Source: Pseudomonas sp. LRP2-20
Lineage (GTDB): Bacteria > Pseudomonadota > Gammaproteobacteria > Pseudomonadales > Pseudomonadaceae
Direction of reading: 5' to 3'
NCBI RefSeq assembly: GCF_024349685.1
Contig: NZ_AP025944.1
Coordinates: forward strand, 2,548,001 to 2,612,000
Length of the DNA: 64,000 nucleotides
A model generated the notes under the pieces. That model was not told the origin of the DNA, searched no databases, and saw only the letters and a list, made by a program, of their open reading frames with translations. A program made the position numbers and the translations under genes. How positions within the stretch are numbered: position 1 is the stretch's first letter; the number at the start of each line of letters is the position of its first letter. Below, piece after piece: positions 1 through 64,000 of this stretch.

Positions 1-369
1 ATCGGCTACATCGAATACGGCTTCGCCAAGCTGGCCAAGGTCGATTTCGCCTCGCTGCAGAACAAGGCCGGCCAATACGTCGTGCCGAACGCCGAGAGCG
101 GTGCCGAGGCGCTGGCGGCGGTGAAGATGCCGGAAAACCTGATTGCTCACCTGCCGGACCCGGAAGGTGCCAAGTCCTACCCGATCACTTCCTACACCTG
201 GATGATCTTCCGCAAGGACAACGGCAGCCCGGAAAAGGCCAAGGCCATGCGTGACATGGTCGAGTACGGCCTGACCCACGGTCAGAAGATCGCCGACTCG
301 ATGGGCTACATCCCGCTGCCACCGTCGGTTGTCGACGAAGTGCGCAAAGCGTCGCAAAGCATCCAGTAA
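1..369 (+). CDS. pstS: Phosphate ABC transporter substrate-binding protein PstS, C-terminal part
   Basis: The reading frame is open from the first base of the window, so the start and N-terminal domain are missing; 122 residues remain. PstS is the periplasmic phosphate-binding protein that delivers phosphate to the PstCAB membrane complex. The visible end has the usual PstS C-terminal features: a YPITSYTW stretch, a following MIFRKDN segment, and a GYIPLP motif close to the stop. It stands 73 bases before pstC in the order pstS-pstC-pstA-pstB, which supports the assignment more than the short sequence does. No downstream phoU follows this cluster, so it may be a second, accessory pst system. 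The end is certain; the start lies outside the window. Confidence 0.9.
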   Translation: MGYIEYGFAKLAKVDFASLQNKAGQYVVPNAESGAEALAAVKMPENLIAHLPDPEGAKSYPITSYTWMIFRKDNGSPEKAKAMRDMVEYGLTHGQKIADSMGYIPLPPSVVDEVRKASQSIQ

Positions 370-442
370 CACCCTCAGGCGCTCCCGGCGCGGTGTGGCC
401 ACCGTGCCGGGCGTGTTTGCCCTTAGTCCCGGAATCAGCCGA

Positions 443-1411
443 ATGAACACACCTTTTGCCATACCGGATAACCCAGACTCCGCGTGCCAGCCGCCGTCCA
501 CCAAGGACTTCCTGGTCGATCGCACCTTCCGTGCCCTTGCACGTATCGGTGTGGTGCTGATTCTCGCGCTGGTATTCGCGTTGGTATACGAAGTAGGACG
601 CAAAGCACTTCCAGGCATGGAAAAGCACGGGTTTGACGTGCTGTTTGGCAGTGTGTGGGACGTCAACCAGGGCAAATACGGCATTCTGCCCGCCATCTGG
701 GGCACGCTTTACAGCGCCCTGATCGCCTTGTTGATCGCCGGTTTCTTCGGTGTCAGCATGGCCATTTTCCTGACCCAGGATTTCTTGCCGGCGAGGCTTG
801 CCGCGGTGTTTCGCACCATCGTCGAGCTGCTTGCCGCCATCCCCAGCGTCGTTTACGGCCTGTGGGGCATCTATGTGGTGATTCCGGCCATCCGGCCGTT
901 GACCGCCTGGCTGAACAGCGAGCTGGGCTGGATCCCGTTCTTCGGCACCTCCCTGAGTGGCCCCGGCCTGCTGCCGGCGGCGTTGGTGCTGGCGATCATG
1001 ATCCTGCCGACCATTGCCGCGGTGTCCCAGGATGCGCTGACCAGCGTACCGATGAAGACCAAACAGGCCGCCTACGGCATGGGCACCACCCATTGGGAAG
1101 CCATCCTCAAGGTGATGGTGCCGTCGGCCGCCACCGGCATCTTCGGCTCCCTGGTGCTGGGCCTTGGCCGCGCACTGGGCGAAACCATGGCCCTGGCCAT
1201 GCTGGTGGGTAACGCAAACACCATCACCCTTTCGCTGTTTGCCCCGGCCAACACGCTGGCAGCCTTGCTGGCGCTGAACTTCCCGGAAGCCGGGCCGAAC
1301 GAGGTCGAAGTGCTGATGTATGCCGCACTGGTCCTGATGTTCATCACCTTGCTGGTGAACGTGTTCGGGTCGCTGATCATGCTCTACGCCCAGCGGGGTA
1401 ACAAACAATGA
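443..1411 (+). CDS. pstC: Phosphate ABC transporter permease PstC
   Basis: One of the two inner-membrane permease subunits of the high-affinity phosphate importer. The 322-residue protein has a soluble N-terminal stretch of about 30 residues, then hydrophobic segments typical of six membrane helices. The permease EAA-like loop that contacts the ATPase is visible (KQAAYGMGTTHWEAILKVMVP), followed by GLGRALGETMALAMLVGN, a hallmark of PstC. The frame stays open further upstream to 329, but the ATG at 443 fits the family N-terminus and lies after the pstS stop. It overlaps pstA by four bases (ATGA), which implies translational coupling. Confidence 0.93.
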   Translation: MNTPFAIPDNPDSACQPPSTKDFLVDRTFRALARIGVVLILALVFALVYEVGRKALPGMEKHGFDVLFGSVWDVNQGKYGILPAIWGTLYSALIALLIAGFFGVSMAIFLTQDFLPARLAAVFRTIVELLAAIPSVVYGLWGIYVVIPAIRPLTAWLNSELGWIPFFGTSLSGPGLLPAALVLAIMILPTIAAVSQDALTSVPMKTKQAAYGMGTTHWEAILKVMVPSAATGIFGSLVLGLGRALGETMALAMLVGNANTITLSLFAPANTLAALLALNFPEAGPNEVEVLMYAALVLMFITLLVNVFGSLIMLYAQRGNKQ

Positions 1412-2301
1412 CTGACCTGACCGCGGCATCCACCGCATTGCCCAGCCTGCAGCGCCGCTTCGAAGGCCGCGCCCTGCGCAGCCTGGTGCTGACCACCCTG
1501 GTCTGGTGCGTGGCCCTGCTGGCCAGCGTACCGCTGATTTCCGTGCTGTACATGCTGATTTCCCGCGGCGGTGCGCGCCTGAACCTGGAAGTGTTCACCG
1601 AGCTGCCACCCACCGGCTTCGAGATGGGCGGTGGTTTTGGTAACGCCATGGCCGGTACCTTCGCCATGGTCGGCATTGCCGCCGCCATCGCGGTGCCGGT
1701 CGGCATCCTGGCGGCGGTGTTCCTCGCCGAACTCGGGCCCGAGAGCAAACTGGCGAACGCCTCGCGCTTTGCGGCGAAGATGCTCACCGGCCTGCCGTCG
1801 ATCCTCGCCGGTGTATTCGCCTACGCCCTGGTGGTGATGACCACCGGTACCTACTCGGCCCCGGCCGGTGGCGTGGCACTGGCGGTACTGATGCTGCCGA
1901 TCGTCGTGCTGACCGCTGAAGAAGCCATGAAGATGGTGCCCAAGATCATGAAAGATGCCGCTTACGGCATGGGCTGCACCCGCGCCCAGGTGATCTGGAA
2001 GATCGTCCTGCCGACCGGCATGCCGGCCATCCTCACCGGCGTCATGCTGGCGGTGGCCCGCGCTGCCGGTGAAACGGCGCCGCTGCTGTTCACCGCACTG
2101 TTCAGCAACTACTGGATCTACCACGACGGCAGCCTGGCCGTCATGAACCCCACGGCATCGCTTGCCGTACTGATCTACAACTTCTCCGGCATGCCGTTCG
2201 ACAACCAGCTGGAGCTCGCCTGGGCGGCCTCGCTGGTGTTGGTGATGATCGTGCTGGTAGTCAACATTCTTAGCCGTATCTTCGGCAAGCCCAAGTACTG
2301 A
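1408..2301 (+). CDS. pstA: Phosphate ABC transporter permease PstA
   Basis: Second permease subunit of the phosphate importer, 297 residues, forming a heterodimer with PstC in the inner membrane. The EAA-like coupling loop reads KDAAYGMGCTRAQVIWKIVLP and is followed by AVARAAGETAPLLFTALF, the PstA counterpart of the PstC signature. Hydrophobic helices flank a periplasmic loop around residues 40-75. The start overlaps the pstC stop (ATGA at 1408), and pstB begins 19 bases after the stop. Confidence 0.93.
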   Translation: MTDLTAASTALPSLQRRFEGRALRSLVLTTLVWCVALLASVPLISVLYMLISRGGARLNLEVFTELPPTGFEMGGGFGNAMAGTFAMVGIAAAIAVPVGILAAVFLAELGPESKLANASRFAAKMLTGLPSILAGVFAYALVVMTTGTYSAPAGGVALAVLMLPIVVLTAEEAMKMVPKIMKDAAYGMGCTRAQVIWKIVLPTGMPAILTGVMLAVARAAGETAPLLFTALFSNYWIYHDGSLAVMNPTASLAVLIYNFSGMPFDNQLELAWAASLVLVMIVLVVNILSRIFGKPKY

Positions 2302-2319
2302 GAAAGGGAGCATTCGACC

Positions 2320-3138
2320 GTGAACGTATCAACAGCGCAAAGAGCCGCTCCCTTGGTCAGCGAAGCGCCAATCGTCATGGACTGCAAGCTGGACAAGATC
2401 TTCTACGGCAACTTCATGGCGGTCCGCGACAGCCATGTGCCGATCCGGAAAAACGAGATCACCGGCTTCATCGGCCCGTCCGGCTGCGGCAAGAGTACCG
2501 TGCTGCGCAGCCTCAACCGCATGAACGACCTGGTCAAAGGCTTCCGCTTCGAGGGCCATGTGCACTTCCTCGGCCAGGATGTCTATGGCAAGGGTGTGGA
2601 CCCGGTGGTGGTGCGCCGCTACATCGGCATGGTGTTCCAGCAGCCGAACCCGTTCTCCATGAGCATCTTCGACAACGTCGCCTTCGGCCTGCGCCTGAAC
2701 CGCTACAAGGGTGACATCGGCGACCGCGTCAAGCATGCCCTGCAAGGCGCTGCGCTGTGGGACGAGGTCAAGGACAAGCTCAAGGTCAGCGGCCTGTCGC
2801 TGTCCGGCGGCCAGCAGCAGCGCCTGTGCATCGCCCGCGCCATCGCCACCGAGCCAGAAGTGCTGCTGCTCGACGAGCCATGCTCGGCACTCGACCCGAT
2901 CGCGACCCGCCGCGTGGAAGAGCTGATGGTCGAGCTGAAGAAGGACTACACCATCGCCCTGGTGACCCACAACATGCAGCAGGCGATCAGGGTGGCCGAC
3001 ACCACGGCGTTCTTCTCGGTGGACATCTCCCAGGGCACCCGCACCGGTTACCTGGTGGAGATGGGCCCGACCACGCAGATCTTCCAGAACCCGCGTGAAC
3101 AGCTGACCAGTGACTACATCAGCGGCAAGTTCAGCTGA
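2320..3138 (+). CDS. pstB: Phosphate ABC transporter ATP-binding protein PstB
   Basis: Cytoplasmic ATPase that powers phosphate import through PstCA. The 272-residue product has Walker [10 protein letters not shown] (residues 52-60), Q-loop around FQQPNPF (107-112), signature LSGGQQQR (161-168) and Walker B VLLLDEP (181-187). The PNPF segment after the Q-loop is characteristic of PstB. The chosen start is a GTG at 2320 preceded by AAGGGAG with suitable spacing; an internal ATG at 2380 is possible but would remove residues upstream of the conserved start region. A strong terminator directly follows, and phoU is not next to it. Confidence 0.93.
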
Positions 3139-3147
3139 ACCCGCCAG

Positions 3148-3195
3148 GCGACCCGCCCCGCAGACCAGGATGGCCGAGCGGGGCGGGTCGCTTTT
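3148..3195 (+). terminator. Rho-independent terminator after pstB
   Basis: A perfect 14-bp stem (GCGACCCGCCCCGC at 3148-3161 with its complement at 3178-3191), a 16-base loop and a TTTT run at 3192-3195. It starts nine bases after the pstB stop and ends 28 bases before the Fic-like gene. It should end pst transcription, so the next two genes depend on read-through or on a promoter in or near this hairpin. Confidence 0.85.
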
Positions 3196-3223
3196 ACCTC
3201 TGTTCTGTTTCAAGAGATTACCA

Positions 3224-3922
3224 ATGGATGCGACATGTCGTCTTGACCTGCCAGCGGTAGAGCGCGCACTGCGCGAGGTGCAGGGCCGCTTTGGCGAACT
3301 CAGCCAACACTTCACCGAGCCGCGTGATCCGTTCACCGACGAGGTGCTGCTCAATGTGCTTGAAGGCTATGCCCTGATTGACGACTATGTCGCCCGGGGT
3401 GTGGACCTGTTCGACCTGCAGCAGCTGAACCTGATGCTGGAGATCAACGCCACCGTGCTGTGCGGCAGCGACCCGGCACGCCGCCGCGAATTCGCCCCAC
3501 ACCTGGCGGCCACCGAGGCACGTTTTTTCAACAACGTGGAAGGCGGCATCAAGGACTTGTACAACTGGTATTGCTCGTACCGCAGCGAGTCGATCTGGAA
3601 GCGGGCGGCCGGTGTCTATGTCCGCATCCTCAGCAAGCCGCAGTTGTTCATCGAAGGGAACAACCGCACGGGGTCGCTCATCGTCAGCTATCTGCTGATG
3701 CGTGCAGGGCTGCCGCCATTCGTGCTGACGCTGGACAACGCCGAGGGCTACTTCAACCCGTCCTCGGTCATTCGCAACTCCGCCAAGCATGGTGTGAAAG
3801 CTTTGTACGAATTGCCCAAGATCAAGAAAAAGTATGCGGCCTTCCTGGAAGCGAAGGCACCTGAACCCGAAACGTTCTTCCTGCGCGGCACCTGCGTGCC
3901 GGCCCGTCAGGGGAGCCGATGA
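3224..3922 (+). CDS. Fic-like protein with degenerate active-site motif
   Basis: A 232-residue protein. Residues 140-151 (QLFIEGNNRTGS) match the Fic/Doc signature HPFx[D/E]GNGRxxR in length and core (F142, E144, G145, N146, R148), and are followed by a hydrophobic helix as in Fic domains. The catalytic histidine position is Q140, the second glycine is N147, and the final arginine is S151. True AMP-transfer is therefore doubtful; the fold could bind a nucleotide or act in another way. The ATG at 3224 is chosen because the frame upstream runs through pstB and the terminator. It overlaps the HAD gene by four bases (ATGA), so the two are probably made together. Family membership is inferred from this motif only. 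Confidence 0.6.
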   Translation: MDATCRLDLPAVERALREVQGRFGELSQHFTEPRDPFTDEVLLNVLEGYALIDDYVARGVDLFDLQQLNLMLEINATVLCGSDPARRREFAPHLAATEARFFNNVEGGIKDLYNWYCSYRSESIWKRAAGVYVRILSKPQLFIEGNNRTGSLIVSYLLMRAGLPPFVLTLDNAEGYFNPSSVIRNSAKHGVKALYELPKIKKKYAAFLEAKAPEPETFFLRGTCVPARQGSR

Positions 3923-4542
3923 TGGAAAGGTATTCGATGCTGGAACAAGGCAAGGCCGGTGGCCGACGTGCGTGGCGGGCCATCGGGCGCAAATTCAGGC
4001 GCCCGCAGATGCGCATTTCCTTCGATATCGATGACACGCTGGCCTGCCTGCCGCATCACGCGGATGAAGAGCACAGCAAGCTGCCGGCCTTCATCCACCG
4101 CTGGCTGGGCGAGCCGCTGCGCAGCGGTACGCGTTCGCTGATCCGCGACCTGCGCCGCCAGGGCTGCAGCATCTGGATCTACACCTCTTCGGGCCGCACG
4201 CCGGCGTATATCCGGCGCTGGCTGATGCTTTACGGCATTCACGTCGACGGCGTGGTCAACAGTGACCGCCATCAGCATGTGCTGCAGCAGCACGGGCTTG
4301 AGAATGCCCCCTCGAAGTACCCGCCGGCATTCGATATCGACTTGCACGTCGATGATTCCGAAGGGGTCGGGATCGAGGGCTTTGACCACGGTTTCCGCGT
4401 GGTCGTGGTCAACCCGGAAGATGACAGCTGGGCGCAGAAGGTCATGGACGCTGCCGAGCAGGTGCAGGCCCAGTTGGCCTGGCAGCAGCCGCAGCGGTTC
4501 GAAATGCCTGGGGCGCGGCGGTCGCAGGCATTGGCTTCCTGA
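3919..4542 (+). CDS. HAD-superfamily hydrolase-like protein
   Basis: A 207-residue protein with a basic N-terminal stretch (residues 11-30) and then HAD motif I, DIDDT (36-40), where the first aspartate would be the phosphorylated nucleophile. Motif II is the serine/threonine pair in YTSSGRT, and the acidic motif IV is probably DLHVDDSEG near residue 145. The family hydrolyses phosphate esters; the substrate cannot be told. The start overlaps the stop of the Fic-like gene, so function in the same process is likely. An internal ATG at 4009 directly before motif I is an alternative start. Confidence 0.65.
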   Translation: MMERYSMLEQGKAGGRRAWRAIGRKFRRPQMRISFDIDDTLACLPHHADEEHSKLPAFIHRWLGEPLRSGTRSLIRDLRRQGCSIWIYTSSGRTPAYIRRWLMLYGIHVDGVVNSDRHQHVLQQHGLENAPSKYPPAFDIDLHVDDSEGVGIEGFDHGFRVVVVNPEDDSWAQKVMDAAEQVQAQLAWQQPQRFEMPGARRSQALAS

Positions 4543-4578
4543 GCATTCGAGCGGGTTGCGAAAAGACAGAGGAATGCA

Positions 4579-4819
4579 GCGCCTGGGAGATCGAGCGCCG
4601 CCCGCGCGGCGCATCGCGAGCTGCGCTCGCTCCTACGTTTGTTTCGGGCCAATTATTCCTGTGGGATTTTCGCGCGGACGCCTTGGCGCATGGCGCGATA
4701 TCGCGTCGTACCCACAAGGCGGTCGCGCGCGCCTGTCACAGGCGTTACTGGCCCAAAACAAACGTAGGAGCGAGCGCAGCTCGCGATGCGCCGCGCGGGC
4801 GGCGCTCGGTCTCCCAGGC
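4579..4819. repeat. 241-bp palindromic repeat element, copy 1
   Basis: Terminal inverted arms of about 72 bp (4579-4650 and 4750-4819) enclose a roughly 100-bp core. The arms share CTACGTTTGTTTCGGGCC and its complement, plus GC-rich stem sequence with CGCCGCCCGCGCGGCGC. A second copy at 27761-28003 matches the whole element in reverse orientation, core included. No transposase is present. It fills most of the space between the HAD gene and the convergent NCS1 permease gene; it could fold into a very long hairpin and act as a bidirectional terminator. Confidence 0.85.
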
Positions 4820-4846
4820 ACCACCCCTCTCAAGACAGGCAAAGCC

Positions 4847-6367
4847 TCAGTGCTGCGCACTCTCGACAGCAATACTTTCGCCAGACACCTCCAGGTACCC
4901 GTCACTGCGGTTGGCAATGGCATAGTGGATCAACCCACCCAGCCCAGCGCCAAAGAACCATGAGAACTGCGACAGCGTCTCGAACGCCGGCACCAGCGCC
5001 AGCAGGATGGCGATCAGCGCAGCCGGGATGAACGCCGCCACTGCCCGCAGGTTGACCCCGCCACGGTAGTGATAGGCACCTTCAGGGCTTTCGCTATACA
5101 GCTCAGGCAGGTTCACCCGGCCACGGCGCACCAGGTAGTAGTCGGTGACCATGATGCCGTACAGCGGGCCGAGCAGGGCGCCCAGGCCGCCGAGGAAGTA
5201 CACGATCACCGACGGGCTGTTGTACAGGTGCCAGGGCAGGATCACCACCGCGATGCTGGCGCTGAGCAAGCCCGCGCGGCGGAAGTTCAGCACCTTCGGT
5301 GCCAGGTTGGTGAGCACGAAGGCCGGGGCGACGAAGTTGGCCATGATGTTCACCGCCACGGTGACGATCAGGAAGGCCAGGCAGGCCAGCACCAGGCCGC
5401 CGGTGTTCGGGATGGCGGCGACGATTTCGCTCGGGCTCTGCACCAGCTTGCCGTCGATGCTGAACTGCGCACCGGCGAGCACCACGGCGATCAGCGCGAA
5501 GCCGAGCATGTTCACCGGCAGGCCCCAGAAGTTGCCCACGCTGATCGTGCGGCGATCCGGGCAGTTACGCGTGAAGTCGCAGAAGTTGAGGATCATGGTG
5601 CCGTACAGCGACACCCACAGCGCGGCGGCGCCGAACACTTTCAGCCACATGGCGGAGCCAGTCGGCGCGTTGCCGCTGGACCAGGCAATCGACAGGCCGC
5701 TGCGCCAGTACATCCAGCCCGCCAGGCTGCTGAAGGCGACCAGGATGATCGGCCCGGCGAGGGATTCGAAGCGGCGCACCATCTCCATGCCGTAGGCGAA
5801 GATCGCCACCTGCACGCACCAGATGCCGAGGAAGGTGACCCAGCCCAGGGTCGACAGGCCGAGTATCGCGTTCTGGTCGTAGGGCTTGAGGTCCGGCGCG
5901 ATGGCGGTGAGCAGCACGCGCAGCACCACCGAGGCGAGGTAGGTCTGGATGCCGAACCAGGCAATGGCGATCACCGCGCGGATCAGTGCCGGGATCTGCG
6001 CGCCGTGGATGCCAAAGCTGATCCGGCACATGACGGGGTAGGGCAGGCCGGTCTTCTGCCCCATGTAGCCGGACAGGTTCATCAGGCCGTAGATCACCAG
6101 CGCGCCGAGGGCGAAGGCGGCGAGTATCTGTGCGCCGCTCATGCCCAGGGCGAACAGGCCGATGGCGAAGGAGTAGTTGGCGATGTTGTGCACATCGTTG
6201 GTCCACAGCGCAAACAGGCTGTAGCGCCCCCAGGTGCGATTGGCCGCACGGGTCGGTGCGAGGTCGGTGCTGTACAGGCGCGGGCTCAGTTGCGACTGAC
6301 TCGACCCGGCTGTTTCGGCGGGGAGATCGGCAAGCTGGCCAACATCGGAACGGGAAATCGACGCCAT
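4847..6367 (-). CDS. NCS1-family nucleobase/hydantoin-type permease
   Basis: A 506-residue inner-membrane protein with about twelve hydrophobic segments. The sequence WGRYSLFALWTNDVHNIANYSFAIGLF near residues 48-75 and the later GTMILNFCDFTRNCPDRR and TDYYLVRRGRVNLPELY segments are typical of bacterial NCS1 cation symporters for uracil, allantoin or hydantoins. The substrate cannot be chosen from sequence, as no catabolic gene is adjacent. The ATG at 6367 has GGAG upstream and matches the family N-terminus; the frame is open upstream to 6553 but that part crosses the operator-like palindrome. Gene end abuts the palindromic repeat. Confidence 0.85.
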   Translation of the reverse strand: MASISRSDVGQLADLPAETAGSSQSQLSPRLYSTDLAPTRAANRTWGRYSLFALWTNDVHNIANYSFAIGLFALGMSGAQILAAFALGALVIYGLMNLSGYMGQKTGLPYPVMCRISFGIHGAQIPALIRAVIAIAWFGIQTYLASVVLRVLLTAIAPDLKPYDQNAILGLSTLGWVTFLGIWCVQVAIFAYGMEMVRRFESLAGPIILVAFSSLAGWMYWRSGLSIAWSSGNAPTGSAMWLKVFGAAALWVSLYGTMILNFCDFTRNCPDRRTISVGNFWGLPVNMLGFALIAVVLAGAQFSIDGKLVQSPSEIVAAIPNTGGLVLACLAFLIVTVAVNIMANFVAPAFVLTNLAPKVLNFRRAGLLSASIAVVILPWHLYNSPSVIVYFLGGLGALLGPLYGIMVTDYYLVRRGRVNLPELYSESPEGAYHYRGGVNLRAVAAFIPAALIAILLALVPAFETLSQFSWFFGAGLGGLIHYAIANRSDGYLEVSGESIAVESAQH

Positions 6368-6396
6368 CGGGACTCCATGATGGTTGTGTACTTTTA

Positions 6397-6420
6397 TTGT
6401 TTGTATTTGTATACAAACAA
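6397..6420. promoter_or_regulatory. GntR-type operator-like palindrome upstream of NCS1 permease
   Basis: Perfect 10-bp arms TTGTTTGTAT and ATACAAACAA separated by TTGT. Inside it, TTTGTATACAAA is itself a perfect palindrome and fits the TNGTNNNACNA pattern bound by FadR-subfamily GntR regulators. It sits 30 bases upstream of the permease start. No gene for such a regulator is found nearby. Confidence 0.6.
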
Positions 6421-6627
6421 GATTCGTACCAACCCATGGCCGGGGTGCAATCCCTGGTCTTGGCGCTTTGTTGCCAGATAGCTGCGTGGCGCACTGACCT
6501 TTCAGGTGGGAATTATGTGCACGTTTAATGTGCACAGTTGTTACCACGTGCACCCGATGTGCTGAACAGATGGCTTGCCGGGATTGTTCCGCATAAGCTT
6601 GTAGCAGGTTGCCATGGAGGTCCGTCG

Positions 6628-7662
6628 ATGTCGCATCTACCGCTCGCGCTGGGTCTGTTACTTGCTGCCACTGTGGTCGAAGCGGCGCCGCTGCAGGTGC
6701 CCACCCCGGCCCAGCTCAGGAGCCAGCTCGAAAGCCTCAAGCCTGGCCAGTTTCTCTGGTACCCGCAGGTCTCGCCGGTAGGGCCGGTGACCGTGGTGGT
6801 CAGCCTCACCGAGCAACGTGCCTACGTCTATCGCAATGGCATCGCCATTGGCGTCAGCACCGTGAGCAGCGGCAAGGCAGGCCGGGAAACCCCCACCGGG
6901 GTCTTCAGCATTCTGCAGAAGAAGGTCGAACACCAATCGAGCCTCTACAACAGCGCACCGATGCCGTACATGGAGCGGCTGACCTGGGACGGCATTGCCC
7001 TGCACGCGGGCCATCTGCCGGGCTACCCGGCCTCCCATGGTTGCGTGCGCCTGCCATTGGAATTTGCCAAGAAGCTGTATGAGGTCACCGGTTTCAGCTC
7101 GACCACCGTCATCGTCTCCGATACCCACAGTGCACCGGTGGAGGTGTACCACCCTGGCGTGCTGGCCCCCACGGTCAGTGCAGGCAAGGCCCAAGGCCCG
7201 CTGGTACTGAGCAACCAACAGTTCTGGAACGACCCGGACCCGACGTCAGGGCCGCTGTCGATCCTGATCAGCCGTGCCGACTTGCGCGCCTATGTGTATC
7301 GCGGCGGCCAGCTGATCGGCTCGGCGCCAGCACTCTCGTTGGCAAGCAGCCAGCAGCGCAGTGGCATGGCGGTGTTTTCGCTGCTGCAAAAACCCTCCGC
7401 CCTGGCGCTCGACGGTGCGCTACCCTTACGTTGGTCGGTGGTGGGCCTGAGCAACCCGGAATACGGGAGCACGCCCTATGAACAGTTGGGGCAATTGACC
7501 ATCAACCCGGAGTTCCGCCAGCATCTGCGCGCAGCGATGGATGTCGGCACGATGCTGGTGATCACCGACTGGGCGTCGACCCGGGATACCCGCAGCGACG
7601 GAAAATTCACGGTCATCAGCACCGAAGACCGTGAAGAAGTTAAACCATTGGTCAAGAAATGA
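6628..7662 (+). CDS. L,D-transpeptidase (YkuD domain) with degenerate second repeat
   Basis: A 344-residue exported protein with signal peptide (residues 1-19, ending VVEAA). The YkuD catalytic domain covers about 53-180, with H126, H129 and the active-site motif SHGCVR (136-141; nucleophile C139). This enzyme class crosslinks peptidoglycan stems or anchors lipoproteins in the periplasm. Residues about 200-335 repeat the first part of the fold (GPLSILISRADLRAYVYRGG compared with GPVTVVVSLTEQRAYVYRNG) but have no SHGC motif. The ATG at 6628 is chosen because GGAGG lies eight bases upstream and a signal peptide begins there. Confidence 0.88.
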   Translation: MSHLPLALGLLLAATVVEAAPLQVPTPAQLRSQLESLKPGQFLWYPQVSPVGPVTVVVSLTEQRAYVYRNGIAIGVSTVSSGKAGRETPTGVFSILQKKVEHQSSLYNSAPMPYMERLTWDGIALHAGHLPGYPASHGCVRLPLEFAKKLYEVTGFSSTTVIVSDTHSAPVEVYHPGVLAPTVSAGKAQGPLVLSNQQFWNDPDPTSGPLSILISRADLRAYVYRGGQLIGSAPALSLASSQQRSGMAVFSLLQKPSALALDGALPLRWSVVGLSNPEYGSTPYEQLGQLTINPEFRQHLRAAMDVGTMLVITDWASTRDTRSDGKFTVISTEDREEVKPLVKK

Positions 7663-7750
7663 TCGGCAATCCCGAAGAATTCAAGCAAAGTGGTGGCTTT
7701 TGGCCGCAAGCCAGCTGACTTATTGCTGACAGGCCGTTACCGGGGTAACC

Positions 7751-8467
7751 ATGTCGATGTTTGAACCCTTGCGGGGAGCCGTCCGGCTCTCGGTGGCCAG
7801 TTTTGGCCTGTTTTTCCTGGGTGCCTGGCAAATCGCCCAGGCACAACCGCTGCCCAGTGCCGCCGAACTGCAGCAGCTGGCACCGAACGCCAGCCTGTCG
7901 ACACTGGCCCTGGCCCTCACCGCCTATGCCTGCGCCAGCCACAGCGAGGCGGACAAGTTGCTGACAGTGATCGATTACTCCAAGGCCTCGCGGGACAAGC
8001 GCCTGTGGGTGTTCGACCTGCGCGCACGCAAACTGCTGTTCGAGGAATGGGTCGCCCATGGCAAGAACAGCGGTGCCGATGTACCGACGACGTTCTCCAA
8101 CGCCCCCAACAGTTACCAGTCCTCTCTCGGCCTGTATGAAACCGGCCAGATCTACAGCGGCAAGCACGGCCGCTCGCTGCGCCTGCAGGGGCTGGAGCCG
8201 GGGTTCAACGACAACAGCATGTCGCGGGCGATTGTCATGCACGCCGCCGCCTATGCCGACCCCAAGGTCGTGCCCGGCCTGGGGCGCCTGGGGCGCAGCC
8301 AGGGCTGCCCGGCCGTGCGGCCGGCGATTGCCGGCAAGCTGATCGACACGCTGCAGCGCGGCAGCTATGTGTTTGCCTACTACCCGCAGCAGGACTGGCT
8401 GAAGACATCACGCTACCTCAACGCCCAGAGCTGCCCGCTGGCGAGCCAATCGATCGCCAGCAAATAG
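7751..8467 (+). CDS. Murein L,D-transpeptidase family protein (YkuD_2 type)
   Basis: A 238-residue protein with an N-terminal hydrophobic export signal (about residues 10-31, ending AQA). The catalytic region contains H164 and the motif GRSQGCPAV (181-189) with nucleophile C186, the variant of the SHGC motif found in the YkuD_2 family. It probably acts on peptidoglycan in the periplasm. It follows the other transpeptidase by 88 bases on the same strand, so the two may be cotranscribed or be old paralogues. It converges with arsH, with only 15 bases between the stops. Confidence 0.85.
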   Translation: MSMFEPLRGAVRLSVASFGLFFLGAWQIAQAQPLPSAAELQQLAPNASLSTLALALTAYACASHSEADKLLTVIDYSKASRDKRLWVFDLRARKLLFEEWVAHGKNSGADVPTTFSNAPNSYQSSLGLYETGQIYSGKHGRSLRLQGLEPGFNDNSMSRAIVMHAAAYADPKVVPGLGRLGRSQGCPAVRPAIAGKLIDTLQRGSYVFAYYPQQDWLKTSRYLNAQSCPLASQSIASK

Positions 8468-8482
8468 CGAAAAGGGCGGCGC

Positions 8483-9184
8483 TCAGATCGAGCGCTGGTT
8501 GACGCGGGCAGAGAGCTGCTCGGCGCTTTCCTTGCGCTCCGAATAGCGGTCCACCAGGAATGCCTGGCGGTCGCGCAGCAGTACGGTGAACTTCACCAGT
8601 TCCTCCATCACATCCACCACGCGGTCGTAGTACGGCGAAGGCTTCATCCGCCCGGCGTCGTCAAACTCCAGGTAGGCTTTGGGGACCGAAGACTGGTTGG
8701 GTATGGTGAACATGCGCATCCAGCGGCCAAGCACGCGCAGCTGGTTGACCACGTTGAACGATTGCGAGCCGCCACACACCTGCATGACGGCCAGGGTCTT
8801 GCCCTGGGTGGGGCGCACCGCACCCAGGGCCAGGGGGACCCAGTCGATCTGCGCCTTGAACACCGCAGACATCGCACCATGGCGCTCTGGCGAGCACCAG
8901 ACCTGGCCTTCGGACCACTGCATCAGGTCACGCAGTTCCTGCACCTTGGGGTGCTCGACAGGTACATCGTCAGGCAGCGGCAGGCCCGACGGATTGAAGA
9001 TGCGCGTTTCGGCACCGAAGTGCTCCAGCAGGCGTGCGGCTTCTTCCACCAGCAAGCGACTGAAGGAGCGTTCGCGGGTCGAGCCATACAGCAGCAGGAT
9101 GCGCGGTTTGTGCGTGCTGGAGCCGGGCGCCGCTGGCGGCCCATCGAACAGCGCGAGGTCGAGGTTAGGCAGTTGCTCGGACAT
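8483..9184 (-). CDS. arsH: ArsH, NADPH-dependent FMN reductase of arsenic resistance
   Basis: A 233-residue flavoprotein of the NADPH-dependent FMN reductase family. The flavodoxin-like phosphate-binding loop [14 protein letters not shown] lies near residues 30-43, and [18 protein letters not shown] matches the FMN/dimer region of ArsH. In this family ArsH oxidises trivalent methyl- and aromatic arsenicals to less toxic forms. It is the last gene of arsR-arsB-arsC-arsH, 12 bases after arsC. Confidence 0.93.
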
Positions 9185-9196
9185 GTTTGCTCCTGC

Positions 9197-9667
9197 TCAA
9201 AGGGTACCGATGCGATCCAGCTCTTGCTTGAGCTGCTCACGGTCCAGGGTGTCGAAAGGCAGCCCGAAGAACGCCTGGCAGCGCGACTCGATGCGGGCCA
9301 GCGTGGCGCGGAACGCAGCGTCGACCGTAGCCTCGTCACCCACCACATCGGACGGATCCTCCAGCCCCCAGTGCGCCTTCAGCGCCGGGCCGAAATACAC
9401 CGGGCACGCTTCGCCGGCCGCCTTGTCGCACACGGTGATGACGATGTCGGGTGGGCAATCCTCGAACGCCTCATTGCCCTTGCTGCTCAACCCATCCGTC
9501 GAGATACCGGCGTGCTGCAAGGTGCTCAGGCTGCGCGGCAACACCAGGCCTTTCGGGAAGCTGCCGGAACTGACGGCTGCAAACGGGTGAGGCGCCAGGT
9601 GGTTGAACATGGCCTCGGAAAGGATGCTGCGGCAACTGTTGGCCGTGCACATGAACAGAACTCGCAT
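9197..9667 (-). CDS. arsC: Arsenate reductase ArsC, low-molecular-weight phosphatase type
   Basis: A 156-residue cytoplasmic enzyme that reduces arsenate to arsenite for export. The P-loop CTANSCR (residues 7-13) gives the CX5R phosphatase motif. The resolving cysteines C80 and C88 lie in VITVCDKAAGEACP, the three-cysteine relay of the thioredoxin-coupled class. DPSDVVGD follows the relay and holds the likely general acid. It lies between arsB (28 bases) and arsH. Confidence 0.93.
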   Translation of the reverse strand: MRVLFMCTANSCRSILSEAMFNHLAPHPFAAVSSGSFPKGLVLPRSLSTLQHAGISTDGLSSKGNEAFEDCPPDIVITVCDKAAGEACPVYFGPALKAHWGLEDPSDVVGDEATVDAAFRATLARIESRCQAFFGLPFDTLDREQLKQELDRIGTL

Positions 9668-9695
9668 GGAGGGCTCCTCCGCTTCGTGGCGGGTG

Positions 9696-10985
9696 TCAGA
9701 GGCTAAGGCGCAATGCCAAAGCGCAAAGGGTGATCAGCAGAACCGGCAGCGTCAGCAGGATGCCGACTTTGAAGTAGTAACCCCAGGTGATGCGCACGCC
9801 TTTGCGTTCCAGCACATGCAGCCAGAGCAGCGTGGCAAGGCTGCCGATGGGGGTGATTTTCGGGCCGAGGTCGCAGCCGATGACGTTGGCGTAGATCATC
9901 GCCTCGCGCACCAGCCCCGGCGCCTCGCTGGCCTGGATCGACAAGGCGCCGACCAGCACGCTGGGCATGTTGTTCATGACCGATGACAGTGCTGCAGCGA
10001 TCAACCCGGTCCCGATGGCAGCACTCCATAGCCCTTGCTGCGCAAGGCGGTCGAGCAGGTGGGTGAGCAAATCGGTGAGGCCGGCGTTCTTCAGCCCGTA
10101 GACCACCAGGTACATGCCGAGCGAAAAGATCACCACCTGCCAGGGCGCTTCGCGCAGCACACGGCGGGTCGAGATGCGGTGGCCACGGGCAGCGACGGCA
10201 AACAGGATCGCTGCACAGGCAGCGGCTACCGCACTGATCGGGATGCCCAGCGGATCCAGGGCAAACAGGCCGATCAGCAACACCAGCAACACCCAGCCAC
10301 CGACGTTGAAGGTGGCACGGTCATGAATCGCTTCGCTGGGCTGCTTCAGGGCCGCGACCGTGTAGTGCCTGGGGATATCACGGCGGAAAAACAGCCACAG
10401 CACCAGCAGGGTCGCGGCCACACTGGCAAGATTCACCGGCACCATCACCGAGGCATACTCGGCGAAGCCCAGCTTGAAGTAGTCCGCCGACACGATGTTC
10501 ACCAGGTTGGAGACCACCAGTGGCAGGCTCGCCGTGTCGGCAATGAAGCCTGCGGCCATGACGAAGGCCAGCGTCGCAGCGGGCGAAAAACGCAGCGCCA
10601 GCAGCATCGACATGACGATGGGCGTGAGGATCAGCGCTGCGCCATCGTTGGCGAACAGCGCCGACACGGCGGCACCCAGCAGCACGCAGAAGGCGAACAG
10701 GCGATGGCCGCTGCCGTTTGCCCAGCGCGCCACATGCAGCGCGGCCCACTCGAAGAAACCGGCCTCGTCCAGCAGCAGGCTGATGATGATGACGGCAATG
10801 AAGGTGGCGGTGGCGTTCCAGACAATGGCCCACACGGCCGGGATGTCGTGCAGCGAAACGGCACCGGCCGCCAGGGCGATGAGGGCACCGAGCGCGGCAC
10901 TCCAGCCGACGCCCAGCCCCTTCGGTTGCCAGATGACCAGGATGAGGGTGAAAACAAAGACTGCAATGGCGACCAGCATGAACAC
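9696..10985 (-). CDS. arsB: Arsenite efflux pump ArsB
   Basis: A 429-residue inner-membrane protein of the ArsB/NhaD superfamily with about twelve helices, the usual length. Diagnostic segments are the [13 protein letters not shown] stretch and the [22 protein letters not shown] stretch. It exports arsenite or antimonite using the proton gradient. No arsA ATPase is present, so the pump is the stand-alone form. It starts 15 bases after arsR and is followed by arsC. Confidence 0.95.
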
Positions 10986-11000
10986 CTCGCTCGACGTTGA

Positions 11001-11348
11001 TCAGCAGCAGGCAGCGTCACGGACGGGGCGGCCGTCCATGTTCTGCAGGCGCAGGGTGTTCTCGGCCAACCATTGCGCGTTGGCCTGCAAGGTCGCCTGC
11101 AACATCTCGTGCACCCAGGCGGGCAGTTCCGGGTTCAGGCGGTAATACACCCATTGCCCCTGGCGGCGATCCAGCAGCATGCCACTGCTGCGCAGCTGCG
11201 CCAGATGGCGACTGATCTTCGGTTGGCTGTCGTTCAGCGCACACATCAATTCGCAGACACAGAGCTCACCCAGCCCTGCGATCAGCAGGGTGGCGCGGGT
11301 GCGGGTTTCGTCCGACAGGCACTTGAAGACATCGGGTGGAGTAAGCAT
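11001..11348 (-). CDS. arsR: Arsenic-responsive repressor ArsR
   Basis: A 115-residue winged-helix repressor of the ArsR/SmtB family. The metalloid-sensing motif ELCVCEL (28-34) gives C30 and C32, with C36 close by; the recognition helix follows (SQPKISRHLAQLRSSG). Arsenite binding releases DNA and turns on the operon. The frame is open back to 11510, but the ATG at 11348 matches the family start and lies just downstream of an operator palindrome. The protein ends in AACC, an added cysteine pair. Confidence 0.95.
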   Translation of the reverse strand: MLTPPDVFKCLSDETRTRATLLIAGLGELCVCELMCALNDSQPKISRHLAQLRSSGMLLDRRQGQWVYYRLNPELPAWVHEMLQATLQANAQWLAENTLRLQNMDGRPVRDAACC

Positions 11349-11361
11349 GGCAACACCAAAA

Positions 11362-11397
11362 CATATGGAAATCCGAATATACGGATTTTCATATATG
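11362..11397. promoter_or_regulatory. Likely ArsR operator
   Basis: An imperfect inverted repeat with perfect core arms AAATCCG and CGGATTT around AATATA, extended on each side by CATATG-like sequence. It begins 14 bases upstream of the arsR start and should overlap the arsRBCH promoter, as in other autoregulated ars operons. Confidence 0.65.
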
Positions 11398-11430
11398 AAA
11401 TGCAACCACGTGTGTGGAGGCAAGCTGAGG

Positions 11431-12342
11431 TCAGGGCTGCCCCGACTGGAACAACGCCCGGACGACCTCCCTGAGCCAGCGGTTGCCGCTGTCCTGATGG
11501 TAACGCGCATGCCAGTGCTGCTTGACTGTGAAGCCTTCTACCGCAAACGGGCAGTCATGCACCCGCAGCCCATGCATGTCGGCAAGTGTCTGGCCGATAT
11601 GCCGAGGCAGCGTCGCCACCAGGTCGGTCGACCCGACAATCATCCCAAGGCCAAGAAAGGCCGGCAGTTCGAGCATGATCCTGCGCTCGATCCCGGCCCG
11701 CGCCAAGCCGGCCTCCAGCAACTTCTGCCCGGTCCCGGCGCTGATCTGCACGTGCCCTTCGGCACGGTACTGGGCCACGCCCATGCCGTTGGCCAGGCGC
11801 GGGTGCTGCCGGTTGCTCAGGCACACCCAATCCTGTTCGAACAGCATCTGCTGATACATGCCGCCACCCAGCCAGGGTACAAAGCCGATGGCCAGGTCCG
11901 CTTCGCCCGACTCCAGGGCGCTCTCGGTATTGCCATCGATCCGCGCTGCTTCCAGGCGAATGCCCGGGGCATGGCTGCGCAAGTGGTTGAGGATACTGGG
12001 CAGCAAGGTGATATGGCTGGCATCGCTGACGCACAGGCGAAAGCGTCGCTGCGCCGTGGCCGGTATGAACTGCGGTGCCCAGGCGGTCAGGCGGCGCAGC
12101 GATTCCAGCACTTCGCGGCACGGCCCGATCAACTGGTCGGCCCGCGGGGTAGGGGCCATGCCGCCCGGCGTGCGCACGAACAACGGATCGTTCAACTGCT
12201 CGCGCAGGCGCGCCAGCCAGATGCTGATGGTCGGCTGGCTCTGGCCGAGCTGCTCGGCGGCGCGGGTCACGCTGCGGCACTGGTACAGCACCTCGAACAA
12301 CTGCAACAACTTGGGTTCCGGCAGGGGCTCCAGCGTGGTCAT
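11431..12342 (-). CDS. LysR-family transcriptional regulator
   Basis: A 303-residue regulator. The N-terminal helix-turn-helix is RSVTRAAEQLGQSQPTISIWLARLREQLNDPLFVRTPGGMAPT (about 23-66), followed by an effector-binding domain from about residue 95. It is divergent from the ketopantoate-reductase-like gene with 93 bases between the starts, the usual LysR layout, so it probably controls that operon in response to its substrate. The start at 12342 matches the family; the open frame further upstream overlaps the divergent gene. Two matching operator half-sites lie in the shared gap. Confidence 0.88.
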   Translation of the reverse strand: MTTLEPLPEPKLLQLFEVLYQCRSVTRAAEQLGQSQPTISIWLARLREQLNDPLFVRTPGGMAPTPRADQLIGPCREVLESLRRLTAWAPQFIPATAQRRFRLCVSDASHITLLPSILNHLRSHAPGIRLEAARIDGNTESALESGEADLAIGFVPWLGGGMYQQMLFEQDWVCLSNRQHPRLANGMGVAQYRAEGHVQISAGTGQKLLEAGLARAGIERRIMLELPAFLGLGMIVGSTDLVATLPRHIGQTLADMHGLRVHDCPFAVEGFTVKQHWHARYHQDSGNRWLREVVRALFQSGQP

Positions 12343-12343
12343 T

Positions 12344-12388
12344 ATTGCAAATCTCAATAGCGGTATTAACGCCATTGTATAGCTCAAA
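12344..12388. promoter_or_regulatory. LysR-type double operator between divergent genes
   Basis: Two TTG-N7-CAA sites, each a T-N11-A motif, stand exactly 30 bp apart: one in ATTGCAAATCTCAAT (12344-12358) and one in ATTGTATAGCTCAAA (12374-12388). Three helical turns of spacing place both on the same face of DNA, as for the recognition and activation sites of LysR regulators. Confidence 0.55.
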
Positions 12389-12435
12389 TAAGCCTCGCTG
12401 CATAAGGTAGTCGCAAACCACAGGAGGTCTGCGAC

Positions 12436-13383
12436 GTGAAAATCTGCATTCTGGGGGCCGGAGCCCTGGGTTGCGCCATTGGCGCGGCCTTGAGCGAGGC
12501 GGGGCATGAAACCTGGCTGTTGAACCGTGGCCGTGCCCATGTGGAGGCGATGAACCAGCACGGGTTGCAGGTACAGGACGAACGCGGCGAGCGCCACGTG
12601 CGGGTCAATGCCGCGATCGACGCCGAAGACGTCGGCGTGGCTGACCTGGTGGTGGTGCTGGTCAAGTCGTTCCACACCGCCGAGGCCATTGCCGGCGCCA
12701 GCGCGCTGATCGGGCCGCAGACACTGGTGCTGTCGCTGCAGAACGGCCTGGGCCACGAGGATATCCTGGCCGAGGCCGTAGGGCGCGAACGGGTGTTGGC
12801 GGGCAAGACCTACGTCGGCGGCGTGCTGCTGGCGCCGGGTTCGATACGCGCTGGCGTGGCAGGCAAGCAGACCTTCATCGGCGAGCTGGACGGCCAGCTG
12901 ACGCCCCGCGTGCAAGCCATTGCAGCGGCCTTCAGCGGCGCCGGGTTGGCCACCACGGTCAGCGACAACATCCTTGGCACCATGTGGGACAAGCTGCTGG
13001 TCAACGTTGCCACCGGCGCGCTGAGCGGCATCACCATGCTCAGCTACGGCCAGCTGTACAGCGAGCCGCTGCTGGAGAGCACCGCCAAGGCAGCGGTGGC
13101 CGAAGCCATCGCCGTGGCCGAGCGCGCCGGCATCCGCCTGAGCCTGACCAGCCCCGAGGCCGCCTGGACGTTGGCCGCCGAAGGCCTGCCGGCGAGCTTC
13201 CGCACCTCGATGCTGCAGAGCCTGGAAAAGGGCTCGATCACCGAAATCGACTACATCAACGGCGCTGTCGTGCGCTGGGGCCAGCGCCACGGCGTGGCCA
13301 CGCCGGTCAACGCGACCCTGGTGGCCTGTATCAAGGGCATCGAACGCGCCATGGCCGATCACCAGAAAAGGGAGAACCCATGA
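12436..13383 (+). CDS. Ketopantoate reductase-like (ApbA/PanE family) dehydrogenase
   Basis: A 315-residue NAD(P)-dependent 2-oxoacid reductase-like protein. The Rossmann motif GAGALGC is at residues 7-13; LVKSFHT and SLQNGLGHED match the family's cofactor and hinge regions, and MWDKLLVN holds the conserved lysine. It is probably not the housekeeping panE because it heads a catabolic-type operon. The GTG at 12436 is supported by AGGAGG eight bases upstream. It overlaps the VOC gene by ATGA. A role in reducing or oxidising a hydroxy acid of the pathway is inference. Confidence 0.8.
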   Translation: MKICILGAGALGCAIGAALSEAGHETWLLNRGRAHVEAMNQHGLQVQDERGERHVRVNAAIDAEDVGVADLVVVLVKSFHTAEAIAGASALIGPQTLVLSLQNGLGHEDILAEAVGRERVLAGKTYVGGVLLAPGSIRAGVAGKQTFIGELDGQLTPRVQAIAAAFSGAGLATTVSDNILGTMWDKLLVNVATGALSGITMLSYGQLYSEPLLESTAKAAVAEAIAVAERAGIRLSLTSPEAAWTLAAEGLPASFRTSMLQSLEKGSITEIDYINGAVVRWGQRHGVATPVNATLVACIKGIERAMADHQKRENP

Positions 13384-13778
13384 GCCAGCCAAAAGCCTAC
13401 CTCGAACACGTCGCATTCTGGGTGCGTGACATCCAGTGGCACATCCGCTTCTTCAGCGAAGTGTGCGGCATGACCATGCGCGAAGTGCAGGGCGACGTCG
13501 AGCAGCCCGCGCAGTACTGGACCCTCGGTGGCCTGCAGTTCATCCACCAGCCGGACTTCGCCGGCCCGGAAGGGCGCATGGCGCATCTGGGCATCATGTG
13601 CGAAGACCTCGAGGCCACCCTGGCGGCCGCCCAGCGCTTCGGCGTCAGCCAAATGCCCCAGGGCCACAACTGGCTGCGCCTGCCCGACGGCCTGGCGGTG
13701 GAGTTCATCCAGGCGATGCCGGCCAAGTGCGTCGCCCAGGCCCTGGCCATTGACCCGCGGGCCGAGGTGCAGGCATGA
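13380..13778 (+). CDS. VOC-superfamily (glyoxalase/dioxygenase fold) protein
   Basis: A 132-residue single VOC module. The N-terminal YLEHVAFWVRDIQWHIRFFSEVCGM is the first beta-alpha unit with a metal-ligand histidine (H10), and AHLGIMCEDLEATLAAAQ plus VEFIQ form the second, with a possible metal glutamate near the end. The family includes glyoxalases, epimerases and ring-cleaving dioxygenases; the exact activity is unknown. The frame remains open upstream inside the previous gene, but the ATG at 13380 overlaps its stop and fits the domain start. Confidence 0.72.
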   Translation: MSQPKAYLEHVAFWVRDIQWHIRFFSEVCGMTMREVQGDVEQPAQYWTLGGLQFIHQPDFAGPEGRMAHLGIMCEDLEATLAAAQRFGVSQMPQGHNWLRLPDGLAVEFIQAMPAKCVAQALAIDPRAEVQA

Positions 13779-14230
13779 GCGTGGTGGAAAAATACTGGGA
13801 CGATGCCCGCGAAGGCGACGAGTGCATCAGCCCCACCTATACCGTGACCCGTGAGCGCATCCTGGCCTACGCCGACCTCACCGGTGACCACACCCCGGTG
13901 CACGTCGACGAGGACTATGCCAATGCCAGCCACTTCGGCTGCCTGGTTGCCCACGGCCTGTTCGGGCTGTCCATCGCCGATGGCCTGAAAACCCAGTGCG
14001 AGTACCGCTTCCTGCCGGGCATGTCGCTGGGCTGGACCTGGGACTTCGTGCGGCCGATCAAGGTCAACGATGTGCTGCACGTGCGCATGCGCGTGGGGGC
14101 GATGCGCCCGAGCAACAGCCGCCCGGGCTGGGGCATCGTGGTCTTGCCGTCGGAACTGATCAACCAGCACGGCGAAGTCGTGCAGCGCGGTGAGCACCGC
14201 CTGATGGTGCCCAGGAGGGTAGAAGCATGA
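13775..14230 (+). CDS. MaoC-family (R)-specific hydratase-like protein
   Basis: A 151-residue hot-dog-fold protein. The hydratase motif appears as YADLTGDHTPVHVDEDYA with the catalytic D/H pair, followed by HFGCLVAHGLFGLSIADGL. Such proteins add water across enoyl-CoA double bonds or act on mesaconyl-CoA-type substrates. Its place directly before a CoA-transferase gene suggests the two act in sequence on a CoA ester. It overlaps both neighbours by ATGA. Confidence 0.82.
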   Translation: MSVVEKYWDDAREGDECISPTYTVTRERILAYADLTGDHTPVHVDEDYANASHFGCLVAHGLFGLSIADGLKTQCEYRFLPGMSLGWTWDFVRPIKVNDVLHVRMRVGAMRPSNSRPGWGIVVLPSELINQHGEVVQRGEHRLMVPRRVEA

Positions 14231-15459
14231 GCCAGGCACTGCCATTGGCGGGTATCCGCGTCATCGATTACAGCCACTTCCTTGCCGGGCCCTATGTGGG
14301 CCGCTGCCTGGCGGCGCTGGGCGCCGAGGTGATCAAGGTCGAACGGCCGGGCAGCGGCGATGCCGGCCGCCAGCACGCGTTCACCCTGGATGACCAGCAG
14401 AGTGGTTACTTCCTGCAGTTGAACATGGGCAAGCAGGGCGTCAGCGTGAACATGAAGGACCCGCGCGGCAAGGCCTTCATGCAGCGCTTGACCGACTCGG
14501 CCGACGTGTTCATCGAAAACTACCGCCCCGGCGCCCTGGACAAACTGGGCCTGGGCTATGCCGAACTGGCCGCGCGCAATCCGCGCCTGGTGTATTGCTC
14601 GATTTCCGCCTACGGCCATACCGGGCCAGACGCACACCGCGCCGGCTTCGGGCTGATCGCCGAGGCCAAGAGCGGGATCATGCAGATGGTCGGCGTACCC
14701 GGCGAAGCGCCGCCGCTGCTGCGGATTTCCCTGGGCGACATGTACACCGGCATCCATGCCGTGGCCGCGATCAATGCGGCGTTGCTGGGCCGGGTCAGCA
14801 GCGGCCGTGGGCAGCATATCGACATGGCCCTGTACGACACGCTGGTGTCGATGCATGAGTACGCGGTGCAGTGCTACACCTTGTCCGACGGCACCGTGCT
14901 GCCCGAGCAGACTGGCCATGACATGCCCACCTCGACCTTGTACGGCGTGTTCCGCGCCGCCGATGGCGACCTGGTGATCGCGGCCCAGGTCGACGATGCC
15001 TGGCAGCGCTTTGCCGCCATGCTTGAAGCCAATGGCGGCCCGCCCGGGTTTGGCAGCGACAAGCGCTACCACAGCCTCAACGGTCGCAATGCCCACCGCC
15101 AGGCGATCCTGGCCGTGGTCCGCGACTGGGTCGGCGCCCGGCAGGTGGCCGAAATCCTGCGACTGCTGGATGGCATCGACATCCCCAGTGCCAAGGTGCA
15201 GCGCATCGACGAGGTACTGGCCGACCCGCAGATCCAGGCGCGCAACATGGTCATCGAACAGCAGCACCCGCGCTACGGCACCTTGCGCCTGCCCAACCTG
15301 CCGTTCCGCTTTTCCGACTGCGACACGACGATCCACCAGGTGGCCCCGGACCTTGGCCAGCACAACGCCGAAGTGGCCGCGGCACTTGGCTTCAGCCCTG
15401 AAGAAATCACCGCCATGCAGGCAGACGGTGTGCTGTTCACCCACGGAGATGCACGATGA
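14227..15459 (+). CDS. Class III (CaiB/BaiF) CoA-transferase
   Basis: A 410-residue family III CoA-transferase. The N-terminal RVIDYSHFLAGPYVGRCLAALGAEVIKVERPGSGD is the family signature region, and D171 in SLGDMYTG is the expected catalytic aspartate that carries the mixed anhydride and CoA intermediates. Such enzymes move CoA from a donor such as succinyl-CoA to a carboxylic acid. It would activate the acid that the MaoC protein then hydrates. The gene overlaps the AroE-like gene by ATGA, the fourth such overlap in a row. Confidence 0.88.
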   Translation: MSQALPLAGIRVIDYSHFLAGPYVGRCLAALGAEVIKVERPGSGDAGRQHAFTLDDQQSGYFLQLNMGKQGVSVNMKDPRGKAFMQRLTDSADVFIENYRPGALDKLGLGYAELAARNPRLVYCSISAYGHTGPDAHRAGFGLIAEAKSGIMQMVGVPGEAPPLLRISLGDMYTGIHAVAAINAALLGRVSSGRGQHIDMALYDTLVSMHEYAVQCYTLSDGTVLPEQTGHDMPTSTLYGVFRAADGDLVIAAQVDDAWQRFAAMLEANGGPPGFGSDKRYHSLNGRNAHRQAILAVVRDWVGARQVAEILRLLDGIDIPSAKVQRIDEVLADPQIQARNMVIEQQHPRYGTLRLPNLPFRFSDCDTTIHQVAPDLGQHNAEVAAALGFSPEEITAMQADGVLFTHGDAR

Positions 15460-16274
15460 GCGACCGCTACGCAGTGATCGGCCGGCCGATCAACCACACC
15501 AAGTCCCCCTTGATTCATGGCCTGTTCGCCGAGGCCAGCGGCCAGACCCTGGAGTACGGCGCCATCGAGGGCGAACTCGAGGGCTTCGAGGCCCAGGTAC
15601 TGAAATTTCGCAGTGAAGGCGGGCTGGGCATGAACATCACCGCGCCGTTCAAGCTGCGCGCCTTCGAACTGGCCGACCGGCGCAGCGAGCGTGCGCAGCT
15701 GGCACGGGCGGCCAATGCGCTGAAATTCGAGGATGGCCGCATCGTTGCCGAAAACTTCGATGGCATCGGCCTGCTGCGGGATATCGAACAGAACCTGGGC
15801 GAACCGCTGCGCAACCGCCGGGTGCTGTTGCTCGGTGCCGGTGGCGCGGTGCGCGGCGCCCTGCTGCCGTTCCTGCAGGCCGGTCCGCGTGAACTGGTGA
15901 TCGCCAACCGCGACATGGCCAAGGCGCTGACCTTGCGCAACGAGCTGGATCATCCGTTGCTGCGTATCAGCCGTTATGAGGAACTGGAGGGGCAAGCTTT
16001 CGATATCGTGGTCAACGCTACCTCCGCGAGCCTGACCGGTGAGTTGCCGCCGCTGCCCGCTGATGTGCTGGGCCAGGCGCGCCTGGCCTATGAACTGGCA
16101 TACGGCAAAGGTCTGACACCGTTCCTGCGCATGGCCCAGGAGCAAGGTGTGGCGCGCCTGGCCGATGGGGTCGGCATGCTGGTGGAGCAGGCGGCAGAGG
16201 CGTTTGCCTGGTGGCGCGGGGTACGGCCTGAAACCCGTGCCGTGATCGACCGCCTGACCATCCCCCTGGAGTGA
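15456..16274 (+). CDS. Shikimate dehydrogenase-like protein (AroE paralogue)
   Basis: A 272-residue protein of the shikimate/quinate dehydrogenase family. The catalytic pair K66 (in NITAPFK) and D102 (in ENFDGIG) is kept, and the nucleotide loop GAGGAVRG is at 127-134. Substrate-site differences are visible: the usual HSxSP is HTKSP (14-18) and the usual NTDG is NFDG. These changes and the operon context argue for an AroE-like subclass acting on quinate, shikimate or a related ring acid rather than the housekeeping enzyme. It is translationally coupled to the CoA-transferase gene. Confidence 0.8.
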   Translation: MSDRYAVIGRPINHTKSPLIHGLFAEASGQTLEYGAIEGELEGFEAQVLKFRSEGGLGMNITAPFKLRAFELADRRSERAQLARAANALKFEDGRIVAENFDGIGLLRDIEQNLGEPLRNRRVLLLGAGGAVRGALLPFLQAGPRELVIANRDMAKALTLRNELDHPLLRISRYEELEGQAFDIVVNATSASLTGELPPLPADVLGQARLAYELAYGKGLTPFLRMAQEQGVARLADGVGMLVEQAAEAFAWWRGVRPETRAVIDRLTIPLE

Positions 16275-16277
16275 GCC

Positions 16278-16715
16278 ATGGCCGCCAATGTCTTGATGCT
16301 GCACGGCATCAACCACAACATGTTCGGCAAGCGCGACCCGCGCCAGTACGGCACGGCCACCCTTGCCGACATCGATCAAGCCCTGCAGGCGTTGGGCGAG
16401 GAGCTCGGCGCGCGGGTCGAGAGCTTCCAGACCAACTACGAAGGGGCGATGTGCGAGCGCATCCATCGGGCTTATGAGGAGCGGGTGGATGCCGTGCTGA
16501 TCAATGCCGGAGCCTGGACCCATTACAGCTACGGCATTCGTGATGCTCTGGCCATTGTCGAGGCGCCGGTGGTTGAAGTGCATATGTCGAACATCCATGC
16601 TAGAGAGCTGTTCCGCCATCACTCGGTGTTCGCCGAGGTGGTGCGCGGGCAGATCTGCGGATTCGGTGTCGAGACCTACCTGCTGGCTCTGCGTGCCGCA
16701 TTGAAGATGATCTGA
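16278..16715 (+). CDS. Type II 3-dehydroquinate dehydratase-like protein (AroQ paralogue)
   Basis: A 145-residue protein of the dodecameric type II dehydroquinase family. Key residues are kept: N12, R19, Y24 (catalytic tyrosine in RQYG), N76, H82, H102 in VEVHMSN, R109 and R113. The usual GPNLN loop reads GINHN and NHEG reads NYEG, so the substrate pocket differs. It may dehydrate 3-dehydroquinate made by the AroE-like neighbour, or a related compound. It starts four bases after that gene's stop, with GGAG in front. Confidence 0.82.
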   Translation: MAANVLMLHGINHNMFGKRDPRQYGTATLADIDQALQALGEELGARVESFQTNYEGAMCERIHRAYEERVDAVLINAGAWTHYSYGIRDALAIVEAPVVEVHMSNIHARELFRHHSVFAEVVRGQICGFGVETYLLALRAALKMI

Positions 16716-16730
16716 ACATTCATGCAGAAC

Positions 16731-16817
16731 CTGTGGGAGCGGGCTCGCCCGCGAACACCGGCGAAGCCGGTGCCAGTCACCGCGGTGCCAGCTTCGCGGG
16801 CAAGCCCGCTTCCACAG
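16731..16817. repeat. REP-type inverted pair (REPIN)
   Basis: Two REP units in opposite orientation: CTGTGGGAGCGGGCTCGCCC near 16731 and its near complement ending at 16817, with a smaller hairpin (CACCGGCGAAGCCGGTG) between them. It stands between the AroQ-like and MFS genes and may end or weaken transcription before the transporter. This repeat type is common between genes in the P. putida group. Confidence 0.8.
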
Positions 16818-16864
16818 GGAGGTGATTGCCCACTTCCCATGCCCCAGCAGAAGGACCTGTAACC

Positions 16865-18277
16865 GTGGCAAATCCAGCAGTCCCGAACCCCGCCCGCCAA
16901 GCCACCGGCATCGCCTTGTTGGTCGCCGTCACCTTCTTCATGGAAAACCTCGACGCCACCGTCATCGCCACGGCGCTGCCGCAGATGGCCAGCGACTTCG
17001 GCGAGAACCCGGTGAGCCTGAACATCGGCATCAGTGCCTACTTGCTGGCGGTGGCAGTGTTCATCCCGCTCAGTGGCTGGGTGGCCGACCGTTTTGGCGC
17101 CCGCCAGGTGTTCGCCGGGGCCATCGGCCTGTTTACCCTGGCCTCGTGGCTCTGCGGCCTGGCCCCCAACCTGGAAACGTTCGTCGCCGCGCGGGTGCTG
17201 CAAGGCATTGGCGGTGCGCTGATGGTGCCGGTCGGCCGGCTGGTGGTGCTGCGTACCACCGAGAAGCAGGACCTGGTGAAAATGCTCGCGGTGATCACCT
17301 GGCCCGGGCTGGTGGCGCCGGTACTGGGCCCGCCCATCGGCGGGCTGATCGTCACGCACCTGGCGTGGCCATGGATCTTCTACCTGAACATCCCGCTTGG
17401 CCTGCTGGCCATGGCGGCAGCGTGGTGGCTGATTCCCGCCACCTGTTGCAGCGAAGCACGGCGCTTCGACCTGCTGGGCTTCGTGTGGCTCGCCTCGGCC
17501 TGCGCCGCGTGGCTGATCGGCCTGGAAATGCTCGGTTCACTGGGCGCTGGCAGCCTGCGTGCCGGGGCGGCACTGGTGGCCTTGGGCGGGCTGCTGAGCT
17601 GGCTGGCGATCCGCCATTGCCAGCGCCACCCGGCACCGCTGTTGCCACTGGCGGCCCTGAGCATCGCCACGTTCCGGGCCAGTATCGTTGGCGGCACATT
17701 GTTCCGCCTGTCGATCAGCGCCTTGCCGTTCCTCATTCCGCTGTTGCTGCAGGTCGGTTTTGGCCTGTCTGCGGTGGATGCCGGCTTGCTGGTGCTGGCG
17801 ATCTTCGCCGGCAACCTGGCCATGAAGCCGTTCACCACCGGCTTGCTGCGCCGCTATGGTTTCCGCCGGGTGTTGCTGGTCAATGGCCTGATCGGTGTCG
17901 GCTGCATCCTGGCCTGCCTGGGGTTGCAGCAGGGCATGCCGTGGTACTGGATGGCACTGGTGCTGTTCGTAGGCGGGCTGTCGCGTTCGATGCAGTTCAC
18001 CACCTACAACGCTGTCGGTTTCTCTGAAGTGCCCAAGCAGCAGATGGGGGAGGCGTCGACGCTGTTCAGCATGTTCTTCCAGCTGGCGATGGCCTTGGGC
18101 GTTGCCGTGGTGGCGCTTCTGTTGCGCGTGTCGATGATGGTGCGCGGCGCTGAGGGCGGGATGACAGTCAGCGACTTCCACTGGGCACTGCTCGGTGTGG
18201 CGCTGATTGCCTGTGTCGCGCTGGTCGATGCCGTGCGCCTGCCCGGCAATGCCGGCGAGCAGGTATTGCGCACCTGA
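16865..18277 (+). CDS. MFS transporter, DHA2 (14-helix) family
   Basis: A 470-residue inner-membrane transporter. ENLDATVIATALPQMASDFGE near residue 26-46 is the DHA2 signature (motif with LDxT) and WVADRFGARQVF is the loop 2-3 motif of the major facilitator superfamily. About 14 hydrophobic segments are seen. The GTG at 16865 is preferred because GAAGGA lies nine bases upstream; the longer frame starts with a TTG only two bases from AGGGAGG. It may move the substrate of the upstream operon or export a toxic intermediate. Confidence 0.85.
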   Translation: MANPAVPNPARQATGIALLVAVTFFMENLDATVIATALPQMASDFGENPVSLNIGISAYLLAVAVFIPLSGWVADRFGARQVFAGAIGLFTLASWLCGLAPNLETFVAARVLQGIGGALMVPVGRLVVLRTTEKQDLVKMLAVITWPGLVAPVLGPPIGGLIVTHLAWPWIFYLNIPLGLLAMAAAWWLIPATCCSEARRFDLLGFVWLASACAAWLIGLEMLGSLGAGSLRAGAALVALGGLLSWLAIRHCQRHPAPLLPLAALSIATFRASIVGGTLFRLSISALPFLIPLLLQVGFGLSAVDAGLLVLAIFAGNLAMKPFTTGLLRRYGFRRVLLVNGLIGVGCILACLGLQQGMPWYWMALVLFVGGLSRSMQFTTYNAVGFSEVPKQQMGEASTLFSMFFQLAMALGVAVVALLLRVSMMVRGAEGGMTVSDFHWALLGVALIACVALVDAVRLPGNAGEQVLRT

Positions 18278-18279
18278 TC

Positions 18280-18311
18280 GGCATTGCGGCCACCTGGGTG
18301 GCCGCAATGCC
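18280..18311. terminator. Bidirectional terminator between convergent genes
   Basis: A perfect 14-bp stem (GGCATTGCGGCCAC and its complement) with the loop CTGG, three bases after the MFS stop and 14 bases before the end of the convergent permease gene. There is no T-run, but position and stem strength fit a shared terminator. Confidence 0.65.
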
Positions 18312-18325
18312 CGGGGTTATCAGGT

Positions 18326-19681
18326 CTACACGGCGCTGGTTGCCGGGGCCTTGCGCTTGCTCATCAGCCCGTAGTAGCAGGCTGCCGGGAACAGCAGACC
18401 AACCACCCAGGCAAGGTCAACGCCCTGCAGCGAGGCCGCGACCGGCCCCACGTAGAGGGAGGTGTTCATGAACGGGATCTCCAACGCGATGGTGGCGAGG
18501 AACACGCCGACCGCGATCCCGTTCACCCGGCCATAAATGCCCGCGGGGTCGAAGATGTCGGCAATCTGGTAGACCCCTTTGCGCAGCGCGTAGTAGTCCA
18601 CCAGGTTGATTGCGGTCCAAGGGATCAGGAAATAGCTCATGAAGAAGATGAAGTTCAGGAAGAACTGGATGAAGTCATCCTGGGCCAAGGTGCACAACGC
18701 CGTCGCCAGGGCACAGATGACCAGCATGAAGCTGGCGCGCACCCCAGGGGTGACCTTCAGCGCCGCGAACGGCTCGATCACCGTCACGGTCGACATGAAG
18801 GCGCCATACAGGTTGAACACGTTGATTGCGATCTGCCCGTAGAGCACGAACGCCACCGCCAGCAAGGTCCCGCCACCGAGCACGCCAAGCAGGTGCAGGC
18901 CGACGTTGTCGGTAAAACCGGCGACGGCCTTGGCCAGTACGGCGCCCAGCAGCATCATCCAGCTACCGCCGATGACCGTGCCCGCGTAGCTGTACCAGAA
19001 CACCTGGCGCGTGGATGTACGGGTCGGCAGATAGCGCGAGTAGTCGGCCACATACGGGGCGTATGACAGCTGCCAGGTCACCGCAATGCTCACCGAGGCC
19101 AGGAAGCTGGCCAGGTGGAAGCCTTGCGCGGTCCATTGGTCAGGCTCTATCGGCAGCGCCAGGGCGAGCAGGGTGGCGATGCCGAAGACCACGATCGACA
19201 GCAGCGACAGCAACTTCTGCAGGCGGTGGATGAGCGTGTAGCCGAATAGTGCCACCAGGAAGCACAGGCCACCGAGCAGGGCGATGTTCCCGCCATTGCC
19301 CAACGGGCTGGCGCTGGCGATGGCCTGGGCGGCCAGCAGCGTGTTGCTGACGAAGAAACCCAGGTAGATGAGCATCACGAACAGCAACGGCACGATCGCG
19401 CCGAACACGCCGAACTGCGCCCGGCTCTGGATCATCTGTGGGATGCCCAGCCGAGGGCCCTGGGCGGAATGCGAAGCCATGAAGATGGCGCCGATCAACG
19501 AGCCGAGCAGAATCGACAGCGCGCTCCAGAACAGGTTGAGCCCCAGGCTGATCGGCAGCACACCTGCGGCCACAGTGGTGATGTTGGCGTTGGCGCCAAA
19601 CCAGACGAAGAACAGCGAACGCGGTTCGCCATGGCGCTCGGCTTCCGGGATGAAGTCGATGCTTCTTTTCTCTACTTTCAT
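18326..19681 (-). CDS. Purine-cytosine permease-like transporter
   Basis: A 451-residue inner-membrane protein with about twelve hydrophobic segments. FVWFGANANITTVAAGVLPISLGL near residue 26 and QLSYAPYVADYSRYLPTRTS near 205 are signatures of the bacterial purine-cytosine permease branch of NCS1. It lies 12 bases after the cysteine hydrolase gene and is probably cotranscribed with it, so it may import the compound that the hydrolase or its pathway uses. The exact substrate is unknown. Confidence 0.83.
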   Translation of the reverse strand: MKVEKRSIDFIPEAERHGEPRSLFFVWFGANANITTVAAGVLPISLGLNLFWSALSILLGSLIGAIFMASHSAQGPRLGIPQMIQSRAQFGVFGAIVPLLFVMLIYLGFFVSNTLLAAQAIASASPLGNGGNIALLGGLCFLVALFGYTLIHRLQKLLSLLSIVVFGIATLLALALPIEPDQWTAQGFHLASFLASVSIAVTWQLSYAPYVADYSRYLPTRTSTRQVFWYSYAGTVIGGSWMMLLGAVLAKAVAGFTDNVGLHLLGVLGGGTLLAVAFVLYGQIAINVFNLYGAFMSTVTVIEPFAALKVTPGVRASFMLVICALATALCTLAQDDFIQFFLNFIFFMSYFLIPWTAINLVDYYALRKGVYQIADIFDPAGIYGRVNGIAVGVFLATIALEIPFMNTSLYVGPVAASLQGVDLAWVVGLLFPAACYYGLMSKRKAPATSAV

Positions 19682-19693
19682 GTCGTTCTCCGC

Positions 19694-20368
19694 TCAGCGT
19701 TGGGCAGCAAGTTGGCGTTCGAAGCGCGCAATCGTCTGCACGAACGCGTCTGGCTCGAAGGCAAGGTGGTCGGGTTCTGCGCTGAGCACTGAGGTCGCCG
19801 GCTGGTTGTTCCAGTGCTGCAGCAACTGCTCGGTGGAGAAGATTTCCAGCCCGTAGAGCCAGTTGGAGAGAATGAACAGTGCCGAGTAGTGGGCGGCGAG
19901 CGTGGTTGCCGTGCAGGCGTCGGCGACCAGCACCAGCTTGAAGTCGTGCTGGTAGGCATCGAACAGGCTGCTCATCACGCACACGTCGGTCAGTACACCG
20001 ATCACCACCAGGCGCGTGATGCCGCGGCATTTCAAGGTCTGGGCCAGGCGCGTGCCGTGGAAGGCGCTGTAGCGCTGCTTGTCGATCACCACGTCGGCAG
20101 CCTGCGGTGCCAGGGCATCGATGATTTCGATGGCCGGCGTACCGGCGCAGTAAGTGGTTGGCCGGCCTTGCGCGTCCACCGGTTCGCCGAATGCCAGGTT
20201 GCGGCCCAGCGCATCGTTGACGTGGCGGGTGTAGAACAGCGGCAGATTGCGCCGGCGGGCGCCGTCAATCAGCGCGGCCGCGTTGTTGATCACTTTGTCG
20301 AAGCGCGGCAGGGGGAAGCTGTCTTCCCGCTGCAGGTCAATCACGAGCATGGCGGTGTCTTGAGTCAT
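19694..20368 (-). CDS. Isochorismatase-family cysteine hydrolase
   Basis: A 224-residue hydrolase. The catalytic triad of the family is visible: D11 in MLVIDLQ, K97 in VVIDKQRYSAF and C130 in GVLTDVCVMSS, the last followed by the usual VLVADAC segment. Members split amide bonds in N-carbamoyl compounds, ureides or nicotinamide. Pairing with a cytosine-permease-like gene suggests a nitrogen-source function. The ATG at 20368 has GGAAGA upstream and matches the family N-terminus. Confidence 0.82.
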   Translation of the reverse strand: MTQDTAMLVIDLQREDSFPLPRFDKVINNAAALIDGARRRNLPLFYTRHVNDALGRNLAFGEPVDAQGRPTTYCAGTPAIEIIDALAPQAADVVIDKQRYSAFHGTRLAQTLKCRGITRLVVIGVLTDVCVMSSLFDAYQHDFKLVLVADACTATTLAAHYSALFILSNWLYGLEIFSTEQLLQHWNNQPATSVLSAEPDHLAFEPDAFVQTIARFERQLAAQR

Positions 20369-20847
20369 CGGATTTCTTCCAGGTGCAGTACACCGGGCGC
20401 TGCACCAAGGGCGCGTCAGGCGGTTCTGCGGATACAGGTGCGCGGGCGCCGCGACAGCGGTGCCTGCGTGAGGCGAGCGCAACGCTCGTGGAAGGAATCA
20501 GTCGACTATCTGCCAGAAACCGTTCTGCTTGGCGGCGACTGCGGCGCGAAGGCGTTGCAACGTGACCTGCAACGGCCCGGCCGCTCGGCGCAGGAACCCG
20601 TGCATGGCCCCGCATGGCACAGCGTGCACCCGGCCAGTGAGGCGGGTGCGAAATGTGCCAACGATGGAGGGGAGGCGGGCCATGAGCAGATCACTCGAGA
20701 CAATCGTGCAGTCATGCAAAGCAAGACGCGGGCCATTGCCGCCAATGTGCCGGGAGTAGCGAGTTTGACGGGTCGCGCTCGGCAGTGTTACTAACTGGCA
20801 TGTGGTATGCCGTAATACTGTGATACCAAACGTAGCAACCCACCGCT
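20369..20847. other. Intergenic region upstream of the cysteine hydrolase gene
   Basis: A 479-base gap with no convincing gene; the small open frames in it lack family signatures. Near its far end, TGGTAT (20803-20808) and ATACCA (20823-20828) form an inverted repeat in AT-richer sequence that could be an operator with a promoter. If so, the hydrolase transcript would have a leader of roughly 430 bases. Confidence 0.4.
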
Positions 20848-21603
20848 TCAGGCACCCTTGCGCGATACCATTGCAGTCAGGGCTGCCTTTGCGTCGTCGC
20901 TGTTAAGCCGCTCGATGAACAGCAGGCCTTCCTTGGCCACCGTCGCGGCCAGGGCTTCGCGCTGGGCGTCCTTGAGCAAACGCCTGCTGATACGCAGGGC
21001 ATCGGCCGGCAGCTGCTGCAGGCGCCGCGCCAGCGTGACGGCGGCGGCCAGGCATTGCGCGCCATCGTCGTACAGTTCGCTCGCCAGCCCCCACTGCACG
21101 GCCTGTTCGCCATTGAGCGCCTGGTTGCACAGCAGCAGCTGCGCAGCCCGCGCATGCCCCAGCATCTGCGGCAGCAACAGGCTCGCGCCAAACTCCGGGC
21201 ACACGCCCAGTGCCACGAACGGCGTGCGCAGTCTGGCGTCACGGCTGACCAGCACCTGGTCGCAGTGCAGCAGCAGCGTGGTACCAATGCCGATCGCAGG
21301 CCCGGCAACCGCAGCGATCAGCGGTTTGTCCAGCGCCAGCACCGCCCACATCATGCGAAACACCGGGCTCTGCAGGTCGGTCGGCGGCTGCTCGAGAAAG
21401 TCCGGCAGGTCGTTGCCGGCGGTGAAGCATTCGGTGCTACCGGTGATCAGGATCACCTCGACCTGCGGGTCACTGTTGGCCGCTTCGAACAGCTCTGCCA
21501 GCCGTGTGTACATGGCGTTGGTCAGTGCATTGAGTTTGTCTGCACGGTTCAGGCGCAGGGTCAGCAGGCCTTCGTCGAGTTGCGAGTGGATCAGGTCGGT
21601 CAT
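20848..21603 (-). CDS. Enoyl-CoA hydratase/isomerase family protein
   Basis: A 251-residue crotonase-fold protein. The oxyanion-hole regions are FTAGNDLPDFL (about 60-70) and AAVAGPAIGIGTTLLLHCDQ (about 97-117), and VCPEFGASLLLP holds a likely catalytic glutamate. It acts on a CoA thioester in the cytoplasm; the pathway is not evident. It is divergent from the TetR gene with 106 bases between, so that regulator may control it. Confidence 0.83.
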   Translation of the reverse strand: MTDLIHSQLDEGLLTLRLNRADKLNALTNAMYTRLAELFEAANSDPQVEVILITGSTECFTAGNDLPDFLEQPPTDLQSPVFRMMWAVLALDKPLIAAVAGPAIGIGTTLLLHCDQVLVSRDARLRTPFVALGVCPEFGASLLLPQMLGHARAAQLLLCNQALNGEQAVQWGLASELYDDGAQCLAAAVTLARRLQQLPADALRISRRLLKDAQREALAATVAKEGLLFIERLNSDDAKAALTAMVSRKGA

Positions 21604-21709
21604 GGGCGGCGCCTCTGTTGTTGTTATCGTGCCCGAGTATAAACAGGCTATCGCGAGCGAGGCGAGTTGCTATACAGTCGTTCAACTGCGCGCCCCATGA
21701 GAGCCACCG

Positions 21710-22357
21710 ATGACCCAAGAAGCCCGCTTCAGCCGCATGCTGCCCGAACTGCGCAAGGCCAACCTGGTCGAGGCCACCCTGGCCTGCCTGAAGCGCCATG
21801 GTTTCCAGGGGGCTTCGATCCGCAAGATCTCCGCCGAAGCCGGCGTCTCGGTGGGCCTGATCAGCCACCATTATTCGGGCAAGGACGAGTTGGTCGCCGA
21901 AGCCTACATGGCCGTCACCGGCCGGGTCATGCAACTGCTGCGCGAGGCCATGGCCCAGGTCGCGCCCAACGCCCGCGAACGGCTGTCGGCGTTCTTCCGT
22001 GGCTCGTTCAGCGCCGAACTGCTCGACCCGCAACTGCTCGATGCCTGGCTGGCGTTCTGGGGCGCGGTGAAAACCGCCGAGGCGATCAACCAGGTGCACG
22101 ACCATTCCTATGGCGAGTACCGCCGCGAGTTGCGCACGCTGCTGGCTGAACTGGCCCGGGAGGAGGGCTGGGAACACTTCGATGCCGACCTCGCCGCCAT
22201 CAGCCTCAGCGCCTTGCTCGATGGCCTGTGGCTGGAGTCCGGGCTGAACCCGGGCACCTTCACCCCGGCCCAGGGCGTGCAGATCTGCGAGGCCTGGGTC
22301 GATGGCCTGCAGGCCGGCGGTCGGCAACGCTTCACCAGCACCCCAGAGGGCTGTTGA
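21710..22357 (+). CDS. TetR-family regulator (BetI-like)
   Basis: A 215-residue regulator. The N-terminal HTH is ATLACLKRHGFQGASIRKISAEAGVSVGLISHHYSGKDELVAEAY (about 23-66), close to the BetI group, with a C-terminal ligand domain rich in AFWGAVKTAEAI-type helices. No choline genes are near, so it is not called betI. The divergent enoyl-CoA hydratase gene is the most likely target; aruR begins 76 bases downstream on the same strand. Confidence 0.82.
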   Translation: MTQEARFSRMLPELRKANLVEATLACLKRHGFQGASIRKISAEAGVSVGLISHHYSGKDELVAEAYMAVTGRVMQLLREAMAQVAPNARERLSAFFRGSFSAELLDPQLLDAWLAFWGAVKTAEAINQVHDHSYGEYRRELRTLLAELAREEGWEHFDADLAAISLSALLDGLWLESGLNPGTFTPAQGVQICEAWVDGLQAGGRQRFTSTPEGC

Positions 22358-22396
22358 TCGACCGTTCAGCAATCGCTAGTCTTGGCCCACTCTAAT

Positions 22397-22416
22397 AAAA
22401 AAATCGCCTTCGGGCG
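22397..22416 (-). terminator. Possible short terminator reading on the minus strand
   Basis: A CGCC-TTCG-GGCG hairpin (22405-22416) has a run of seven A on its left side, which is a T-run on the minus strand. It would stop antisense transcription entering the TetR gene. The stem is only 4 bp. Confidence 0.3.
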
Positions 22417-22433
22417 CCTCAGGACTACCCGCA

Positions 22434-23150
22434 ATGACCTCTCAGGTACTGATCGTCGATGACGATCCGCTGATTCGTGACTTGCTCCAGGCCTACCTGT
22501 CCCAGGAAGGCTATACCGTCCACTGCGCCGCCACCGCGGAACAGGCCGAAACGCTGCTGAGCGAGCAGCCGGTGGAACTGGTGATGCTGGACATCCGCCT
22601 GCCCGGCAAGGACGGCCTGACCCTGACCCGCGAGTTGCGGGTGCGCTCGGAAGTGGGGATCATCCTGATCACCGGTCGCAACGACGAAATCGACCGCATC
22701 GTCGGCCTGGAGTGCGGCGCCGACGACTATGTCAGCAAACCGCTCAACCCTCGCGAACTGGTGTCCCGGGCGAAGAACCTGATCCGTCGCGTGCGCCACG
22801 CCCAGGGCGCTCGGCCGGCCAGCGTGGCCAATGTCACCCTCAAGCAGTTCGGCGACTGGTCGCTGGACTGCGACCGCCGCCGCCTGATCGATGCTCAAGG
22901 CGGCGAAACCCTGTTGACCCACGGCGAGTTCCAGTTGCTCAGCGTGTTCCTGCGCAACAGTGGCCACACCCTGAGCCGCGACCAGCTGATGGACCAGATC
23001 CGTAATCGTGAGTGGGTGCCTAACGACCGCTCCATCGACGTGCTGGTCGGCCGCCTGCGCCGCAAGCTGCACGACGACCCCGCCGAGCCTGAACTGATCA
23101 TCACCATCCACGGCGCCGGCTACCTGTTCACCGCCAGCGTGGCCGCGTGA
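22434..23150 (+). CDS. aruR: Response regulator AruR, OmpR family
   Basis: A 238-residue two-component regulator. The receiver domain has D9-D10-D11, phospho-acceptor D53 (in MLDIRLPG) and the conserved lysine in VSKPLNPREL; a winged-helix DNA-binding domain fills about 135-236 (SLDCDRRRL to HGAGYLF). Gene order with a hybrid kinase, permease, acyl-CoA genes, AruI and AruH matches the arginine transaminase locus of P. aeruginosa, where AruRS controls aruHI. It is coupled to the binding-protein gene by a GTGA overlap. Confidence 0.85.
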   Translation: MTSQVLIVDDDPLIRDLLQAYLSQEGYTVHCAATAEQAETLLSEQPVELVMLDIRLPGKDGLTLTRELRVRSEVGIILITGRNDEIDRIVGLECGADDYVSKPLNPRELVSRAKNLIRRVRHAQGARPASVANVTLKQFGDWSLDCDRRRLIDAQGGETLLTHGEFQLLSVFLRNSGHTLSRDQLMDQIRNREWVPNDRSIDVLVGRLRRKLHDDPAEPELIITIHGAGYLFTASVAA

Positions 23151-23911
23151 GCAAGTACCTGGTCGGCCTGCTGGTGCTGCTGGCCAGCGGCGCGCTGCAG
23201 GCCGCCGGCAGCGTGCGCTACTGCGATTACCCGGTGTACCCACCGGTGTCCTGGAGCGATGGCAAGCAGCCGCGCGGGCTGGCGCCGACGGTGGTCCGCG
23301 AGCTGTTCGGGCGGCTGGGCTACCGGGTCGAAATGGTCGTGCTGGGCAACTGGCAACGCTGCCTGCTCGACGCTGCCGAAGGGCGGGTGGATGTGGTGCT
23401 GGCCTACACCTCGGAGCAGCGCGCCAGAACCATGCGCTTTTCCCAGGTGCCGGTACTGCGCGAGGAGGTGGCGGTGTTCGCCAACCGCCAGCACCCGCTG
23501 CAGTTCGACACGCTCGAAGACCTGGCCCGCTACCGTGGCGGGCTGTTGTTCGGTGAAAGCTACGGCCCGGCATTCGACCATTTCGTGGCGCAGCACCAGA
23601 ACATCGAGTGGGTGTCGGACAGTGGGCAGAACTTCGGCAAGCTGATTCGCGGGCGTATCGACTTTGTGGTCCAGGAACGGCGCACCGGCCAGCTGTTCGT
23701 CGAGCACCTGCCCGGTGCCCAGGACATCGTTGCGCTACCACCGGCCCTGAGCGTCGACTACCTGCGCGTGGCGGTGTCACGCCATTCACCGTTGAGCGAG
23801 CGCATGGGCGACATCGACGCGCAACTGCAGCAGATGACCGACGCCGGCGAGCTGGAGCGCTGGCTGCATGAAAGCGAGGTCACCTACCGCGACATGGTCA
23901 AGCAGCCATGA
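23147..23911 (+). CDS. Family 3 extracellular solute-binding protein inside the aruRS operon
   Basis: A 254-residue periplasmic binding protein with a signal peptide (about 1-19, ending LQAAG). The fold matches polar amino-acid binding proteins of ABC family 3: YCDYPVYPPVSW, GYRVEMVVLGNWQRCLLDAAEGRVDVVLAYTSEQR and LIRGRIDFVVQERR. No permease partner follows. It overlaps aruR (GTGA) and aruS (ATGA), so it is made with the two-component system and may present arginine or a related ligand to the kinase. GTG is the start; no better start exists without losing the signal peptide. Confidence 0.82.
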   Translation: MSKYLVGLLVLLASGALQAAGSVRYCDYPVYPPVSWSDGKQPRGLAPTVVRELFGRLGYRVEMVVLGNWQRCLLDAAEGRVDVVLAYTSEQRARTMRFSQVPVLREEVAVFANRQHPLQFDTLEDLARYRGGLLFGESYGPAFDHFVAQHQNIEWVSDSGQNFGKLIRGRIDFVVQERRTGQLFVEHLPGAQDIVALPPALSVDYLRVAVSRHSPLSERMGDIDAQLQQMTDAGELERWLHESEVTYRDMVKQP

Positions 23912-26160
23912 TGCGCCTGCAACCGGGTGGCCTGCTGCGGCGGCTGTTGCTGTTCATCCTGCTGTTCAGCCTGTGCTTCACGGTGCTGGCCAGCAGCGTG
24001 CAGCTGTATTTCGAGTACCGTCGCGAAATGCGCGAGATCGATGCGCGCATGGCGTTGATCCGCGCCGGCTACCTGGCCAGCCTGGAGCGCAGCCTGTGGG
24101 ACCTCAACCAGGAGCAGCTGAACGTGCAGTTGCGTGGGCTGGTGGACTTTTCCGATGTGGCGCTGGTGCGCCTGAACAGTGCCGACTTCACCTTGCAGCA
24201 AGGTGATCCGAACCCGCAGGGGCCGCTGCGGGTCGAGCGCTTTGCGCTGGACTACCAGCCGCCTTCCGGGCCTGTGCGGCACCTGGGCGAGCTGGAGGTG
24301 AGCATTGACCTGGGCGCGGTGCACCGGCGGCTGTTCGCCACCGGCCTGACCAGCCTGCTGTGGATGAGCGTGTTCCTTTGCGGCCTGGCGCTGGCGTTGT
24401 CGGGATTGTTCTACCGCCTGGTCACCCGCCACCTGCAGGTGATGGCCGACTTCGCCCGGCGCATCGGTGCCGGGCAATGGCACGAGCCACTGCGCCTGAA
24501 CAAGCGCCGCTCGCCCCATGCCGACGAAATCGACAGCGTGGCGCTGGCACTGGAGGACATGCGCCGGGCCATCCTCAGTGACAGCGAACGCCGTGAAACC
24601 GACCGCCTGGCCTTGCAGGACAAGCGCGACGAACTGCAGAAGCAGGTCGAGCGGCGCACGGCGAGCCTGATGCGTGCCAAGGACGATGCCGAAGCGGCCA
24701 ACCTGGCCAAGTCGCGCTTCCTCGCCACCATGAGCCATGAACTGCGCACGCCGCTCAACGGCATTCTCGGCATGGCCGAGCTGCTGCGTGGCGCCGGGCT
24801 CGCTGCGGCGGACCGTCTGCGCCTGGAGGCCTTGTACAAGGCCGGCGAGGGGTTACTGAGCATCCTCAACGAGGTGCTGTATTTTGCCCGCCTCGAAGAG
24901 GGCGAAAGCCGCCCCGAGGCGGTGGATTTCTCCTTGCGCCAGTTGTGTGCCGAGGTCGTGACCCTGCTCGAACCCCGTGCGCTGGCCAACCACAGCCTGG
25001 TGCTGTGCCGCCTCGACCCGCAGCTGGCCACCTACCAGCACGGCGCCGAGCAGTACCTGCGCCAGGTCCTGAGCAACCTGCTGGCCAACGCGATCAAGTT
25101 CACCGAGGGTGGCGAGATCCTCGTCGACGTGCAGGTGTTGCAGGGGCAACCCGGGCGGCAGCGTCTGCGTTTGAGCGTCACCGACGATGGCATCGGCATC
25201 TGCGAGGCGATGCAGCCGAAGATCTTCGACCGTTTCGTCCAGGCCAGCGAGGCGGTCGCCCGCCGCTATGGCGGCACCGGCCTGGGGCTGGCGATCAGCA
25301 AGCACCTGGTCGAGCAGATGGGCGGGCAGATTGGAGTGCGCAGCCGCGAGGGAGAAGGCAGCTGTTTCTGGTTGGAGCTGGAGCTGCAAACGGCGCTGGC
25401 GCCGCCGGCCCAGGCGCTGGCAGAGCGCGCCGCGGTACCGCTGCACATTCTGGTGGTGGAAGACGTGGCCCTGAACCGTGAAGTGGTGCGCGGGCTGCTG
25501 GAGCGCGACGGCCATGAAGTCTGGCTGGCCGAGGATGCCGAGCAGGGCTTGCAGCTGTGTGCACAGCGGCGCTTCGACCTGCTCCTGCTGGATGTGCACC
25601 TGCCAGGCCTCAGTGGCGTGGAGCTGTGCCGGCAGTTGCGTGCCGGCGCCACGCCCAACCGCGATACGCGCATCCTGGCACTGACCGCCAGTGTTCAGCC
25701 GGGGCTGGTGCGTGCCTATCTGGATGCCGGCATGCAGGGTGTGCTGGGCAAGCCGCTGAAGCTTGCGAACCTGCGCCAGGCCCTGGCGGGCCAGTGCCAG
25801 GAGGCACCGTCGGCAACCCCGGCGTGGCTTGACCATGAGTTGCTGAGCACGCACCGCACGCTGCTCGGCGAGCAGAAGCTGCAGGGCCTGCTGGCTGGCT
25901 TGCGCGATGGCCTGGCGCAACAGCGCCAGCCCCTGCTCGAAGCGGTCGACGCAGGCGACTGCACCGAGGTGACTCACCTGGCCCACCGTTTGGCCGGCAG
26001 CAGCGACTCCATGGGCCTGTGCGGCCTGGCGGCGACTCTGCGCCGGCTTGAAGCGCGTGCCCTGGCCCGTGACAAGCCAGGGGTGCGTGCCATGGCGCCA
26101 TTGCTGCACGAGCAGTTGCAACGTGCGCAAAACAGCCTGGCCGAACTGCTGGCCGCCTGA
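23908..26160 (+). CDS. aruS: Hybrid sensor histidine kinase AruS
   Basis: A 750-residue inner-membrane kinase. Order: membrane helix about 9-33, periplasmic sensor loop about 34-145, second helix about 146-170, HAMP-like linker, coiled coil about 225-265, phospho-acceptor domain with H277 in [12 protein letters not shown], ATPase domain with N390-N394 region and DDGIG (426-430) and [10 protein letters not shown], a receiver domain with D562, and a C-terminal Hpt domain with H693 in [14 protein letters not shown]. The tripartite relay should end on AruR D53. It likely senses arginine, perhaps through the coupled binding protein. Confidence 0.86.
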
Positions 26161-26172
26161 GCGACAAAATCC

Positions 26173-26220
26173 TTACGACTTTTTACATCTTTGATCTTTA
26201 CGATCAATCGGGCCTTACAT
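26173..26220. promoter_or_regulatory. TTAC direct repeats upstream of the permease gene, possible AruR sites
   Basis: In an AT-rich stretch, TTACGA or TTACAT occurs four times (starts 26173, 26183, 26198, 26215). The first pair is 10 bp apart, the spacing used by OmpR-family dimers. The repeats end 67 bases before the permease start, a fitting place for activation by AruR. Confidence 0.35.
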
Positions 26221-26286
26221 CGCTTTCCAATAATCGCATTCAACCGCTGAACACGCGGTCTTCGACGCTTATTGGAGATAATAATA

Positions 26287-27693
26287 ATGAAAGGCCGTAA
26301 AGCTGAAGGTATCCACCTCACACGGGCATTGAAGAGCCGGCACATCTTCATGCTCTCGCTCGGTGGCGTGATCGGCACCGGGCTGTTCATGGGCTCGGGG
26401 GTGACCATCAACCAGGGCGGGCCGGTGGGCGCGATCCTGGCCTACCTGGTGGCCGGTCTCCTGATGTACCTGGTGATGGTCTGCCTGGGTGAACTGTCGG
26501 TGCAGATGCCGGTGTCCGGTTCGTTCCAGGCCCACGCGACGAAATTCATCGGCCCGGCCACCGGCTTCATGATCGGCTGGGTGTACTGGATGAGCTGGGC
26601 CACCACCGTGGGCCTGGAGTTCACCGCCGCTGGCATGCTGATGGAACGCTGGTTCCCCGGGGTGCCGATCTGGTACTGGTCGGCGCTGTTCGTTGCGGTG
26701 CTGTTCGGCATCAACGCGTTGGCCACCCGCGCCTTCGGTGAGGCGGAATACTGGTTTGCCGGCATCAAGGTGGCGGCAATTCTTGGCTTCATCATCGTCG
26801 GTGTGCTGGTGATCTTCGGCGGCATTTCGCTGAACAGCGGGGCGCCGGCGCCGATGATGAGCAACCTGATCGGCGATTCGCTGTTCCCCAATGGCCTGTC
26901 GGCGGTGTTCGCGGTGATGATGACCGTGGTCTATGCCTTCCAGGGCTGCGAGATCATGGGCGTGGCGGCGGGCGAGACCGACCAGCCGGAAAAGAGCATC
27001 CCGCGGGCCGTGCGCAACGTGGTGTTCCGCGTGCTGATTTTCTATGTGCTGGCGATCGTGGTGCTGTCGGCGATCGTGCCGTGGCAGCAGGCCGGGCTGA
27101 TGGAAAGCCCGTTCGTGCAGGTGTTCGACATGGTCGGCATTCCTTACGCCGCAGACCTGATGAACTTCGTGATCCTCACCGCGATTCTGTCGGTCGGCAA
27201 CTCCGGGCTGTATGCCTCCACCCGCATCCTCTGGGCGATGTCCAAGACCGGCATGGCGCCGCGCAGCCTGTCGCCGCTGAGCAGCCGTGGCGTGCCGCTG
27301 CGGGCGCTGTTCATCACCTTGTGCTTCGCGCTGGTGTCGCTGATGACCAGCTTTGTCGCTGCCGACACGCTGTTCATGGTGCTGATGGCCGTGAGCGGCA
27401 TGTCCGGCACGGTGACCTGGATCGTCATTGCCCTGGCCCAGTACCGCTTCCGCAAGCAGTTCTTGCGTGATGGCGGCCAGTTGAGCGAGCTCAAGTACCG
27501 CGCGCCGCTGTACCCGCTGGTGCCGTTGCTGTGCATCACCTTGTGCAGTTCGCTGTTTGTGTTCATGGCGATGGATGAGACGCAGCGGCCTTCGTTGTAT
27601 TGGGGGTTTGGCTTTATCGCGCTGTGTTATGCGGCTTACTTTGTGGTGCAGCGCAAGCGCCAGGGGGTGGGGTTGGAAGTGCCGGTGGCATGA
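26287..27693 (+). CDS. Amino-acid permease, APC superfamily
   Basis: A 468-residue inner-membrane transporter of the AAT family with twelve expected helices. LTRALKSRHIFMLSLGGVIGTGLFMGSG (about 11-38) is the family signature; FQGCEIMGVAAGETDQPEKSIPRAVRN (about 218-244) is the conserved loop. Its place after AruS and before the acyl-CoA genes matches the permease in the arginine transaminase locus, so arginine or a guanidino compound is a likely substrate. The ATG at 26287 is chosen because TTGGAG lies about nine bases upstream. Confidence 0.88.
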   Translation: MKGRKAEGIHLTRALKSRHIFMLSLGGVIGTGLFMGSGVTINQGGPVGAILAYLVAGLLMYLVMVCLGELSVQMPVSGSFQAHATKFIGPATGFMIGWVYWMSWATTVGLEFTAAGMLMERWFPGVPIWYWSALFVAVLFGINALATRAFGEAEYWFAGIKVAAILGFIIVGVLVIFGGISLNSGAPAPMMSNLIGDSLFPNGLSAVFAVMMTVVYAFQGCEIMGVAAGETDQPEKSIPRAVRNVVFRVLIFYVLAIVVLSAIVPWQQAGLMESPFVQVFDMVGIPYAADLMNFVILTAILSVGNSGLYASTRILWAMSKTGMAPRSLSPLSSRGVPLRALFITLCFALVSLMTSFVAADTLFMVLMAVSGMSGTVTWIVIALAQYRFRKQFLRDGGQLSELKYRAPLYPLVPLLCITLCSSLFVFMAMDETQRPSLYWGFGFIALCYAAYFVVQRKRQGVGLEVPVA

Positions 27694-27760
27694 GAAGGGC
27701 TTGGTGTTGCATGGCGGGGTATTGAGTGAGGGCCGCAAGGTGTTCGCCGTTGTTCTTGCA

Positions 27761-28003
27761 GCGCCTGGGAGATCGAGCGCCGCCCGCGCGGCGCATCGCG
27801 AGCTTTGCTCGCTCCTACGTTTGTTTCGGGCCAGTAAAGCCTGTGACAGGCGCGCGCGACCGCCTGGTTTGTACGACGGGATGTCGCGCCATGCGCCAAG
27901 GCGTTCGCGCGCATATCCCCCAGGACTGATTGGCCCGAAACAAACGTAGGAGCGAGCAAAGCTCGCGATGCGCCGCGCGGGCGGCGCTCGATCTCACAGG
28001 CGC
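27761..28003. repeat. Palindromic repeat element, copy 2
   Basis: Second copy of the element seen at 4579-4819, in the opposite orientation: its arms are 27761-27831 and 27932-28003, and its core matches the reverse complement of the core of copy 1 at most positions (shared GCCTGTGACAGGCGCGCGCG and CGCGCCATGCGCCAAGGCG). It lies inside the arginine locus between the permease gene and the enoyl-CoA hydratase gene and may separate transcription of the two halves. Confidence 0.85.
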
Positions 28004-28178
28004 TGAAAACCTGTCGCCATACACCTGTCAGCCCAAAAGCAATTCACCTCAGCCCCCTGATTTCCCACCACTTGTTCGAAGTTGTAACACCGCTTCCTCC
28101 CCCAATTGCCTCCTTACTGAACACTCGTTTAGCATGAGCCTCACCTCTCACAGCAATCACAATAATCCGAGGCCCCAC

Positions 28179-28970
28179 ATGACCGCTCCGTCGTCCCTAA
28201 TCACCCAGGTTGAAGCCGGCGTTGCCTGGATCACCCTGAACCGCCCCGAGCAGCGCAACGCGCTGGACATCCCCACCCTGAAAACCCTGCACGCCACCCT
28301 CGAGGCCTACAACACCGACCCCGCCGTGCGCGTGGTCGTCCTGACCGGCACTGGCCGCAGCTTCTGCGCCGGCGCCGACCTCGCCGAATGGGCCGAAGCC
28401 GAAGCCCGTGGTGCACTGGAAACCTACGGCTGGACCGAAACCGCACACGCCCTGATGCACTGCCTGCACAACCTGGACAAGCCCACCGTCGCCGCCATCA
28501 ACGGCACCGCCGTCGGCGCCGGCATGGACCTGTCGCTGTGCTGTGACCTGCGCCTGGCCGCCCAGTCGGCCCGGTTCAAGGCCGGCTATACCAGCATGGC
28601 CTACTCGCCGGATGCCGGCGCCAGCTGGCACCTGCCACGGCTGATCGGCAGCGAGCAGGCCAAGCGCCTGCTGTTCCTTGACGAACTGTGGGGCGCCGAA
28701 CGCGCACTGGCGGCTGGCCTGGTCGGTGACGTGGTTGCCGACGACCAGCTGCCGGCCGCCACCGCCGAACTGGCGGCGCGCCTGGCCCAAGGGCCGACGT
28801 TCGCCTATGCCCAGACCAAGCGCCTGATGCGCGAAGGCGCTTCGCGCAGCCTGGCCGAGCAGCTCACTGCAGAACTGGCCGCCGGCCTGCTCTGCGGGCG
28901 CAGCGAGGACGGCGCCGAGGCCCTGCGCGCGGCCACGGAAAAACGCGCGCCCCGCTTCAGCGGCAAGTAA
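28179..28970 (+). CDS. Enoyl-CoA hydratase/isomerase of the arginine transaminase locus
   Basis: A 263-residue crotonase-fold enzyme. Oxyanion-hole motifs are FCAGADLAEWAEA and AAINGTAVGAGMDLSLCCDLRLA; the usual second catalytic acid region reads SPDAGASWHLPR, with aspartate where many hydratases have glutamate. It likely acts on an acyl-CoA made by the ligase and dehydrogenase downstream. The ATG at 28179, after GAGG, fits the family; the open frame further upstream crosses the repeat element and is not coding. Confidence 0.85.
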   Translation: MTAPSSLITQVEAGVAWITLNRPEQRNALDIPTLKTLHATLEAYNTDPAVRVVVLTGTGRSFCAGADLAEWAEAEARGALETYGWTETAHALMHCLHNLDKPTVAAINGTAVGAGMDLSLCCDLRLAAQSARFKAGYTSMAYSPDAGASWHLPRLIGSEQAKRLLFLDELWGAERALAAGLVGDVVADDQLPAATAELAARLAQGPTFAYAQTKRLMREGASRSLAEQLTAELAAGLLCGRSEDGAEALRAATEKRAPRFSGK

Positions 28971-29006
28971 GCACTCACTCATTCCCCGGTTACCCAGGAA
29001 CAGGCC

Positions 29007-30167
29007 ATGAATTTCCAACTGACCCAAGAACAAGAAATGTTGGTGGATGCCGTACGCAGTTTTGTCGCCAAGGAGCTGTTGCCCCATGAAGAAGCCGTGG
29101 ACCGTGCCGATGAGGTGTCCCCGGAGCTTGCCGCACAGATCCGTGGCAAGGCCATCGCCGCTGGCTTCTATGCCTTCAACATGCCCGAGGAAGTCGGTGG
29201 CGGTGGTCTCGACTACTTGTCCCAGGCCTTGATCGAGCGCGAACTGTCGAAGGTTTCCTGGGCGCTGCATGTGTTCGTCGCCCGGCCTTCGAAGATCCTC
29301 ATGGCCTGCACCGGCCAGCAGGTCGAGGACTACCTGCTGCCGTGCATCCGTGGCGAGAAGACCGACTGCTTCGCCCTGACCGAACCGGGCGCCGGCTCCG
29401 ACGCGAACTCGATCAAGACCCGCGCCGTGCGTGAAGGCGATGATTTCGTGATCAATGGCAGCAAGCACTTCATCAGCCATGCCGGGCACGCTGATTTCGC
29501 CATCGTCTTTGCCGTCACCGACACCTATGAGCATAACGGCCGCAAGCGTAACGCCGTCACCGCCTTCCTGGTCGACCGGGGCACCCCGGGCATGACCATC
29601 CGCCGTGGCCCCAAATGCGTGAGCAACCGGGGCTACCACACCTACGAGCTGTTCTTCGACGACTGCAAGGTACCGGCCGCCAAGGTGCTCGGTGAAGTCG
29701 GCAAGGGCTGGGACGTGGCCAACGCCTGGCTGACCGCAGGCCGGGTCATGGTCGCCGCCAACTGCGTCGGCCAGGCCCAGCGCGCGTTGGACGTGTCGCT
29801 GCAATGGGCCGCCGACCGCAAGCAGTTCGGCCAGCCGATCGGCACCTACCAGGGCGTGTCGTTCAAGCTCGCCGACATGGCCACGCAGATCCGCGCCGCC
29901 GAACTGCTGACCCTGCACACCGCCTGGAAGATGGACCAGGGCAGCATGACCGACGGCGAGGCGGGCATGGCCAAGCTGTTCGCCAGCGAAGTGCTCGGCA
30001 AGGTCGCCGACGAGGCGGTGCAGATCTACGGCGGCATGGGCCTGATGGACGAGGGGCCGGTCGAGCGGATCTGGCGCAACGCACGCATTGAGCGGATCTG
30101 GGAAGGCACCTCGGAAATCCAGCGGCACATCATCTCGCGCGAACTGCTGCGCCCACTGCTGCGCTGA
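29007..30167 (+). CDS. Acyl-CoA dehydrogenase
   Basis: A 386-residue FAD enzyme of the usual length. CFALTEPGAGSDANSIKTRA (about 125-145) and HFISHAG are flavin and substrate loops; YGGMGLMDEGPVERIWRNARIERIWEGTSEIQRHI near the C-terminus carries the family's C-terminal signature and the probable catalytic base. It introduces a double bond in an acyl-CoA. It follows the hydratase gene by 36 bases and precedes the ligase by 13, so the three form a beta-oxidation-like module. Confidence 0.9.
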   Translation: MNFQLTQEQEMLVDAVRSFVAKELLPHEEAVDRADEVSPELAAQIRGKAIAAGFYAFNMPEEVGGGGLDYLSQALIERELSKVSWALHVFVARPSKILMACTGQQVEDYLLPCIRGEKTDCFALTEPGAGSDANSIKTRAVREGDDFVINGSKHFISHAGHADFAIVFAVTDTYEHNGRKRNAVTAFLVDRGTPGMTIRRGPKCVSNRGYHTYELFFDDCKVPAAKVLGEVGKGWDVANAWLTAGRVMVAANCVGQAQRALDVSLQWAADRKQFGQPIGTYQGVSFKLADMATQIRAAELLTLHTAWKMDQGSMTDGEAGMAKLFASEVLGKVADEAVQIYGGMGLMDEGPVERIWRNARIERIWEGTSEIQRHIISRELLRPLLR

Positions 30168-30180
30168 CCGGAGCCTCACC

Positions 30181-32280
30181 ATGTCGCAAGCCATTCGTGA
30201 CAACCTCAAACGCCTGCTGGCCCCCCGGCACCTGGCATTCGTCGGCGGGCGCAGCATGGCCCGCGCGCTCAAGCGCTGCGCCGACGGCGGCTACCCAGGC
30301 CAGATGTGGCTGGTCAACCCGCAACACGACAGCATCGACGCTGTGCCCTGCGTACGCAGCGTGGCCGAGCTGCCCTGCGCGCCGGATGCGGTGTTCATCG
30401 CCACCAACCGCGAACTGACCCTGGCCTGTGTCGCCGAGCTCGCCGCCAAGGGTGCGGGCGGGGCGATCTGTTATGCCTCGGGCTTTGCCGAAAGCGGCGC
30501 CGAGGGCCAGGCACTGCAGCAGCAACTGCTCGAAGCCGCCGGCCACATGGCGCTGCTCGGGCCCAACTGCTACGGCCTGCTCGACTACCTGCACAGTGCC
30601 GCCCTGTGGCCGGTGGCCCACGGTGGCAAGGCGGTGGAGCAGGGCGTGGCGGTACTGACCCAGAGCGGCAACTTCGCCTACAACCTGTCGATGAGCGACC
30701 GTTCGCTGCCGGTGGCCTACATGGCCTCGGTCGGCAACCAGGCGCAACTGGGCATCGCCGAGCTGATGGACGTGCTGCTCGATGAGCCACGGGTCACTGC
30801 CATCGGCCTGCACCTGGAAGGCCTGAAGAATGTGCCGGGCTTTGCCCGCGCCGCGCACAAGGCGCTGGAGAAGGGCATCCCGATCGTCGCGCTGAAGACC
30901 GGCGTGTCGCAGATCGGCGCCGAGCTGGCGCTGAGCCACACCAGTTCGCTGTCTGGCTCCGATGCCCTGTACGACAGCCTGTTCGAGCGCCTGGGGGTGA
31001 TCCGTGTCAGCGGCCCGGTGAGTTTCGTCGAAACCCTCAAGGCGGCGGCCTGCGGCAACCTGCCCAAGGGCCCCAGCCTGATCGCGCTGGCCTGCTCGGG
31101 CGGTGATGCCGGGCTGATCGCCGACTACAGCGAAAGCAACCAGCTGAGCCTGCCGGCACTTGGCGCCAGCCAGGTCGAAGCACTGGCCCAGGTGCTGCCG
31201 GCTTATGCCAACCTGGTCAACCCGCTGGACTTCACCACGGCGATCTGGGGCGACGGCCCGGCCAAGGCGCGCATGCTCGACAGCGCCCTGCGCAGCGACG
31301 CCGATGCGGCGATGCTGGTGCTCGATTACCCCGCCGAACTCACCGGCGAGCGCAAGGAATGCGACCTGCTGCTGGAGCTGTACTGCGCGGCGCTCAAGCG
31401 CCATGGCAAGGCCGGCTTCGTCACCTCGGCCTTCCCCGAGCTGTTGCCGGCCAGTGCCCGTGAATGCCTGCACGCGGCCGGTGTGCCGGCGCTGCAAGGG
31501 GTGGAGGATGGCCTGGCGGCCTGGGGCCGGGTGGCCCGTTACGCACAACAGCGCCCGGCGTTGCTGGCAATGGGTGAGTCGGCGCTGGTACCGCTGTGCC
31601 CGCAGCCGCTTGCCGGGGACAATCGCCTGCTCAACGAGTGGGAGTCCAAGCAAGCCCTGCGCGGCTTCGGCCTGCCCATTCCGAATGGCGTGCTGAGCAG
31701 CCCAGAGAACGCCTTGGCCGATGCCGCCAAGGTGGGCTTCCCGCTGGTGCTCAAGGCCGTCAGCGCGCAGTTGCCGCACAAGACCGAAGCCGGCGCGGTG
31801 GCACTGAACCTGGCCGACGAAGCGGCGCTCAGCCATGCGCTTGGGCAGATGCGCGCACGCATTGCCGCTTACGCGCCGGGTGTCGCCTTCGACCAGGTGC
31901 TGCTCGAACCCATGGCCGCTGCGCCGCTGGCCGAGCTGATCGTTGGCATCAAGCGCCAGGCGGATTTCGGCCTGGCGCTGGTGATCGGTGCCGGGGGTGT
32001 TTTGGTCGAGCTGCTCAAGGACAGCCAGAGCCTGCTGCTGCCAACCACCGATGGCGCCATCCGCAAAGCCGTACTGGGCCTGCGCAGCGCTGCCTTGCTG
32101 CAGGGCTTTCGCGGCAAACCGGCGGCCGACCTGGAGGCACTGGTCGCCGCCATCCGCGCGGTAGCCGACTACGCCTGCGAAAACGCCAGCCAGCTGCTGG
32201 AGCTGGATGTGAACCCATTGATGGTCGGTGCCAGCGGCACCACAGCGGTCGATGCCTTGATCCGCCTCGGCCTGGTGTAA
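30181..32280 (+). CDS. NDP-forming acyl-CoA synthetase (acetate-CoA ligase family)
   Basis: A 699-residue fusion of a CoA-binding domain (1-about 125), succinyl-CoA-ligase-like domains (about 140-455, with GNQAQLGIAEL and LALSHTSSLSGSDALYDSLF) and an ATP-grasp domain (about 475-699). It joins CoA to a carboxylic acid using ATP or GTP with release of NDP. In this locus the expected acid is 4-guanidinobutyrate or a product of it; that is inference. The ATG at 30181 starts the family N-terminus; the upstream open frame overlaps the dehydrogenase gene and is rejected. Confidence 0.85.
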   Translation: MSQAIRDNLKRLLAPRHLAFVGGRSMARALKRCADGGYPGQMWLVNPQHDSIDAVPCVRSVAELPCAPDAVFIATNRELTLACVAELAAKGAGGAICYASGFAESGAEGQALQQQLLEAAGHMALLGPNCYGLLDYLHSAALWPVAHGGKAVEQGVAVLTQSGNFAYNLSMSDRSLPVAYMASVGNQAQLGIAELMDVLLDEPRVTAIGLHLEGLKNVPGFARAAHKALEKGIPIVALKTGVSQIGAELALSHTSSLSGSDALYDSLFERLGVIRVSGPVSFVETLKAAACGNLPKGPSLIALACSGGDAGLIADYSESNQLSLPALGASQVEALAQVLPAYANLVNPLDFTTAIWGDGPAKARMLDSALRSDADAAMLVLDYPAELTGERKECDLLLELYCAALKRHGKAGFVTSAFPELLPASARECLHAAGVPALQGVEDGLAAWGRVARYAQQRPALLAMGESALVPLCPQPLAGDNRLLNEWESKQALRGFGLPIPNGVLSSPENALADAAKVGFPLVLKAVSAQLPHKTEAGAVALNLADEAALSHALGQMRARIAAYAPGVAFDQVLLEPMAAAPLAELIVGIKRQADFGLALVIGAGGVLVELLKDSQSLLLPTTDGAIRKAVLGLRSAALLQGFRGKPAADLEALVAAIRAVADYACENASQLLELDVNPLMVGASGTTAVDALIRLGLV

Positions 32281-32284
32281 GGAC

Positions 32285-33898
32285 ATGAACATGACGAACC
32301 AAACACTCACAGGCGGCCAGGCGCTGGTGCGCCTGCTGGCCAACTACGGCGTCGATACCGTCTTTGGCATCCCCGGCGTGCACACCCTGGAGCTGTACCG
32401 CGGCCTGCCCGGCAGCGGCATTCGCCACGTGCTCACCCGGCACGAGCAGGGCGCCGGTTTCATGGCCGACGGCTATGCCCGGGTCAGCGGCAAGCCCGGC
32501 GTCTGCTTTGTCATCACCGGCCCCGGTGTGACCAACGCGGCCACCGCCATTGGCCAGGCCTACGCCGACTCGATTCCGTTGCTGATGATCTCCAGCGTCA
32601 ACCACACCGCCAGCCTGGGCAAAGGCTGGGGCTGCCTGCACGAGACCCAGGACCAGCGCGCCATGACCGCGCCGATCACCGCCTTCTCGGCCGTGGCGCT
32701 GAAGGCCGAGGACCTGCCGGAGCTGATCGCCCGCGCCTATGCCGTGTTCGACAGCGAGCGCCCGCGCCCGGTGCACATCTCGGTGCCGCTGGACGTGCTG
32801 GCCGCGCCTGTGGCGCGGGACTGGAGCAATGACGTGGTACGTCGCCCCGGGCGTGGCCCGGCCAGCCTCGACAGCCTGCAACAGGCGGCCGCCAGGCTGG
32901 CGGCAGCGAAGCGCCCGATGATCATCGCCGGCGGTGGCGCCCTGCAGGCCGGCGCCGAGCTGCAGCAGTTGAGCACACGCCTGGCGGCGCCCCTGTTCAC
33001 CAGTGTCGCCGGCAAGGGCCTGGCGCCACTGGACTCGCCGCTCAACGCCGGCTCCAGCCTGTGCGTGGAGCCGGGCTGGGCGCTTATCGCCGAGGCCGAC
33101 GTAGTGCTGGCGGTCGGTACCGAAATGGCTGACACCGACTTCTGGCGCGAGCGCCTGCCACTGACCGGCGAGCTGCTGCGGGTGGATATCGACCCGCGCA
33201 AGTTCAACGACTTCTATCCCTGCGCGCTGGCGTTGCACGGTGATGCCCGGCAGACCCTGGCGGGGTTGCTCGAACAGCTGCCGGACGGCGTGCGCGACGC
33301 CACCCAGGCCAGCGCCGCCGTGGCCCGCCTGCGCGATGCCGTGCAGGCGAGCCTGGGGCCCTTGCAGGCGCTTCACCAGGCGATCCTGCAGCGGGTCGCG
33401 GCCGAGCTGCCGGACAACGCCTTCATCAGCACCGACATGACCCAACTGGCCTACACCGGCAATTACCTGTTCAGCAGCAGGGCGCCGCGCAGCTGGCTGC
33501 ACCCCACCGGCTACGGCACCCTCGGTTATGGCCTGCCCGCAGGTATCGGCGCCATGTTCGCCACTGCCGAGCGCCCAGGCCTGGTGCTGGTCGGCGACGG
33601 CGGCTTCCTCTACACGGCGCAGGAACTGGCGACCGCGGTCGAGGAGCTGGACCGCCCGCTGGTGGTGCTGCTGTGGAACAACGACGCGCTGGGGCAGATC
33701 CGCGACGACATGCTCGACCTGAACATCGAGCCCATCGGCGTACTGCCGCGCAACCCGGACTTCGCCGGCCTGGCCCGTGCCTTCGGTTGCACGGTCGCAC
33801 AGCCGCAGAGCCTGGACGAACTGCAACGCGACCTGCGCGGCGGCTTTGCCCGCAACGGCGTGACCCTGATCGAGCTCAAGCACGCCTGCGCGCGCTGA
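32285..33898 (+). CDS. aruI: AruI, thiamine-diphosphate 2-ketoarginine decarboxylase
   Basis: A 537-residue thiamine-diphosphate enzyme related to acetolactate synthase. The Pyr domain has RHEQGAGFMADGYAR with the cofactor-activating glutamate; the PP domain holds GDGGFLYTAQELATAVEELDRPLVVLLWNND, the magnesium-diphosphate motif. It lies directly before aruH in the order known from the arginine transaminase pathway, where AruI decarboxylates 2-ketoarginine to 4-guanidinobutyraldehyde. A second ATG at 32291 is better spaced (seven bases) from AAGGA than the ATG at 32285 and may be the true start. Confidence 0.87.
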   Translation: MNMTNQTLTGGQALVRLLANYGVDTVFGIPGVHTLELYRGLPGSGIRHVLTRHEQGAGFMADGYARVSGKPGVCFVITGPGVTNAATAIGQAYADSIPLLMISSVNHTASLGKGWGCLHETQDQRAMTAPITAFSAVALKAEDLPELIARAYAVFDSERPRPVHISVPLDVLAAPVARDWSNDVVRRPGRGPASLDSLQQAAARLAAAKRPMIIAGGGALQAGAELQQLSTRLAAPLFTSVAGKGLAPLDSPLNAGSSLCVEPGWALIAEADVVLAVGTEMADTDFWRERLPLTGELLRVDIDPRKFNDFYPCALALHGDARQTLAGLLEQLPDGVRDATQASAAVARLRDAVQASLGPLQALHQAILQRVAAELPDNAFISTDMTQLAYTGNYLFSSRAPRSWLHPTGYGTLGYGLPAGIGAMFATAERPGLVLVGDGGFLYTAQELATAVEELDRPLVVLLWNNDALGQIRDDMLDLNIEPIGVLPRNPDFAGLARAFGCTVAQPQSLDELQRDLRGGFARNGVTLIELKHACAR

Positions 33899-33927
33899 GC
33901 CCACCCCGCACAACAGGACAACCAGCC

Positions 33928-35118
33928 ATGCGATTTTCCTCTTTGACCCAACGGATCGCCGGCGACGGCGCCGCCGCCTGGGAGATCCACTACCGCGCCC
34001 TGGCCATGCTCGAACAGGGCCGCGACGTGCTGCTGCTTTCCGTCGGCGACCCGGACTTCGACACCCCGGCGCCGATCGTCCAGGCCGCCGTGGCCAGCCT
34101 CGAAGCCGGCAATACCCATTACGCCGATGTGCGCGGCAAGCGCAACCTGCGCGAGGCCATTGCCCGGCGCCATCAGCAGCGCAGCGGCCAGGCGGTCAGC
34201 GCCGACCAGGTGACAGTGCTGGCGGGGGCGCAGTGCGCGCTGTTCTGCGTGGCGCAATGCGTGCTGGAGCCGGGTGATGAAGTGATCGTCGCCGAGCCGA
34301 TGTATGTCACCTATGAGGCAGTGTTCGGTGCCTGCGGTGCCACGGTGGTGCCGGTTCCGGTGCGCCCGGAGCATGGCTTTCGCGTGCAGCCCGAAGACGT
34401 CGCCGCACGCATTACCTCGCGCACCCGTGCCCTGGCGCTGAACAGCCCGCACAACCCCTCCGGTGCCAGCCTGCCGCGCAGCACCTGGGAGGCCCTGGCC
34501 GAACTGTGCATCGGCCATGACCTGTGGCTGATCAGTGACGAGGTGTACAGCGAACTGCTGTTCGAGGGCGAGCACATCAGCCCGGCCAGCCTGCCGGGCA
34601 TGGCCGAGCGCACGGCGACCCTGAACAGCCTGTCCAAGTCCCATGCCATGACCGGCTGGCGAGTCGGCTGGGTAGTTGGCTCGCCGGCGCTGTCCGGGCA
34701 CCTGGAAAACCTGGCGCTGTGCATGCTGTATGGCTCGCCCGATTTCATCCAGGATGCGGCGGTGGCCGCGCTGGAGCAGCCATTGCCAGAACTCGACGGC
34801 ATGCGCGAAGCCTACCGCCGGCGCCGTGACCTGGTGTGTGCACGCCTTGCAGGCTGCCCAGGCCTGCGGGCACTCAAACCCGATGGCGGTATGTTCGTGA
34901 TGGTCGATATCCGCGAGACCGGGCTCAGCGCGCAGGCATTCGCCAACCGCCTGCTCGACCTGCACGGGGTGTCGGTGCTGGCCGGTGAGGCGTTCGGCCC
35001 GAGCGCGGCCGGGCATATCCGCCTGGGCCTGGTGCTCGATACCCAGGCCCTGGGCGAAGCCTGCCGGCGCATTGCCCTGTGCGCCAGCGAACTGATGGAG
35101 GCGCAAGGCAATGCGTGA
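33928..35118 (+). CDS. aruH: AruH, L-arginine:pyruvate aminotransferase
   Basis: A 396-residue class I/II aminotransferase. The pyridoxal-phosphate lysine is K237 in LNSLSKSHAMTGWRVGW; NSPHNPSG (172-179) and SDEVYSEL (203-210) are the other cofactor motifs. AruH moves the amino group of arginine to pyruvate, giving 2-ketoarginine and alanine. It follows aruI by 29 bases and overlaps the aldehyde dehydrogenase gene by eight. The ATG at 33928 is used because the longer frame overlaps aruI. Confidence 0.88.
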   Translation: MRFSSLTQRIAGDGAAAWEIHYRALAMLEQGRDVLLLSVGDPDFDTPAPIVQAAVASLEAGNTHYADVRGKRNLREAIARRHQQRSGQAVSADQVTVLAGAQCALFCVAQCVLEPGDEVIVAEPMYVTYEAVFGACGATVVPVPVRPEHGFRVQPEDVAARITSRTRALALNSPHNPSGASLPRSTWEALAELCIGHDLWLISDEVYSELLFEGEHISPASLPGMAERTATLNSLSKSHAMTGWRVGWVVGSPALSGHLENLALCMLYGSPDFIQDAAVAALEQPLPELDGMREAYRRRRDLVCARLAGCPGLRALKPDGGMFVMVDIRETGLSAQAFANRLLDLHGVSVLAGEAFGPSAAGHIRLGLVLDTQALGEACRRIALCASELMEAQGNA

Positions 35119-36526
35119 ATACAGCCGTCTGTTCATCGATGGCCGCTGGCAGCAACCGGCGGGGCAGGGCATGGCCGAGGTGATCGACCCGGCCAGCGAG
35201 GCGGTGGTCGGCAAGGTGCCGCTGGGTAACGAAGCAGATGTCGAGCGGGCGGTGAGTGCCGCGCGCAATGCCTTCGCCGACTGGTCGCGAACGCCGTCCA
35301 GCGTGCGCGCCGGGTTCATTCGCGCCCTGGCGCAGCAGCTCAAGGCGCGGGCCGACGAGATGGCTGCGCTGATTACCCGCGAGCTGGGCATGCCGGTGCA
35401 GTGGTGCCGGCCGGTGCAGGTCGACGGGCCCATCGTTGGTCTTGAGCAGTACATCGAACTGGCCGGCCTGATGGATGAGGTGCGCGAAGTCGGCAACTCG
35501 CTGGTGTACCGCGAGGCCGTGGGCGTGTGCGCGTTCATCAACCCCTGGAACTACCCGTTGCACCAGTTGATCGGCAAGCTTGCGCCTGCCTTGGCCGCAG
35601 GCTGCACGGTGGTGGTCAAGCCGAGCCAGGAGACCCCGCTGCATGCCTTCCTGCTGGCTGAAATGATCGAGGCCATCGGGTTGCCGGCCGGGGTGTTCAA
35701 CCTGGTCAGCGGGCCGGGGGCGAAGGTCGGTGAGGCACTGGCACTGCACCCACAGGTAGACATGGTCTCGTTCACCGGGTCCACCAGCGCGGGCGTGCGG
35801 GTCGCTCAGGCGGCGGCACCGTCGGTGAAGCGGGTGTGCCTGGAGCTGGGCGGCAAGTCGCCGCTGCTGATCACCGCCGACGCCCCGCTCGACGCGGCGG
35901 TGCGCCATGGCGTGCAGGATGTGATGATCAACTCGGGGCAGACCTGCACGGCACTGACGCGCATGCTGTTGCCGGCCTCGCGTTATGCCCAGGCCCTGGA
36001 GATCGCCGTGGACGAGGCCCGTGGCCTGGTCATGGGCGACCCGCAAGACCCGCGCAGCTTCCTTGGGCCGATGTGCTCGGCCGGGCAGCGGCGCACGGTG
36101 CAGGAATACATTCGGGTTGGCCAGGAAGAGGGCGCGCGGCTGCTGTGTGGCGGTGCGAGCGCGCCGGGCTTCGAGCGTGGGTTCTATGTGCCACCAACGC
36201 TTTTTGCCGACGTCGACAACCGCATGCGCATTGCCCAGGAAGAAATCTTCGGGCCGGTGCTGTGCCTGATTCCCTATGCCGACGAGGCCGAAGGCATTGC
36301 CCTGGCCAATGACTCGCCGTTCGGGCTGTCCAGCGCGGTGTGGGCCGGTAGCCGCGACAAAGCGCTGCAACTGGGCCGCCAGCTGCGCGCGGGGCAGTGT
36401 TTCGTCAATGGTGGGGCGTTCAACTACCAGGCACCGTTTGGCGGCTACAAGCAGTCGGGCAATGGGCGTGAGTGGGGTGAGGAAGGGCTGAACGAGTTTG
36501 TCGAGGTGAAGGCCATTCAGCTCTGA
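35111..36526 (+). CDS. Aldehyde dehydrogenase, probably for 4-guanidinobutyraldehyde
   Basis: A 471-residue NAD(P)-dependent aldehyde dehydrogenase. Catalytic C279 lies in NSGQTCTALTR, general base E245 in LELGGKSP, and the oxyanion asparagine in FINPWNYP. As the last gene after aruI and aruH it should oxidise 4-guanidinobutyraldehyde to 4-guanidinobutyrate; the substrate is inferred from position. The protein starts within the end of aruH, which implies coupled translation. Confidence 0.85.
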   Translation: MREYSRLFIDGRWQQPAGQGMAEVIDPASEAVVGKVPLGNEADVERAVSAARNAFADWSRTPSSVRAGFIRALAQQLKARADEMAALITRELGMPVQWCRPVQVDGPIVGLEQYIELAGLMDEVREVGNSLVYREAVGVCAFINPWNYPLHQLIGKLAPALAAGCTVVVKPSQETPLHAFLLAEMIEAIGLPAGVFNLVSGPGAKVGEALALHPQVDMVSFTGSTSAGVRVAQAAAPSVKRVCLELGGKSPLLITADAPLDAAVRHGVQDVMINSGQTCTALTRMLLPASRYAQALEIAVDEARGLVMGDPQDPRSFLGPMCSAGQRRTVQEYIRVGQEEGARLLCGGASAPGFERGFYVPPTLFADVDNRMRIAQEEIFGPVLCLIPYADEAEGIALANDSPFGLSSAVWAGSRDKALQLGRQLRAGQCFVNGGAFNYQAPFGGYKQSGNGREWGEEGLNEFVEVKAIQL

Positions 36527-36579
36527 AGGGCGAAAGAGCAACTGTCTTGCTCAATTTCTGAAAGCGGGCGCGATTCACC

Positions 36580-36697
36580 CTGTGGGAGCCGCGCTTGCCG
36601 GCGATGGGCCGCGAAGCGGCCCCACGATTTCAAGGTTGTTGCATAAATTGCCGGGGCCGCTTCGCGCCCCATCGCCGGCAAGCGCGGCTCCCACTGG
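36580..36697. repeat. REP-type inverted pair after the aldehyde dehydrogenase gene
   Basis: GTGGGAGCCGCGCTTGCCGG near 36582 and its complement ending near 36694 form arms of about 44 bases, each with an inner GGGCCGCGAAGCGGCCC-type stem. It fills the space between two convergent genes and could serve as terminator for both. Confidence 0.75.
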
Positions 36698-36725
36698 GAC
36701 CGCGCCAGCTCTCGGAAACTGGCGT

Positions 36726-37166
36726 TCAGGCCGTGCGGGTGTGTTCCTTCGGCGTATCGAACGCCACGAACAGCTGATCCGCCGTGATCGCCCCCAGGTC
36801 CAGGCGCATGTTCTGCTCCAGCATCGCGAACAGCCGGGTGAACACCTCGTACACCTTGCAGTGGTCCTCGAGCCCGGCAAACGGGTTGTCGATCTTCTCG
36901 GCGATCAGCGAGCTTTCCTGCACGGCGTCATACACCTCGCGCAGGGTGATTTCCTGCGGCGCGCGGGCCAGTGTCACGCCGCCCTGGGCGCCGCGATACG
37001 AGGTCAGGATGTTGGCCTTGACCATCTGCGACACCATCGAGCGCACGCGGGTCGGGTGTACCTTGACCCATTTGGCGATGGTTTCGGTGCGCAGCTTCTG
37101 CGGGGCATTGGCCGCCACGAACGAAAGGATGTACGAGGCGGTGATGAGTCGGGTCGACTGGCTCAT
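36726..37166 (-). CDS. Rrf2-family transcriptional regulator
   Basis: A 146-residue winged-helix regulator. KLRTETIAKWVKVHPTRVRSMVSQMVKANILTSYRGAQGGVTLARAPQEITLREVYDAV (about 24-82) is the typical Rrf2 DNA-binding region, including the RGAQGG wing. Only one cysteine is present (C103 in DHCKVYEV), so the three-cysteine iron-sulfur site of IscR or NsrR is absent; it may sense a metabolite or thiol oxidation. It is divergent from the ABC transporter operon, whose promoter region carries two palindromes. Confidence 0.85.
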   Translation of the reverse strand: MSQSTRLITASYILSFVAANAPQKLRTETIAKWVKVHPTRVRSMVSQMVKANILTSYRGAQGGVTLARAPQEITLREVYDAVQESSLIAEKIDNPFAGLEDHCKVYEVFTRLFAMLEQNMRLDLGAITADQLFVAFDTPKEHTRTA

Positions 37167-37260
37167 GGGGCAAAGGCTCCCTGCGAAAACGTCAATGTTA
37201 CACCACTGAAAAAGCCCGGTATCGGGCGCTGGAAATCAGCTTGTCCTGCCGCTAATGTAT

Positions 37261-37288
37261 TTGTTACGGTAACAATTACAAATTGTAA
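37261..37288. promoter_or_regulatory. Tandem palindromes, likely Rrf2 operator
   Basis: TTGTTACGGTAACAA (37261-37275, perfect 7-bp arms) is followed at once by TTACAAATTGTAA (37276-37288, perfect 6-bp arms). Centres are 14 bp apart. They lie between the divergent Rrf2 gene and transporter operon, 66 bases upstream of the binding-protein start. Confidence 0.6.
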
Positions 37289-37353
37289 ACAGCTTCTACG
37301 CAATCCGCTTTGACCGAACAACAAATACTTGCGGTTCAACAGGGGCAAATGCC

Positions 37354-38955
37354 ATGAGCGATAACAACAAGAACAATCCTCACGCCATTCCGGGCGGCGG
37401 CCTGCCGCGCCGGGACTTCCTCAAGTACAGCGCGGCCGCTGCGGCCATGGCCGGGGCGTTTTCCCTCGGCCTGCCGCTGCGCGGCCTTGCCGACGAGGCC
37501 ACGCCAAAGCCGGGCGGCACCTTGCGCCTGGGGCTGGCCGGGGGCAGCACCACCGACTCCAAGGACCCCGGTTCGTGGGTCGACACCTTCACCTTCATCG
37601 GCTTCTCGGCGGTGTACAACACACTCACCGAAATTGCCGTGGACGGCACCGCCATCCCCGAGCTGGCCGAGCACTGGGCGTCGAGCCCCGACGCCAGGGT
37701 CTGGACCTTCACCCTGCGCCAGGGCGTGACCTTCCACAACGGCAAGACCCTGAGCGCCGACGATGTGGTGGCCTCGATCCAGCATCACCTGGGCGAGAAA
37801 TCCACCTCCGCAGCCAAGACCGTACTGGGCGATGTGGCCAAGGTGTACGCCAGCGCCCCCGACACCGTGGTGTTCGAGCTGCACTCGGGCAACGCCGACT
37901 TCGCCTACGTGGTCGCCGACTACCACCTGGTGATCATGCCCGCCAAGGACGGCCTGGCCGACTGGCAGGCCGGCATCGGCACTGGCGGTTACCGCATCAA
38001 GGGCTTCGAGCCGGGCGTGCGCATGGACCTGGAGCGCAGCCCCGACTACTGGAAGCCGGGCAGGGCGCACTTCGCCAGCGCCGAGCTGATCGCCATCGCC
38101 GACGGCGCCGCGCGGGTCAACGCCCTGGTGACCGGCAAGGTCGATGTGATCAACAAGGTCGACCTCAAGACCGTGTCCTTGCTCAAGCGCAACCCGAAAC
38201 TGGTGATCGAGGAAACCAAGGGCGCCCAGCACTACACCTTCCCGATGCTCACCGACAGCCAGCAGTTCCGTGACAACAACGTGCGCATGGCCCTCAAGCA
38301 CGCGATCAACCGCGAGACCCTGCTGGCCTCGGTGCTGTATGGCTACGGCCAGGTCGGCAACGACCACCCGTTGCAGCCGGCCAACCGCTTCATCAACCCG
38401 GCGCTGGAGCAGCGCGTCTATGACCCGGACAAGGCGCGCTTCTACCTGCGCCAGGCCGGCATGGACAGCCTCAAGGTGCGCCTGCAGGCGTCCGATGCCG
38501 CCTACAGCGGCGCGGTGGATGCCTCGGTGCTGTTCAAGGAGCAGGCGCGCGTGGCCGGGATCGACATCGACGTGGTGCGCGAGCCTGCCGATGGTTTCTT
38601 CACCAATGTGTGGATGAAGCAGCCGTTCACCACTTCGTTCTGGTACTCCAGCCTCACCGCCGACCGCATGTTCAGCATCGGCTACGCCAAGGGCGCGGCA
38701 TGGAACGAGACCCACTGGGACAACCCGCGCTTCAACCAGCTGCTCAACGCCGCCCGTGGCGAGATGAACGAGCCCCTGCGCCGCGAGATGTACAACGAAA
38801 TGCAGGCGCTGTGCCGCGATGACGGCGGGGCGATCGTGCCGTTGTTCGCCAGTTCCGTCGCCGCCCGTTCCAGCCGCGTGGCCCATGGCCCGCTCACGGC
38901 GCCCTATGGCGAGCTGGATGGCCTGCGGGTGATCGAGCGCTGGTGGCAGGCCTGA
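37354..38955 (+). CDS. Family 5 (peptide/opine/nickel-type) ABC substrate-binding protein with Tat signal
   Basis: A 533-residue periplasmic binding protein. The N-terminus has a twin-arginine signal, RRDFLK (19-24), followed by a hydrophobic stretch and cleavage near LADEA. The mature part has SBP family 5 features: WTFTLRQGVTFHNGKTLSADDVVASI, then a YRIKGFEPG-type hinge. Tat export means it folds in the cytoplasm first, which is less usual for this family. It is the first gene of a complete importer (two permeases, a double ATPase) under likely Rrf2 control. The ligand is unknown. Confidence 0.85.
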   Translation: MSDNNKNNPHAIPGGGLPRRDFLKYSAAAAAMAGAFSLGLPLRGLADEATPKPGGTLRLGLAGGSTTDSKDPGSWVDTFTFIGFSAVYNTLTEIAVDGTAIPELAEHWASSPDARVWTFTLRQGVTFHNGKTLSADDVVASIQHHLGEKSTSAAKTVLGDVAKVYASAPDTVVFELHSGNADFAYVVADYHLVIMPAKDGLADWQAGIGTGGYRIKGFEPGVRMDLERSPDYWKPGRAHFASAELIAIADGAARVNALVTGKVDVINKVDLKTVSLLKRNPKLVIEETKGAQHYTFPMLTDSQQFRDNNVRMALKHAINRETLLASVLYGYGQVGNDHPLQPANRFINPALEQRVYDPDKARFYLRQAGMDSLKVRLQASDAAYSGAVDASVLFKEQARVAGIDIDVVREPADGFFTNVWMKQPFTTSFWYSSLTADRMFSIGYAKGAAWNETHWDNPRFNQLLNAARGEMNEPLRREMYNEMQALCRDDGGAIVPLFASSVAARSSRVAHGPLTAPYGELDGLRVIERWWQA

Positions 38956-39033
38956 GCCGGCCATGTTGCGCAAGGCTCAACCCTGCAACCAGCCGAGGCA
39001 TCCAGTCCAGGCCTCCATTCGAGGAGTTTTACG

Positions 39034-39993
39034 GTGAATAATCTTGGCAAACTGCTAGTGCAGCGGCTGGCCCTGGGCCTGTTGTCGCTGTTTGCGGTCT
39101 CGGTGGTGATCTTCCTGGCAGTGAGCATGCTGCCAGGCGACATCGCCCAGGCCATGCTCGGCCAGTCGGCCACCCCGCAAACCGTGGCCGCCTTGCGTGC
39201 CCAGCTGGGGCTGGACCTGTCACCCGTGCAGCGTTTCGTCCAGTGGGCGTGGCGCCTGTTGCACGGTGATCTGGGGGTATCGCTGGCCAACCAGCGGCCG
39301 ATCGTCGAACTGGTGGGCACGCGGCTGGGCAACACCTTCAGCCTGGCCCTGCTGGCGGCGCTGTTCTCGGTGCCGACGGCCTTGCTGCTGGGCATGCTCG
39401 CGGCGTTGTATCGCAACAGCTGGTTCGACCGGCTGCTCAATACCGCTGCGCTGAGCGCGGTGTCGTTCCCCGAGTTCTTCGTCGCCTACCTGCTGATCCT
39501 GGTGTTCGCGGTGAAGCTCGAATGGCTGCCGGGCATCTCCAGCCTGCCTGCGGATGCCTCGCTGGGCGAGGTGCTGGAAGTCTCGGTGCTGCCGGTGGCG
39601 ACCCTGAGCCTGGTGGTGATCGCGCAGATGATGCGCATGACCCGTGCCTCGCTGATCAACCTGCTGGCCAGCCCCTATATCGAAATGGCCCGGCTCAAGG
39701 GCGTGTCGCCGGCGCGGGTGATCTTCAGGCACGCCTTGCCCAATGCCCTGGCGCCGATCGTCAACGTGGTGGCGCTGAACCTGGCGTACCTGGTGGTGGG
39801 CGTGGTGGTGGTGGAGGTGGTGTTCGTCTACCCGGGGCTCGGCCAGTTGCTGGTGGACTCGGTGGCCAAGCGCGACATCCCGGTGGTGCAAGCCTGCAGC
39901 CTGATCTTTGCCGGCACCTACATCCTGCTCAATACCGGCGCCGACGTGCTGTCGATCGCCAGCAACCCACGCCTGATGCATCCGAAGGGGTAG
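39034..39993 (+). CDS. ABC transporter permease, DppB type
   Basis: A 319-residue inner-membrane permease. It has the DppB-like N-terminus (LVQRLALGLLSLFAVSVVIFLAVSMLPGDIAQAMLGQSATP) and the EAA loop EMARLKGVSPARVIFRHALPNALAPIVNVV. It pairs with the next permease to form the channel of the importer. The GTG at 39034 has GAGGAG upstream. It starts 78 bases after the binding-protein gene. Confidence 0.9.
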   Translation: MNNLGKLLVQRLALGLLSLFAVSVVIFLAVSMLPGDIAQAMLGQSATPQTVAALRAQLGLDLSPVQRFVQWAWRLLHGDLGVSLANQRPIVELVGTRLGNTFSLALLAALFSVPTALLLGMLAALYRNSWFDRLLNTAALSAVSFPEFFVAYLLILVFAVKLEWLPGISSLPADASLGEVLEVSVLPVATLSLVVIAQMMRMTRASLINLLASPYIEMARLKGVSPARVIFRHALPNALAPIVNVVALNLAYLVVGVVVVEVVFVYPGLGQLLVDSVAKRDIPVVQACSLIFAGTYILLNTGADVLSIASNPRLMHPKG

Positions 39994-39996
39994 ACC

Positions 39997-40824
39997 ATGA
40001 GTCTGATCACACCTGTGCTGCGTGCGCCCCTGAGCGCCAAGTTCGGCTTGCTGGTGATTGTTGCCTACACCGTGGTGGCGCTGTTTGCGCCACTGCTGGC
40101 GCCGTACGGCGAAACCCAGGTGGTGGGCGAGGGCTTCGCGCCTTGGAGCCCGCAGTTCCTGCTGGGCACCGACAACCTTGGCCGCGACACCTTCAGCCGC
40201 CTGCTGTTCGGCGCCCGCAACACCTTGGGCATCGCCTTCCTGACCACCAGCCTGGCCTTCCTGCTGGGCGGCCTGTGCGGGCTGGTCGCGGCCATCAAGG
40301 GCGGCTGGATCGACCAGGGCCTGTCGCGCCTGGTGGACATCCTGATGGCCATCCCGCAACTGATCTTCGCCTTGCTGATCCTCAGTGTGGTCGGCACCAC
40401 GGCCACTTCGCTGGTGCTGGTGATCGCCCTGCTCGACGCCACGCGGGTGTTCCGCCTGTCGCGGGCAGTGGCAATGAACGTGGTGGTGCAGGACTTCGTC
40501 GAGGCCGCGCGGCTGCGCGGGGAGGGGCTGTGGTGGCTGGTCAGCCGGGAAGTGCTGCCCAATGCTGCGGCGCCGCTGATTGCCGAATTCGGCCTGCGCT
40601 TCTGTTTTGTCTTCCTGTTCATCAGCGCCTTGTCGTTCCTTGGCCTGGGCATCCAGCCGCCGACCGCCGACTGGGGCAGCATGGTGCGCGACAACGCGGT
40701 GCTGATCACCTTCGGTGACATCAGCCCGCTGCTTCCGGCCCTGGCGGTGGCGTTGATCACGGTGAGCGTGAACTTCGTCGTCGACTGGGTGCTGCACCTG
40801 TCCAGTGGCCTGAAGGAGTGCTGA
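39997..40824 (+). CDS. ABC transporter permease, DppC type
   Basis: A 275-residue permease that forms the second half of the channel. HFLLGTD-like sequence (FLLGTDNLGRDTFSRLLFGARNTL, about 52-75) is the DppC signature, and EAARLRGEGLWWLVSREVLPNAAAPLIAEF is the EAA loop. It begins three bases after the DppB-type gene stop. Confidence 0.9.
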   Translation: MSLITPVLRAPLSAKFGLLVIVAYTVVALFAPLLAPYGETQVVGEGFAPWSPQFLLGTDNLGRDTFSRLLFGARNTLGIAFLTTSLAFLLGGLCGLVAAIKGGWIDQGLSRLVDILMAIPQLIFALLILSVVGTTATSLVLVIALLDATRVFRLSRAVAMNVVVQDFVEAARLRGEGLWWLVSREVLPNAAAPLIAEFGLRFCFVFLFISALSFLGLGIQPPTADWGSMVRDNAVLITFGDISPLLPALAVALITVSVNFVVDWVLHLSSGLKEC

Positions 40825-40826
40825 AC

Positions 40827-42461
40827 ATGAACCCTGATACGTTGCTGGAAATCCGTGACCTGCGCATCGAGGGCCACCACGACGGCGCCTGGCACCCGCT
40901 GATCAAGGGCATCGACCTGACCCTCAAGCGCGGCGAGGTGCTAGGCCTGATCGGCGAGTCGGGTGCCGGCAAGTCGACCCTGGGCCTGGCCGCGATGGGC
41001 TACGTGCGCGACGGTTGCCGGATCAGCGGCGGCAGCGTTTGCTTCGATGGCATCCCGTTGCTCGATTGCAGCGCCGAAACCCTGCGCAAGCTGCGCGGGC
41101 TGCGCATCGCCTACGTGGCGCAGAGCGCTGCCGCCTCGTTCAACCCGGCGCACCGGCTGATCGACCAGCACGTGGAGACCGCGGTGATCAATGGCGGCAT
41201 CGAGCGCGCCAAGGCCGAGGCCGAGGCGGTGGAGCTGTACCGCATCCTGCGCCTGCCCGACCCCGAACACATCGGCCAGCGCTACCCGCACCAGCTGTCG
41301 GGTGGCCAGTTGCAGCGGGTGATGACGGCCATGGCCATGGCCTGCCACCCGGACCTGATCATCTTCGACGAACCGACCACGGCGCTGGATGTCACCACCC
41401 AGATCGAGGTGCTGGCTGCGATCCGTGACGCGGTGAAGACCTTCGGCAGCGCCGCGCTGTACATCAGCCACGACCTGGCGGTGGTGGCGCAGATGGCCGA
41501 CCGCATCATGGTGCTGCGCCACGGCAGCCTGGTGGAAGAGGCGCAGACCCGCAGCATGCTCAGTGCCCCGCAGCAGGCCTACACCCAGTCGCTGTGGGCG
41601 GTGCGCAATTTCCACACCGCGGCCAAGGCCTGCCCGCGCCATGAACAGCCTTTGCTGGAAGTACGCAATGCCGATGCCCGCTATGGCCAGCAGCCGGTGC
41701 TGCACGATGTGTCGCTGAAGCTCTATCGCGGCCAGACCCTGGCGGTGATCGGCGAGTCGGGCAGCGGCAAGAGCACCACGGCGCGGTTGATCAGCGGCCT
41801 GCTGCCGCCAACCTCGGGCCAGGTGCTGTATGACGGTGAGGCCTTGCCGGCCGACTACCGCCAGCGCAGCAAGGAGCAGTTGCGGCGCATCCAGATGATC
41901 TACCAGATCCCTGACACCGCGCTCAACCCAAGGCAGCGCATCGTCGACATCATCGGCCGGCCGCTGAGCTTCTACCTGGGGCTCAAGGGCAAGGCGCTGC
42001 GCGAGCGGGTCGCCGAGCTGTTGCGGATGATCGACCTGGAGCCGGCCAAGTACATGGATCGCCTGCCACGGGAGCTGTCGGGCGGGCAGAAGCAGCGGAT
42101 CTGCATCGCCCGTGCCTTGGCCGCCGAACCGCAGCTGATCATCTGCGACGAAGTGACCTCGGCGCTCGACCAACTGGTGGCCGAGGGCGTGCTCAAGCTG
42201 CTCGACCGCATCCAGCGCGAGCTGGGCGTGGCCTACCTGTTCATCACCCACGACGTGGCCACAGTGCGCGCCATCGCCGACGAAGTGCTGGTGATGCAAC
42301 GCGGGCGGGTGGTCGACCATGGCAGCCGCGAGGCGATCTTCCAGCCGCCGCACCGTGACTACACCGGGCTGCTGTTCGCCTGCGAGCCCGAGATGGACCC
42401 TGACTGGCTCGACCGTCTGCTGGCCGCGCGCAACCCCATTTCCCCTTTGACAACTGTTTGA
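40827..42461 (+). CDS. Double ABC ATPase (fused DppD-DppF type)
   Basis: A 544-residue protein with two ATPase modules in one chain. The first has Walker A GESGAGKST near residue 45, signature LSGGQLQRV and Walker B LIIFDEP; the second has GESGSGKST near 309, LSGGQKQRI and LIICDE. It powers the importer. The ATG at 40827 has AAGGAG eight bases upstream; a GTG at 40818 overlaps that site and is rejected. Fusion of the two ATPases is known in this family. Confidence 0.9.
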   Translation: MNPDTLLEIRDLRIEGHHDGAWHPLIKGIDLTLKRGEVLGLIGESGAGKSTLGLAAMGYVRDGCRISGGSVCFDGIPLLDCSAETLRKLRGLRIAYVAQSAAASFNPAHRLIDQHVETAVINGGIERAKAEAEAVELYRILRLPDPEHIGQRYPHQLSGGQLQRVMTAMAMACHPDLIIFDEPTTALDVTTQIEVLAAIRDAVKTFGSAALYISHDLAVVAQMADRIMVLRHGSLVEEAQTRSMLSAPQQAYTQSLWAVRNFHTAAKACPRHEQPLLEVRNADARYGQQPVLHDVSLKLYRGQTLAVIGESGSGKSTTARLISGLLPPTSGQVLYDGEALPADYRQRSKEQLRRIQMIYQIPDTALNPRQRIVDIIGRPLSFYLGLKGKALRERVAELLRMIDLEPAKYMDRLPRELSGGQKQRICIARALAAEPQLIICDEVTSALDQLVAEGVLKLLDRIQRELGVAYLFITHDVATVRAIADEVLVMQRGRVVDHGSREAIFQPPHRDYTGLLFACEPEMDPDWLDRLLAARNPISPLTTV

Positions 42462-42470
42462 GGATTGCCC

Positions 42471-43175
42471 ATGAAAGTCCTGATCGTTCACGCTCACCCC
42501 GAGCCTCAATCCTTCACCGCCGCACTGCGTGACCAGGCGGCACAGACCTTCCGCGCCCAGGGCCATGAGGTGCAGGTCAGCGACTTGTACGCCATGGGCT
42601 GGAACCCGGTGGCCAGCGCCGACGACTTCAGCCACCGGGAAAACCCCGACTACCTGGTGTACGCGCTGGAGCAGCGCCTGGGGGTGAAGAGCGGTTCCAT
42701 CGCCCCCGACATCCAGCAAGAGCTGGACAAGCTGCTGTGGGCGGACCTGCTGGTGCTCAACTTCCCGATCTTCTGGTTCTCGGCACCGGCCATGCTCAAG
42801 GGCTGGATCGACCGGGTGCTGGTGTCCGGGGTGTGCTATGGCGGCAAGCGTTTCTACGACCAGGGCGGCCTGGCCGGCAAGCGCGCGCTGGTGACCGTGA
42901 CCCTGGGCGGGCGAGAGCACATGTTCGGCGAAGGGGCGATCCACGGGCCGCTGCAAGACATGCTGCGGCCGATCCTGCGCGGGACCCTGGCCTATGTCGG
43001 CTTCGAGGTGCTGGAGCCGTTCGTGGCGTGGCATGTGCCGTACATCAGCGATGAGGCGCGTCAGGCGTTCCTGCACAGTTACGCGCAACGCCTTCAGCAC
43101 CTGTCGGATGACCTGCCGCTGAGCTTCCCACGCCTGGACCAGTTCGATGAGGCGCTGTATCCACTGCCTCGCTGA
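42471..43175 (+). CDS. Flavodoxin-fold NAD(P)H dehydrogenase (quinone) family protein
   Basis: A 234-residue protein of the NQO/KefF group. The N-terminal MKVLIVHAHPEPQSFTAAL is the flavin phosphate loop, and VLNFPIFWFSAPAMLKGWIDRVL (about 98-120) is the conserved flavin and dimer segment. It would reduce quinones or similar electrophiles by two electrons. It starts nine bases after the ATPase gene, in the same operon, which suggests the imported compound, or a product of it, is reduced. The ATG at 42471 has GAGGA six bases upstream. Confidence 0.83.
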   Translation: MKVLIVHAHPEPQSFTAALRDQAAQTFRAQGHEVQVSDLYAMGWNPVASADDFSHRENPDYLVYALEQRLGVKSGSIAPDIQQELDKLLWADLLVLNFPIFWFSAPAMLKGWIDRVLVSGVCYGGKRFYDQGGLAGKRALVTVTLGGREHMFGEGAIHGPLQDMLRPILRGTLAYVGFEVLEPFVAWHVPYISDEARQAFLHSYAQRLQHLSDDLPLSFPRLDQFDEALYPLPR

Positions 43176-43197
43176 TCATAGGGCAGCTTGGATTGTC

Positions 43198-43216
43198 GGG
43201 GCCGCAAAGCGGCCCC
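43198..43216. terminator. Hairpin between convergent genes
   Basis: GGGGCCGC-AAA-GCGGCCCC gives a perfect 8-bp stem 22 bases after the quinone reductase stop and 15 before the end of the convergent oxidoreductase gene. No T-run follows; it may be a REP remnant used as a terminator. Confidence 0.5.
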
Positions 43217-43231
43217 GGGGTTCTCGAGCAC

Positions 43232-44623
43232 TCACGCCTTGTCTGCCTTGCCCGCCGCTGCAGCGAACTTGGCCAACCGAACATCCAGCCGGCGAGGGTG
43301 CCGGCCAAGGTCCTCGGCCCGCTCTTTGCGGCGAATGGCATTGCGCACCATCAAGGACCCCAGATAACGGATGGGTTCCGGTGGGAAATGCCCGAGCGGG
43401 CCATTGAGCAATGGCGAGCGTGTCCAGGGGTTATCCAGCCCCAGCACCAGCGACGACAAGATCTGCCCGCCCATGTGACAGGGGCCTACACCGCTTCCGG
43501 AATAACCGAAGCCATAGAAGATATTGCGATTGGCGCCCATGCGGCCGAAGAACGGCAAACCGGTGACCGAGCGATCCGAAGGGCCGTTCCAGCTTGCCGC
43601 GATATCGACGCCAGTGAATGCCGGGAAGAACCTTTCCAGCGCACCGCGCAGCAGGTTCGCATAGGGTGATGGCTGGTCGAATACCGGCAGCATGCGCCCG
43701 CCGAAGGCGAAGGTATTGCCGCCTTTGCCCAGCATGATTCGCCCGTCGGGTGTGTTGTGGTAGTAGTGCACGAAGATGCGTGAGTCGAGCACGGTCACGC
43801 CGCTGGTCAGGCCGATGCGCTGCAGCAGGTCCGGCCGCGGTTCGGTAATGATCATGTCGCTCGAGACAATGGCCACCGAACGCGAGAACTGTGGAAAGGT
43901 CCGGGCCATCCAGGCGTTGATCGCCAGCACCACCTTGCTGCACGTGACTTTGCCGTGGGGTGTGATGACCGAGGCTGGCTGCCCTTCGTCCAGGCCGACC
44001 ATCGGCGAGCCTTCATGAATGCGCACGCCCAGCCCCAGCGCCACACGGCGCAGGCCACGCACCAGCTTGGCCGGTTGCACGCTGGCCGCTGCGGGCGAGT
44101 ACCAGCCTTCCAGGTGTTGGGCCGAGCCCGCCATCCGTTGCACGTCGGTGAGCGGGCGTTTGCTGAAGGTGTTGATGCCATGGCGCTCCAGCGCCGCGAC
44201 CACCGCGTCGGTGGAGCCGACCTGAGCCTGGCTGGTCGAGGTATACAGCGTGCCGTCGAGGCGGTAGTCGGCATCCACGCCGTACTTTCTGCAGAAGTCG
44301 CCGATCGCGTAGATGCTCTGCTCCGACGCCTTGACCAGGCGCACGGCCTCTTCGAGCCCGAACAGACGCTCCAGGGTAAAGAACTTCGCCGACCACGACA
44401 GCGCGCAACCGCCGTTGCGCCCACTGGCGCCCGCGCCGCAGATGTCCGCTTCGACGATGAGCACATCGAGCTCGGGGTTCTGCTCCTTGAGCATGATGGC
44501 GGTCCACAGGCCGGTGTAGCCGCCGCCGACGATGCAGACATCGGCGCGGGTGTTCTGCCGCAGGGGCGGGCAGGGTTCATCGGGCTGATTTTTCAGGGCT
44601 TGTTCCAGCCAGAAAGGGCGCAT
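43232..44623 (-). CDS. FAD-dependent oxidoreductase, gamma-glutamylputrescine oxidase-like
   Basis: A 463-residue DAO-family flavoprotein. The FAD-binding motif is VCIVGGGYTGLWTAIMLKEQNPELDVLIVEAD (about 29-60), with GASGRNGGCALSWSAKFF next, a typical PuuB-like region. Near the C-terminus, GFGYSGSGVGPCHMGGQ closes the FAD site. It probably oxidises an amine such as gamma-glutamylputrescine or an N-substituted amino acid. It is divergent from a polyamine-type binding protein gene, which supports an amine substrate. The ATG at 44623 has GGAG upstream. Confidence 0.83.
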   Translation of the reverse strand: MRPFWLEQALKNQPDEPCPPLRQNTRADVCIVGGGYTGLWTAIMLKEQNPELDVLIVEADICGAGASGRNGGCALSWSAKFFTLERLFGLEEAVRLVKASEQSIYAIGDFCRKYGVDADYRLDGTLYTSTSQAQVGSTDAVVAALERHGINTFSKRPLTDVQRMAGSAQHLEGWYSPAAASVQPAKLVRGLRRVALGLGVRIHEGSPMVGLDEGQPASVITPHGKVTCSKVVLAINAWMARTFPQFSRSVAIVSSDMIITEPRPDLLQRIGLTSGVTVLDSRIFVHYYHNTPDGRIMLGKGGNTFAFGGRMLPVFDQPSPYANLLRGALERFFPAFTGVDIAASWNGPSDRSVTGLPFFGRMGANRNIFYGFGYSGSGVGPCHMGGQILSSLVLGLDNPWTRSPLLNGPLGHFPPEPIRYLGSLMVRNAIRRKERAEDLGRHPRRLDVRLAKFAAAAGKADKA

Positions 44624-44853
44624 CGTGCTTCTCCAGAAAGGGACCGAAAAGGGCACCAAGCAACGCGTGCCCTGTGCCACGCATCCTTGCAGTGCCCTCT
44701 TCATAAATAAAATCGATTTAACGTATGCATATATAAGTTCAGTCTATTAATGCGCGACCCCACCCATTCGGGTTATGGCCCCCTGGGCTAATCCCCCGGA
44801 TAGTGGCTCCATCCGCTCACCCGAGCCGATCCTGATCACACGATGGAGTTGCT

Positions 44854-45957
44854 ATGCGCAAGGCATTGAAGGTGATTTCCAGTCTGTTGCTGTGCTGCAG
44901 CGCCACGGCCGCCCTGGCCAACGAGGCAGACACCAGCAACACGCTCAGGTTGTACAACTGGACCGACTACATCGGCGAAAACACCCTCGCCGATTTTGAA
45001 AGGCAAACCGGCATCAAGGTGATCTACGACACCTTCGACGGCTACGAGACGGTCCAGACCAAACTCCTCACCGGCCGCTCCGGCTACGACCTGGTGATGC
45101 TCAATGGCTCCCTGGTGCCACCGCTGATCAAGGCCGGGGTGTTCCAGCCGCTGGACAAGGCCCGGCTGCCCAGCTGGGCCAACCTCGACCCGCAGGTGGT
45201 GCAGAGCCTGCAGGCCTTCGACCCCGGCATGCGCTACTCGGCGCCGTATACCTGGGGCAGCTCCGGCATCACCTACAACGTCGACAAGATCAGGCAGCGC
45301 ATGCCCGACGCCCCCATCGGCTCGCTGGCCATGCTGTTCGACCCGAAAGTCGTCTCGCGCTTCGCCGACTGCGGGGTGACCGTGATGGACGCGCCCAGCG
45401 AAGTGATCCCGCTGGCCCTCAAGTACCTTGGCAAAGACCCGCAGAGTGCTAAGCCGGCAGACCTGAAGGCTGCCCAGGACGTGCTCATGGGCATCCGCCC
45501 CTACATCAAGAAGTTCGATTCGGTGAACTACCTCACCAGCCTGCCCAACGGGGACGTGTGCATGGCCCTGACCTGGTCCGGCGACTACGCCACGGCCCAG
45601 GCCCGCGCGGTGGAGGCGAAGAAGGACATCAACCTGGCGTTCTTCATTCCCAAGGAAGGCTCACTGATCTGGTTCGACAGCCTCTACCTGCCCAACGATG
45701 CCCCCCACGTGGCCAACGCCCACCGTTTCATCGAATACCTGCTGCAACCCAAGACCATGGCCGATGTGACCAACTACATCCACTACGCCAACAGCAACGC
45801 GGCCGCCACGCCCCTGGTGCAGGCCGACATCCGCAACGACCCGGCGATCTACCCCGACCCGCAGACCCGCGAGCGTCTGTTCACCCAGAAGTCCCAGGAC
45901 CCGCAGGCCATGCGCGCCATCACCCGGGTCTGGAGCACGGTCAAGACCGGCATCTGA
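44854..45957 (+). CDS. Polyamine-type periplasmic binding protein (PotF/SpuD-like)
   Basis: A 367-residue exported protein; signal peptide about 1-22 (ending ALA). NTLRLYNWTDYIGENTLADFERQTGIKVIYDTFDGYETVQTKLLTG and SGYDLVMLNG match SpuD/PotF, and YTWGSSGITYNVDKI and CMALTWSGDYATA are the ligand cleft segments. It would bind putrescine, spermidine or a related amine. No permease or ATPase genes follow, so it may feed a transporter encoded elsewhere or act in sensing. Confidence 0.88.
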   Translation: MRKALKVISSLLLCCSATAALANEADTSNTLRLYNWTDYIGENTLADFERQTGIKVIYDTFDGYETVQTKLLTGRSGYDLVMLNGSLVPPLIKAGVFQPLDKARLPSWANLDPQVVQSLQAFDPGMRYSAPYTWGSSGITYNVDKIRQRMPDAPIGSLAMLFDPKVVSRFADCGVTVMDAPSEVIPLALKYLGKDPQSAKPADLKAAQDVLMGIRPYIKKFDSVNYLTSLPNGDVCMALTWSGDYATAQARAVEAKKDINLAFFIPKEGSLIWFDSLYLPNDAPHVANAHRFIEYLLQPKTMADVTNYIHYANSNAAATPLVQADIRNDPAIYPDPQTRERLFTQKSQDPQAMRAITRVWSTVKTGI

Positions 45958-45993
45958 CACCTTTCACCGTACCGATCCGACAAGGAATTGCTT

Positions 45994-47412
45994 ATGGCTA
46001 CCCCGACTCGCCCATTGGCCGCCACCCCGATCAACGACCTGCTGGTGAAAGCCGACAAAGCCCACTACATGCACGGCTACCACATGTTCGACGAGCACGC
46101 CGAGCAGGGAGCGCTGAACATCCAGGCCGGTGACGGCGCCTACATCCACGATACCCAGGGCAACCGCTTCCTCGACGCCGTTGGCGGCATGTGGTGCACC
46201 AACATCGGCCTGGGCCGCGAGGAAATGGCCCTGGCCATCGCCGACCAGGTGCGCCAGCTGGCCTATTCCAACCCGTTCTCGGACATGGCCAACCCGAAAG
46301 CCATCGAGCTGTGCCAGAAGCTTGCCAGCCTGGCGCCGGGCGACCTCGATCACGTATTCCTCACCACCGGCGGCTCCACGGCGGTGGACACCGCCTACCG
46401 GCTGATCCAGTACTACCAGAACTGCCGCGGCAAGCCGCACAAGAAGCACGTGATCGCCCGCTACAACGCCTACCACGGCTCCACCTGCCTGACCATGTCG
46501 ATCGGCAACAAGGCCGCCGACCGGGTGCCGGAATTCGACTACGCCCACGAGCTGATCCACCATGTCTCCAACCCCAACTTCTACCGCGCGGCAGACGACA
46601 TGGACGAGGCCGAGTTCCTCGACTTCCTGGTGGCCGAGTTCGAGGACAAGATCCTCTCCCTGGGTGCGGACAACGTCGCGGCCTTCTTCGCCGAGCCGAT
46701 CATGGGTTCGGGCGGGGTGATCATCCCGCCCAAGGACTATTTCCAGCGCATGTGGCAGGTGTGCCAGACCTACGACATCCTCTTCGTCGCCGATGAGGTG
46801 GTCACTTCGTTCGGCCGCCTGGGCACCTTCTTCGCCTCCGAAGCACTGTTCGGCGTCACCCCGGACATCATCACCACCGCCAAGGGCCTGACCTCGGCCT
46901 ACCTGCCACTGGGCGCGTGCATCTTCTCCGAGCGCATCTGGAAGGTCATCGCCGAGCCGGGCAAGGGCCGCTGCTTCACCCACGGCTTCACCTACAGCGG
47001 GCACCCGGTGTGCTGCGTGGCGGCGCTGAAGAACATCGAGATCATCGAGCGGGAAAACCTGCTGGCCCACGTCAACGATGTCGGCAGCTACCTGGAGCAG
47101 CGCCTGCAGACCCTGGCCGAGCTGCCATTGGTAGGCCAGGTGCGCTGCATGAAGCTGATGGCCTGTGTCGAATTCGTCGCCAACAAGCAGACCAAGGCCC
47201 TGTTCCCGGACGCGGTGAACATCGGCGAGCGCATCCACGTGCGGGCCCAGGCGAAGGGGCTGCTGGTACGCCCGATCATGCACCTGAACGTGATGTCGCC
47301 ACCGCTGATCATCACCCATGCCCAGGTGGACGAGATCGTCGCTACCCTGCGCAGCTGCATAATCGAGGCGGCGCAGGAACTGACCGAACAGGGCCTGTAT
47401 CACGGCCAATGA
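45994..47412 (+). CDS. Class III aminotransferase, polyamine:pyruvate type (SpuC-like)
   Basis: A 472-residue pyridoxal-phosphate transaminase. GGMWCTNIGLGREEMALAIADQ and FLTTGGSTAVDTAYRLI are N-terminal cofactor regions, FVADEVVTSFGRLGTFFASE holds the cofactor aspartate, and the Schiff-base lysine is in TTAKGLTSAYLPLGA. The family moves the terminal amino group of putrescine or similar amines to pyruvate. It follows the binding-protein gene by 36 bases. The ATG at 45994 is seven bases from AAGGA. Confidence 0.87.
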   Translation: MATPTRPLAATPINDLLVKADKAHYMHGYHMFDEHAEQGALNIQAGDGAYIHDTQGNRFLDAVGGMWCTNIGLGREEMALAIADQVRQLAYSNPFSDMANPKAIELCQKLASLAPGDLDHVFLTTGGSTAVDTAYRLIQYYQNCRGKPHKKHVIARYNAYHGSTCLTMSIGNKAADRVPEFDYAHELIHHVSNPNFYRAADDMDEAEFLDFLVAEFEDKILSLGADNVAAFFAEPIMGSGGVIIPPKDYFQRMWQVCQTYDILFVADEVVTSFGRLGTFFASEALFGVTPDIITTAKGLTSAYLPLGACIFSERIWKVIAEPGKGRCFTHGFTYSGHPVCCVAALKNIEIIERENLLAHVNDVGSYLEQRLQTLAELPLVGQVRCMKLMACVEFVANKQTKALFPDAVNIGERIHVRAQAKGLLVRPIMHLNVMSPPLIITHAQVDEIVATLRSCIIEAAQELTEQGLYHGQ

Positions 47413-47465
47413 TCGACTTGCAGCCAAAGATGCACGCGCATGCCCCGGCCGGTAGACTGCGGGGC

Positions 47466-48281
47466 ATGAGCCGAGCACACGAAAACACCACAATAAACCT
47501 GCCGTTTCATGCCCTGCAGCAATGGCACAGCGCCCTGCAACAGGCCTTCGCCCACAGCGAGGGCCCGGACGCGCTGAGCTGGCTGGCGGCAGCCATCAGC
47601 CAGCTGGTGGCCGCCGAATCGATGCTGATCAGCCTTGAGCGCAAGGGCCAGCCACCACAGCTGCTGTACCAGCAGGGCATTCCGCACCGTTACCACGAGG
47701 CGGTGCTGGAGCGCTATTTCGCCGCGGGTTACCTGCTTGACCCGTTCTGCCTGGCGGTGGAGAAGGGCCTGGCCCAAGGCTTCTACCACCTGGAAGACAT
47801 CGCCCCGGACAACTTCTTCGACAGCGACTACTACAAGACCTATTACCTGGGCACCGGCTGCAGCGAGGACAGCTACTTCATCGTCGACCTGGGCAATGAC
47901 AGCAAGATCTCCCTGAGCCTGTTCCAGGGCTGCAGCGGTGCACGCCTGGGCGTGGCGCAGCTGCACCTGTTGCAGGCAGTGGAACCGATGGTGCGCGAGC
48001 TGCTGATGCGTTTTGCCCGGCACGGGCTGGCGCAGCAGCCGGAAGCGAAAGGGAGCGTGCAGGCTGCGTTCGACAGTTTCGGTTGCGGGGTGCTGACCGA
48101 GCGCGAGCGGCAAGTGGCGCAGATGGTGCTGCAGGGGCATTCGGTGAAATCCACGGCCCACGAGCTGGGCATTTCGCCAGAGACAGTGCGGATGCACCGC
48201 AAGAACCTCTACCTGAAGCTGGAAATCAACTCGCAATCGGAGCTGTTTGCCCAGTTCATCAGCTGGTTGCGGCGCGACTGA
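47466..48281 (+). CDS. LuxR-family transcriptional regulator
   Basis: A 271-residue regulator. The C-terminal HTH is LTERERQVAQMVLQGHSVKSTAHELGISPETVRMHRKNLYLKLEINSQSELFAQFISWL (about 207-266). The N-terminal part has no receiver aspartate signature and is probably a small-molecule sensor. Position at the end of the amine operon suggests it responds to an amine and controls this module. In-frame ATGs at 47409 (overlapping the transaminase stop as ATGA) and 47430 are alternatives; none has a clear ribosome site, so the start is uncertain. Confidence 0.82.
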   Translation: MSRAHENTTINLPFHALQQWHSALQQAFAHSEGPDALSWLAAAISQLVAAESMLISLERKGQPPQLLYQQGIPHRYHEAVLERYFAAGYLLDPFCLAVEKGLAQGFYHLEDIAPDNFFDSDYYKTYYLGTGCSEDSYFIVDLGNDSKISLSLFQGCSGARLGVAQLHLLQAVEPMVRELLMRFARHGLAQQPEAKGSVQAAFDSFGCGVLTERERQVAQMVLQGHSVKSTAHELGISPETVRMHRKNLYLKLEINSQSELFAQFISWLRRD

Positions 48282-48300
48282 GCAATGCTTGCGGGCAGGC

Positions 48301-48942
48301 TCACCAGCGCAGCAGCCGTGGCCCCAGCCACGCGCCGAGTGCGGTTGGCAGCAGCATGCCGAGGACGTACCACAGGCCCCAGAACGGCACGCCCATCTCC
48401 GGGCAGTGCAGGCAGTAGGCCAAGGTCGCCGTAGACCCGGCCAGCAGGCCGCCTGCTGCGCCGGCCTGGCGCAAGCGGGTCGGTGCCAGGCCGCGCAAGG
48501 CCCAGAACACACTCACCAGCCCCGGCAGCGACAGCAAGGTAATGTTCAGCGCACAGGTGCGCCAGGTGCGGCCGAACAGCAGGTCGGCGCGCGCCTCGAG
48601 GGGGGCGCCGGCAAGGCTGAGCGCCGCGCCCAGCCACAGCAGCAGCAGGGGCAGGCCAAGCAGCCCCCAGGCCATGCCACCGCGCACGCCGGGCCTTGCC
48701 AGCCGGCTGGTCAGCCACAGCCCGAGCACCGCCAGGCTGCTGGGCAAGGCCACCTTGGCCCAGAACAGCGGGGTGCGCGCCACCTCGGCAAGGTCGCTGC
48801 GCACACCGTAGAGGGCCACGGTCATCAGCACGGCCGCCAGCATGCCCAGCAGCATGGCCAGCCCCAGGCGCCTGCCGGTTGCGTTGTGCTGTACCGGGCC
48901 TTCGCCTGCGGCCAGCAGGCTGATCAGCTCATCGGTCTTCAT
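48301..48942 (-). CDS. nrsF: NrsF-type (DUF1109) membrane anti-sigma factor
   Basis: A 213-residue protein with a short cytoplasmic N-terminus (KTDELISLLAAGEGPV) and six hydrophobic segments, matching the DUF1109/NrsF family. NrsF holds SigF-type sigma factors at the membrane until metal stress. The C-terminal part has a cysteine pair, YCLHCPEMG (about 176-184), that could sense metal. The gene overlaps the sigma gene end by 14 bases. The ATG at 48942 with GGAGG five bases upstream is preferred to a TTG at 48954. Confidence 0.85.
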   Translation of the reverse strand: MKTDELISLLAAGEGPVQHNATGRRLGLAMLLGMLAAVLMTVALYGVRSDLAEVARTPLFWAKVALPSSLAVLGLWLTSRLARPGVRGGMAWGLLGLPLLLLWLGAALSLAGAPLEARADLLFGRTWRTCALNITLLSLPGLVSVFWALRGLAPTRLRQAGAAGGLLAGSTATLAYCLHCPEMGVPFWGLWYVLGMLLPTALGAWLGPRLLRW

Positions 48943-49510
48943 GCTTGCCTCCAATCAACCTGGCCAGTGCCTTCAGGCCGCGATGTATGCCCACTTTGAC
49001 CGCAGAGCTGGAAAGCCCGGTCAGTTGTGCGGTTTCTTCCACCGACAGCCCCTGCAGCTTGACGTGGACGATCGGCAGGCGCTGACGCGCCGGCAGTTGC
49101 TCCAGCAGCCTGGCCAGGTCCCGGCTGGCTTCGGCCGGCTCGGCATCGCTGCTGGCGAACAGTTCGGCATCGTCATCCAGTGGCGCGTTGTGCGCATCGA
49201 TGCGGGCCCGGTTGCGCAGGTAATCGACCAGCTTGTAGCGGGCGATCGCCTGCACCCAGGCGGTCAACGGCTGTTGTGCCTGGTAAGTATGCCGCGCGTT
49301 GTGCACCGCCAGCAGCACCTCCTGCAGCAGGTCCTCGATCTCGGCCGGGCGATTGGCCAGGCGCCGGCGCAGAAACGCCCGGATATGCAGCGCCAGGGCC
49401 GCAAGAAATGCCCGGTAGGCCTGCGCATCGCCCGCGAGCCCACCCAGCAGCAAAGTTTGCAGCTGGGCCTCGCGCGCCTCGAGTACTGCCTGTGAGTTAG
49501 TTCGCTGCAT
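48929..49510 (-). CDS. ECF sigma factor, SigF type, partner of NrsF
   Basis: A 193-residue (nominal) extracytoplasmic-function sigma factor. Region 2 covers about 25-95 (RPAEIEDLLQEVLLAVHNARHTY and LTAWVQAIARYKLVDYLRNRARI), and region 4 about 125-185 (LPARQRLPIVHVKLQGLSVEETAQLTGLSSSAVKVGIHRGLKAL). It is coupled to nrsF and divergent from a bufferin operon, the arrangement known for metal-responsive SigF. A GTAACC-N16-CGAA promoter overlaps the nominal ATG at 49510, which would then lie upstream of the RNA start. A TTG at 49453 is one possible in-frame start inside such a transcript, but it has no clear ribosome site. Confidence 0.88.
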   Translation of the reverse strand: MQRTNSQAVLEAREAQLQTLLLGGLAGDAQAYRAFLAALALHIRAFLRRRLANRPAEIEDLLQEVLLAVHNARHTYQAQQPLTAWVQAIARYKLVDYLRNRARIDAHNAPLDDDAELFASSDAEPAEASRDLARLLEQLPARQRLPIVHVKLQGLSVEETAQLTGLSSSAVKVGIHRGLKALARLIGGKHEDR

Positions 49511-49526
49511 GGGCCGCCTGGGTTAC
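49501..49526 (-). promoter_or_regulatory. SigF-type promoter over the sigma gene start
   Basis: Read on the minus strand: GTAACC (49526-49521), a 16-base spacer, CGAA (49504-49501). Extended identity with the divergent copy is TGTAACCC and GCGAACTA at the same distance. It overlaps the nominal sigma ATG, so transcription would begin inside the annotated reading frame, near 49494. Confidence 0.65.
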
Positions 49527-49644
49527 ACCCTGGGTGCATTTACTGTGAGCCGACCGTTAGCGATGCATGGCACCCACGCATGCGCCCCCTGGATTGAAAC
49601 GTTAGGTCGCCGCAGCCAGTTGAGCGAAAAATTTTTCCAGGGCT

Positions 49645-49670
49645 GTAACCCGATCCGCGCACGCCGCGAA
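49645..49670 (+). promoter_or_regulatory. SigF-type promoter of the bufferin operon
   Basis: GTAACC (49645-49650), a 16-base spacer and CGAA (49667-49670). It matches the GTAACC-N16-CGAA pattern described for Caulobacter SigF. The expected RNA start near 49677 leaves a leader of about 50 bases before the precursor gene. Confidence 0.75.
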
Positions 49671-49726
49671 CTACTCCATGAGCCGCCGGTAAAAATGCCA
49701 CGGCCACAGACCCAGGAGACTTCCAC

Positions 49727-50014
49727 ATGAAAACCTTAGCCCTCGCCACCGCCGCCCTGGCCCTCGCTTCGCTGGCAAGCGCCGCCCTGGCGGCCACCCC
49801 GACCCAGCCAGCCGGCAGCGGCGCCGCCATGGAAAAATGCTACGGCGTCGCCATGGCCGGCAAGAACGATTGCAAGGCCGGTGCCGGTACCACCTGTGCC
49901 GGTTCTGCGAAGAAGGATTACGACGGCATGCACTGGAAAAACGTCCCGGCCGGCACCTGCACCTCGATCAAGACCCCGGCCGGCATGGGTTCGCTGACAC
50001 CGATCAAGTCCTGA
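49727..50014 (+). CDS. bufA: Bufferin-type RiPP precursor (DUF2282)
   Basis: A 95-residue exported peptide. The signal peptide is about 1-23 (cleavage near ALAA). The mature part has four cysteines: C38 in MEKCYGVA, C49 in KNDCKAG, C57 in TTCAGS and C78 in PAGTCTSI, with [13 protein letters not shown] typical of DUF2282. In bufferins, an MNIO enzyme converts some of these cysteines to thiooxazole-type heterocycles before export; the product binds copper in the periplasm. AGGAGA stands seven bases before the ATG. The modification in this strain is inferred from the adjacent bufB and bufC. Confidence 0.88.
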
Positions 50015-50030
50015 GCAGGGGAGGCCGACC

Positions 50031-50864
50031 ATGAACGGCAATCTACCGTTGGGCGCCGGCATCGGGCTCAAGGCCGAGCACTATGCCCAGGCGCTCGCGT
50101 GCCGCGCCGAGGGGCTCTGGTACGAGGTCCACCCGGAGAACTACATGGTCGGCGGCCCGCGCCTTGCCTGGTTGATGCGCATCGCTGAGCGCCATCCGCT
50201 GTCGCTGCACGGGGTGGCGCTGTCGCTGGCGGCCGATGCCGACCCGGACCCGCTGCACCTGCAGCGTTTGCGCACGCTGATCGACCAGGCCCGGCCGGTG
50301 CTGGTGTCCGAGCACCTGGCCTGGTCGACCTGGCGCGGTGCCTATCACCCCGACCTGTTGCCATTCCCGCGCAACAGCGAGGCCCTGGTCCGCATCACCC
50401 GCAACATCCAGCGCAGCCAGGAAGCGTTGGGGCGGCGGATCTCGATCGAGAACCCCAGCCACTACCTGCAGCTGGACGGGCACGACTGGGATGAGATCGA
50501 TTTCCTTGCCGAGCTGGCCCGGCGCACCGGCTGCGGCTTGCTGCTGGACGTCAACAACGTGTACGTCAGTGCCCACAACCTGGGCTTCAGTGCCAGTGAC
50601 TACCTGGACCGTTTTCCGGCGCAGGCCATCAGCGAAGTGCACCTGGCGGGTTACAGCCATGATGCGCAAGGCAGTTTGTTGATCGACTCCCATGATGCGC
50701 GCATCGCCGAGCCGGTCTGGGCGCTTTACCGGCGCCTGATCGCACGAATCGGCCCGCGCCCGACACTGGTCGAGCGTGATGGCAATGTTCCGCCTTTCAC
50801 CGAGCTGCTGGGCGAACGCGCCGTGGCCCAGTCGGCCCTGAGTGGCCCGGGAGTGCAGCCATGA
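50031..50864 (+). CDS. bufB: MNIO-family (DUF692) RiPP-modifying oxidase
   Basis: A 277-residue TIM-barrel enzyme of the multinuclear non-heme iron oxidase family. Likely metal ligands are present: H60 (SLHGVAL), E94 (SEHLAW), E140 (ISIENPSHY), D173 with N175-N176 (LLLDVNNVYVSAHN), H182, E202, H204 (SEVHLAGYSH), D219 and H221. It would modify cysteines of the bufA product, helped by the DUF2063 protein. GGGGAGG precedes the ATG, and the stop overlaps the next gene by ATGA. Confidence 0.9.
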   Translation: MNGNLPLGAGIGLKAEHYAQALACRAEGLWYEVHPENYMVGGPRLAWLMRIAERHPLSLHGVALSLAADADPDPLHLQRLRTLIDQARPVLVSEHLAWSTWRGAYHPDLLPFPRNSEALVRITRNIQRSQEALGRRISIENPSHYLQLDGHDWDEIDFLAELARRTGCGLLLDVNNVYVSAHNLGFSASDYLDRFPAQAISEVHLAGYSHDAQGSLLIDSHDARIAEPVWALYRRLIARIGPRPTLVERDGNVPPFTELLGERAVAQSALSGPGVQP

Positions 50865-51616
50865 ACCTGACCTTGAGCGAGTTTCAGGACGCCTTCGTTG
50901 CAGCCTTGCAGGGGCGCCCGGCACCGGGCCTGGCGGCGCTCACCAGGCAGCCGGCGTTCGCGGTGTACCGCAACACGGTCATGGCCGGTTGCGTGGAGGC
51001 ATTGTGTGCCAACTTCCCCAGCGTCCTGACCCTGGTCGGGCGCGAATGGATGGAGGCTGTGGCGGCGGCCTACGCAGGGCAAATGCCGCCCGGCGATCCC
51101 CGGCTGATCCATTACGGCGCAGGCTTCGCCGACTTTCTCGAACAGGCGCAGGCACAACATGGCGTGCCGTACCTGGCCGCGGTTGCGCGGCTGGATACCT
51201 GCTGGAACGAGGCCTTCAGCGCAGTCGATGCACCTTGCCTCGACCTTGCCGAGCTGGCCGGCATGACGGCCGGCGACCTTGCGCGTAGCGTCTTGTACCC
51301 CCGTGACAATGCCCGCTGGCACTGGTGCGCGGAGCACCCGGCCTACCGCCTGTGGCGCTGCGGCCGCGAGCAGCTGGAGTGGGCAGACGATCAGCCCTGG
51401 GACGGCGAAGGCGTGCTGTTCGTCGGCAGCCCCGAGGGCGTCAGCCACCAGCCGTTGGAGCAGGGCGGTTGTGCGTTCCTGCAAGCCTGCGCAGCCGGGC
51501 AGCCCCTTGAACAGGCCTCATCGTTTGCCCAACACACCCAACCGGACCTGGACTTCAGCGACCTGCTCGGCCGCCTGATCAGTGCACAGGTCTTCTGCCC
51601 GCTGAGCTTTCCCTGA
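50861..51616 (+). CDS. bufC: DUF2063-domain partner protein of the MNIO enzyme
   Basis: A 251-residue protein. The N-terminal DUF2063 domain is clear ([56 protein letters not shown], about 5-60). In MNIO systems this partner recognises the precursor peptide and brings it to the oxidase. The C-terminal half probably forms the peptide-binding domain. Translational coupling to bufB supports a complex. Confidence 0.87.
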
Positions 51617-51626
51617 GGAAACCACC

Positions 51627-52094
51627 ATGGACCACGTCCACCCCACGCCTTTGGCCAGCAACCTGCGGCACGCCTGGAACCGGCTTGCCGAGTCCCTGCA
51701 ACAGCACCTGAGCGACAGCGTACTGTGCCTGGTTGCGCGGTTCGGCATTGCCTCGGTGTTCTTCCTTTCCGGGCGCACCAAGGTCGAAGGCTTGCTGACC
51801 ATCACGCCGAGCACTTACGAGCTGTTTCGCACCGAGTATGCCTTGCCGCTGATTTCCCCCTGGCTGGCGGCACACCTGGCCACCTACGCCGAGCACCTGT
51901 TCTCGCTGCTGCTGGTGCTGGGCCTGATGACCCGCCTGTCGGCGCTGGCACTGCTGGGCATGACCACGGTGATCGAGGTGTTCGTCTACCCCGATGCCTG
52001 GCCCACCCACCTGACCTGGGCAGGGTTGCTGCTGCTGTTGATCGCGCGCGGGGCGGGCAGGCTGTCCCTGGATCACTTGCTGAAGGTGCGCTGA
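51627..52094 (+). CDS. DoxX-family membrane protein of the bufferin operon
   Basis: A 155-residue inner-membrane protein with four hydrophobic segments and the DoxX pattern [64 protein letters not shown]. DoxX proteins are often the last gene of DUF2282-DUF692-DUF2063 operons; their job there is not settled, perhaps in redox or thiol balance at the membrane. It begins ten bases after bufC and converges with the class V aminotransferase gene, leaving 16 bases. Confidence 0.83.
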
Positions 52095-52110
52095 TCGCCA
52101 ACTTCGCCGC

Positions 52111-53244
52111 TCAGCTCACCATCACTTCGTCCAGTGCCTGCTCAAGGATGCTCACCGTGCGCTCGATGTTGTGCAGTTTTTCAAGCCCGAACAGACCGAT
52201 GCGGAAGGTCTGGAAATCGGCTGGCTCGTCACATTGCAGCGGCACGCCGGCGGCTATCTGCAGGCCGTGCTCGGCAAATTTCCTGCCGGTCTTGATGTCG
52301 GCATCATCGGTGTAGCTCACCACCACGCCTGGGGCCTGAAAGCCGGCCGCGGCCACGATCTTGATGCCCTTGCCAGCCAGCATGGCACGCACCCGATCGC
52401 CCAGCGCCTGTTGTTCGTGGCGCAGCTTGTCGAAACCGTAGGCTTGCATCTCGTTCATGACGTCGTTGAAGCGCGCCAGTGAATCGCTGGGCATGGTCGC
52501 ATGGTAGGCATGGCCGCCCTGTTCGTAGGCCTGCATGATCTGCAGCCACTTTTTCAGGTCGCAGGCAAAGCTGCTGCTCTGGGTCTGCGCGATGCGCTCG
52601 AGGGCCAAGGCGCTGAGCATCACCAGGGCGCAGCAAGGGGAGGCGCTCCAGCCTTTCTGGGGGGCGCTGATCAGCAGGTCGACTGCGCACTTCTGCATAT
52701 CGACCCACAGCGTGCCGGAGGCGATGCAGTCCAGCACGAACAGGCCGCCAACCGCATGCACGGCGTCGCCAACGGCCCGCAGGTAATCGTCGGGCAGGAT
52801 CATCCCGGAGGAGGTTTCGACGTGGGGGGCGAAGACTACCTGCGGCTTGTGCGTCTGAATGGCCGCCAGCACTTCGTCCAGAGGGGGCGGGGCGTAGGCC
52901 GCCTGGCGCCCCGTGTCGATCGGCCGGGCTTTCAGCACCGTGGTGGCCGCCGGGATGTTGCCCATCTCAAGGATCTGGCTCCAGCGATAACTGAACCAGC
53001 CGTTGCGTATCACCAGGCATTGCTGGCCGTTGGCAAACTGTCGCGCTACCGCCTCCATGCCGAAGGTACCGCTGCCCGGGACTACCGCAACGGCCTGGGC
53101 GTTGTAGACCTGTTTCAGGGTCCTGGAAATGTTTTTCATCACGCCTTGAAAGGCCTGCGACATGTGATTGAGCGAACGGTCGGTGTACACCACCGAGTAC
53201 TCGACCAGGCCCTCGGGATCAATACTGGGATAAAGCTTTGACAT
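52111..53244 (-). CDS. Class V aminotransferase (alanine-glyoxylate type)
   Basis: A 377-residue pyridoxal-phosphate enzyme. GSGTFGMEAVARQFANG (about 58-74) is the phosphate cup, FAPHVETSSGMILP and LDCIASGTLWVDM give the cofactor contacts, and the Schiff-base lysine is in SAPQKGWSASP. Relatives include alanine-glyoxylate and 2-aminoethylphosphonate transaminases; the true substrate is unknown. It is divergent from mesX, with 187 bases between starts, and is not obviously part of the bufferin operon. Confidence 0.82.
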   Translation of the reverse strand: MSKLYPSIDPEGLVEYSVVYTDRSLNHMSQAFQGVMKNISRTLKQVYNAQAVAVVPGSGTFGMEAVARQFANGQQCLVIRNGWFSYRWSQILEMGNIPAATTVLKARPIDTGRQAAYAPPPLDEVLAAIQTHKPQVVFAPHVETSSGMILPDDYLRAVGDAVHAVGGLFVLDCIASGTLWVDMQKCAVDLLISAPQKGWSASPCCALVMLSALALERIAQTQSSSFACDLKKWLQIMQAYEQGGHAYHATMPSDSLARFNDVMNEMQAYGFDKLRHEQQALGDRVRAMLAGKGIKIVAAAGFQAPGVVVSYTDDADIKTGRKFAEHGLQIAAGVPLQCDEPADFQTFRIGLFGLEKLHNIERTVSILEQALDEVMVS

Positions 53245-53340
53245 GGGGTAACTCCTTCACCAGAGAAGGTTCAGCATAGACCACAGCCTGCACTTCAACG
53301 GTAGCTGCAGCGCCTGTCATGAGCGTGGCTAAAGGTTCTG

Positions 53341-53384
53341 TGAAATCAATTCAGTTCCACGCGAACAGCCCCTCAACCTAGAAT
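53341..53384 (+). promoter_or_regulatory. MetR box and promoter of mesX
   Basis: TGAAATCAATTCA (53341-53353) is a perfect TGAA-N5-TTCA MetR site. A possible -10, TAGAAT (53379-53384), follows, with a poor -35 (TTCCAC, 53355-53360), as expected for an activated promoter. Confidence 0.6.
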
Positions 53385-53431
53385 GCGCACCCATAAGAGA
53401 TTAATTAAATATTTGAGTGAGACGGTCGATC

Positions 53432-54418
53432 ATGACGCCCACACATTTCAAGTTTTTCATCAAGAGCATCCGTTTTGACGAAAACTATCGTCCTGCGGAA
53501 ACAACGCGTATCACTACCAACTTCGCCAATTTGGCCAGAGGCGCGAGCCGTCAGCAGAATTTGCGTAACACGTTGAAGATGATCGACAACCGTTTCAACA
53601 CCCTGGCGCACTGGGACAATCCTGCCGGGGACCGTTACAGGGTCGAGCTTGAAATTGTTTCTGTCGCAATGAACATGGGGGATGAGCGCCGCGATCACGC
53701 GCTACCCTTGATTGAAATGCTGAAAACGAACATTGTCGATCGCACCACCGGTCAGCGCATCACGGGCATGGTCGGCAACAATTTCTCTTCTTATGTGCGC
53801 GATTACGACTTCAGTGTATTACTGCTGCAGCACAATAAAGACCAGGCAGCCTTCAGCACGCCTGAGCACTTTGGTGAACTGCACGGTAAGTTGTTCAAAT
53901 GCTTCGTCAACTCAACGGCGTATAAAGAACATTTTGCCAAGCCACCGGTTATCTGCCTGAGCGTTTCGAGCAGCCGAACGTATCGTCGAACTGAAAACCA
54001 GCACCCGGTACTGGGCGTTGAATATCAGCAAGATGAAGACTCGCTGACGGATGAGTATTTCGAAAAAATGGGCCTGAAGGTGCGTTACTTCATGCCGCCG
54101 AACAGTGTTGCGCCCTTGGCGTTTTATTTTTCTGGTGACTTGCTCGGCGACTACACGGCGCTGGAACTGATCAGCACCATCAGCACCATGGATACGTTCC
54201 AGAAGATCTATCGGCCCGAGATCTACAACGCGAATTCTGCTGCAGGCAAGTCTTACCAGCCCAGCTTGCAGCATCAGGATTACTCATTGACGCGGATCGT
54301 CTATGACCGCGAGGAGCGTAGCCGGCTGGCCATCGAACAGGGGCGCTTTGTCGAGGAGCACTTCATCAAGCCTTACCACGATGTGCTCGCGCAGTGGTCC
54401 GCTCATTACGCGGCTTGA
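53432..54418 (+). CDS. mesX: MesX (DUF1852), putative oxygenase supporting methionine synthesis
   Basis: A 328-residue protein of family DUF1852, which always occurs beside a short MetE-like methionine synthase. The pair MesX-MesD gives a methionine synthase that needs oxygen and does not use methyl-folate; MesX is thought to act as an oxygenase that supplies the methyl donor. No classical oxygenase motif is obvious to me. The ATG at 53432 is preferred; a GTG at 53417 would add five residues. Base composition is somewhat less GC-rich than neighbours. mesD follows by 27 bases. Confidence 0.85.
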   Translation: MTPTHFKFFIKSIRFDENYRPAETTRITTNFANLARGASRQQNLRNTLKMIDNRFNTLAHWDNPAGDRYRVELEIVSVAMNMGDERRDHALPLIEMLKTNIVDRTTGQRITGMVGNNFSSYVRDYDFSVLLLQHNKDQAAFSTPEHFGELHGKLFKCFVNSTAYKEHFAKPPVICLSVSSSRTYRRTENQHPVLGVEYQQDEDSLTDEYFEKMGLKVRYFMPPNSVAPLAFYFSGDLLGDYTALELISTISTMDTFQKIYRPEIYNANSAAGKSYQPSLQHQDYSLTRIVYDREERSRLAIEQGRFVEEHFIKPYHDVLAQWSAHYAA

Positions 54419-54445
54419 ATTACCCGGCATACAAGGTCATACACC

Positions 54446-55477
54446 ATGAAAAAACTGCTACCCACTTCCACTGCCGGCAGCTTGCCGAAACCTTCCTGGC
54501 TCGCTCAACCCGAGACGCTCTGGTCACCCTGGAAGTTGCAAGACGAGGCATTGGCTGAAGGCAAACAGGATGCCCTGCGCCTGGCCCTGCAAGAGCAGCA
54601 GCACGCCGGCATCGATATCGTCAGTGACGGCGAGCAGACGCGCCAGCACTTTGTCACCACCTTCATCGAGCACCTGAGCGGCGTTGACTTCGACCAGCGC
54701 AAGACCGTCAGGATCCGTGACCGCTATGATGCGAGCGTGCCGACAGTAGTGGGCGCCGTTGCGCGGCAAAAGCCGGTGTTTGTCGAAGATGCCAGGTTCC
54801 TGCGCCAGCAGACCCGGCAACCGATCAAGTGGGCGCTGCCAGGCCCCATGACCATGATCGATACGCTGTATGACAGCCATTACAAGAGCCGTGAAAAACT
54901 GGCCTGGGAGTTCGCCACGATCCTCAACCAGGAGGCGCGGGAGCTGGAGGCCGCTGGCGTTGACATCATTCAGTTCGATGAGCCGGCTTTCAATGTCTTC
55001 TTCGACGAGGTCAATGACTGGGGTGTAGCCACCCTGGAGAGGGCGGTCGAAGGCCTGAAGTGTGAAACGGCGGTGCATATCTGCTATGGCTATGGCATCA
55101 AGGCCAACACCGACTGGAAGAAGACCCTGGGTTCGCAGTGGCGGCAATATGAACAAGCCTTCCCCAAGCTTGCGAAGTCCAGCATCGACATCATCTCGCT
55201 GGAATGCCACAACTCCCATGTCCCGATGGACCTGCTCGAACTCATCCGTGGCAAGAAAGTGATGGTCGGTGCCATCGATGTCGCCAACCACGCGATTGAA
55301 ACCCCTGAGGAAGTCGCCAATACCCTGCGCAAGGCATTGCAATTCGTCGATGCCGACAAGCTCTACCCTTGCACCAACTGTGGCATGGCGCCGCTACCGC
55401 GTCGGGTCGCGAGCGGCAAGCTGCGCGCCTTGAGTGCAGGGGCAGAGATCGTTCGCAGCGAACTCTCGCGCAAGTGA
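54446..55477 (+). CDS. mesD: MesD, core MetE-type methionine synthase
   Basis: A 343-residue protein equal to the C-terminal catalytic half of MetE. Expected zinc ligands are H211 and C213 (HICYG), E253 (SLECHNSH) and C312 (CTNCGM). QFDEPAF (176-182) is the homocysteine-side motif. It lacks the folate-binding N-terminal half of full-length MetE, in line with a folate-independent methyl donor supplied with the help of MesX. Confidence 0.9.
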   Translation: MKKLLPTSTAGSLPKPSWLAQPETLWSPWKLQDEALAEGKQDALRLALQEQQHAGIDIVSDGEQTRQHFVTTFIEHLSGVDFDQRKTVRIRDRYDASVPTVVGAVARQKPVFVEDARFLRQQTRQPIKWALPGPMTMIDTLYDSHYKSREKLAWEFATILNQEARELEAAGVDIIQFDEPAFNVFFDEVNDWGVATLERAVEGLKCETAVHICYGYGIKANTDWKKTLGSQWRQYEQAFPKLAKSSIDIISLECHNSHVPMDLLELIRGKKVMVGAIDVANHAIETPEEVANTLRKALQFVDADKLYPCTNCGMAPLPRRVASGKLRALSAGAEIVRSELSRK

Positions 55478-55533
55478 CGAACCTCGACCGTCAGGATGAT
55501 AGCGATTATTTACGCCGAACTTGCCTGCTGCCC

Positions 55534-56463
55534 ATGATCGATCTGAGACACCTGCGCACCCTGCATGCCTTGCGCGAAACCGACAGCATGCCTGAAGCCG
55601 CCGAGCGCCTTCACCTGACCCAGTCGGCGCTGTCGCATCAGTTCCGGGAGCTGGAAAGCCGTGTCGGCATGGCGGTGTTCGTGCGCAAGTCCAAACCGGT
55701 ACGCTTCACCACTGCGGGCCTCAAGCTGCTGCAACTGGCCGACCAAGTGCTGCCGCTGATCCGTACCACCGAGCGCAACTTGAGCAAGCTGGCCAACGGC
55801 ACGGCCGATCGCCTGCACATCGCGATCGAGTGCCACAGCTGCTACCAGTGGCTGATGCCGTCGCTGGATGCGTTTCGCAGTGCCTGGCCGGAGGTTGAAC
55901 TGGACCTGGCCTCGGGCTTGTCGTTCGCGCCGCTGCCGGCCCTTGAGCGCGGCGACCTCGACCTGGTGGTGACTTCCGACCCGCTGACCTTGCCGGGTAT
56001 TACCTACGTGCCGCTGTTCGGCTATGAGGCCCTGCTGGCCATCGACAAGCATCATGCCCTGTGCGCAAAACCGTATGTGCAACCTGCCGATATCGCCGGC
56101 CAGACCTTGATCACCTACCCGATCGAGCGCAGCCGCCTGGACATCTTCACTGGCTTCCTCGACCCGGCCGATATCGAGCCGGCTCAGGTACGTACTGCAG
56201 AGATGACCGTCATGATGATGCAACTGGTGGCCAGCGGCCGGGGTGTGTGCTGCCTGCCAAACTGGGCGGTGCATGAGTACACCTCGCGGGGCTATGTGGT
56301 CGCCAGGCGCCTGGGCGAAAAAGGCTTGCAGGCGACGCTGTACGCGGCGGTGCGCAGCGACATGCTCGAAGTGCCTTTCATGAGTGATTTCCTGCTCACT
56401 GCAAAGGACATTTCCTTTGCGACCTTGGAAGGAGTCAATGCCGCGTCGAGCATTGCTACCTGA
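55534..56463 (+). CDS. metR: MetR, LysR-family methionine biosynthesis regulator
   Basis: A 309-residue LysR regulator that matches MetR: HTH about 18-60 (PEAAERLHLTQSALSHQFRELESRVGMAVFVRKSKPVRFT). It binds TGAA-N5-TTCA sites and uses homocysteine as co-effector in characterised bacteria. It lies 56 bases after mesD, and a perfect MetR box stands before mesX, so the operon is probably autoregulated. The ATG at 55534 fits the family; the longer frame overlaps mesD. Confidence 0.85.
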   Translation: MIDLRHLRTLHALRETDSMPEAAERLHLTQSALSHQFRELESRVGMAVFVRKSKPVRFTTAGLKLLQLADQVLPLIRTTERNLSKLANGTADRLHIAIECHSCYQWLMPSLDAFRSAWPEVELDLASGLSFAPLPALERGDLDLVVTSDPLTLPGITYVPLFGYEALLAIDKHHALCAKPYVQPADIAGQTLITYPIERSRLDIFTGFLDPADIEPAQVRTAEMTVMMMQLVASGRGVCCLPNWAVHEYTSRGYVVARRLGEKGLQATLYAAVRSDMLEVPFMSDFLLTAKDISFATLEGVNAASSIAT

Positions 56464-56547
56464 CGGGTAGTGCCTTCAAACAGGGCAGAGGCTGATAACC
56501 GCCAGGAATCGAAATCAGCTGTTCGGGTGACCGCTTGCGACCCGAAG

Positions 56548-56807
56548 CCGCCAGTGAAGTTGGCAGTGATTCTGTGGGAGCGGGCTTGCCCCGCGAAGGG
56601 GCCGGCCCATGTAAAGCAGATGCATGGCACGGGCTGCGCCCGTATTCGCGGGGCAAGCCCGCTCCCACAAAGATCGCCTCTGAGCTTACGGGCAGTCATG
56701 GGCCGAAGGCAGTGATCCTCGACCGACAGCTTTCGACCCATGGCTGCCAGTGAGGTTGGCAGTGATTCTGTGGGAGCGGGCTTGCCCTGCGAAGAGGCCG
56801 GCCCATG
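56548..56807. repeat. REP cluster with a tandem-like direct duplication
   Basis: The gap between metR and the cupin gene (56464-56834) holds a REP inverted pair (56572-56669) and a further REP unit. The stretch 56548-56611 recurs at 56744-56807 with about four differences, including the REP and 24 upstream bases. No gene is seen in this gap. Confidence 0.75.
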
Positions 56808-56834
56808 AGATGCAGTTGAAACGCGACCCCGCGT

Positions 56835-57194
56835 CTAGTTCGCAGGCAAGAGGATCACGAAGTTCTTTTTCATATCTTCCAGCACGGTCCATTTGCCCTT
56901 GGCGCCCGGTTCGATGATGAACGTGTCGCCGGCGGTCAGTGTGACGGGGGCGCACCCGTCAAGCTCGATGACGCAGCAGCCACTCAGCACATGGCAGAAC
57001 TCCCAAACTTTGTAGTCGATGCGCCACGCTCCGGTGCTGGCTTCCCATTCTCCGGAAATGCGACCTTGCTGTTCATCGTGATAGTACTTGGACGTCAGCG
57101 TGTGAGGGGTGCCTTCCACGACCTCTTCAAAAAAGGGAAGGTCGCGCACCGGTTGGATATCCAGTTCGCGGAACACGGTGAGTTTCTTGTTCAT
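56835..57194 (-). CDS. Cupin-domain protein
   Basis: A 119-residue single cupin barrel. KVWEFCHVLSGCCVIELDG (about 63-81) and TLTAGDTFIIEPGAKGKWTV (about 86-105) are the two cupin motifs; the first has one histidine and one glutamate as possible metal ligands. Similar small cupins bind sugars or amino-acid derivatives. It overlaps the GNAT gene by four bases and is made with it. The function is unknown. Confidence 0.75.
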   Translation of the reverse strand: MNKKLTVFRELDIQPVRDLPFFEEVVEGTPHTLTSKYYHDEQQGRISGEWEASTGAWRIDYKVWEFCHVLSGCCVIELDGCAPVTLTAGDTFIIEPGAKGKWTVLEDMKKNFVILLPAN

Positions 57195-57784
57195 GGTTTT
57201 TTCTCGAGCACGTTGGGGTTAGGGCGATACATCAAATAGGCTTCACCGGTGACGCCCAGCATCGGGTGCGCAACGATCTGGCAGGTTTTAACAATCTGAA
57301 AACCGTGACGTTCGTAGAAGCGGCGTGCACCGTGGTTTTCTGCATAATCGATCAGGCATAGCCCATCCAGGCCAGAATCCTCAGCGCGCTGCTGGGCGTG
57401 GTGAAGAAACTGGACGCCCAGCCCCTGGCTGCGCCAGGCCTCATCCAGGGCCAGGCTGGATATGTACAAGGTGTCGGGTATTTCCATGTCGGAGTACGGC
57501 GCGAGGACCGGGTCTGTCTCGACCGGCCTGTCAGGGGTCTCGCGCAAGGCATAGCTATGCATCATTCCGATGACGCGCCCTTCGAAAGTGGCCATCAGGC
57601 AGTTCTTGTAGGAAAAGTCGCCCTGTTCCCTGGCATAGCGAGACGCACCGACACTCAGCAATGCTTCTCCAGGTGCGGCAAGCTTGCTCCATATGTAATC
57701 GGCCATGCCTTCCGATGTCAGTTGAAAGAAGCGCGCAATATCTTGTGCGTCCGAGGCTTGAGCGGGTCTGAAGTCGATAGGCAT
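57191..57784 (-). CDS. GNAT-family N-acetyltransferase
   Basis: A 197-residue acetyltransferase. LYISSLALDEAWRSQGLGVQFLHHAQQRAEDSGLDGLCL (about 107-145) is motif A, with QGLGVQ as the acetyl-CoA loop; ENHGARRFYERHGFQIVK is motif B. The substrate is unknown. It is coupled to the downstream cupin gene. Confidence 0.82.
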   Translation of the reverse strand: MPIDFRPAQASDAQDIARFFQLTSEGMADYIWSKLAAPGEALLSVGASRYAREQGDFSYKNCLMATFEGRVIGMMHSYALRETPDRPVETDPVLAPYSDMEIPDTLYISSLALDEAWRSQGLGVQFLHHAQQRAEDSGLDGLCLIDYAENHGARRFYERHGFQIVKTCQIVAHPMLGVTGEAYLMYRPNPNVLEKKP

Positions 57785-58157
57785 GTACAGTGCTCTTATG
57801 GGATCGGGTGGTTGGTTTTCAAGGATTACGCCTTTGACAGGGTGGCAGGGTAGGCGGGTTGGACGGTTGCCATCATGCTCTGGGCGAACACTGTCAGTAC
57901 GGCGTGCGACGTTGCCCCATGCTCAAAGGCATGTGGCGGTCCAATGGCTCAGGCCTGGAGAATCGATCGTGCAGTTGCCGGAGGTGGTGAGGCGAGAAGC
58001 GCGGCGACAGGTACTTCCGTGACGGGATGGCCGAAATCAGAGCAGGTTGTGTCCGTATGGGGTCGTATGCCACGAAAGGCAGCTACCGACCCAAAGCCGC
58101 CACTCGCGGTGGGTGGGGTTTCGCTAAGAAGAGGGAACGCCTGCGGCAGCAGTCATA
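57785..58157. other. Intergenic region with a GACCCAAAGC-type repeat
   Basis: A 373-base gap with no credible gene. It holds GACCGACCCAAAGCCGCC-like sequence near 58084-58101, which belongs to a small repeat family also seen near 63863. The promoter of the GNAT-cupin pair must lie at its left end. Confidence 0.45.
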
Positions 58158-59957
58158 TCACTGAGAACCCAACCTGGCCAGGCGCTTGTACAATGTGGTA
58201 CGGGAGATGCCGAGCTCTTTGGCGGCAGCGCTGACGTTTCCGGAATGGGCCAGTAGTACGCGCTCAATGACGTCTCGAGTGGCATCGGCCAGGTTGCCAG
58301 AGACCGCTATGGCCCCGCACTGCAGTTCATCAGGCAGGTGTCGCATGCCGATGCATGGTTCGCCGACGGCTAATACCCCGACGAGACGCGCGACGTTTTC
58401 CAGTTGCCGCAGGTTGCCCGGCCAGTGATAGACCTGCAGTTGTCGCCGGGCCTCGGGCGCCAGCGGCGGGACGCCCGGGCGCTGGAAAAAGCTGTCGATC
58501 AGTTGCACCTTGTCCAGCCGGTGCTCCAGTGCGGGCAAAGCTACGCGCATGCCGTCCAGACGGTAAAAAAGGTCTTCGCGAAAACCACCGCTGCTCACCA
58601 GGCTGGCCAGGTCCTTGTGCGTGGCGGCGATCACGTGGGCTTTCAGTGGTACCGTACTGGTGCTGCCGACGCGGGTGATCTGTCGCTCCTGCAAGGCCCG
58701 CAGAAGGCGGCTTTGCAGAGGCAACGGCATGTCGCCAATTTCGTCCAGCAGCAGGATACCGTTGCCGGCGGACTCCATCAGGCCCATGGCACCGCCTTTA
58801 CGCGCGCCGGTGAAACTGCCCTCGGTGTAGCCGAACAGCTCGGCTTCGATCAGGCTTTCGGGCAGGGCGGCGCAGTTGATGGCTACGAACGGGGCCTGCG
58901 GGCAGCAGTGTGCATGCAGCGCTTTGGCGAACACTTCCTTGCCAGAGCCGGTCGGCCCGGTGATCAGCACCGGCAGGTTGCCGGCCACGGCCTTACAGGC
59001 ATCCTCGAAGCGCGCGTTGACCCGCCGGTCGCTGCCCAGTGTCGTGCTGCTGGGCCGCAACGACCGTGCCTTGGCGGTGGGCTGCGCAAGTAGCCGGCCA
59101 TACAGGCGTGAGCCATCGGCCAGGGCCAGCAGCTGTGTCGAGCCGTCCAGGCCGTTGTGGCTGGGGCGGTCGAACAGTTGGTCCAGGGTCAGACGTTCAG
59201 GGCGGTAACTCGGTACACCCAGCAACTGTTGCGCGGCACGGTTGGCCGCATGCACCGTACCATCGTCATGCACCGCCAACAGCGCCTGCAGCGGCGACCC
59301 GAGCAGTCTGGGATCGTGTTGCAATTCGAGGATGCGGCAACCCTGCATTTTGAGGAAGAAGTTGTTTTCGGTAGCCAGCGCGGCGTGTTTGAGTCGTTCG
59401 AGCATGGTGCCGGCGTTACGGGTGCCGATGCCGGTCAGGTCCAGCGCCCCGAGCAGCTCGCCATTGACCCCGCGCAACGGCACGCTGACGCAGAAAAACT
59501 CGGCAAACTCCTGCAGATAGTGCTGGTTGCCAGCTACGATCGCCGGCAGGCCATCCATCAGCGTGCAGGCCGGGGCAGTAGTGCCGACATCGGCTTCGCT
59601 GACCCGGCGCCCGATGTGCAGTGCCGACAGAGGGCCGTCGATGCCCGCTGGTTTGCGCGTCTGGACGATACGGTTGTCCGGATTAACGCAAAACAGCATC
59701 CAATGCGAATCGCCAATCAGCTCCCACAGCCGCTCCAGTTCTGGCTGCACGCAGGCGGCCAGCTGACTGTCGGCCTCGGTCAGTGGCAGTACATCCAGCT
59801 GGCCTTGGGCCAGGCGCGGTTGCCACGGACTGAGGCCGGCGGCGCGGGAACGTTCCCACGAGCGCTCGATTGGCTCGGGCAGAAGTCCCGCTGGTAATGG
59901 CAGGCCTTCGGCAAACTGCCGGCGGGCACTATGCAACTGCAGCTGTAGGCGATCCAT
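58158..59957 (-). CDS. Sigma-54-dependent activator, AcoR/AreR type
   Basis: A 599-residue enhancer-binding protein. The N-terminal part (about 60-200) is a GAF-type sensor, then a PAS-like segment (about 220-290). The AAA+ domain has Walker A GPTGSGKE (334-341), and the sigma-54 contact loop reads GSFTGA (380-385). A Fis-type HTH ends the protein (NVSAAAKELGISRTTLYKRLARL). It is downstream of, and on the same strand as, the aryl-alcohol genes and should activate their -24/-12 promoter when an aromatic alcohol or aldehyde is bound. Confidence 0.87.
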   Translation of the reverse strand: MDRLQLQLHSARRQFAEGLPLPAGLLPEPIERSWERSRAAGLSPWQPRLAQGQLDVLPLTEADSQLAACVQPELERLWELIGDSHWMLFCVNPDNRIVQTRKPAGIDGPLSALHIGRRVSEADVGTTAPACTLMDGLPAIVAGNQHYLQEFAEFFCVSVPLRGVNGELLGALDLTGIGTRNAGTMLERLKHAALATENNFFLKMQGCRILELQHDPRLLGSPLQALLAVHDDGTVHAANRAAQQLLGVPSYRPERLTLDQLFDRPSHNGLDGSTQLLALADGSRLYGRLLAQPTAKARSLRPSSTTLGSDRRVNARFEDACKAVAGNLPVLITGPTGSGKEVFAKALHAHCCPQAPFVAINCAALPESLIEAELFGYTEGSFTGARKGGAMGLMESAGNGILLLDEIGDMPLPLQSRLLRALQERQITRVGSTSTVPLKAHVIAATHKDLASLVSSGGFREDLFYRLDGMRVALPALEHRLDKVQLIDSFFQRPGVPPLAPEARRQLQVYHWPGNLRQLENVARLVGVLAVGEPCIGMRHLPDELQCGAIAVSGNLADATRDVIERVLLAHSGNVSAAAKELGISRTTLYKRLARLGSQ

Positions 59958-60042
59958 GAGTACACCTTTTGAGGGTTGGCGGCACGCTACTGATTGCGCA
60001 CGTTGCGCCGCTGCCAGCAGCGCGTCAAGGCGGCCGGGCGAA

Positions 60043-60933
60043 TCAGAACAGCAGCAGCGCCCGCAGGTTGACCCCGCTGTCTTCCTGGAAGCCGCCTACC
60101 ACGCGGGTGTCGTGGGTCAGCTGGCCGCTCAGTTGCACGGTCTCGCCGACCATCTGCTGGAACTCCAGGCGCACTTGCTGCATCTCGGTCTTCTGCCCGG
60201 TGTAATCCCCCGACAATTGTTGCTTGCCGCCCTCACTGGCCGAGAAGCCCAACGCCAGGCGCTGTGCCGGGTTGAAGTCATAGCGCAGGTTGGTCTGCAA
60301 TTGGTAGGTCGGGTCCTGGCGCAAGGTCTGGCTGCCGCTGCCGGCCTTGTCATTGCTGCCATAGAACACCGCATCGGCGTACCACTCCATCGACCAGCGG
60401 CCCCACAACGGTTCCACCCAGCCCAGTTGCAGGTCGCCTTTCCAGCGGTTTTCGCCCAGGTTCACCCCGGCGTCGCGGTCATACTGGCCCCACGGCAGAT
60501 ACAGCAGCGGGGTAATGCCGAAGTAGCGGCCGCTGGCGCCAACGCCCGGCTGGTTGACCAGCCAGAACGTGGCACCGATGATCGGGTCGGCCATACCGCT
60601 GTTGCTGCCCAGCGACTGGCCCCCCACTTTCACGTCGTAGACGTGGCCGAAAGGCAGGAGGATTTGTGGGTCCACCGTGATCCCGGCGATCTCGGTGAAG
60701 TGGATCAGGCGCAGGATGCTGATGTTGGAGCGCAGGCTGGTGTTGTGGGTAGCGTCGGGTGCTCCATCGCCGTTGAAGCGATCCGCGCGGCTGAACTGCT
60801 GGTACCAGGCGGCGACGTTGGTGCCCGGTGGCAGCGCTGTGTAGTCGCCGGCATTCACGTCTACGGCGTGGACCTTGGCCGAAACCAGCGCACAGGCCAG
60901 CGTGCCCCAGGCAAGGCTGGAGATTTTAGTCAT
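60043..60933 (-). CDS. Outer-membrane channel-like protein of the phenol meta-pathway (MetA) family
   Basis: A 296-residue exported beta-barrel protein; signal peptide about 1-23 (ending KVHA). Repeated amphipathic strands, and a terminal phenylalanine after RALLLF, fit an outer-membrane barrel; ILLPFGHVYDVKVGG and GDLQLGWVEPLWGRWSMEWYADAVFY are typical of the Phenol_MetA_deg family found with aromatic degradation genes. It probably takes up hydrophobic aromatics. It lies 59 bases after the alcohol dehydrogenase gene. Confidence 0.78.
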   Translation of the reverse strand: MTKISSLAWGTLACALVSAKVHAVDVNAGDYTALPPGTNVAAWYQQFSRADRFNGDGAPDATHNTSLRSNISILRLIHFTEIAGITVDPQILLPFGHVYDVKVGGQSLGSNSGMADPIIGATFWLVNQPGVGASGRYFGITPLLYLPWGQYDRDAGVNLGENRWKGDLQLGWVEPLWGRWSMEWYADAVFYGSNDKAGSGSQTLRQDPTYQLQTNLRYDFNPAQRLALGFSASEGGKQQLSGDYTGQKTEMQQVRLEFQQMVGETVQLSGQLTHDTRVVGGFQEDSGVNLRALLLF

Positions 60934-60992
60934 GACAGGTTTTCCGTTGTTCTTGTTATGGGTGGGGGCAGCGCATGGCCGCCCCCTGGCGC

Positions 60993-62117
60993 TTACTTCT
61001 GGATACGAATGATGGGTTTGAGCGTCAGGCCTTTCTCGCTGTCTTCGGCGGCCTGGTTGATCTGTTCGAAGTCGTAGAAGCGCACCAGCTTGTCAAAGGC
61101 GAAGCGGCCTTGCAGGTACAGGTTGACCAGCTCCGGGATGAACTTCTTCGGCACGCTGTCTCCTTCGACGATGCCGCGAATGACCTTACCGCCCAGTAGC
61201 AGGTCGTTGACATCGAATTGCGCTGTGGTACCCAGCGGCGGTGCGCCGACCACCCCCAGCGCGCCACGGCTACCCAGGGCATCCACGGCCTGGCGCAGCA
61301 CTTCCGGGCGGCCGGTGGACTCCAGGGCAAACTGCACGCCGCCGCCGGTGATTTCCCGGATGGCAGCCACCGGGTCGGCCTCGCGGCTGTTGACCACGTG
61401 GGTGGCGCCCAGCTCCAGGGCCAAAGCCAGGCGTGACGGCACGACGTCGACCGCGATGATGGTTGCAGCCCCCGCGACTTGCGCGGCCAGCACGGCAGAA
61501 AGGCCAACAGCACCGCCGCCAAAGGCGGCAAAGGCGCTGCCAGGGGTTACCTTCAGCGAATTGATCACCGCGCCGGCGCCGGTCTGGATGCCGCAACCCA
61601 GCGGGCCGAGCAACTCAATTGGTGCTTCCTTGGGCACGCGTACGGTGTTGTTCTCACGCGCCAAGGCGTACGTGGCGAACGAAGACTGGGCGAAGAAGTG
61701 GTCATTTAGGGCTTGGCCCTGTGCATCCTGCAGGGCATGCTGGCCCTCGGGACCGGCCCCACTGAAGTTACGCCCGAAGAAGTCTTGGCAGTAAGCCGCC
61801 TGTCCGGCGTCGCATGCCAGGCAATGGCCGCAGTAACCGTAGGTCATCACCACGTGGTCGCCGACCGCCAGGTTCTGCACCAGCGGGCCAACAGCCTCGA
61901 CGATGCCAGACCCTTCGTGGCCCAAGACCGCCGGGAGCGGCACCGGGTAGTACTGGTCACGCACGATCATGTCGGTATGGCACATGCCGGTTGCGACCAC
62001 GCGCACTAGCACTTCATCACCTTGCGGAGCACGGATACCTGCTTGTTCTAGGACGAAAGGTGCGCCTTTGCCGCGCGTCACGGCAGCTTGAATGGGGCGG
62101 AAAAGAGGTGTCGTCAT
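60993..62117 (-). CDS. Zinc-dependent aryl-alcohol (benzyl alcohol-type) dehydrogenase
   Basis: A 374-residue medium-chain dehydrogenase. Catalytic zinc ligands are C46, H67 and a cysteine in LGCGIQTG near 175; structural zinc ligands are C96, C99, C102 and C110. The Rossmann loop is FGGGAVGLSAV (about 200). Closest in character to XylB/AreB-type benzyl alcohol dehydrogenases, which make benzaldehydes. It follows the benzaldehyde-dehydrogenase-like gene by 18 bases. Confidence 0.85.
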   Translation of the reverse strand: MTTPLFRPIQAAVTRGKGAPFVLEQAGIRAPQGDEVLVRVVATGMCHTDMIVRDQYYPVPLPAVLGHEGSGIVEAVGPLVQNLAVGDHVVMTYGYCGHCLACDAGQAAYCQDFFGRNFSGAGPEGQHALQDAQGQALNDHFFAQSSFATYALARENNTVRVPKEAPIELLGPLGCGIQTGAGAVINSLKVTPGSAFAAFGGGAVGLSAVLAAQVAGAATIIAVDVVPSRLALALELGATHVVNSREADPVAAIREITGGGVQFALESTGRPEVLRQAVDALGSRGALGVVGAPPLGTTAQFDVNDLLLGGKVIRGIVEGDSVPKKFIPELVNLYLQGRFAFDKLVRFYDFEQINQAAEDSEKGLTLKPIIRIQK

Positions 62118-62135
62118 TGTTATTGTTCTCCGGGT

Positions 62136-63605
62136 TTACAGGGGGTAGGCAGGGGCTTCGCCTTTGAGGGTAAGCCATTGCCATTGGGTGAACTCTTCCC
62201 AGTTGGCGGCACCACCGATACTGGTGCCGTTGCCGGACGCGCCGACACCGCCGAACGGGTTGATGACCTCATCGTTGACGGTCTGGTCGTTGATATGTAA
62301 CAACCCAGTGCGCAGTTGTTCGCCAAGGCGCAGGGCGCGGCCAGTGTCGCGGGAAAGGATCGCGGCGCTCAGACCGTAATCAGTGTCGTTGGCCAGCTCC
62401 ACCGCTTGGTCGTCGCTGTCGAATGGCACCACCACGGCCACCGGGCCGAAGATCTCTTCTTGGAATGCAGGGTTGTCGCGCTGCACATCGCTGAGCACCG
62501 TCGGCTGGAAGAACAGCCCGTCGGCCGAGCCACCGGTGGCAAGCGTCGCCCCGGCAGCGCGTGCGGCCTCGACGACGCGTAGGGCGTTGTCGCGCTGGGC
62601 GGTATTGATCAGCGGCCCGAGATGCACTTGGCCGCTGGTCGGGTCTCCCACGGTCAGGCTGCGCGCTTTGGCCACCAGGCGTTCGACGAAGGCGGCATAG
62701 ATGCCTCTTTGCACCAGCAAGCGCCCGGTCGACATGCAGATCTGCCCCTGGTGCAGATACACGCCCCACGTTGCGTTAGCGATGGCCAGATCGAGGTCGG
62801 CATCGTCGAGGACAATTAGCGAGTTCTTGCCACCGAGTTCCAGCGAGACTTTTTTCAGGTGGCGGCCGGCAGCTTCCCCAACTTTGCGCCCAGCGGCCGT
62901 GGAGCCGGTGAACTGGATCATCGCCACGTTGGGTGACGCCGTCAGTGCAGCGCCGGCCTCGGCGCCGCCTGGCAGCACATGCAGTACCCCATCCGGCAAG
63001 CCAGCCAGCTCGAAGATCCGGGCAATCACATGGCCGCCACATACCGCAGTGCGTGGGTCGGGTTTGAGCACCACCGCATTGCCTAACGCTAGCGCCGGAG
63101 CGACTGCGCGCATGGCCAGGTAAAGCGGAAAGTTGAACGGCGAAATCACCCCAATCACGCCAAGAGGGCGTCGCCGGGCGATGCTTAGGCGACCGGCCGT
63201 GGAGGGCAGCACTTCGCCCTGGCTGCGCGATGGTAGGGCCGAGGCTTCGTGCAGCGACTTGATGGTGATGGAGGATTCGAAGCTTGCCTTGGACTGAGTC
63301 GAGCCGCTTTCACGCACAATCCAGTCGGCGATCTCGGCCTGATACTGCTCGGCGATGGCTGCCGCCTTGCGCAGCACACTGGCGCGTTCGTCATAGGGCA
63401 GGGCATACCAGTTGCGCTGGGCTTTGGCGGCCTCCTGCGCGCTTTGCTCCACCTGCTTGGTACCAGCGTTGGCCAAGGTCCCCAGCGGCTGGCCACTGCC
63501 AGGGGAGGTGACTGTAGTGACGGGCAGTTCACCCGGAACCCAGCTCCCGGTGAACAGACGCTCGTTCCAGAGTTGGGGTGGCAATAAGGTTTCCACGCTA
63601 AGCAT
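62136..63605 (-). CDS. Benzaldehyde dehydrogenase-like aldehyde dehydrogenase
   Basis: A 489-residue NAD(P)-dependent aldehyde dehydrogenase, XylC/AreC-like. Catalytic C290 is in LHQGQICMSTGRLLV, a motif typical of aromatic aldehyde dehydrogenases, and E256 is in SLELGGKN; ISPFNFPLYL holds the oxyanion asparagine. It would oxidise aryl aldehydes to benzoates and is the first gene behind the sigma-54 promoter. A GTG at 63596, eight bases from AAAGGA, is an alternative start three codons later and is better spaced than the ATG at 63605. Confidence 0.85.
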   Translation of the reverse strand: MLSVETLLPPQLWNERLFTGSWVPGELPVTTVTSPGSGQPLGTLANAGTKQVEQSAQEAAKAQRNWYALPYDERASVLRKAAAIAEQYQAEIADWIVRESGSTQSKASFESSITIKSLHEASALPSRSQGEVLPSTAGRLSIARRRPLGVIGVISPFNFPLYLAMRAVAPALALGNAVVLKPDPRTAVCGGHVIARIFELAGLPDGVLHVLPGGAEAGAALTASPNVAMIQFTGSTAAGRKVGEAAGRHLKKVSLELGGKNSLIVLDDADLDLAIANATWGVYLHQGQICMSTGRLLVQRGIYAAFVERLVAKARSLTVGDPTSGQVHLGPLINTAQRDNALRVVEAARAAGATLATGGSADGLFFQPTVLSDVQRDNPAFQEEIFGPVAVVVPFDSDDQAVELANDTDYGLSAAILSRDTGRALRLGEQLRTGLLHINDQTVNDEVINPFGGVGASGNGTSIGGAANWEEFTQWQWLTLKGEAPAYPL

Positions 63606-63635
63606 CCTTTATGTTGTTGTAGTCAGGATGCTTAT

Positions 63636-63651
63636 TGCAGAGGGCATGCCA
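63636..63651 (-). promoter_or_regulatory. Sigma-54 (-24/-12) promoter of the aryl-alcohol cluster
   Basis: On the minus strand TGGCATGCCCTCTGCA matches TGGCAC-N5-TTGCA at 9 of 11 fixed positions, with the invariant GG and GC at the correct distance. It ends 31 bases upstream of the benzaldehyde dehydrogenase start and fits the cluster's sigma-54 activator. Confidence 0.7.
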
Positions 63652-63704
63652 ACGAGCTGCTGGGGCTAGATTCCGGCGTATTAGTGCGGAGGGTGTACAG
63701 CGTT

Positions 63705-63743
63705 TGAACAATTACCTGCGCTCGAAGTGTTCAGATTCTGAAC
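63705..63743. promoter_or_regulatory. Probable upstream activator sites
   Basis: GTTCAGATTCTGAAC (63729-63743) is a perfect palindrome with 6-bp arms. A further TGAACA at 63705-63710 pairs with TGTTCA at 63728-63733. They lie 70-100 bp upstream of the sigma-54 promoter, the normal place for enhancer sites. Confidence 0.5.
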
Positions 63744-63821
63744 GTTGCAAATACTCATGCGCAGATGGACATACCTGTATGTTTGGCTCGTTGCACAGGA
63801 ATCATCGGGGTTGATCGAGTC

Positions 63822-63875
63822 CGCTTTGGGTCGATAGCGGTCGGTCGCGAATGGCTGCTAACGACCCAAAGCAGC
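63822..63875. repeat. GCTTTGGGTCG / CGACCCAAAGC inverted repeat
   Basis: CGCTTTGGGTCGATAGC (63822-63838) and GCTAACGACCCAAAGC (about 63857-63872) form an imperfect hairpin. Related sequence occurs near 58088, and more distant forms near 56539 and 56735. Apart from this, 63744-64000 shows no gene I can support. Confidence 0.5.
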
Positions 63876-64000
63876 CCTTCGTGCGGGGCAGCAATCGGCC
63901 AATAGCAGTCAGTCGACTGCTCGGATGCGGAAGATTAAGCTGGCGTTCTTTTGCGTGCATGGGCGGGCGTATGGCTGAGGTCTATCAGGGGAGTTGCTTA

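Follow-up and report, generated by a model that had tools for sequence, protein, structure and literature searches.

The six genes at positions 48301-52094 of the window (the whole 64,000-nucleotide stretch of Pseudomonas sp. LRP2-20 DNA that was analyzed) form a Buf1 (DUF2282) bufferin cluster alongside an ECF16 SigF/NrsF pair; cassettes of this type have already been published for Caulobacter and Sinorhizobium. The cluster is unusual in one respect, the position of the switch's own promoter, which spans the start codon of the sigma gene. Judged from the DNA, the full proposal of a Buf1 cluster, an ECF16 SigF/NrsF switch and a sigma-side promoter spanning the sigF start is very probably correct. 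The features are as follows.

48301..48942, minus strand: nrsF, membrane anti-sigma factor (PF06532), 213 amino acids counted from ATG 48942
48929..49510, minus strand: sigF, ECF16-type sigma factor, 193 amino acids read from ATG 49510
49501..49527, minus strand: sigma-side SigF-type promoter TGTAACC-N16-CGAA, exact match at a conserved position, expected transcription start at ~49495
49508..49510, minus strand: sigF start codon ATG, within the promoter spacer and upstream of the −10 element
49627..49636, plus strand: A5T5 tract just 5' of the bufA-side −35 element, from the sequence and an alignment of close relatives
49644..49670, plus strand: bufA-side SigF-type promoter TGTAACC-N16-CGAA, expected transcription start at ~49676 with a leader of ~51 nt
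49727..50014, plus strand: bufA, DUF2282 precursor of 95 amino acids with Cys38, Cys49, Cys57 and Cys78 and, by eye, a Sec-type N-terminus
50031..50864, plus strand: bufB, MNIO (DUF692) maturase
50861..51616, plus strand: bufC, DUF2063 partner protein, overlapping bufB by 4 nt
51627..52094, plus strand: DoxX-family membrane protein, Pfam DoxX match

Open reading frame coordinates and Pfam searches confirmed the domains and strands that a sequence-only reading had assigned to the six genes, with E-values of 3.9e-73 (NrsF) and 4e-14 (Sigma70_r4_2) on the sigma side and of 1.9e-24 (DUF2282), 1.2e-93 (MbnB_TglH_ChrH), 9.3e-19 (DUF2063) and 3.5e-16 (DoxX) on the bufA side. Its further statements, that the bufferin set and its switch lie complete within 3.8 kb and that the precursor has exactly four cysteines, at positions 38, 49, 57 and 78, were borne out, the latter by translation of bufA. 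A collection of 110 loci was retrieved through NrsF; 96 of them contained a DUF2282 match, and in 93 of these 96 a SigF-type motif lay no more than 400 nt upstream of the match. The combination of bufferin genes and switch thus exceeds chance. Counts over the aligned loci are not independent, as the loci are related by descent and the two locus sets share some species. Of the 30 Pseudomonas loci (L013-L042, L026 being the window's own), 29 showed the divergent layout with two motifs; the remaining one (L025) ends before bufA.

The assignment as a bufferin-type cluster was upheld by the MNIO encoded by bufB, which scored 350.3 bits with the NCBIfam BufB model NF050167 (cut-off 310) and resembles the solved MNIO 3bww (E 1.3e-34). 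The products of bufA and bufC reached 85.8 bits with PF10048 (Pfam cut-off 22.4) and 67.9 bits with PF09836 (Pfam cut-off 27.2), respectively. Scores below the cut-offs were obtained with the NCBIfam models for BufA2 (Buf2 bufferin; bufA 23.8 bits, cut-off 60), HvfX (DoxX-family protein 50.5 bits, cut-off 80) and HvfC, and a profile search found no Buf1 peptide with a solved structure. The four precursor cysteines were invariant in all 55 aligned sequences, the window's included, and the N-terminus appeared hydrophobic with an Ala-x-Ala site as judged by eye. In Buf1 chemistry the two central cysteines alone have been reported as modified, and the Caulobacter Buf1 has been reported as a copper chelator. 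From the published Buf1 work it would be expected that BufB-BufC convert the central Cys49 and Cys57 into thiooxazoles, that a Cys38-Cys78 disulfide forms following Sec export, and that the peptide buffers periplasmic copper.

The sigF product scored 311.6 bits with NCBIfam NF009188 (cut-off 250). NrsF scored 246.1 bits with PF06532 (Pfam cut-off 26.8) and 148.2 bits with the NCBIfam NrsF equivalog, for which the cut-off is 300; it is thus an NrsF-family anti-sigma factor by Pfam and not NCBI's equivalog. The longest nrsF open reading frame (48301-48954, minus strand) opens at TTG 48954, but translation probably starts at ATG 48942, since GGAGG is located five bases ahead of it. All 16 aligned sequences have both sensor cysteines, Cys130 and Cys180. 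By analogy with Caulobacter and Bradyrhizobium, NrsF would keep SigF at the inner membrane, and excess copper or another thiol-reactive or oxidizing stress would act on Cys130/Cys180 and set SigF free.

The published SigF consensus is GTAACC-N16-CGAA, and it precedes both transcription units, in agreement with the SigF/NrsF switch proposed earlier. The two facing sites are the only exact matches to TGTAACC-N16-CGAAC in the 6.03-Mb genome, and SigF-RNA polymerase would be expected to transcribe from both. A genome search for further regulon members gave six exact GTAACC-N16-CGAA matches versus ten for the reversed control. One of the four outside matches (L124) was inspected and rejected as a regulon member because no plausible target was seen by eye. 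The A5T5 tract next to the bufA-side −35 element may resemble an UP element or may form the tail of a weak, terminator-like minus-strand hairpin.

In 80 of 85 loci the sigma-side promoter has an ATG at offset 17 of the motif, none of the 85 rows being lost to locus ends, as opposed to 3 of 93 bufA-side promoters. At one more locus, L077, the straddling sigF start is a GTG, and ATG or GTG occupies offset 17 in 66 of 70 distinct sequences. Shine-Dalgarno-like words of at least three bases were present in the spacer of 52/85 sigma-side versus 11/93 bufA-side sites, and words of at least four bases in 26/85 versus 5/93. As the promoter spans the sigF ATG, full-length SigF should derive from transcripts that start further upstream. 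A sigma-70 consensus scan of 49480-49760 retrieved no upstream promoter for sigF (0; shuffled sequences 0.1), and on the sigF strand it revealed a terminator-like hairpin (49653-49637) upstream of sigF. Thus, the upstream sigF transcript that this wiring calls for is hypothetical, and its start might be confined to within ~100 bases.

One alternative is a wrongly annotated sigF start, in which case the true start codon would lie downstream and the sigma-side motif would serve as an ordinary positive autoregulatory promoter. The ECF16 gene ecfF of Bradyrhizobium has been re-annotated in exactly such a way: its sigma-dependent transcription start, 6 bp past the −10 box, overlaps the annotated ATG, and the overlap was settled by a downstream start codon. 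The motif also contains no in-frame ATG or GTG in 31 of 123 motif-bearing sigma-nrsF pairs, with the first one located 9-21 nt past the −10 element in 21 of these 31, and among the 66 distinct straddling loci, 36 offer a potential start (ATG, GTG or TTG) at codons 7-12, in 20 of the 66 an ATG or GTG. However, the straddling start is retained almost throughout while the bufA-side promoter does without one, and in the window the sole start-like codon within sigF codons 2-50 is a TTG at codon 20. Moreover, coding conservation sets in ahead of any conserved downstream start: sigF codons 5-19 showed a coding signature across the aligned loci, and in the 16 codons past the −10 element in-frame stops were absent from all 70 distinct sequences, compared with 29/70 and 31/70 for the other two frames. 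We regard a misplaced start as unlikely, though as more credible than a roadblock, in which SigF-polymerase sitting over the sigF start region would stop upstream transcription and yield little RNA of its own. Such a function would fit the overlap with the sigF start region and the spacing of the two −35 elements (median 116 nt, 79 loci), but it is improbable, as the two promoters match at the three positions after CGAA in 75, 97 and 85% of 73 loci, a pattern that two working promoters should show, with only slight agreement beyond these positions (mean 6.9/16 versus 5.7/16 in the spacer).

With the annotated start retained, the SigF-driven transcript would encode an N-terminally shortened SigF at most, plus NrsF. 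From this geometry, the transcript should lack the SigF start codon and may favor NrsF, the brake over the accelerator. A more far-reaching reading, which we put forward tentatively and consider possible rather than probable, is that the SigF promoter has become a fixed element over the sigF start in Pseudomonas and many Burkholderiales, so that the message made by activated SigF would encode NrsF and not full-length SigF, and a self-limiting pulse generator would replace positive feedback. Stand-alone nrsF genes with a SigF-type promoter of their own would represent the same logic made separate. When sigma genes were searched for by profile on both sides, 12 nrsF genes had no adjacent sigma gene, eight of which carried their own SigF-type motif, and 14 other nrsF genes had the sigma gene located downstream; for comparison, the loose motif occurred in 309 of 7488 segments of ~290 nt from 155 loci, true sites counted, compared with 18 for the reversed motif.

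As to the inducing signal, related systems differ. SigF-dependent genes of Caulobacter are induced by chromate, cadmium and copper but not by generators of reactive oxygen, and a sigF mutant is copper-sensitive; Bradyrhizobium EcfF/OsrA responds to H2O2 and Brucella BcrS/AbcS to HOCl, and Sinorhizobium RpoE7 fusions responded to none of H2O2, cadmium or chromate. The 14 of 110 loci without a DUF2282 match include eight (L065, L076-L079, L081, L087 and L088) that share sigF-nrsF and the paired motifs; there the switch faces a Met-rich secreted peptide, cytochrome b561 and a molybdopterin oxidoreductase (domains named on L077). This arrangement resembles the Brucella HOCl system and makes an oxidant signal plausible as well. 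The switch might then mainly sense oxidants such as HOCl or peroxide, with the bufferin serving thiol or oxidant protection or handling oxidation-released copper more than copper excess. Cys179 of Bradyrhizobium OsrA is required for the H2O2 response, the Caulobacter SigF regulon includes MsrPQ, and the sigF mutant copes poorly with oxidative stress in stationary phase. Against this stand the metal induction pattern and copper sensitivity in Caulobacter and the nature of the cargo here, a bufferin whose Caulobacter Buf1 counterpart is reported to chelate copper, and a predominantly oxidant-sensing switch appears to us the less probable option, albeit one to be taken seriously. An absent metal response would concern the signal and not the identity of the bufferin.

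Among known systems, Buf1 and SigF-NrsF of Caulobacter vibrioides (CC3252-CC3257) are alike in gene set, order by locus number, promoter consensus and the NrsF cysteine pair. The regulon of Caulobacter SigF extends to a second buf operon and to MsrPQ, whereas here just the two local sites stand out in the sequence. Sinorhizobium meliloti rpoE7-ecfR7/SMb20530-SMb20527 shares the divergent operons and two ECF16 promoters; in the listed rpoE7 promoter the −10 element is followed by GGGAGGAA and the start is likely downstream of it, whereas the sigF start codon of the window precedes the −10 element. In the unannotated Cupriavidus metallidurans CH34 record (L130), a locus we take to be the gig cluster, DUF2282, MNIO, DUF2063 and DoxX genes face sigma and NrsF genes with paired motifs, but the sigma-side motif contains no in-frame ATG or GTG, the first one following 34 nt past the −10 element. 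An ATG ~14 nt past that −10 element is out of frame with the sigma gene. The Pseudomonas operon type is already on record as 'Pep1' (DUF2282-DUF692-DUF2063-DoxX), with no mention of the sigma pair in the parts of the report consulted (PMC8719888). For a sigma-dependent promoter that transcribes the anti-sigma gene only, SigH-RshA of Corynebacterium glutamicum is a precedent from another sigma/anti-sigma system; the site geometry here would suit such a role, the promoter being located at the sigma start codon. PSPTO_1043 of P. syringae was rejected as the same system, as it is described as an RpoE/ChrR-like pair.

As a gene cluster, the cassette is one further bufferin locus in a large known family. 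Now that its promoters, its sensor cysteines and the likely modification sites at two precursor cysteines have been located, the pathway becomes testable in a Pseudomonas. If the reading of a promoter over the sigF start codon is right, the ECF16 autoregulation through the sigma factor's own promoter, as described for Bradyrhizobium and Brucella, would not extend to this branch. Bufferin production would then come as a pulse with its shut-off built into the DNA.

The six genes proposed by the sequence-only reading were all recovered at their positions and strands, each with a significant Pfam match:

48301-48942 (-), nrsF, DUF1109 membrane anti-sigma factor
48929-49510 (-), sigF, ECF16 sigma factor
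49727-50014 (+), bufA, DUF2282 precursor
50031-50864 (+), bufB, MNIO (DUF692)
50861-51616 (+), bufC, DUF2063 protein
51627-52094 (+), DoxX

With NCBI models, the MNIO scored above the curated cut-off for BufB and the sigma factor above that of NF009188; the precursor stayed below the BufA2 cut-off (23.8 vs 60) and NrsF below the equivalog cut-off (148.2 vs 300). The precursor cysteines listed in the same reading (38, 49, 57, and 78) were confirmed and were invariant in 55/55 aligned sequences (the window precursor and 54 homologues, filtered from 95 reading frames by length and at least four cysteines); every one of the 95 frames contained at least four. In Buf1, the DUF2282-type bufferin, the central cysteines are reported to be modified and the outer two to form a disulphide, and the Caulobacter peptide to carry copper-chelating thiooxazoles (PMC12452194); related thiooxazole peptides have been named captophorins (PMC12668002). 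By analogy, Cys49 and Cys57 are expected to be the modified residues. The neighbours of the locus are a LuxR-type regulator and, at the opposite end, a convergent aminotransferase, neither with an apparent link to it.

The genome (one contig, 6,034,532 bases) contains one DUF2282, one NrsF, and three MNIO matches. The other two MNIO loci have EGKCG-repeat precursors, as read from the sequence:

C1:2744849-2745634 (L002), MNIO locus, EGKCG-repeat precursor
C1:3894098-3894883 (L003), MNIO locus, EGKCG-repeat precursor

One of these precursors has EF hands; at the other locus, as judged by eye, the MNIO is followed by a DUF2063-like frame, and a DoxX-like frame is convergent. The distribution of NrsF was patchy, with matches in 47 of 298 sampled Pseudomonas genomes (45 above the family cut-off), in 21 of 369 sampled from the class (15 above), and in 81 of 398 sampled from the phylum (75 above). 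All six genes also occur in a record labelled Pantoea sp. Ap-967, with proteins 76-94% identical to those of the window; this genome is possibly mislabelled.

Buf1 clusters with sigma and NrsF genes have been reported (PMC12452194), the Pseudomonas operon has been listed as Pep1 (PMC8719888), and NrsF from P. putida and P. entomophila appears in a published alignment (PMC3511200). Therefore, the cassette is ordinary for its kind. As here, divergent operons with paired promoters were described in Sinorhizobium (PMC6180224) and similar promoters at both operons in Caulobacter (PMC3511200).

The ECF16 promoter consensus was published as GTAACC-N16-CGAA (PMC3511200) and as (T/C)GTAAC-N17-CGAA (PMC8315932). 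Exact TGTAACC-N16-CGAAC occurs twice in the genome, both times at this locus and facing each other (coordinates without the final C):

49501-49527 (-), sigma-side motif, across the sigF ATG (49508-49510)
49644-49670 (+), bufA-side motif

With at most one mismatch, nine sites were found versus 19 for the reversed control, and the shorter GTAACC-N16-CGAA gave six versus ten; by sequence, the SigF regulon is thus probably local. Using NrsF, 110 loci were fetched, 30 from Pseudomonas (one being the window's own) and 80 of the 87 found in further genomes. A DUF2282 match was present in 96, preceded by the motif in 93, and a sigma match in 107, with the motif at the sigma gene in 85.

Reported inducers of Caulobacter SigF are chromate and cadmium (PMC3511200) and copper (PMC8224329). 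A Brucella sigma/anti-sigma pair is HOCl-responsive (PMC8315932), Bradyrhizobium OsrA was described to respond to H2O2 via Cys179 and to need Cys129 for EcfF binding (PMC3420878), and Sinorhizobium fusions reportedly gave no response to H2O2, Cd, or chromate (PMC6180224). Both sensor cysteines are present in the window NrsF (Cys130 and Cys180) and were kept in 16/16 sequences (window and 15 fetched loci). Among the 14 of 110 loci without a DUF2282 match, eight have the same switch facing other cargo:

L065, L076-L079, L081, L087, L088: Met-rich MSKD-repeat secreted peptide, cytochrome b561, molybdopterin oxidoreductase

The remaining six showed no match to this cargo; two of them, L025 and L050, are truncated at the locus edge. 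The same switch opposite non-bufferin cargo argues that the SigF/NrsF sensor is not bufferin-specific.

On the sigma side, the order is -35, sigF ATG, -10, the motif thus spanning the start codon. An ATG at motif offset 17 was found in 80/85 loci on the sigma side versus 3/93 on the bufA side, and L077, one of the loci with other cargo, has GTG there. Shine-Dalgarno-like words of at least three bases, many of them weak, occur in 52/85 sigma-side versus 11/93 bufA-side spacers. Third positions accounted for 42% of differences in sigF codons 5-19 versus 33.5% in the bufA leader, and 0/70 distinct sequences have an in-frame stop within 16 codons downstream of the -10, versus 29 and 31 for the two alternative frames; codons 5-19 thus behave as coding sequence. 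Codon 3 is CGA in 70/70 (126 of 1328 Arg codons elsewhere in these genes) and codon 4 ACT in 65/70 (40 of 408 Thr codons), which argues for conservation of the DNA itself, beyond the protein. With the conserved ATG and coding pattern, start codon and sigma-side promoter thus both seem to be under selection.

In Bradyrhizobium ecfF, transcription begins 6 bp downstream of the -10 box; with this spacing, the window transcript would start near 49495, approximately 15 bases inside sigF. The next start-like codon of the window sigF is TTG at codon 20, and NrsF has its own ATG (48942) preceded by GGAGG. From the predicted start and the downstream start codons, the SigF-driven message should lack full-length SigF and yield a shortened SigF or NrsF alone, and may favour NrsF. 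Among 66 distinct straddling loci, a start-like codon falls within codons 7-12 in 36, and eight lack any in codons 7-30; the 36 would also fit a less likely rival reading, a misannotated sigF start. Two isoforms of one sigma gene, from two promoters, were described for Streptomyces SigR (PMC4921905). An upstream sigF promoter was not recognised in a scan of 49480-49760, and the sigF strand carries a terminator-like hairpin upstream of the gene (49653-49637, -); both count against the NrsF-favouring reading. With a second hairpin (49515-49536, +), the intergenic region contains two versus 0.2 expected; both overlap the promoter motifs and may be a side effect of the sequence of these motifs. 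In the partially covered literature, no report was found that describes the straddling layout as an ECF16 group feature or proposes, for ECF16, a message for the anti-sigma alone; the closest parallel to the layout was a single case, the re-annotated start of Bradyrhizobium ecfF.

In a wider set of 155 loci (L013-L122 and L129-L173), 140 sigma-nrsF pairs were classified: 92 have an in-frame ATG/GTG inside the motif, 31 other layouts, and 17 no motif. The 92 starts lie at offset 17 (86), 26 (four, overlapping the final base of the -10), 19 (one), and 11 (one). In L072, among the 31, an ATG lies within the motif but the sigma frame is not open from there. The 172 profile-found nrsF frames have a sigma gene upstream (146), downstream (14), or none adjacent (12); of the last group, eight are preceded at 45-164 nt by a SigF-type motif of their own (chance level: reversed form in 18 of 7488 windows). 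One lone nrsF is located beside a buf operon on a conjugative-typed plasmid of Pseudomonas sp. p1(2021b):

NZ_CP083747.1, 97-8210 (L129), double cassette on plasmid typed as conjugative

In one of its cassettes, sigF-nrsF stands opposite a single DUF2282 gene; in the other, an nrsF without a sigma gene stands opposite a complete buf operon. The two are close to a Tn3-family transposase and a recombinase. In Herbaspirillum/Collimonas loci (L093, L098, L103-L106, L111, and L116), a SigF-type motif precedes a set in which sigF lies between two nrsF genes (nrsF-sigF-nrsF). Two Dyella loci (L095 and L100) have two nrsF genes each and no sigma match within the 10.6-kb stretch; every one of these nrsF genes has a SigF-type motif and lies opposite buf genes. 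The free-standing, apparently SigF-promoted nrsF genes fit, without proving it, a negative-feedback logic, for which Corynebacterium SigH-RshA offers a precedent (PMC3489674).
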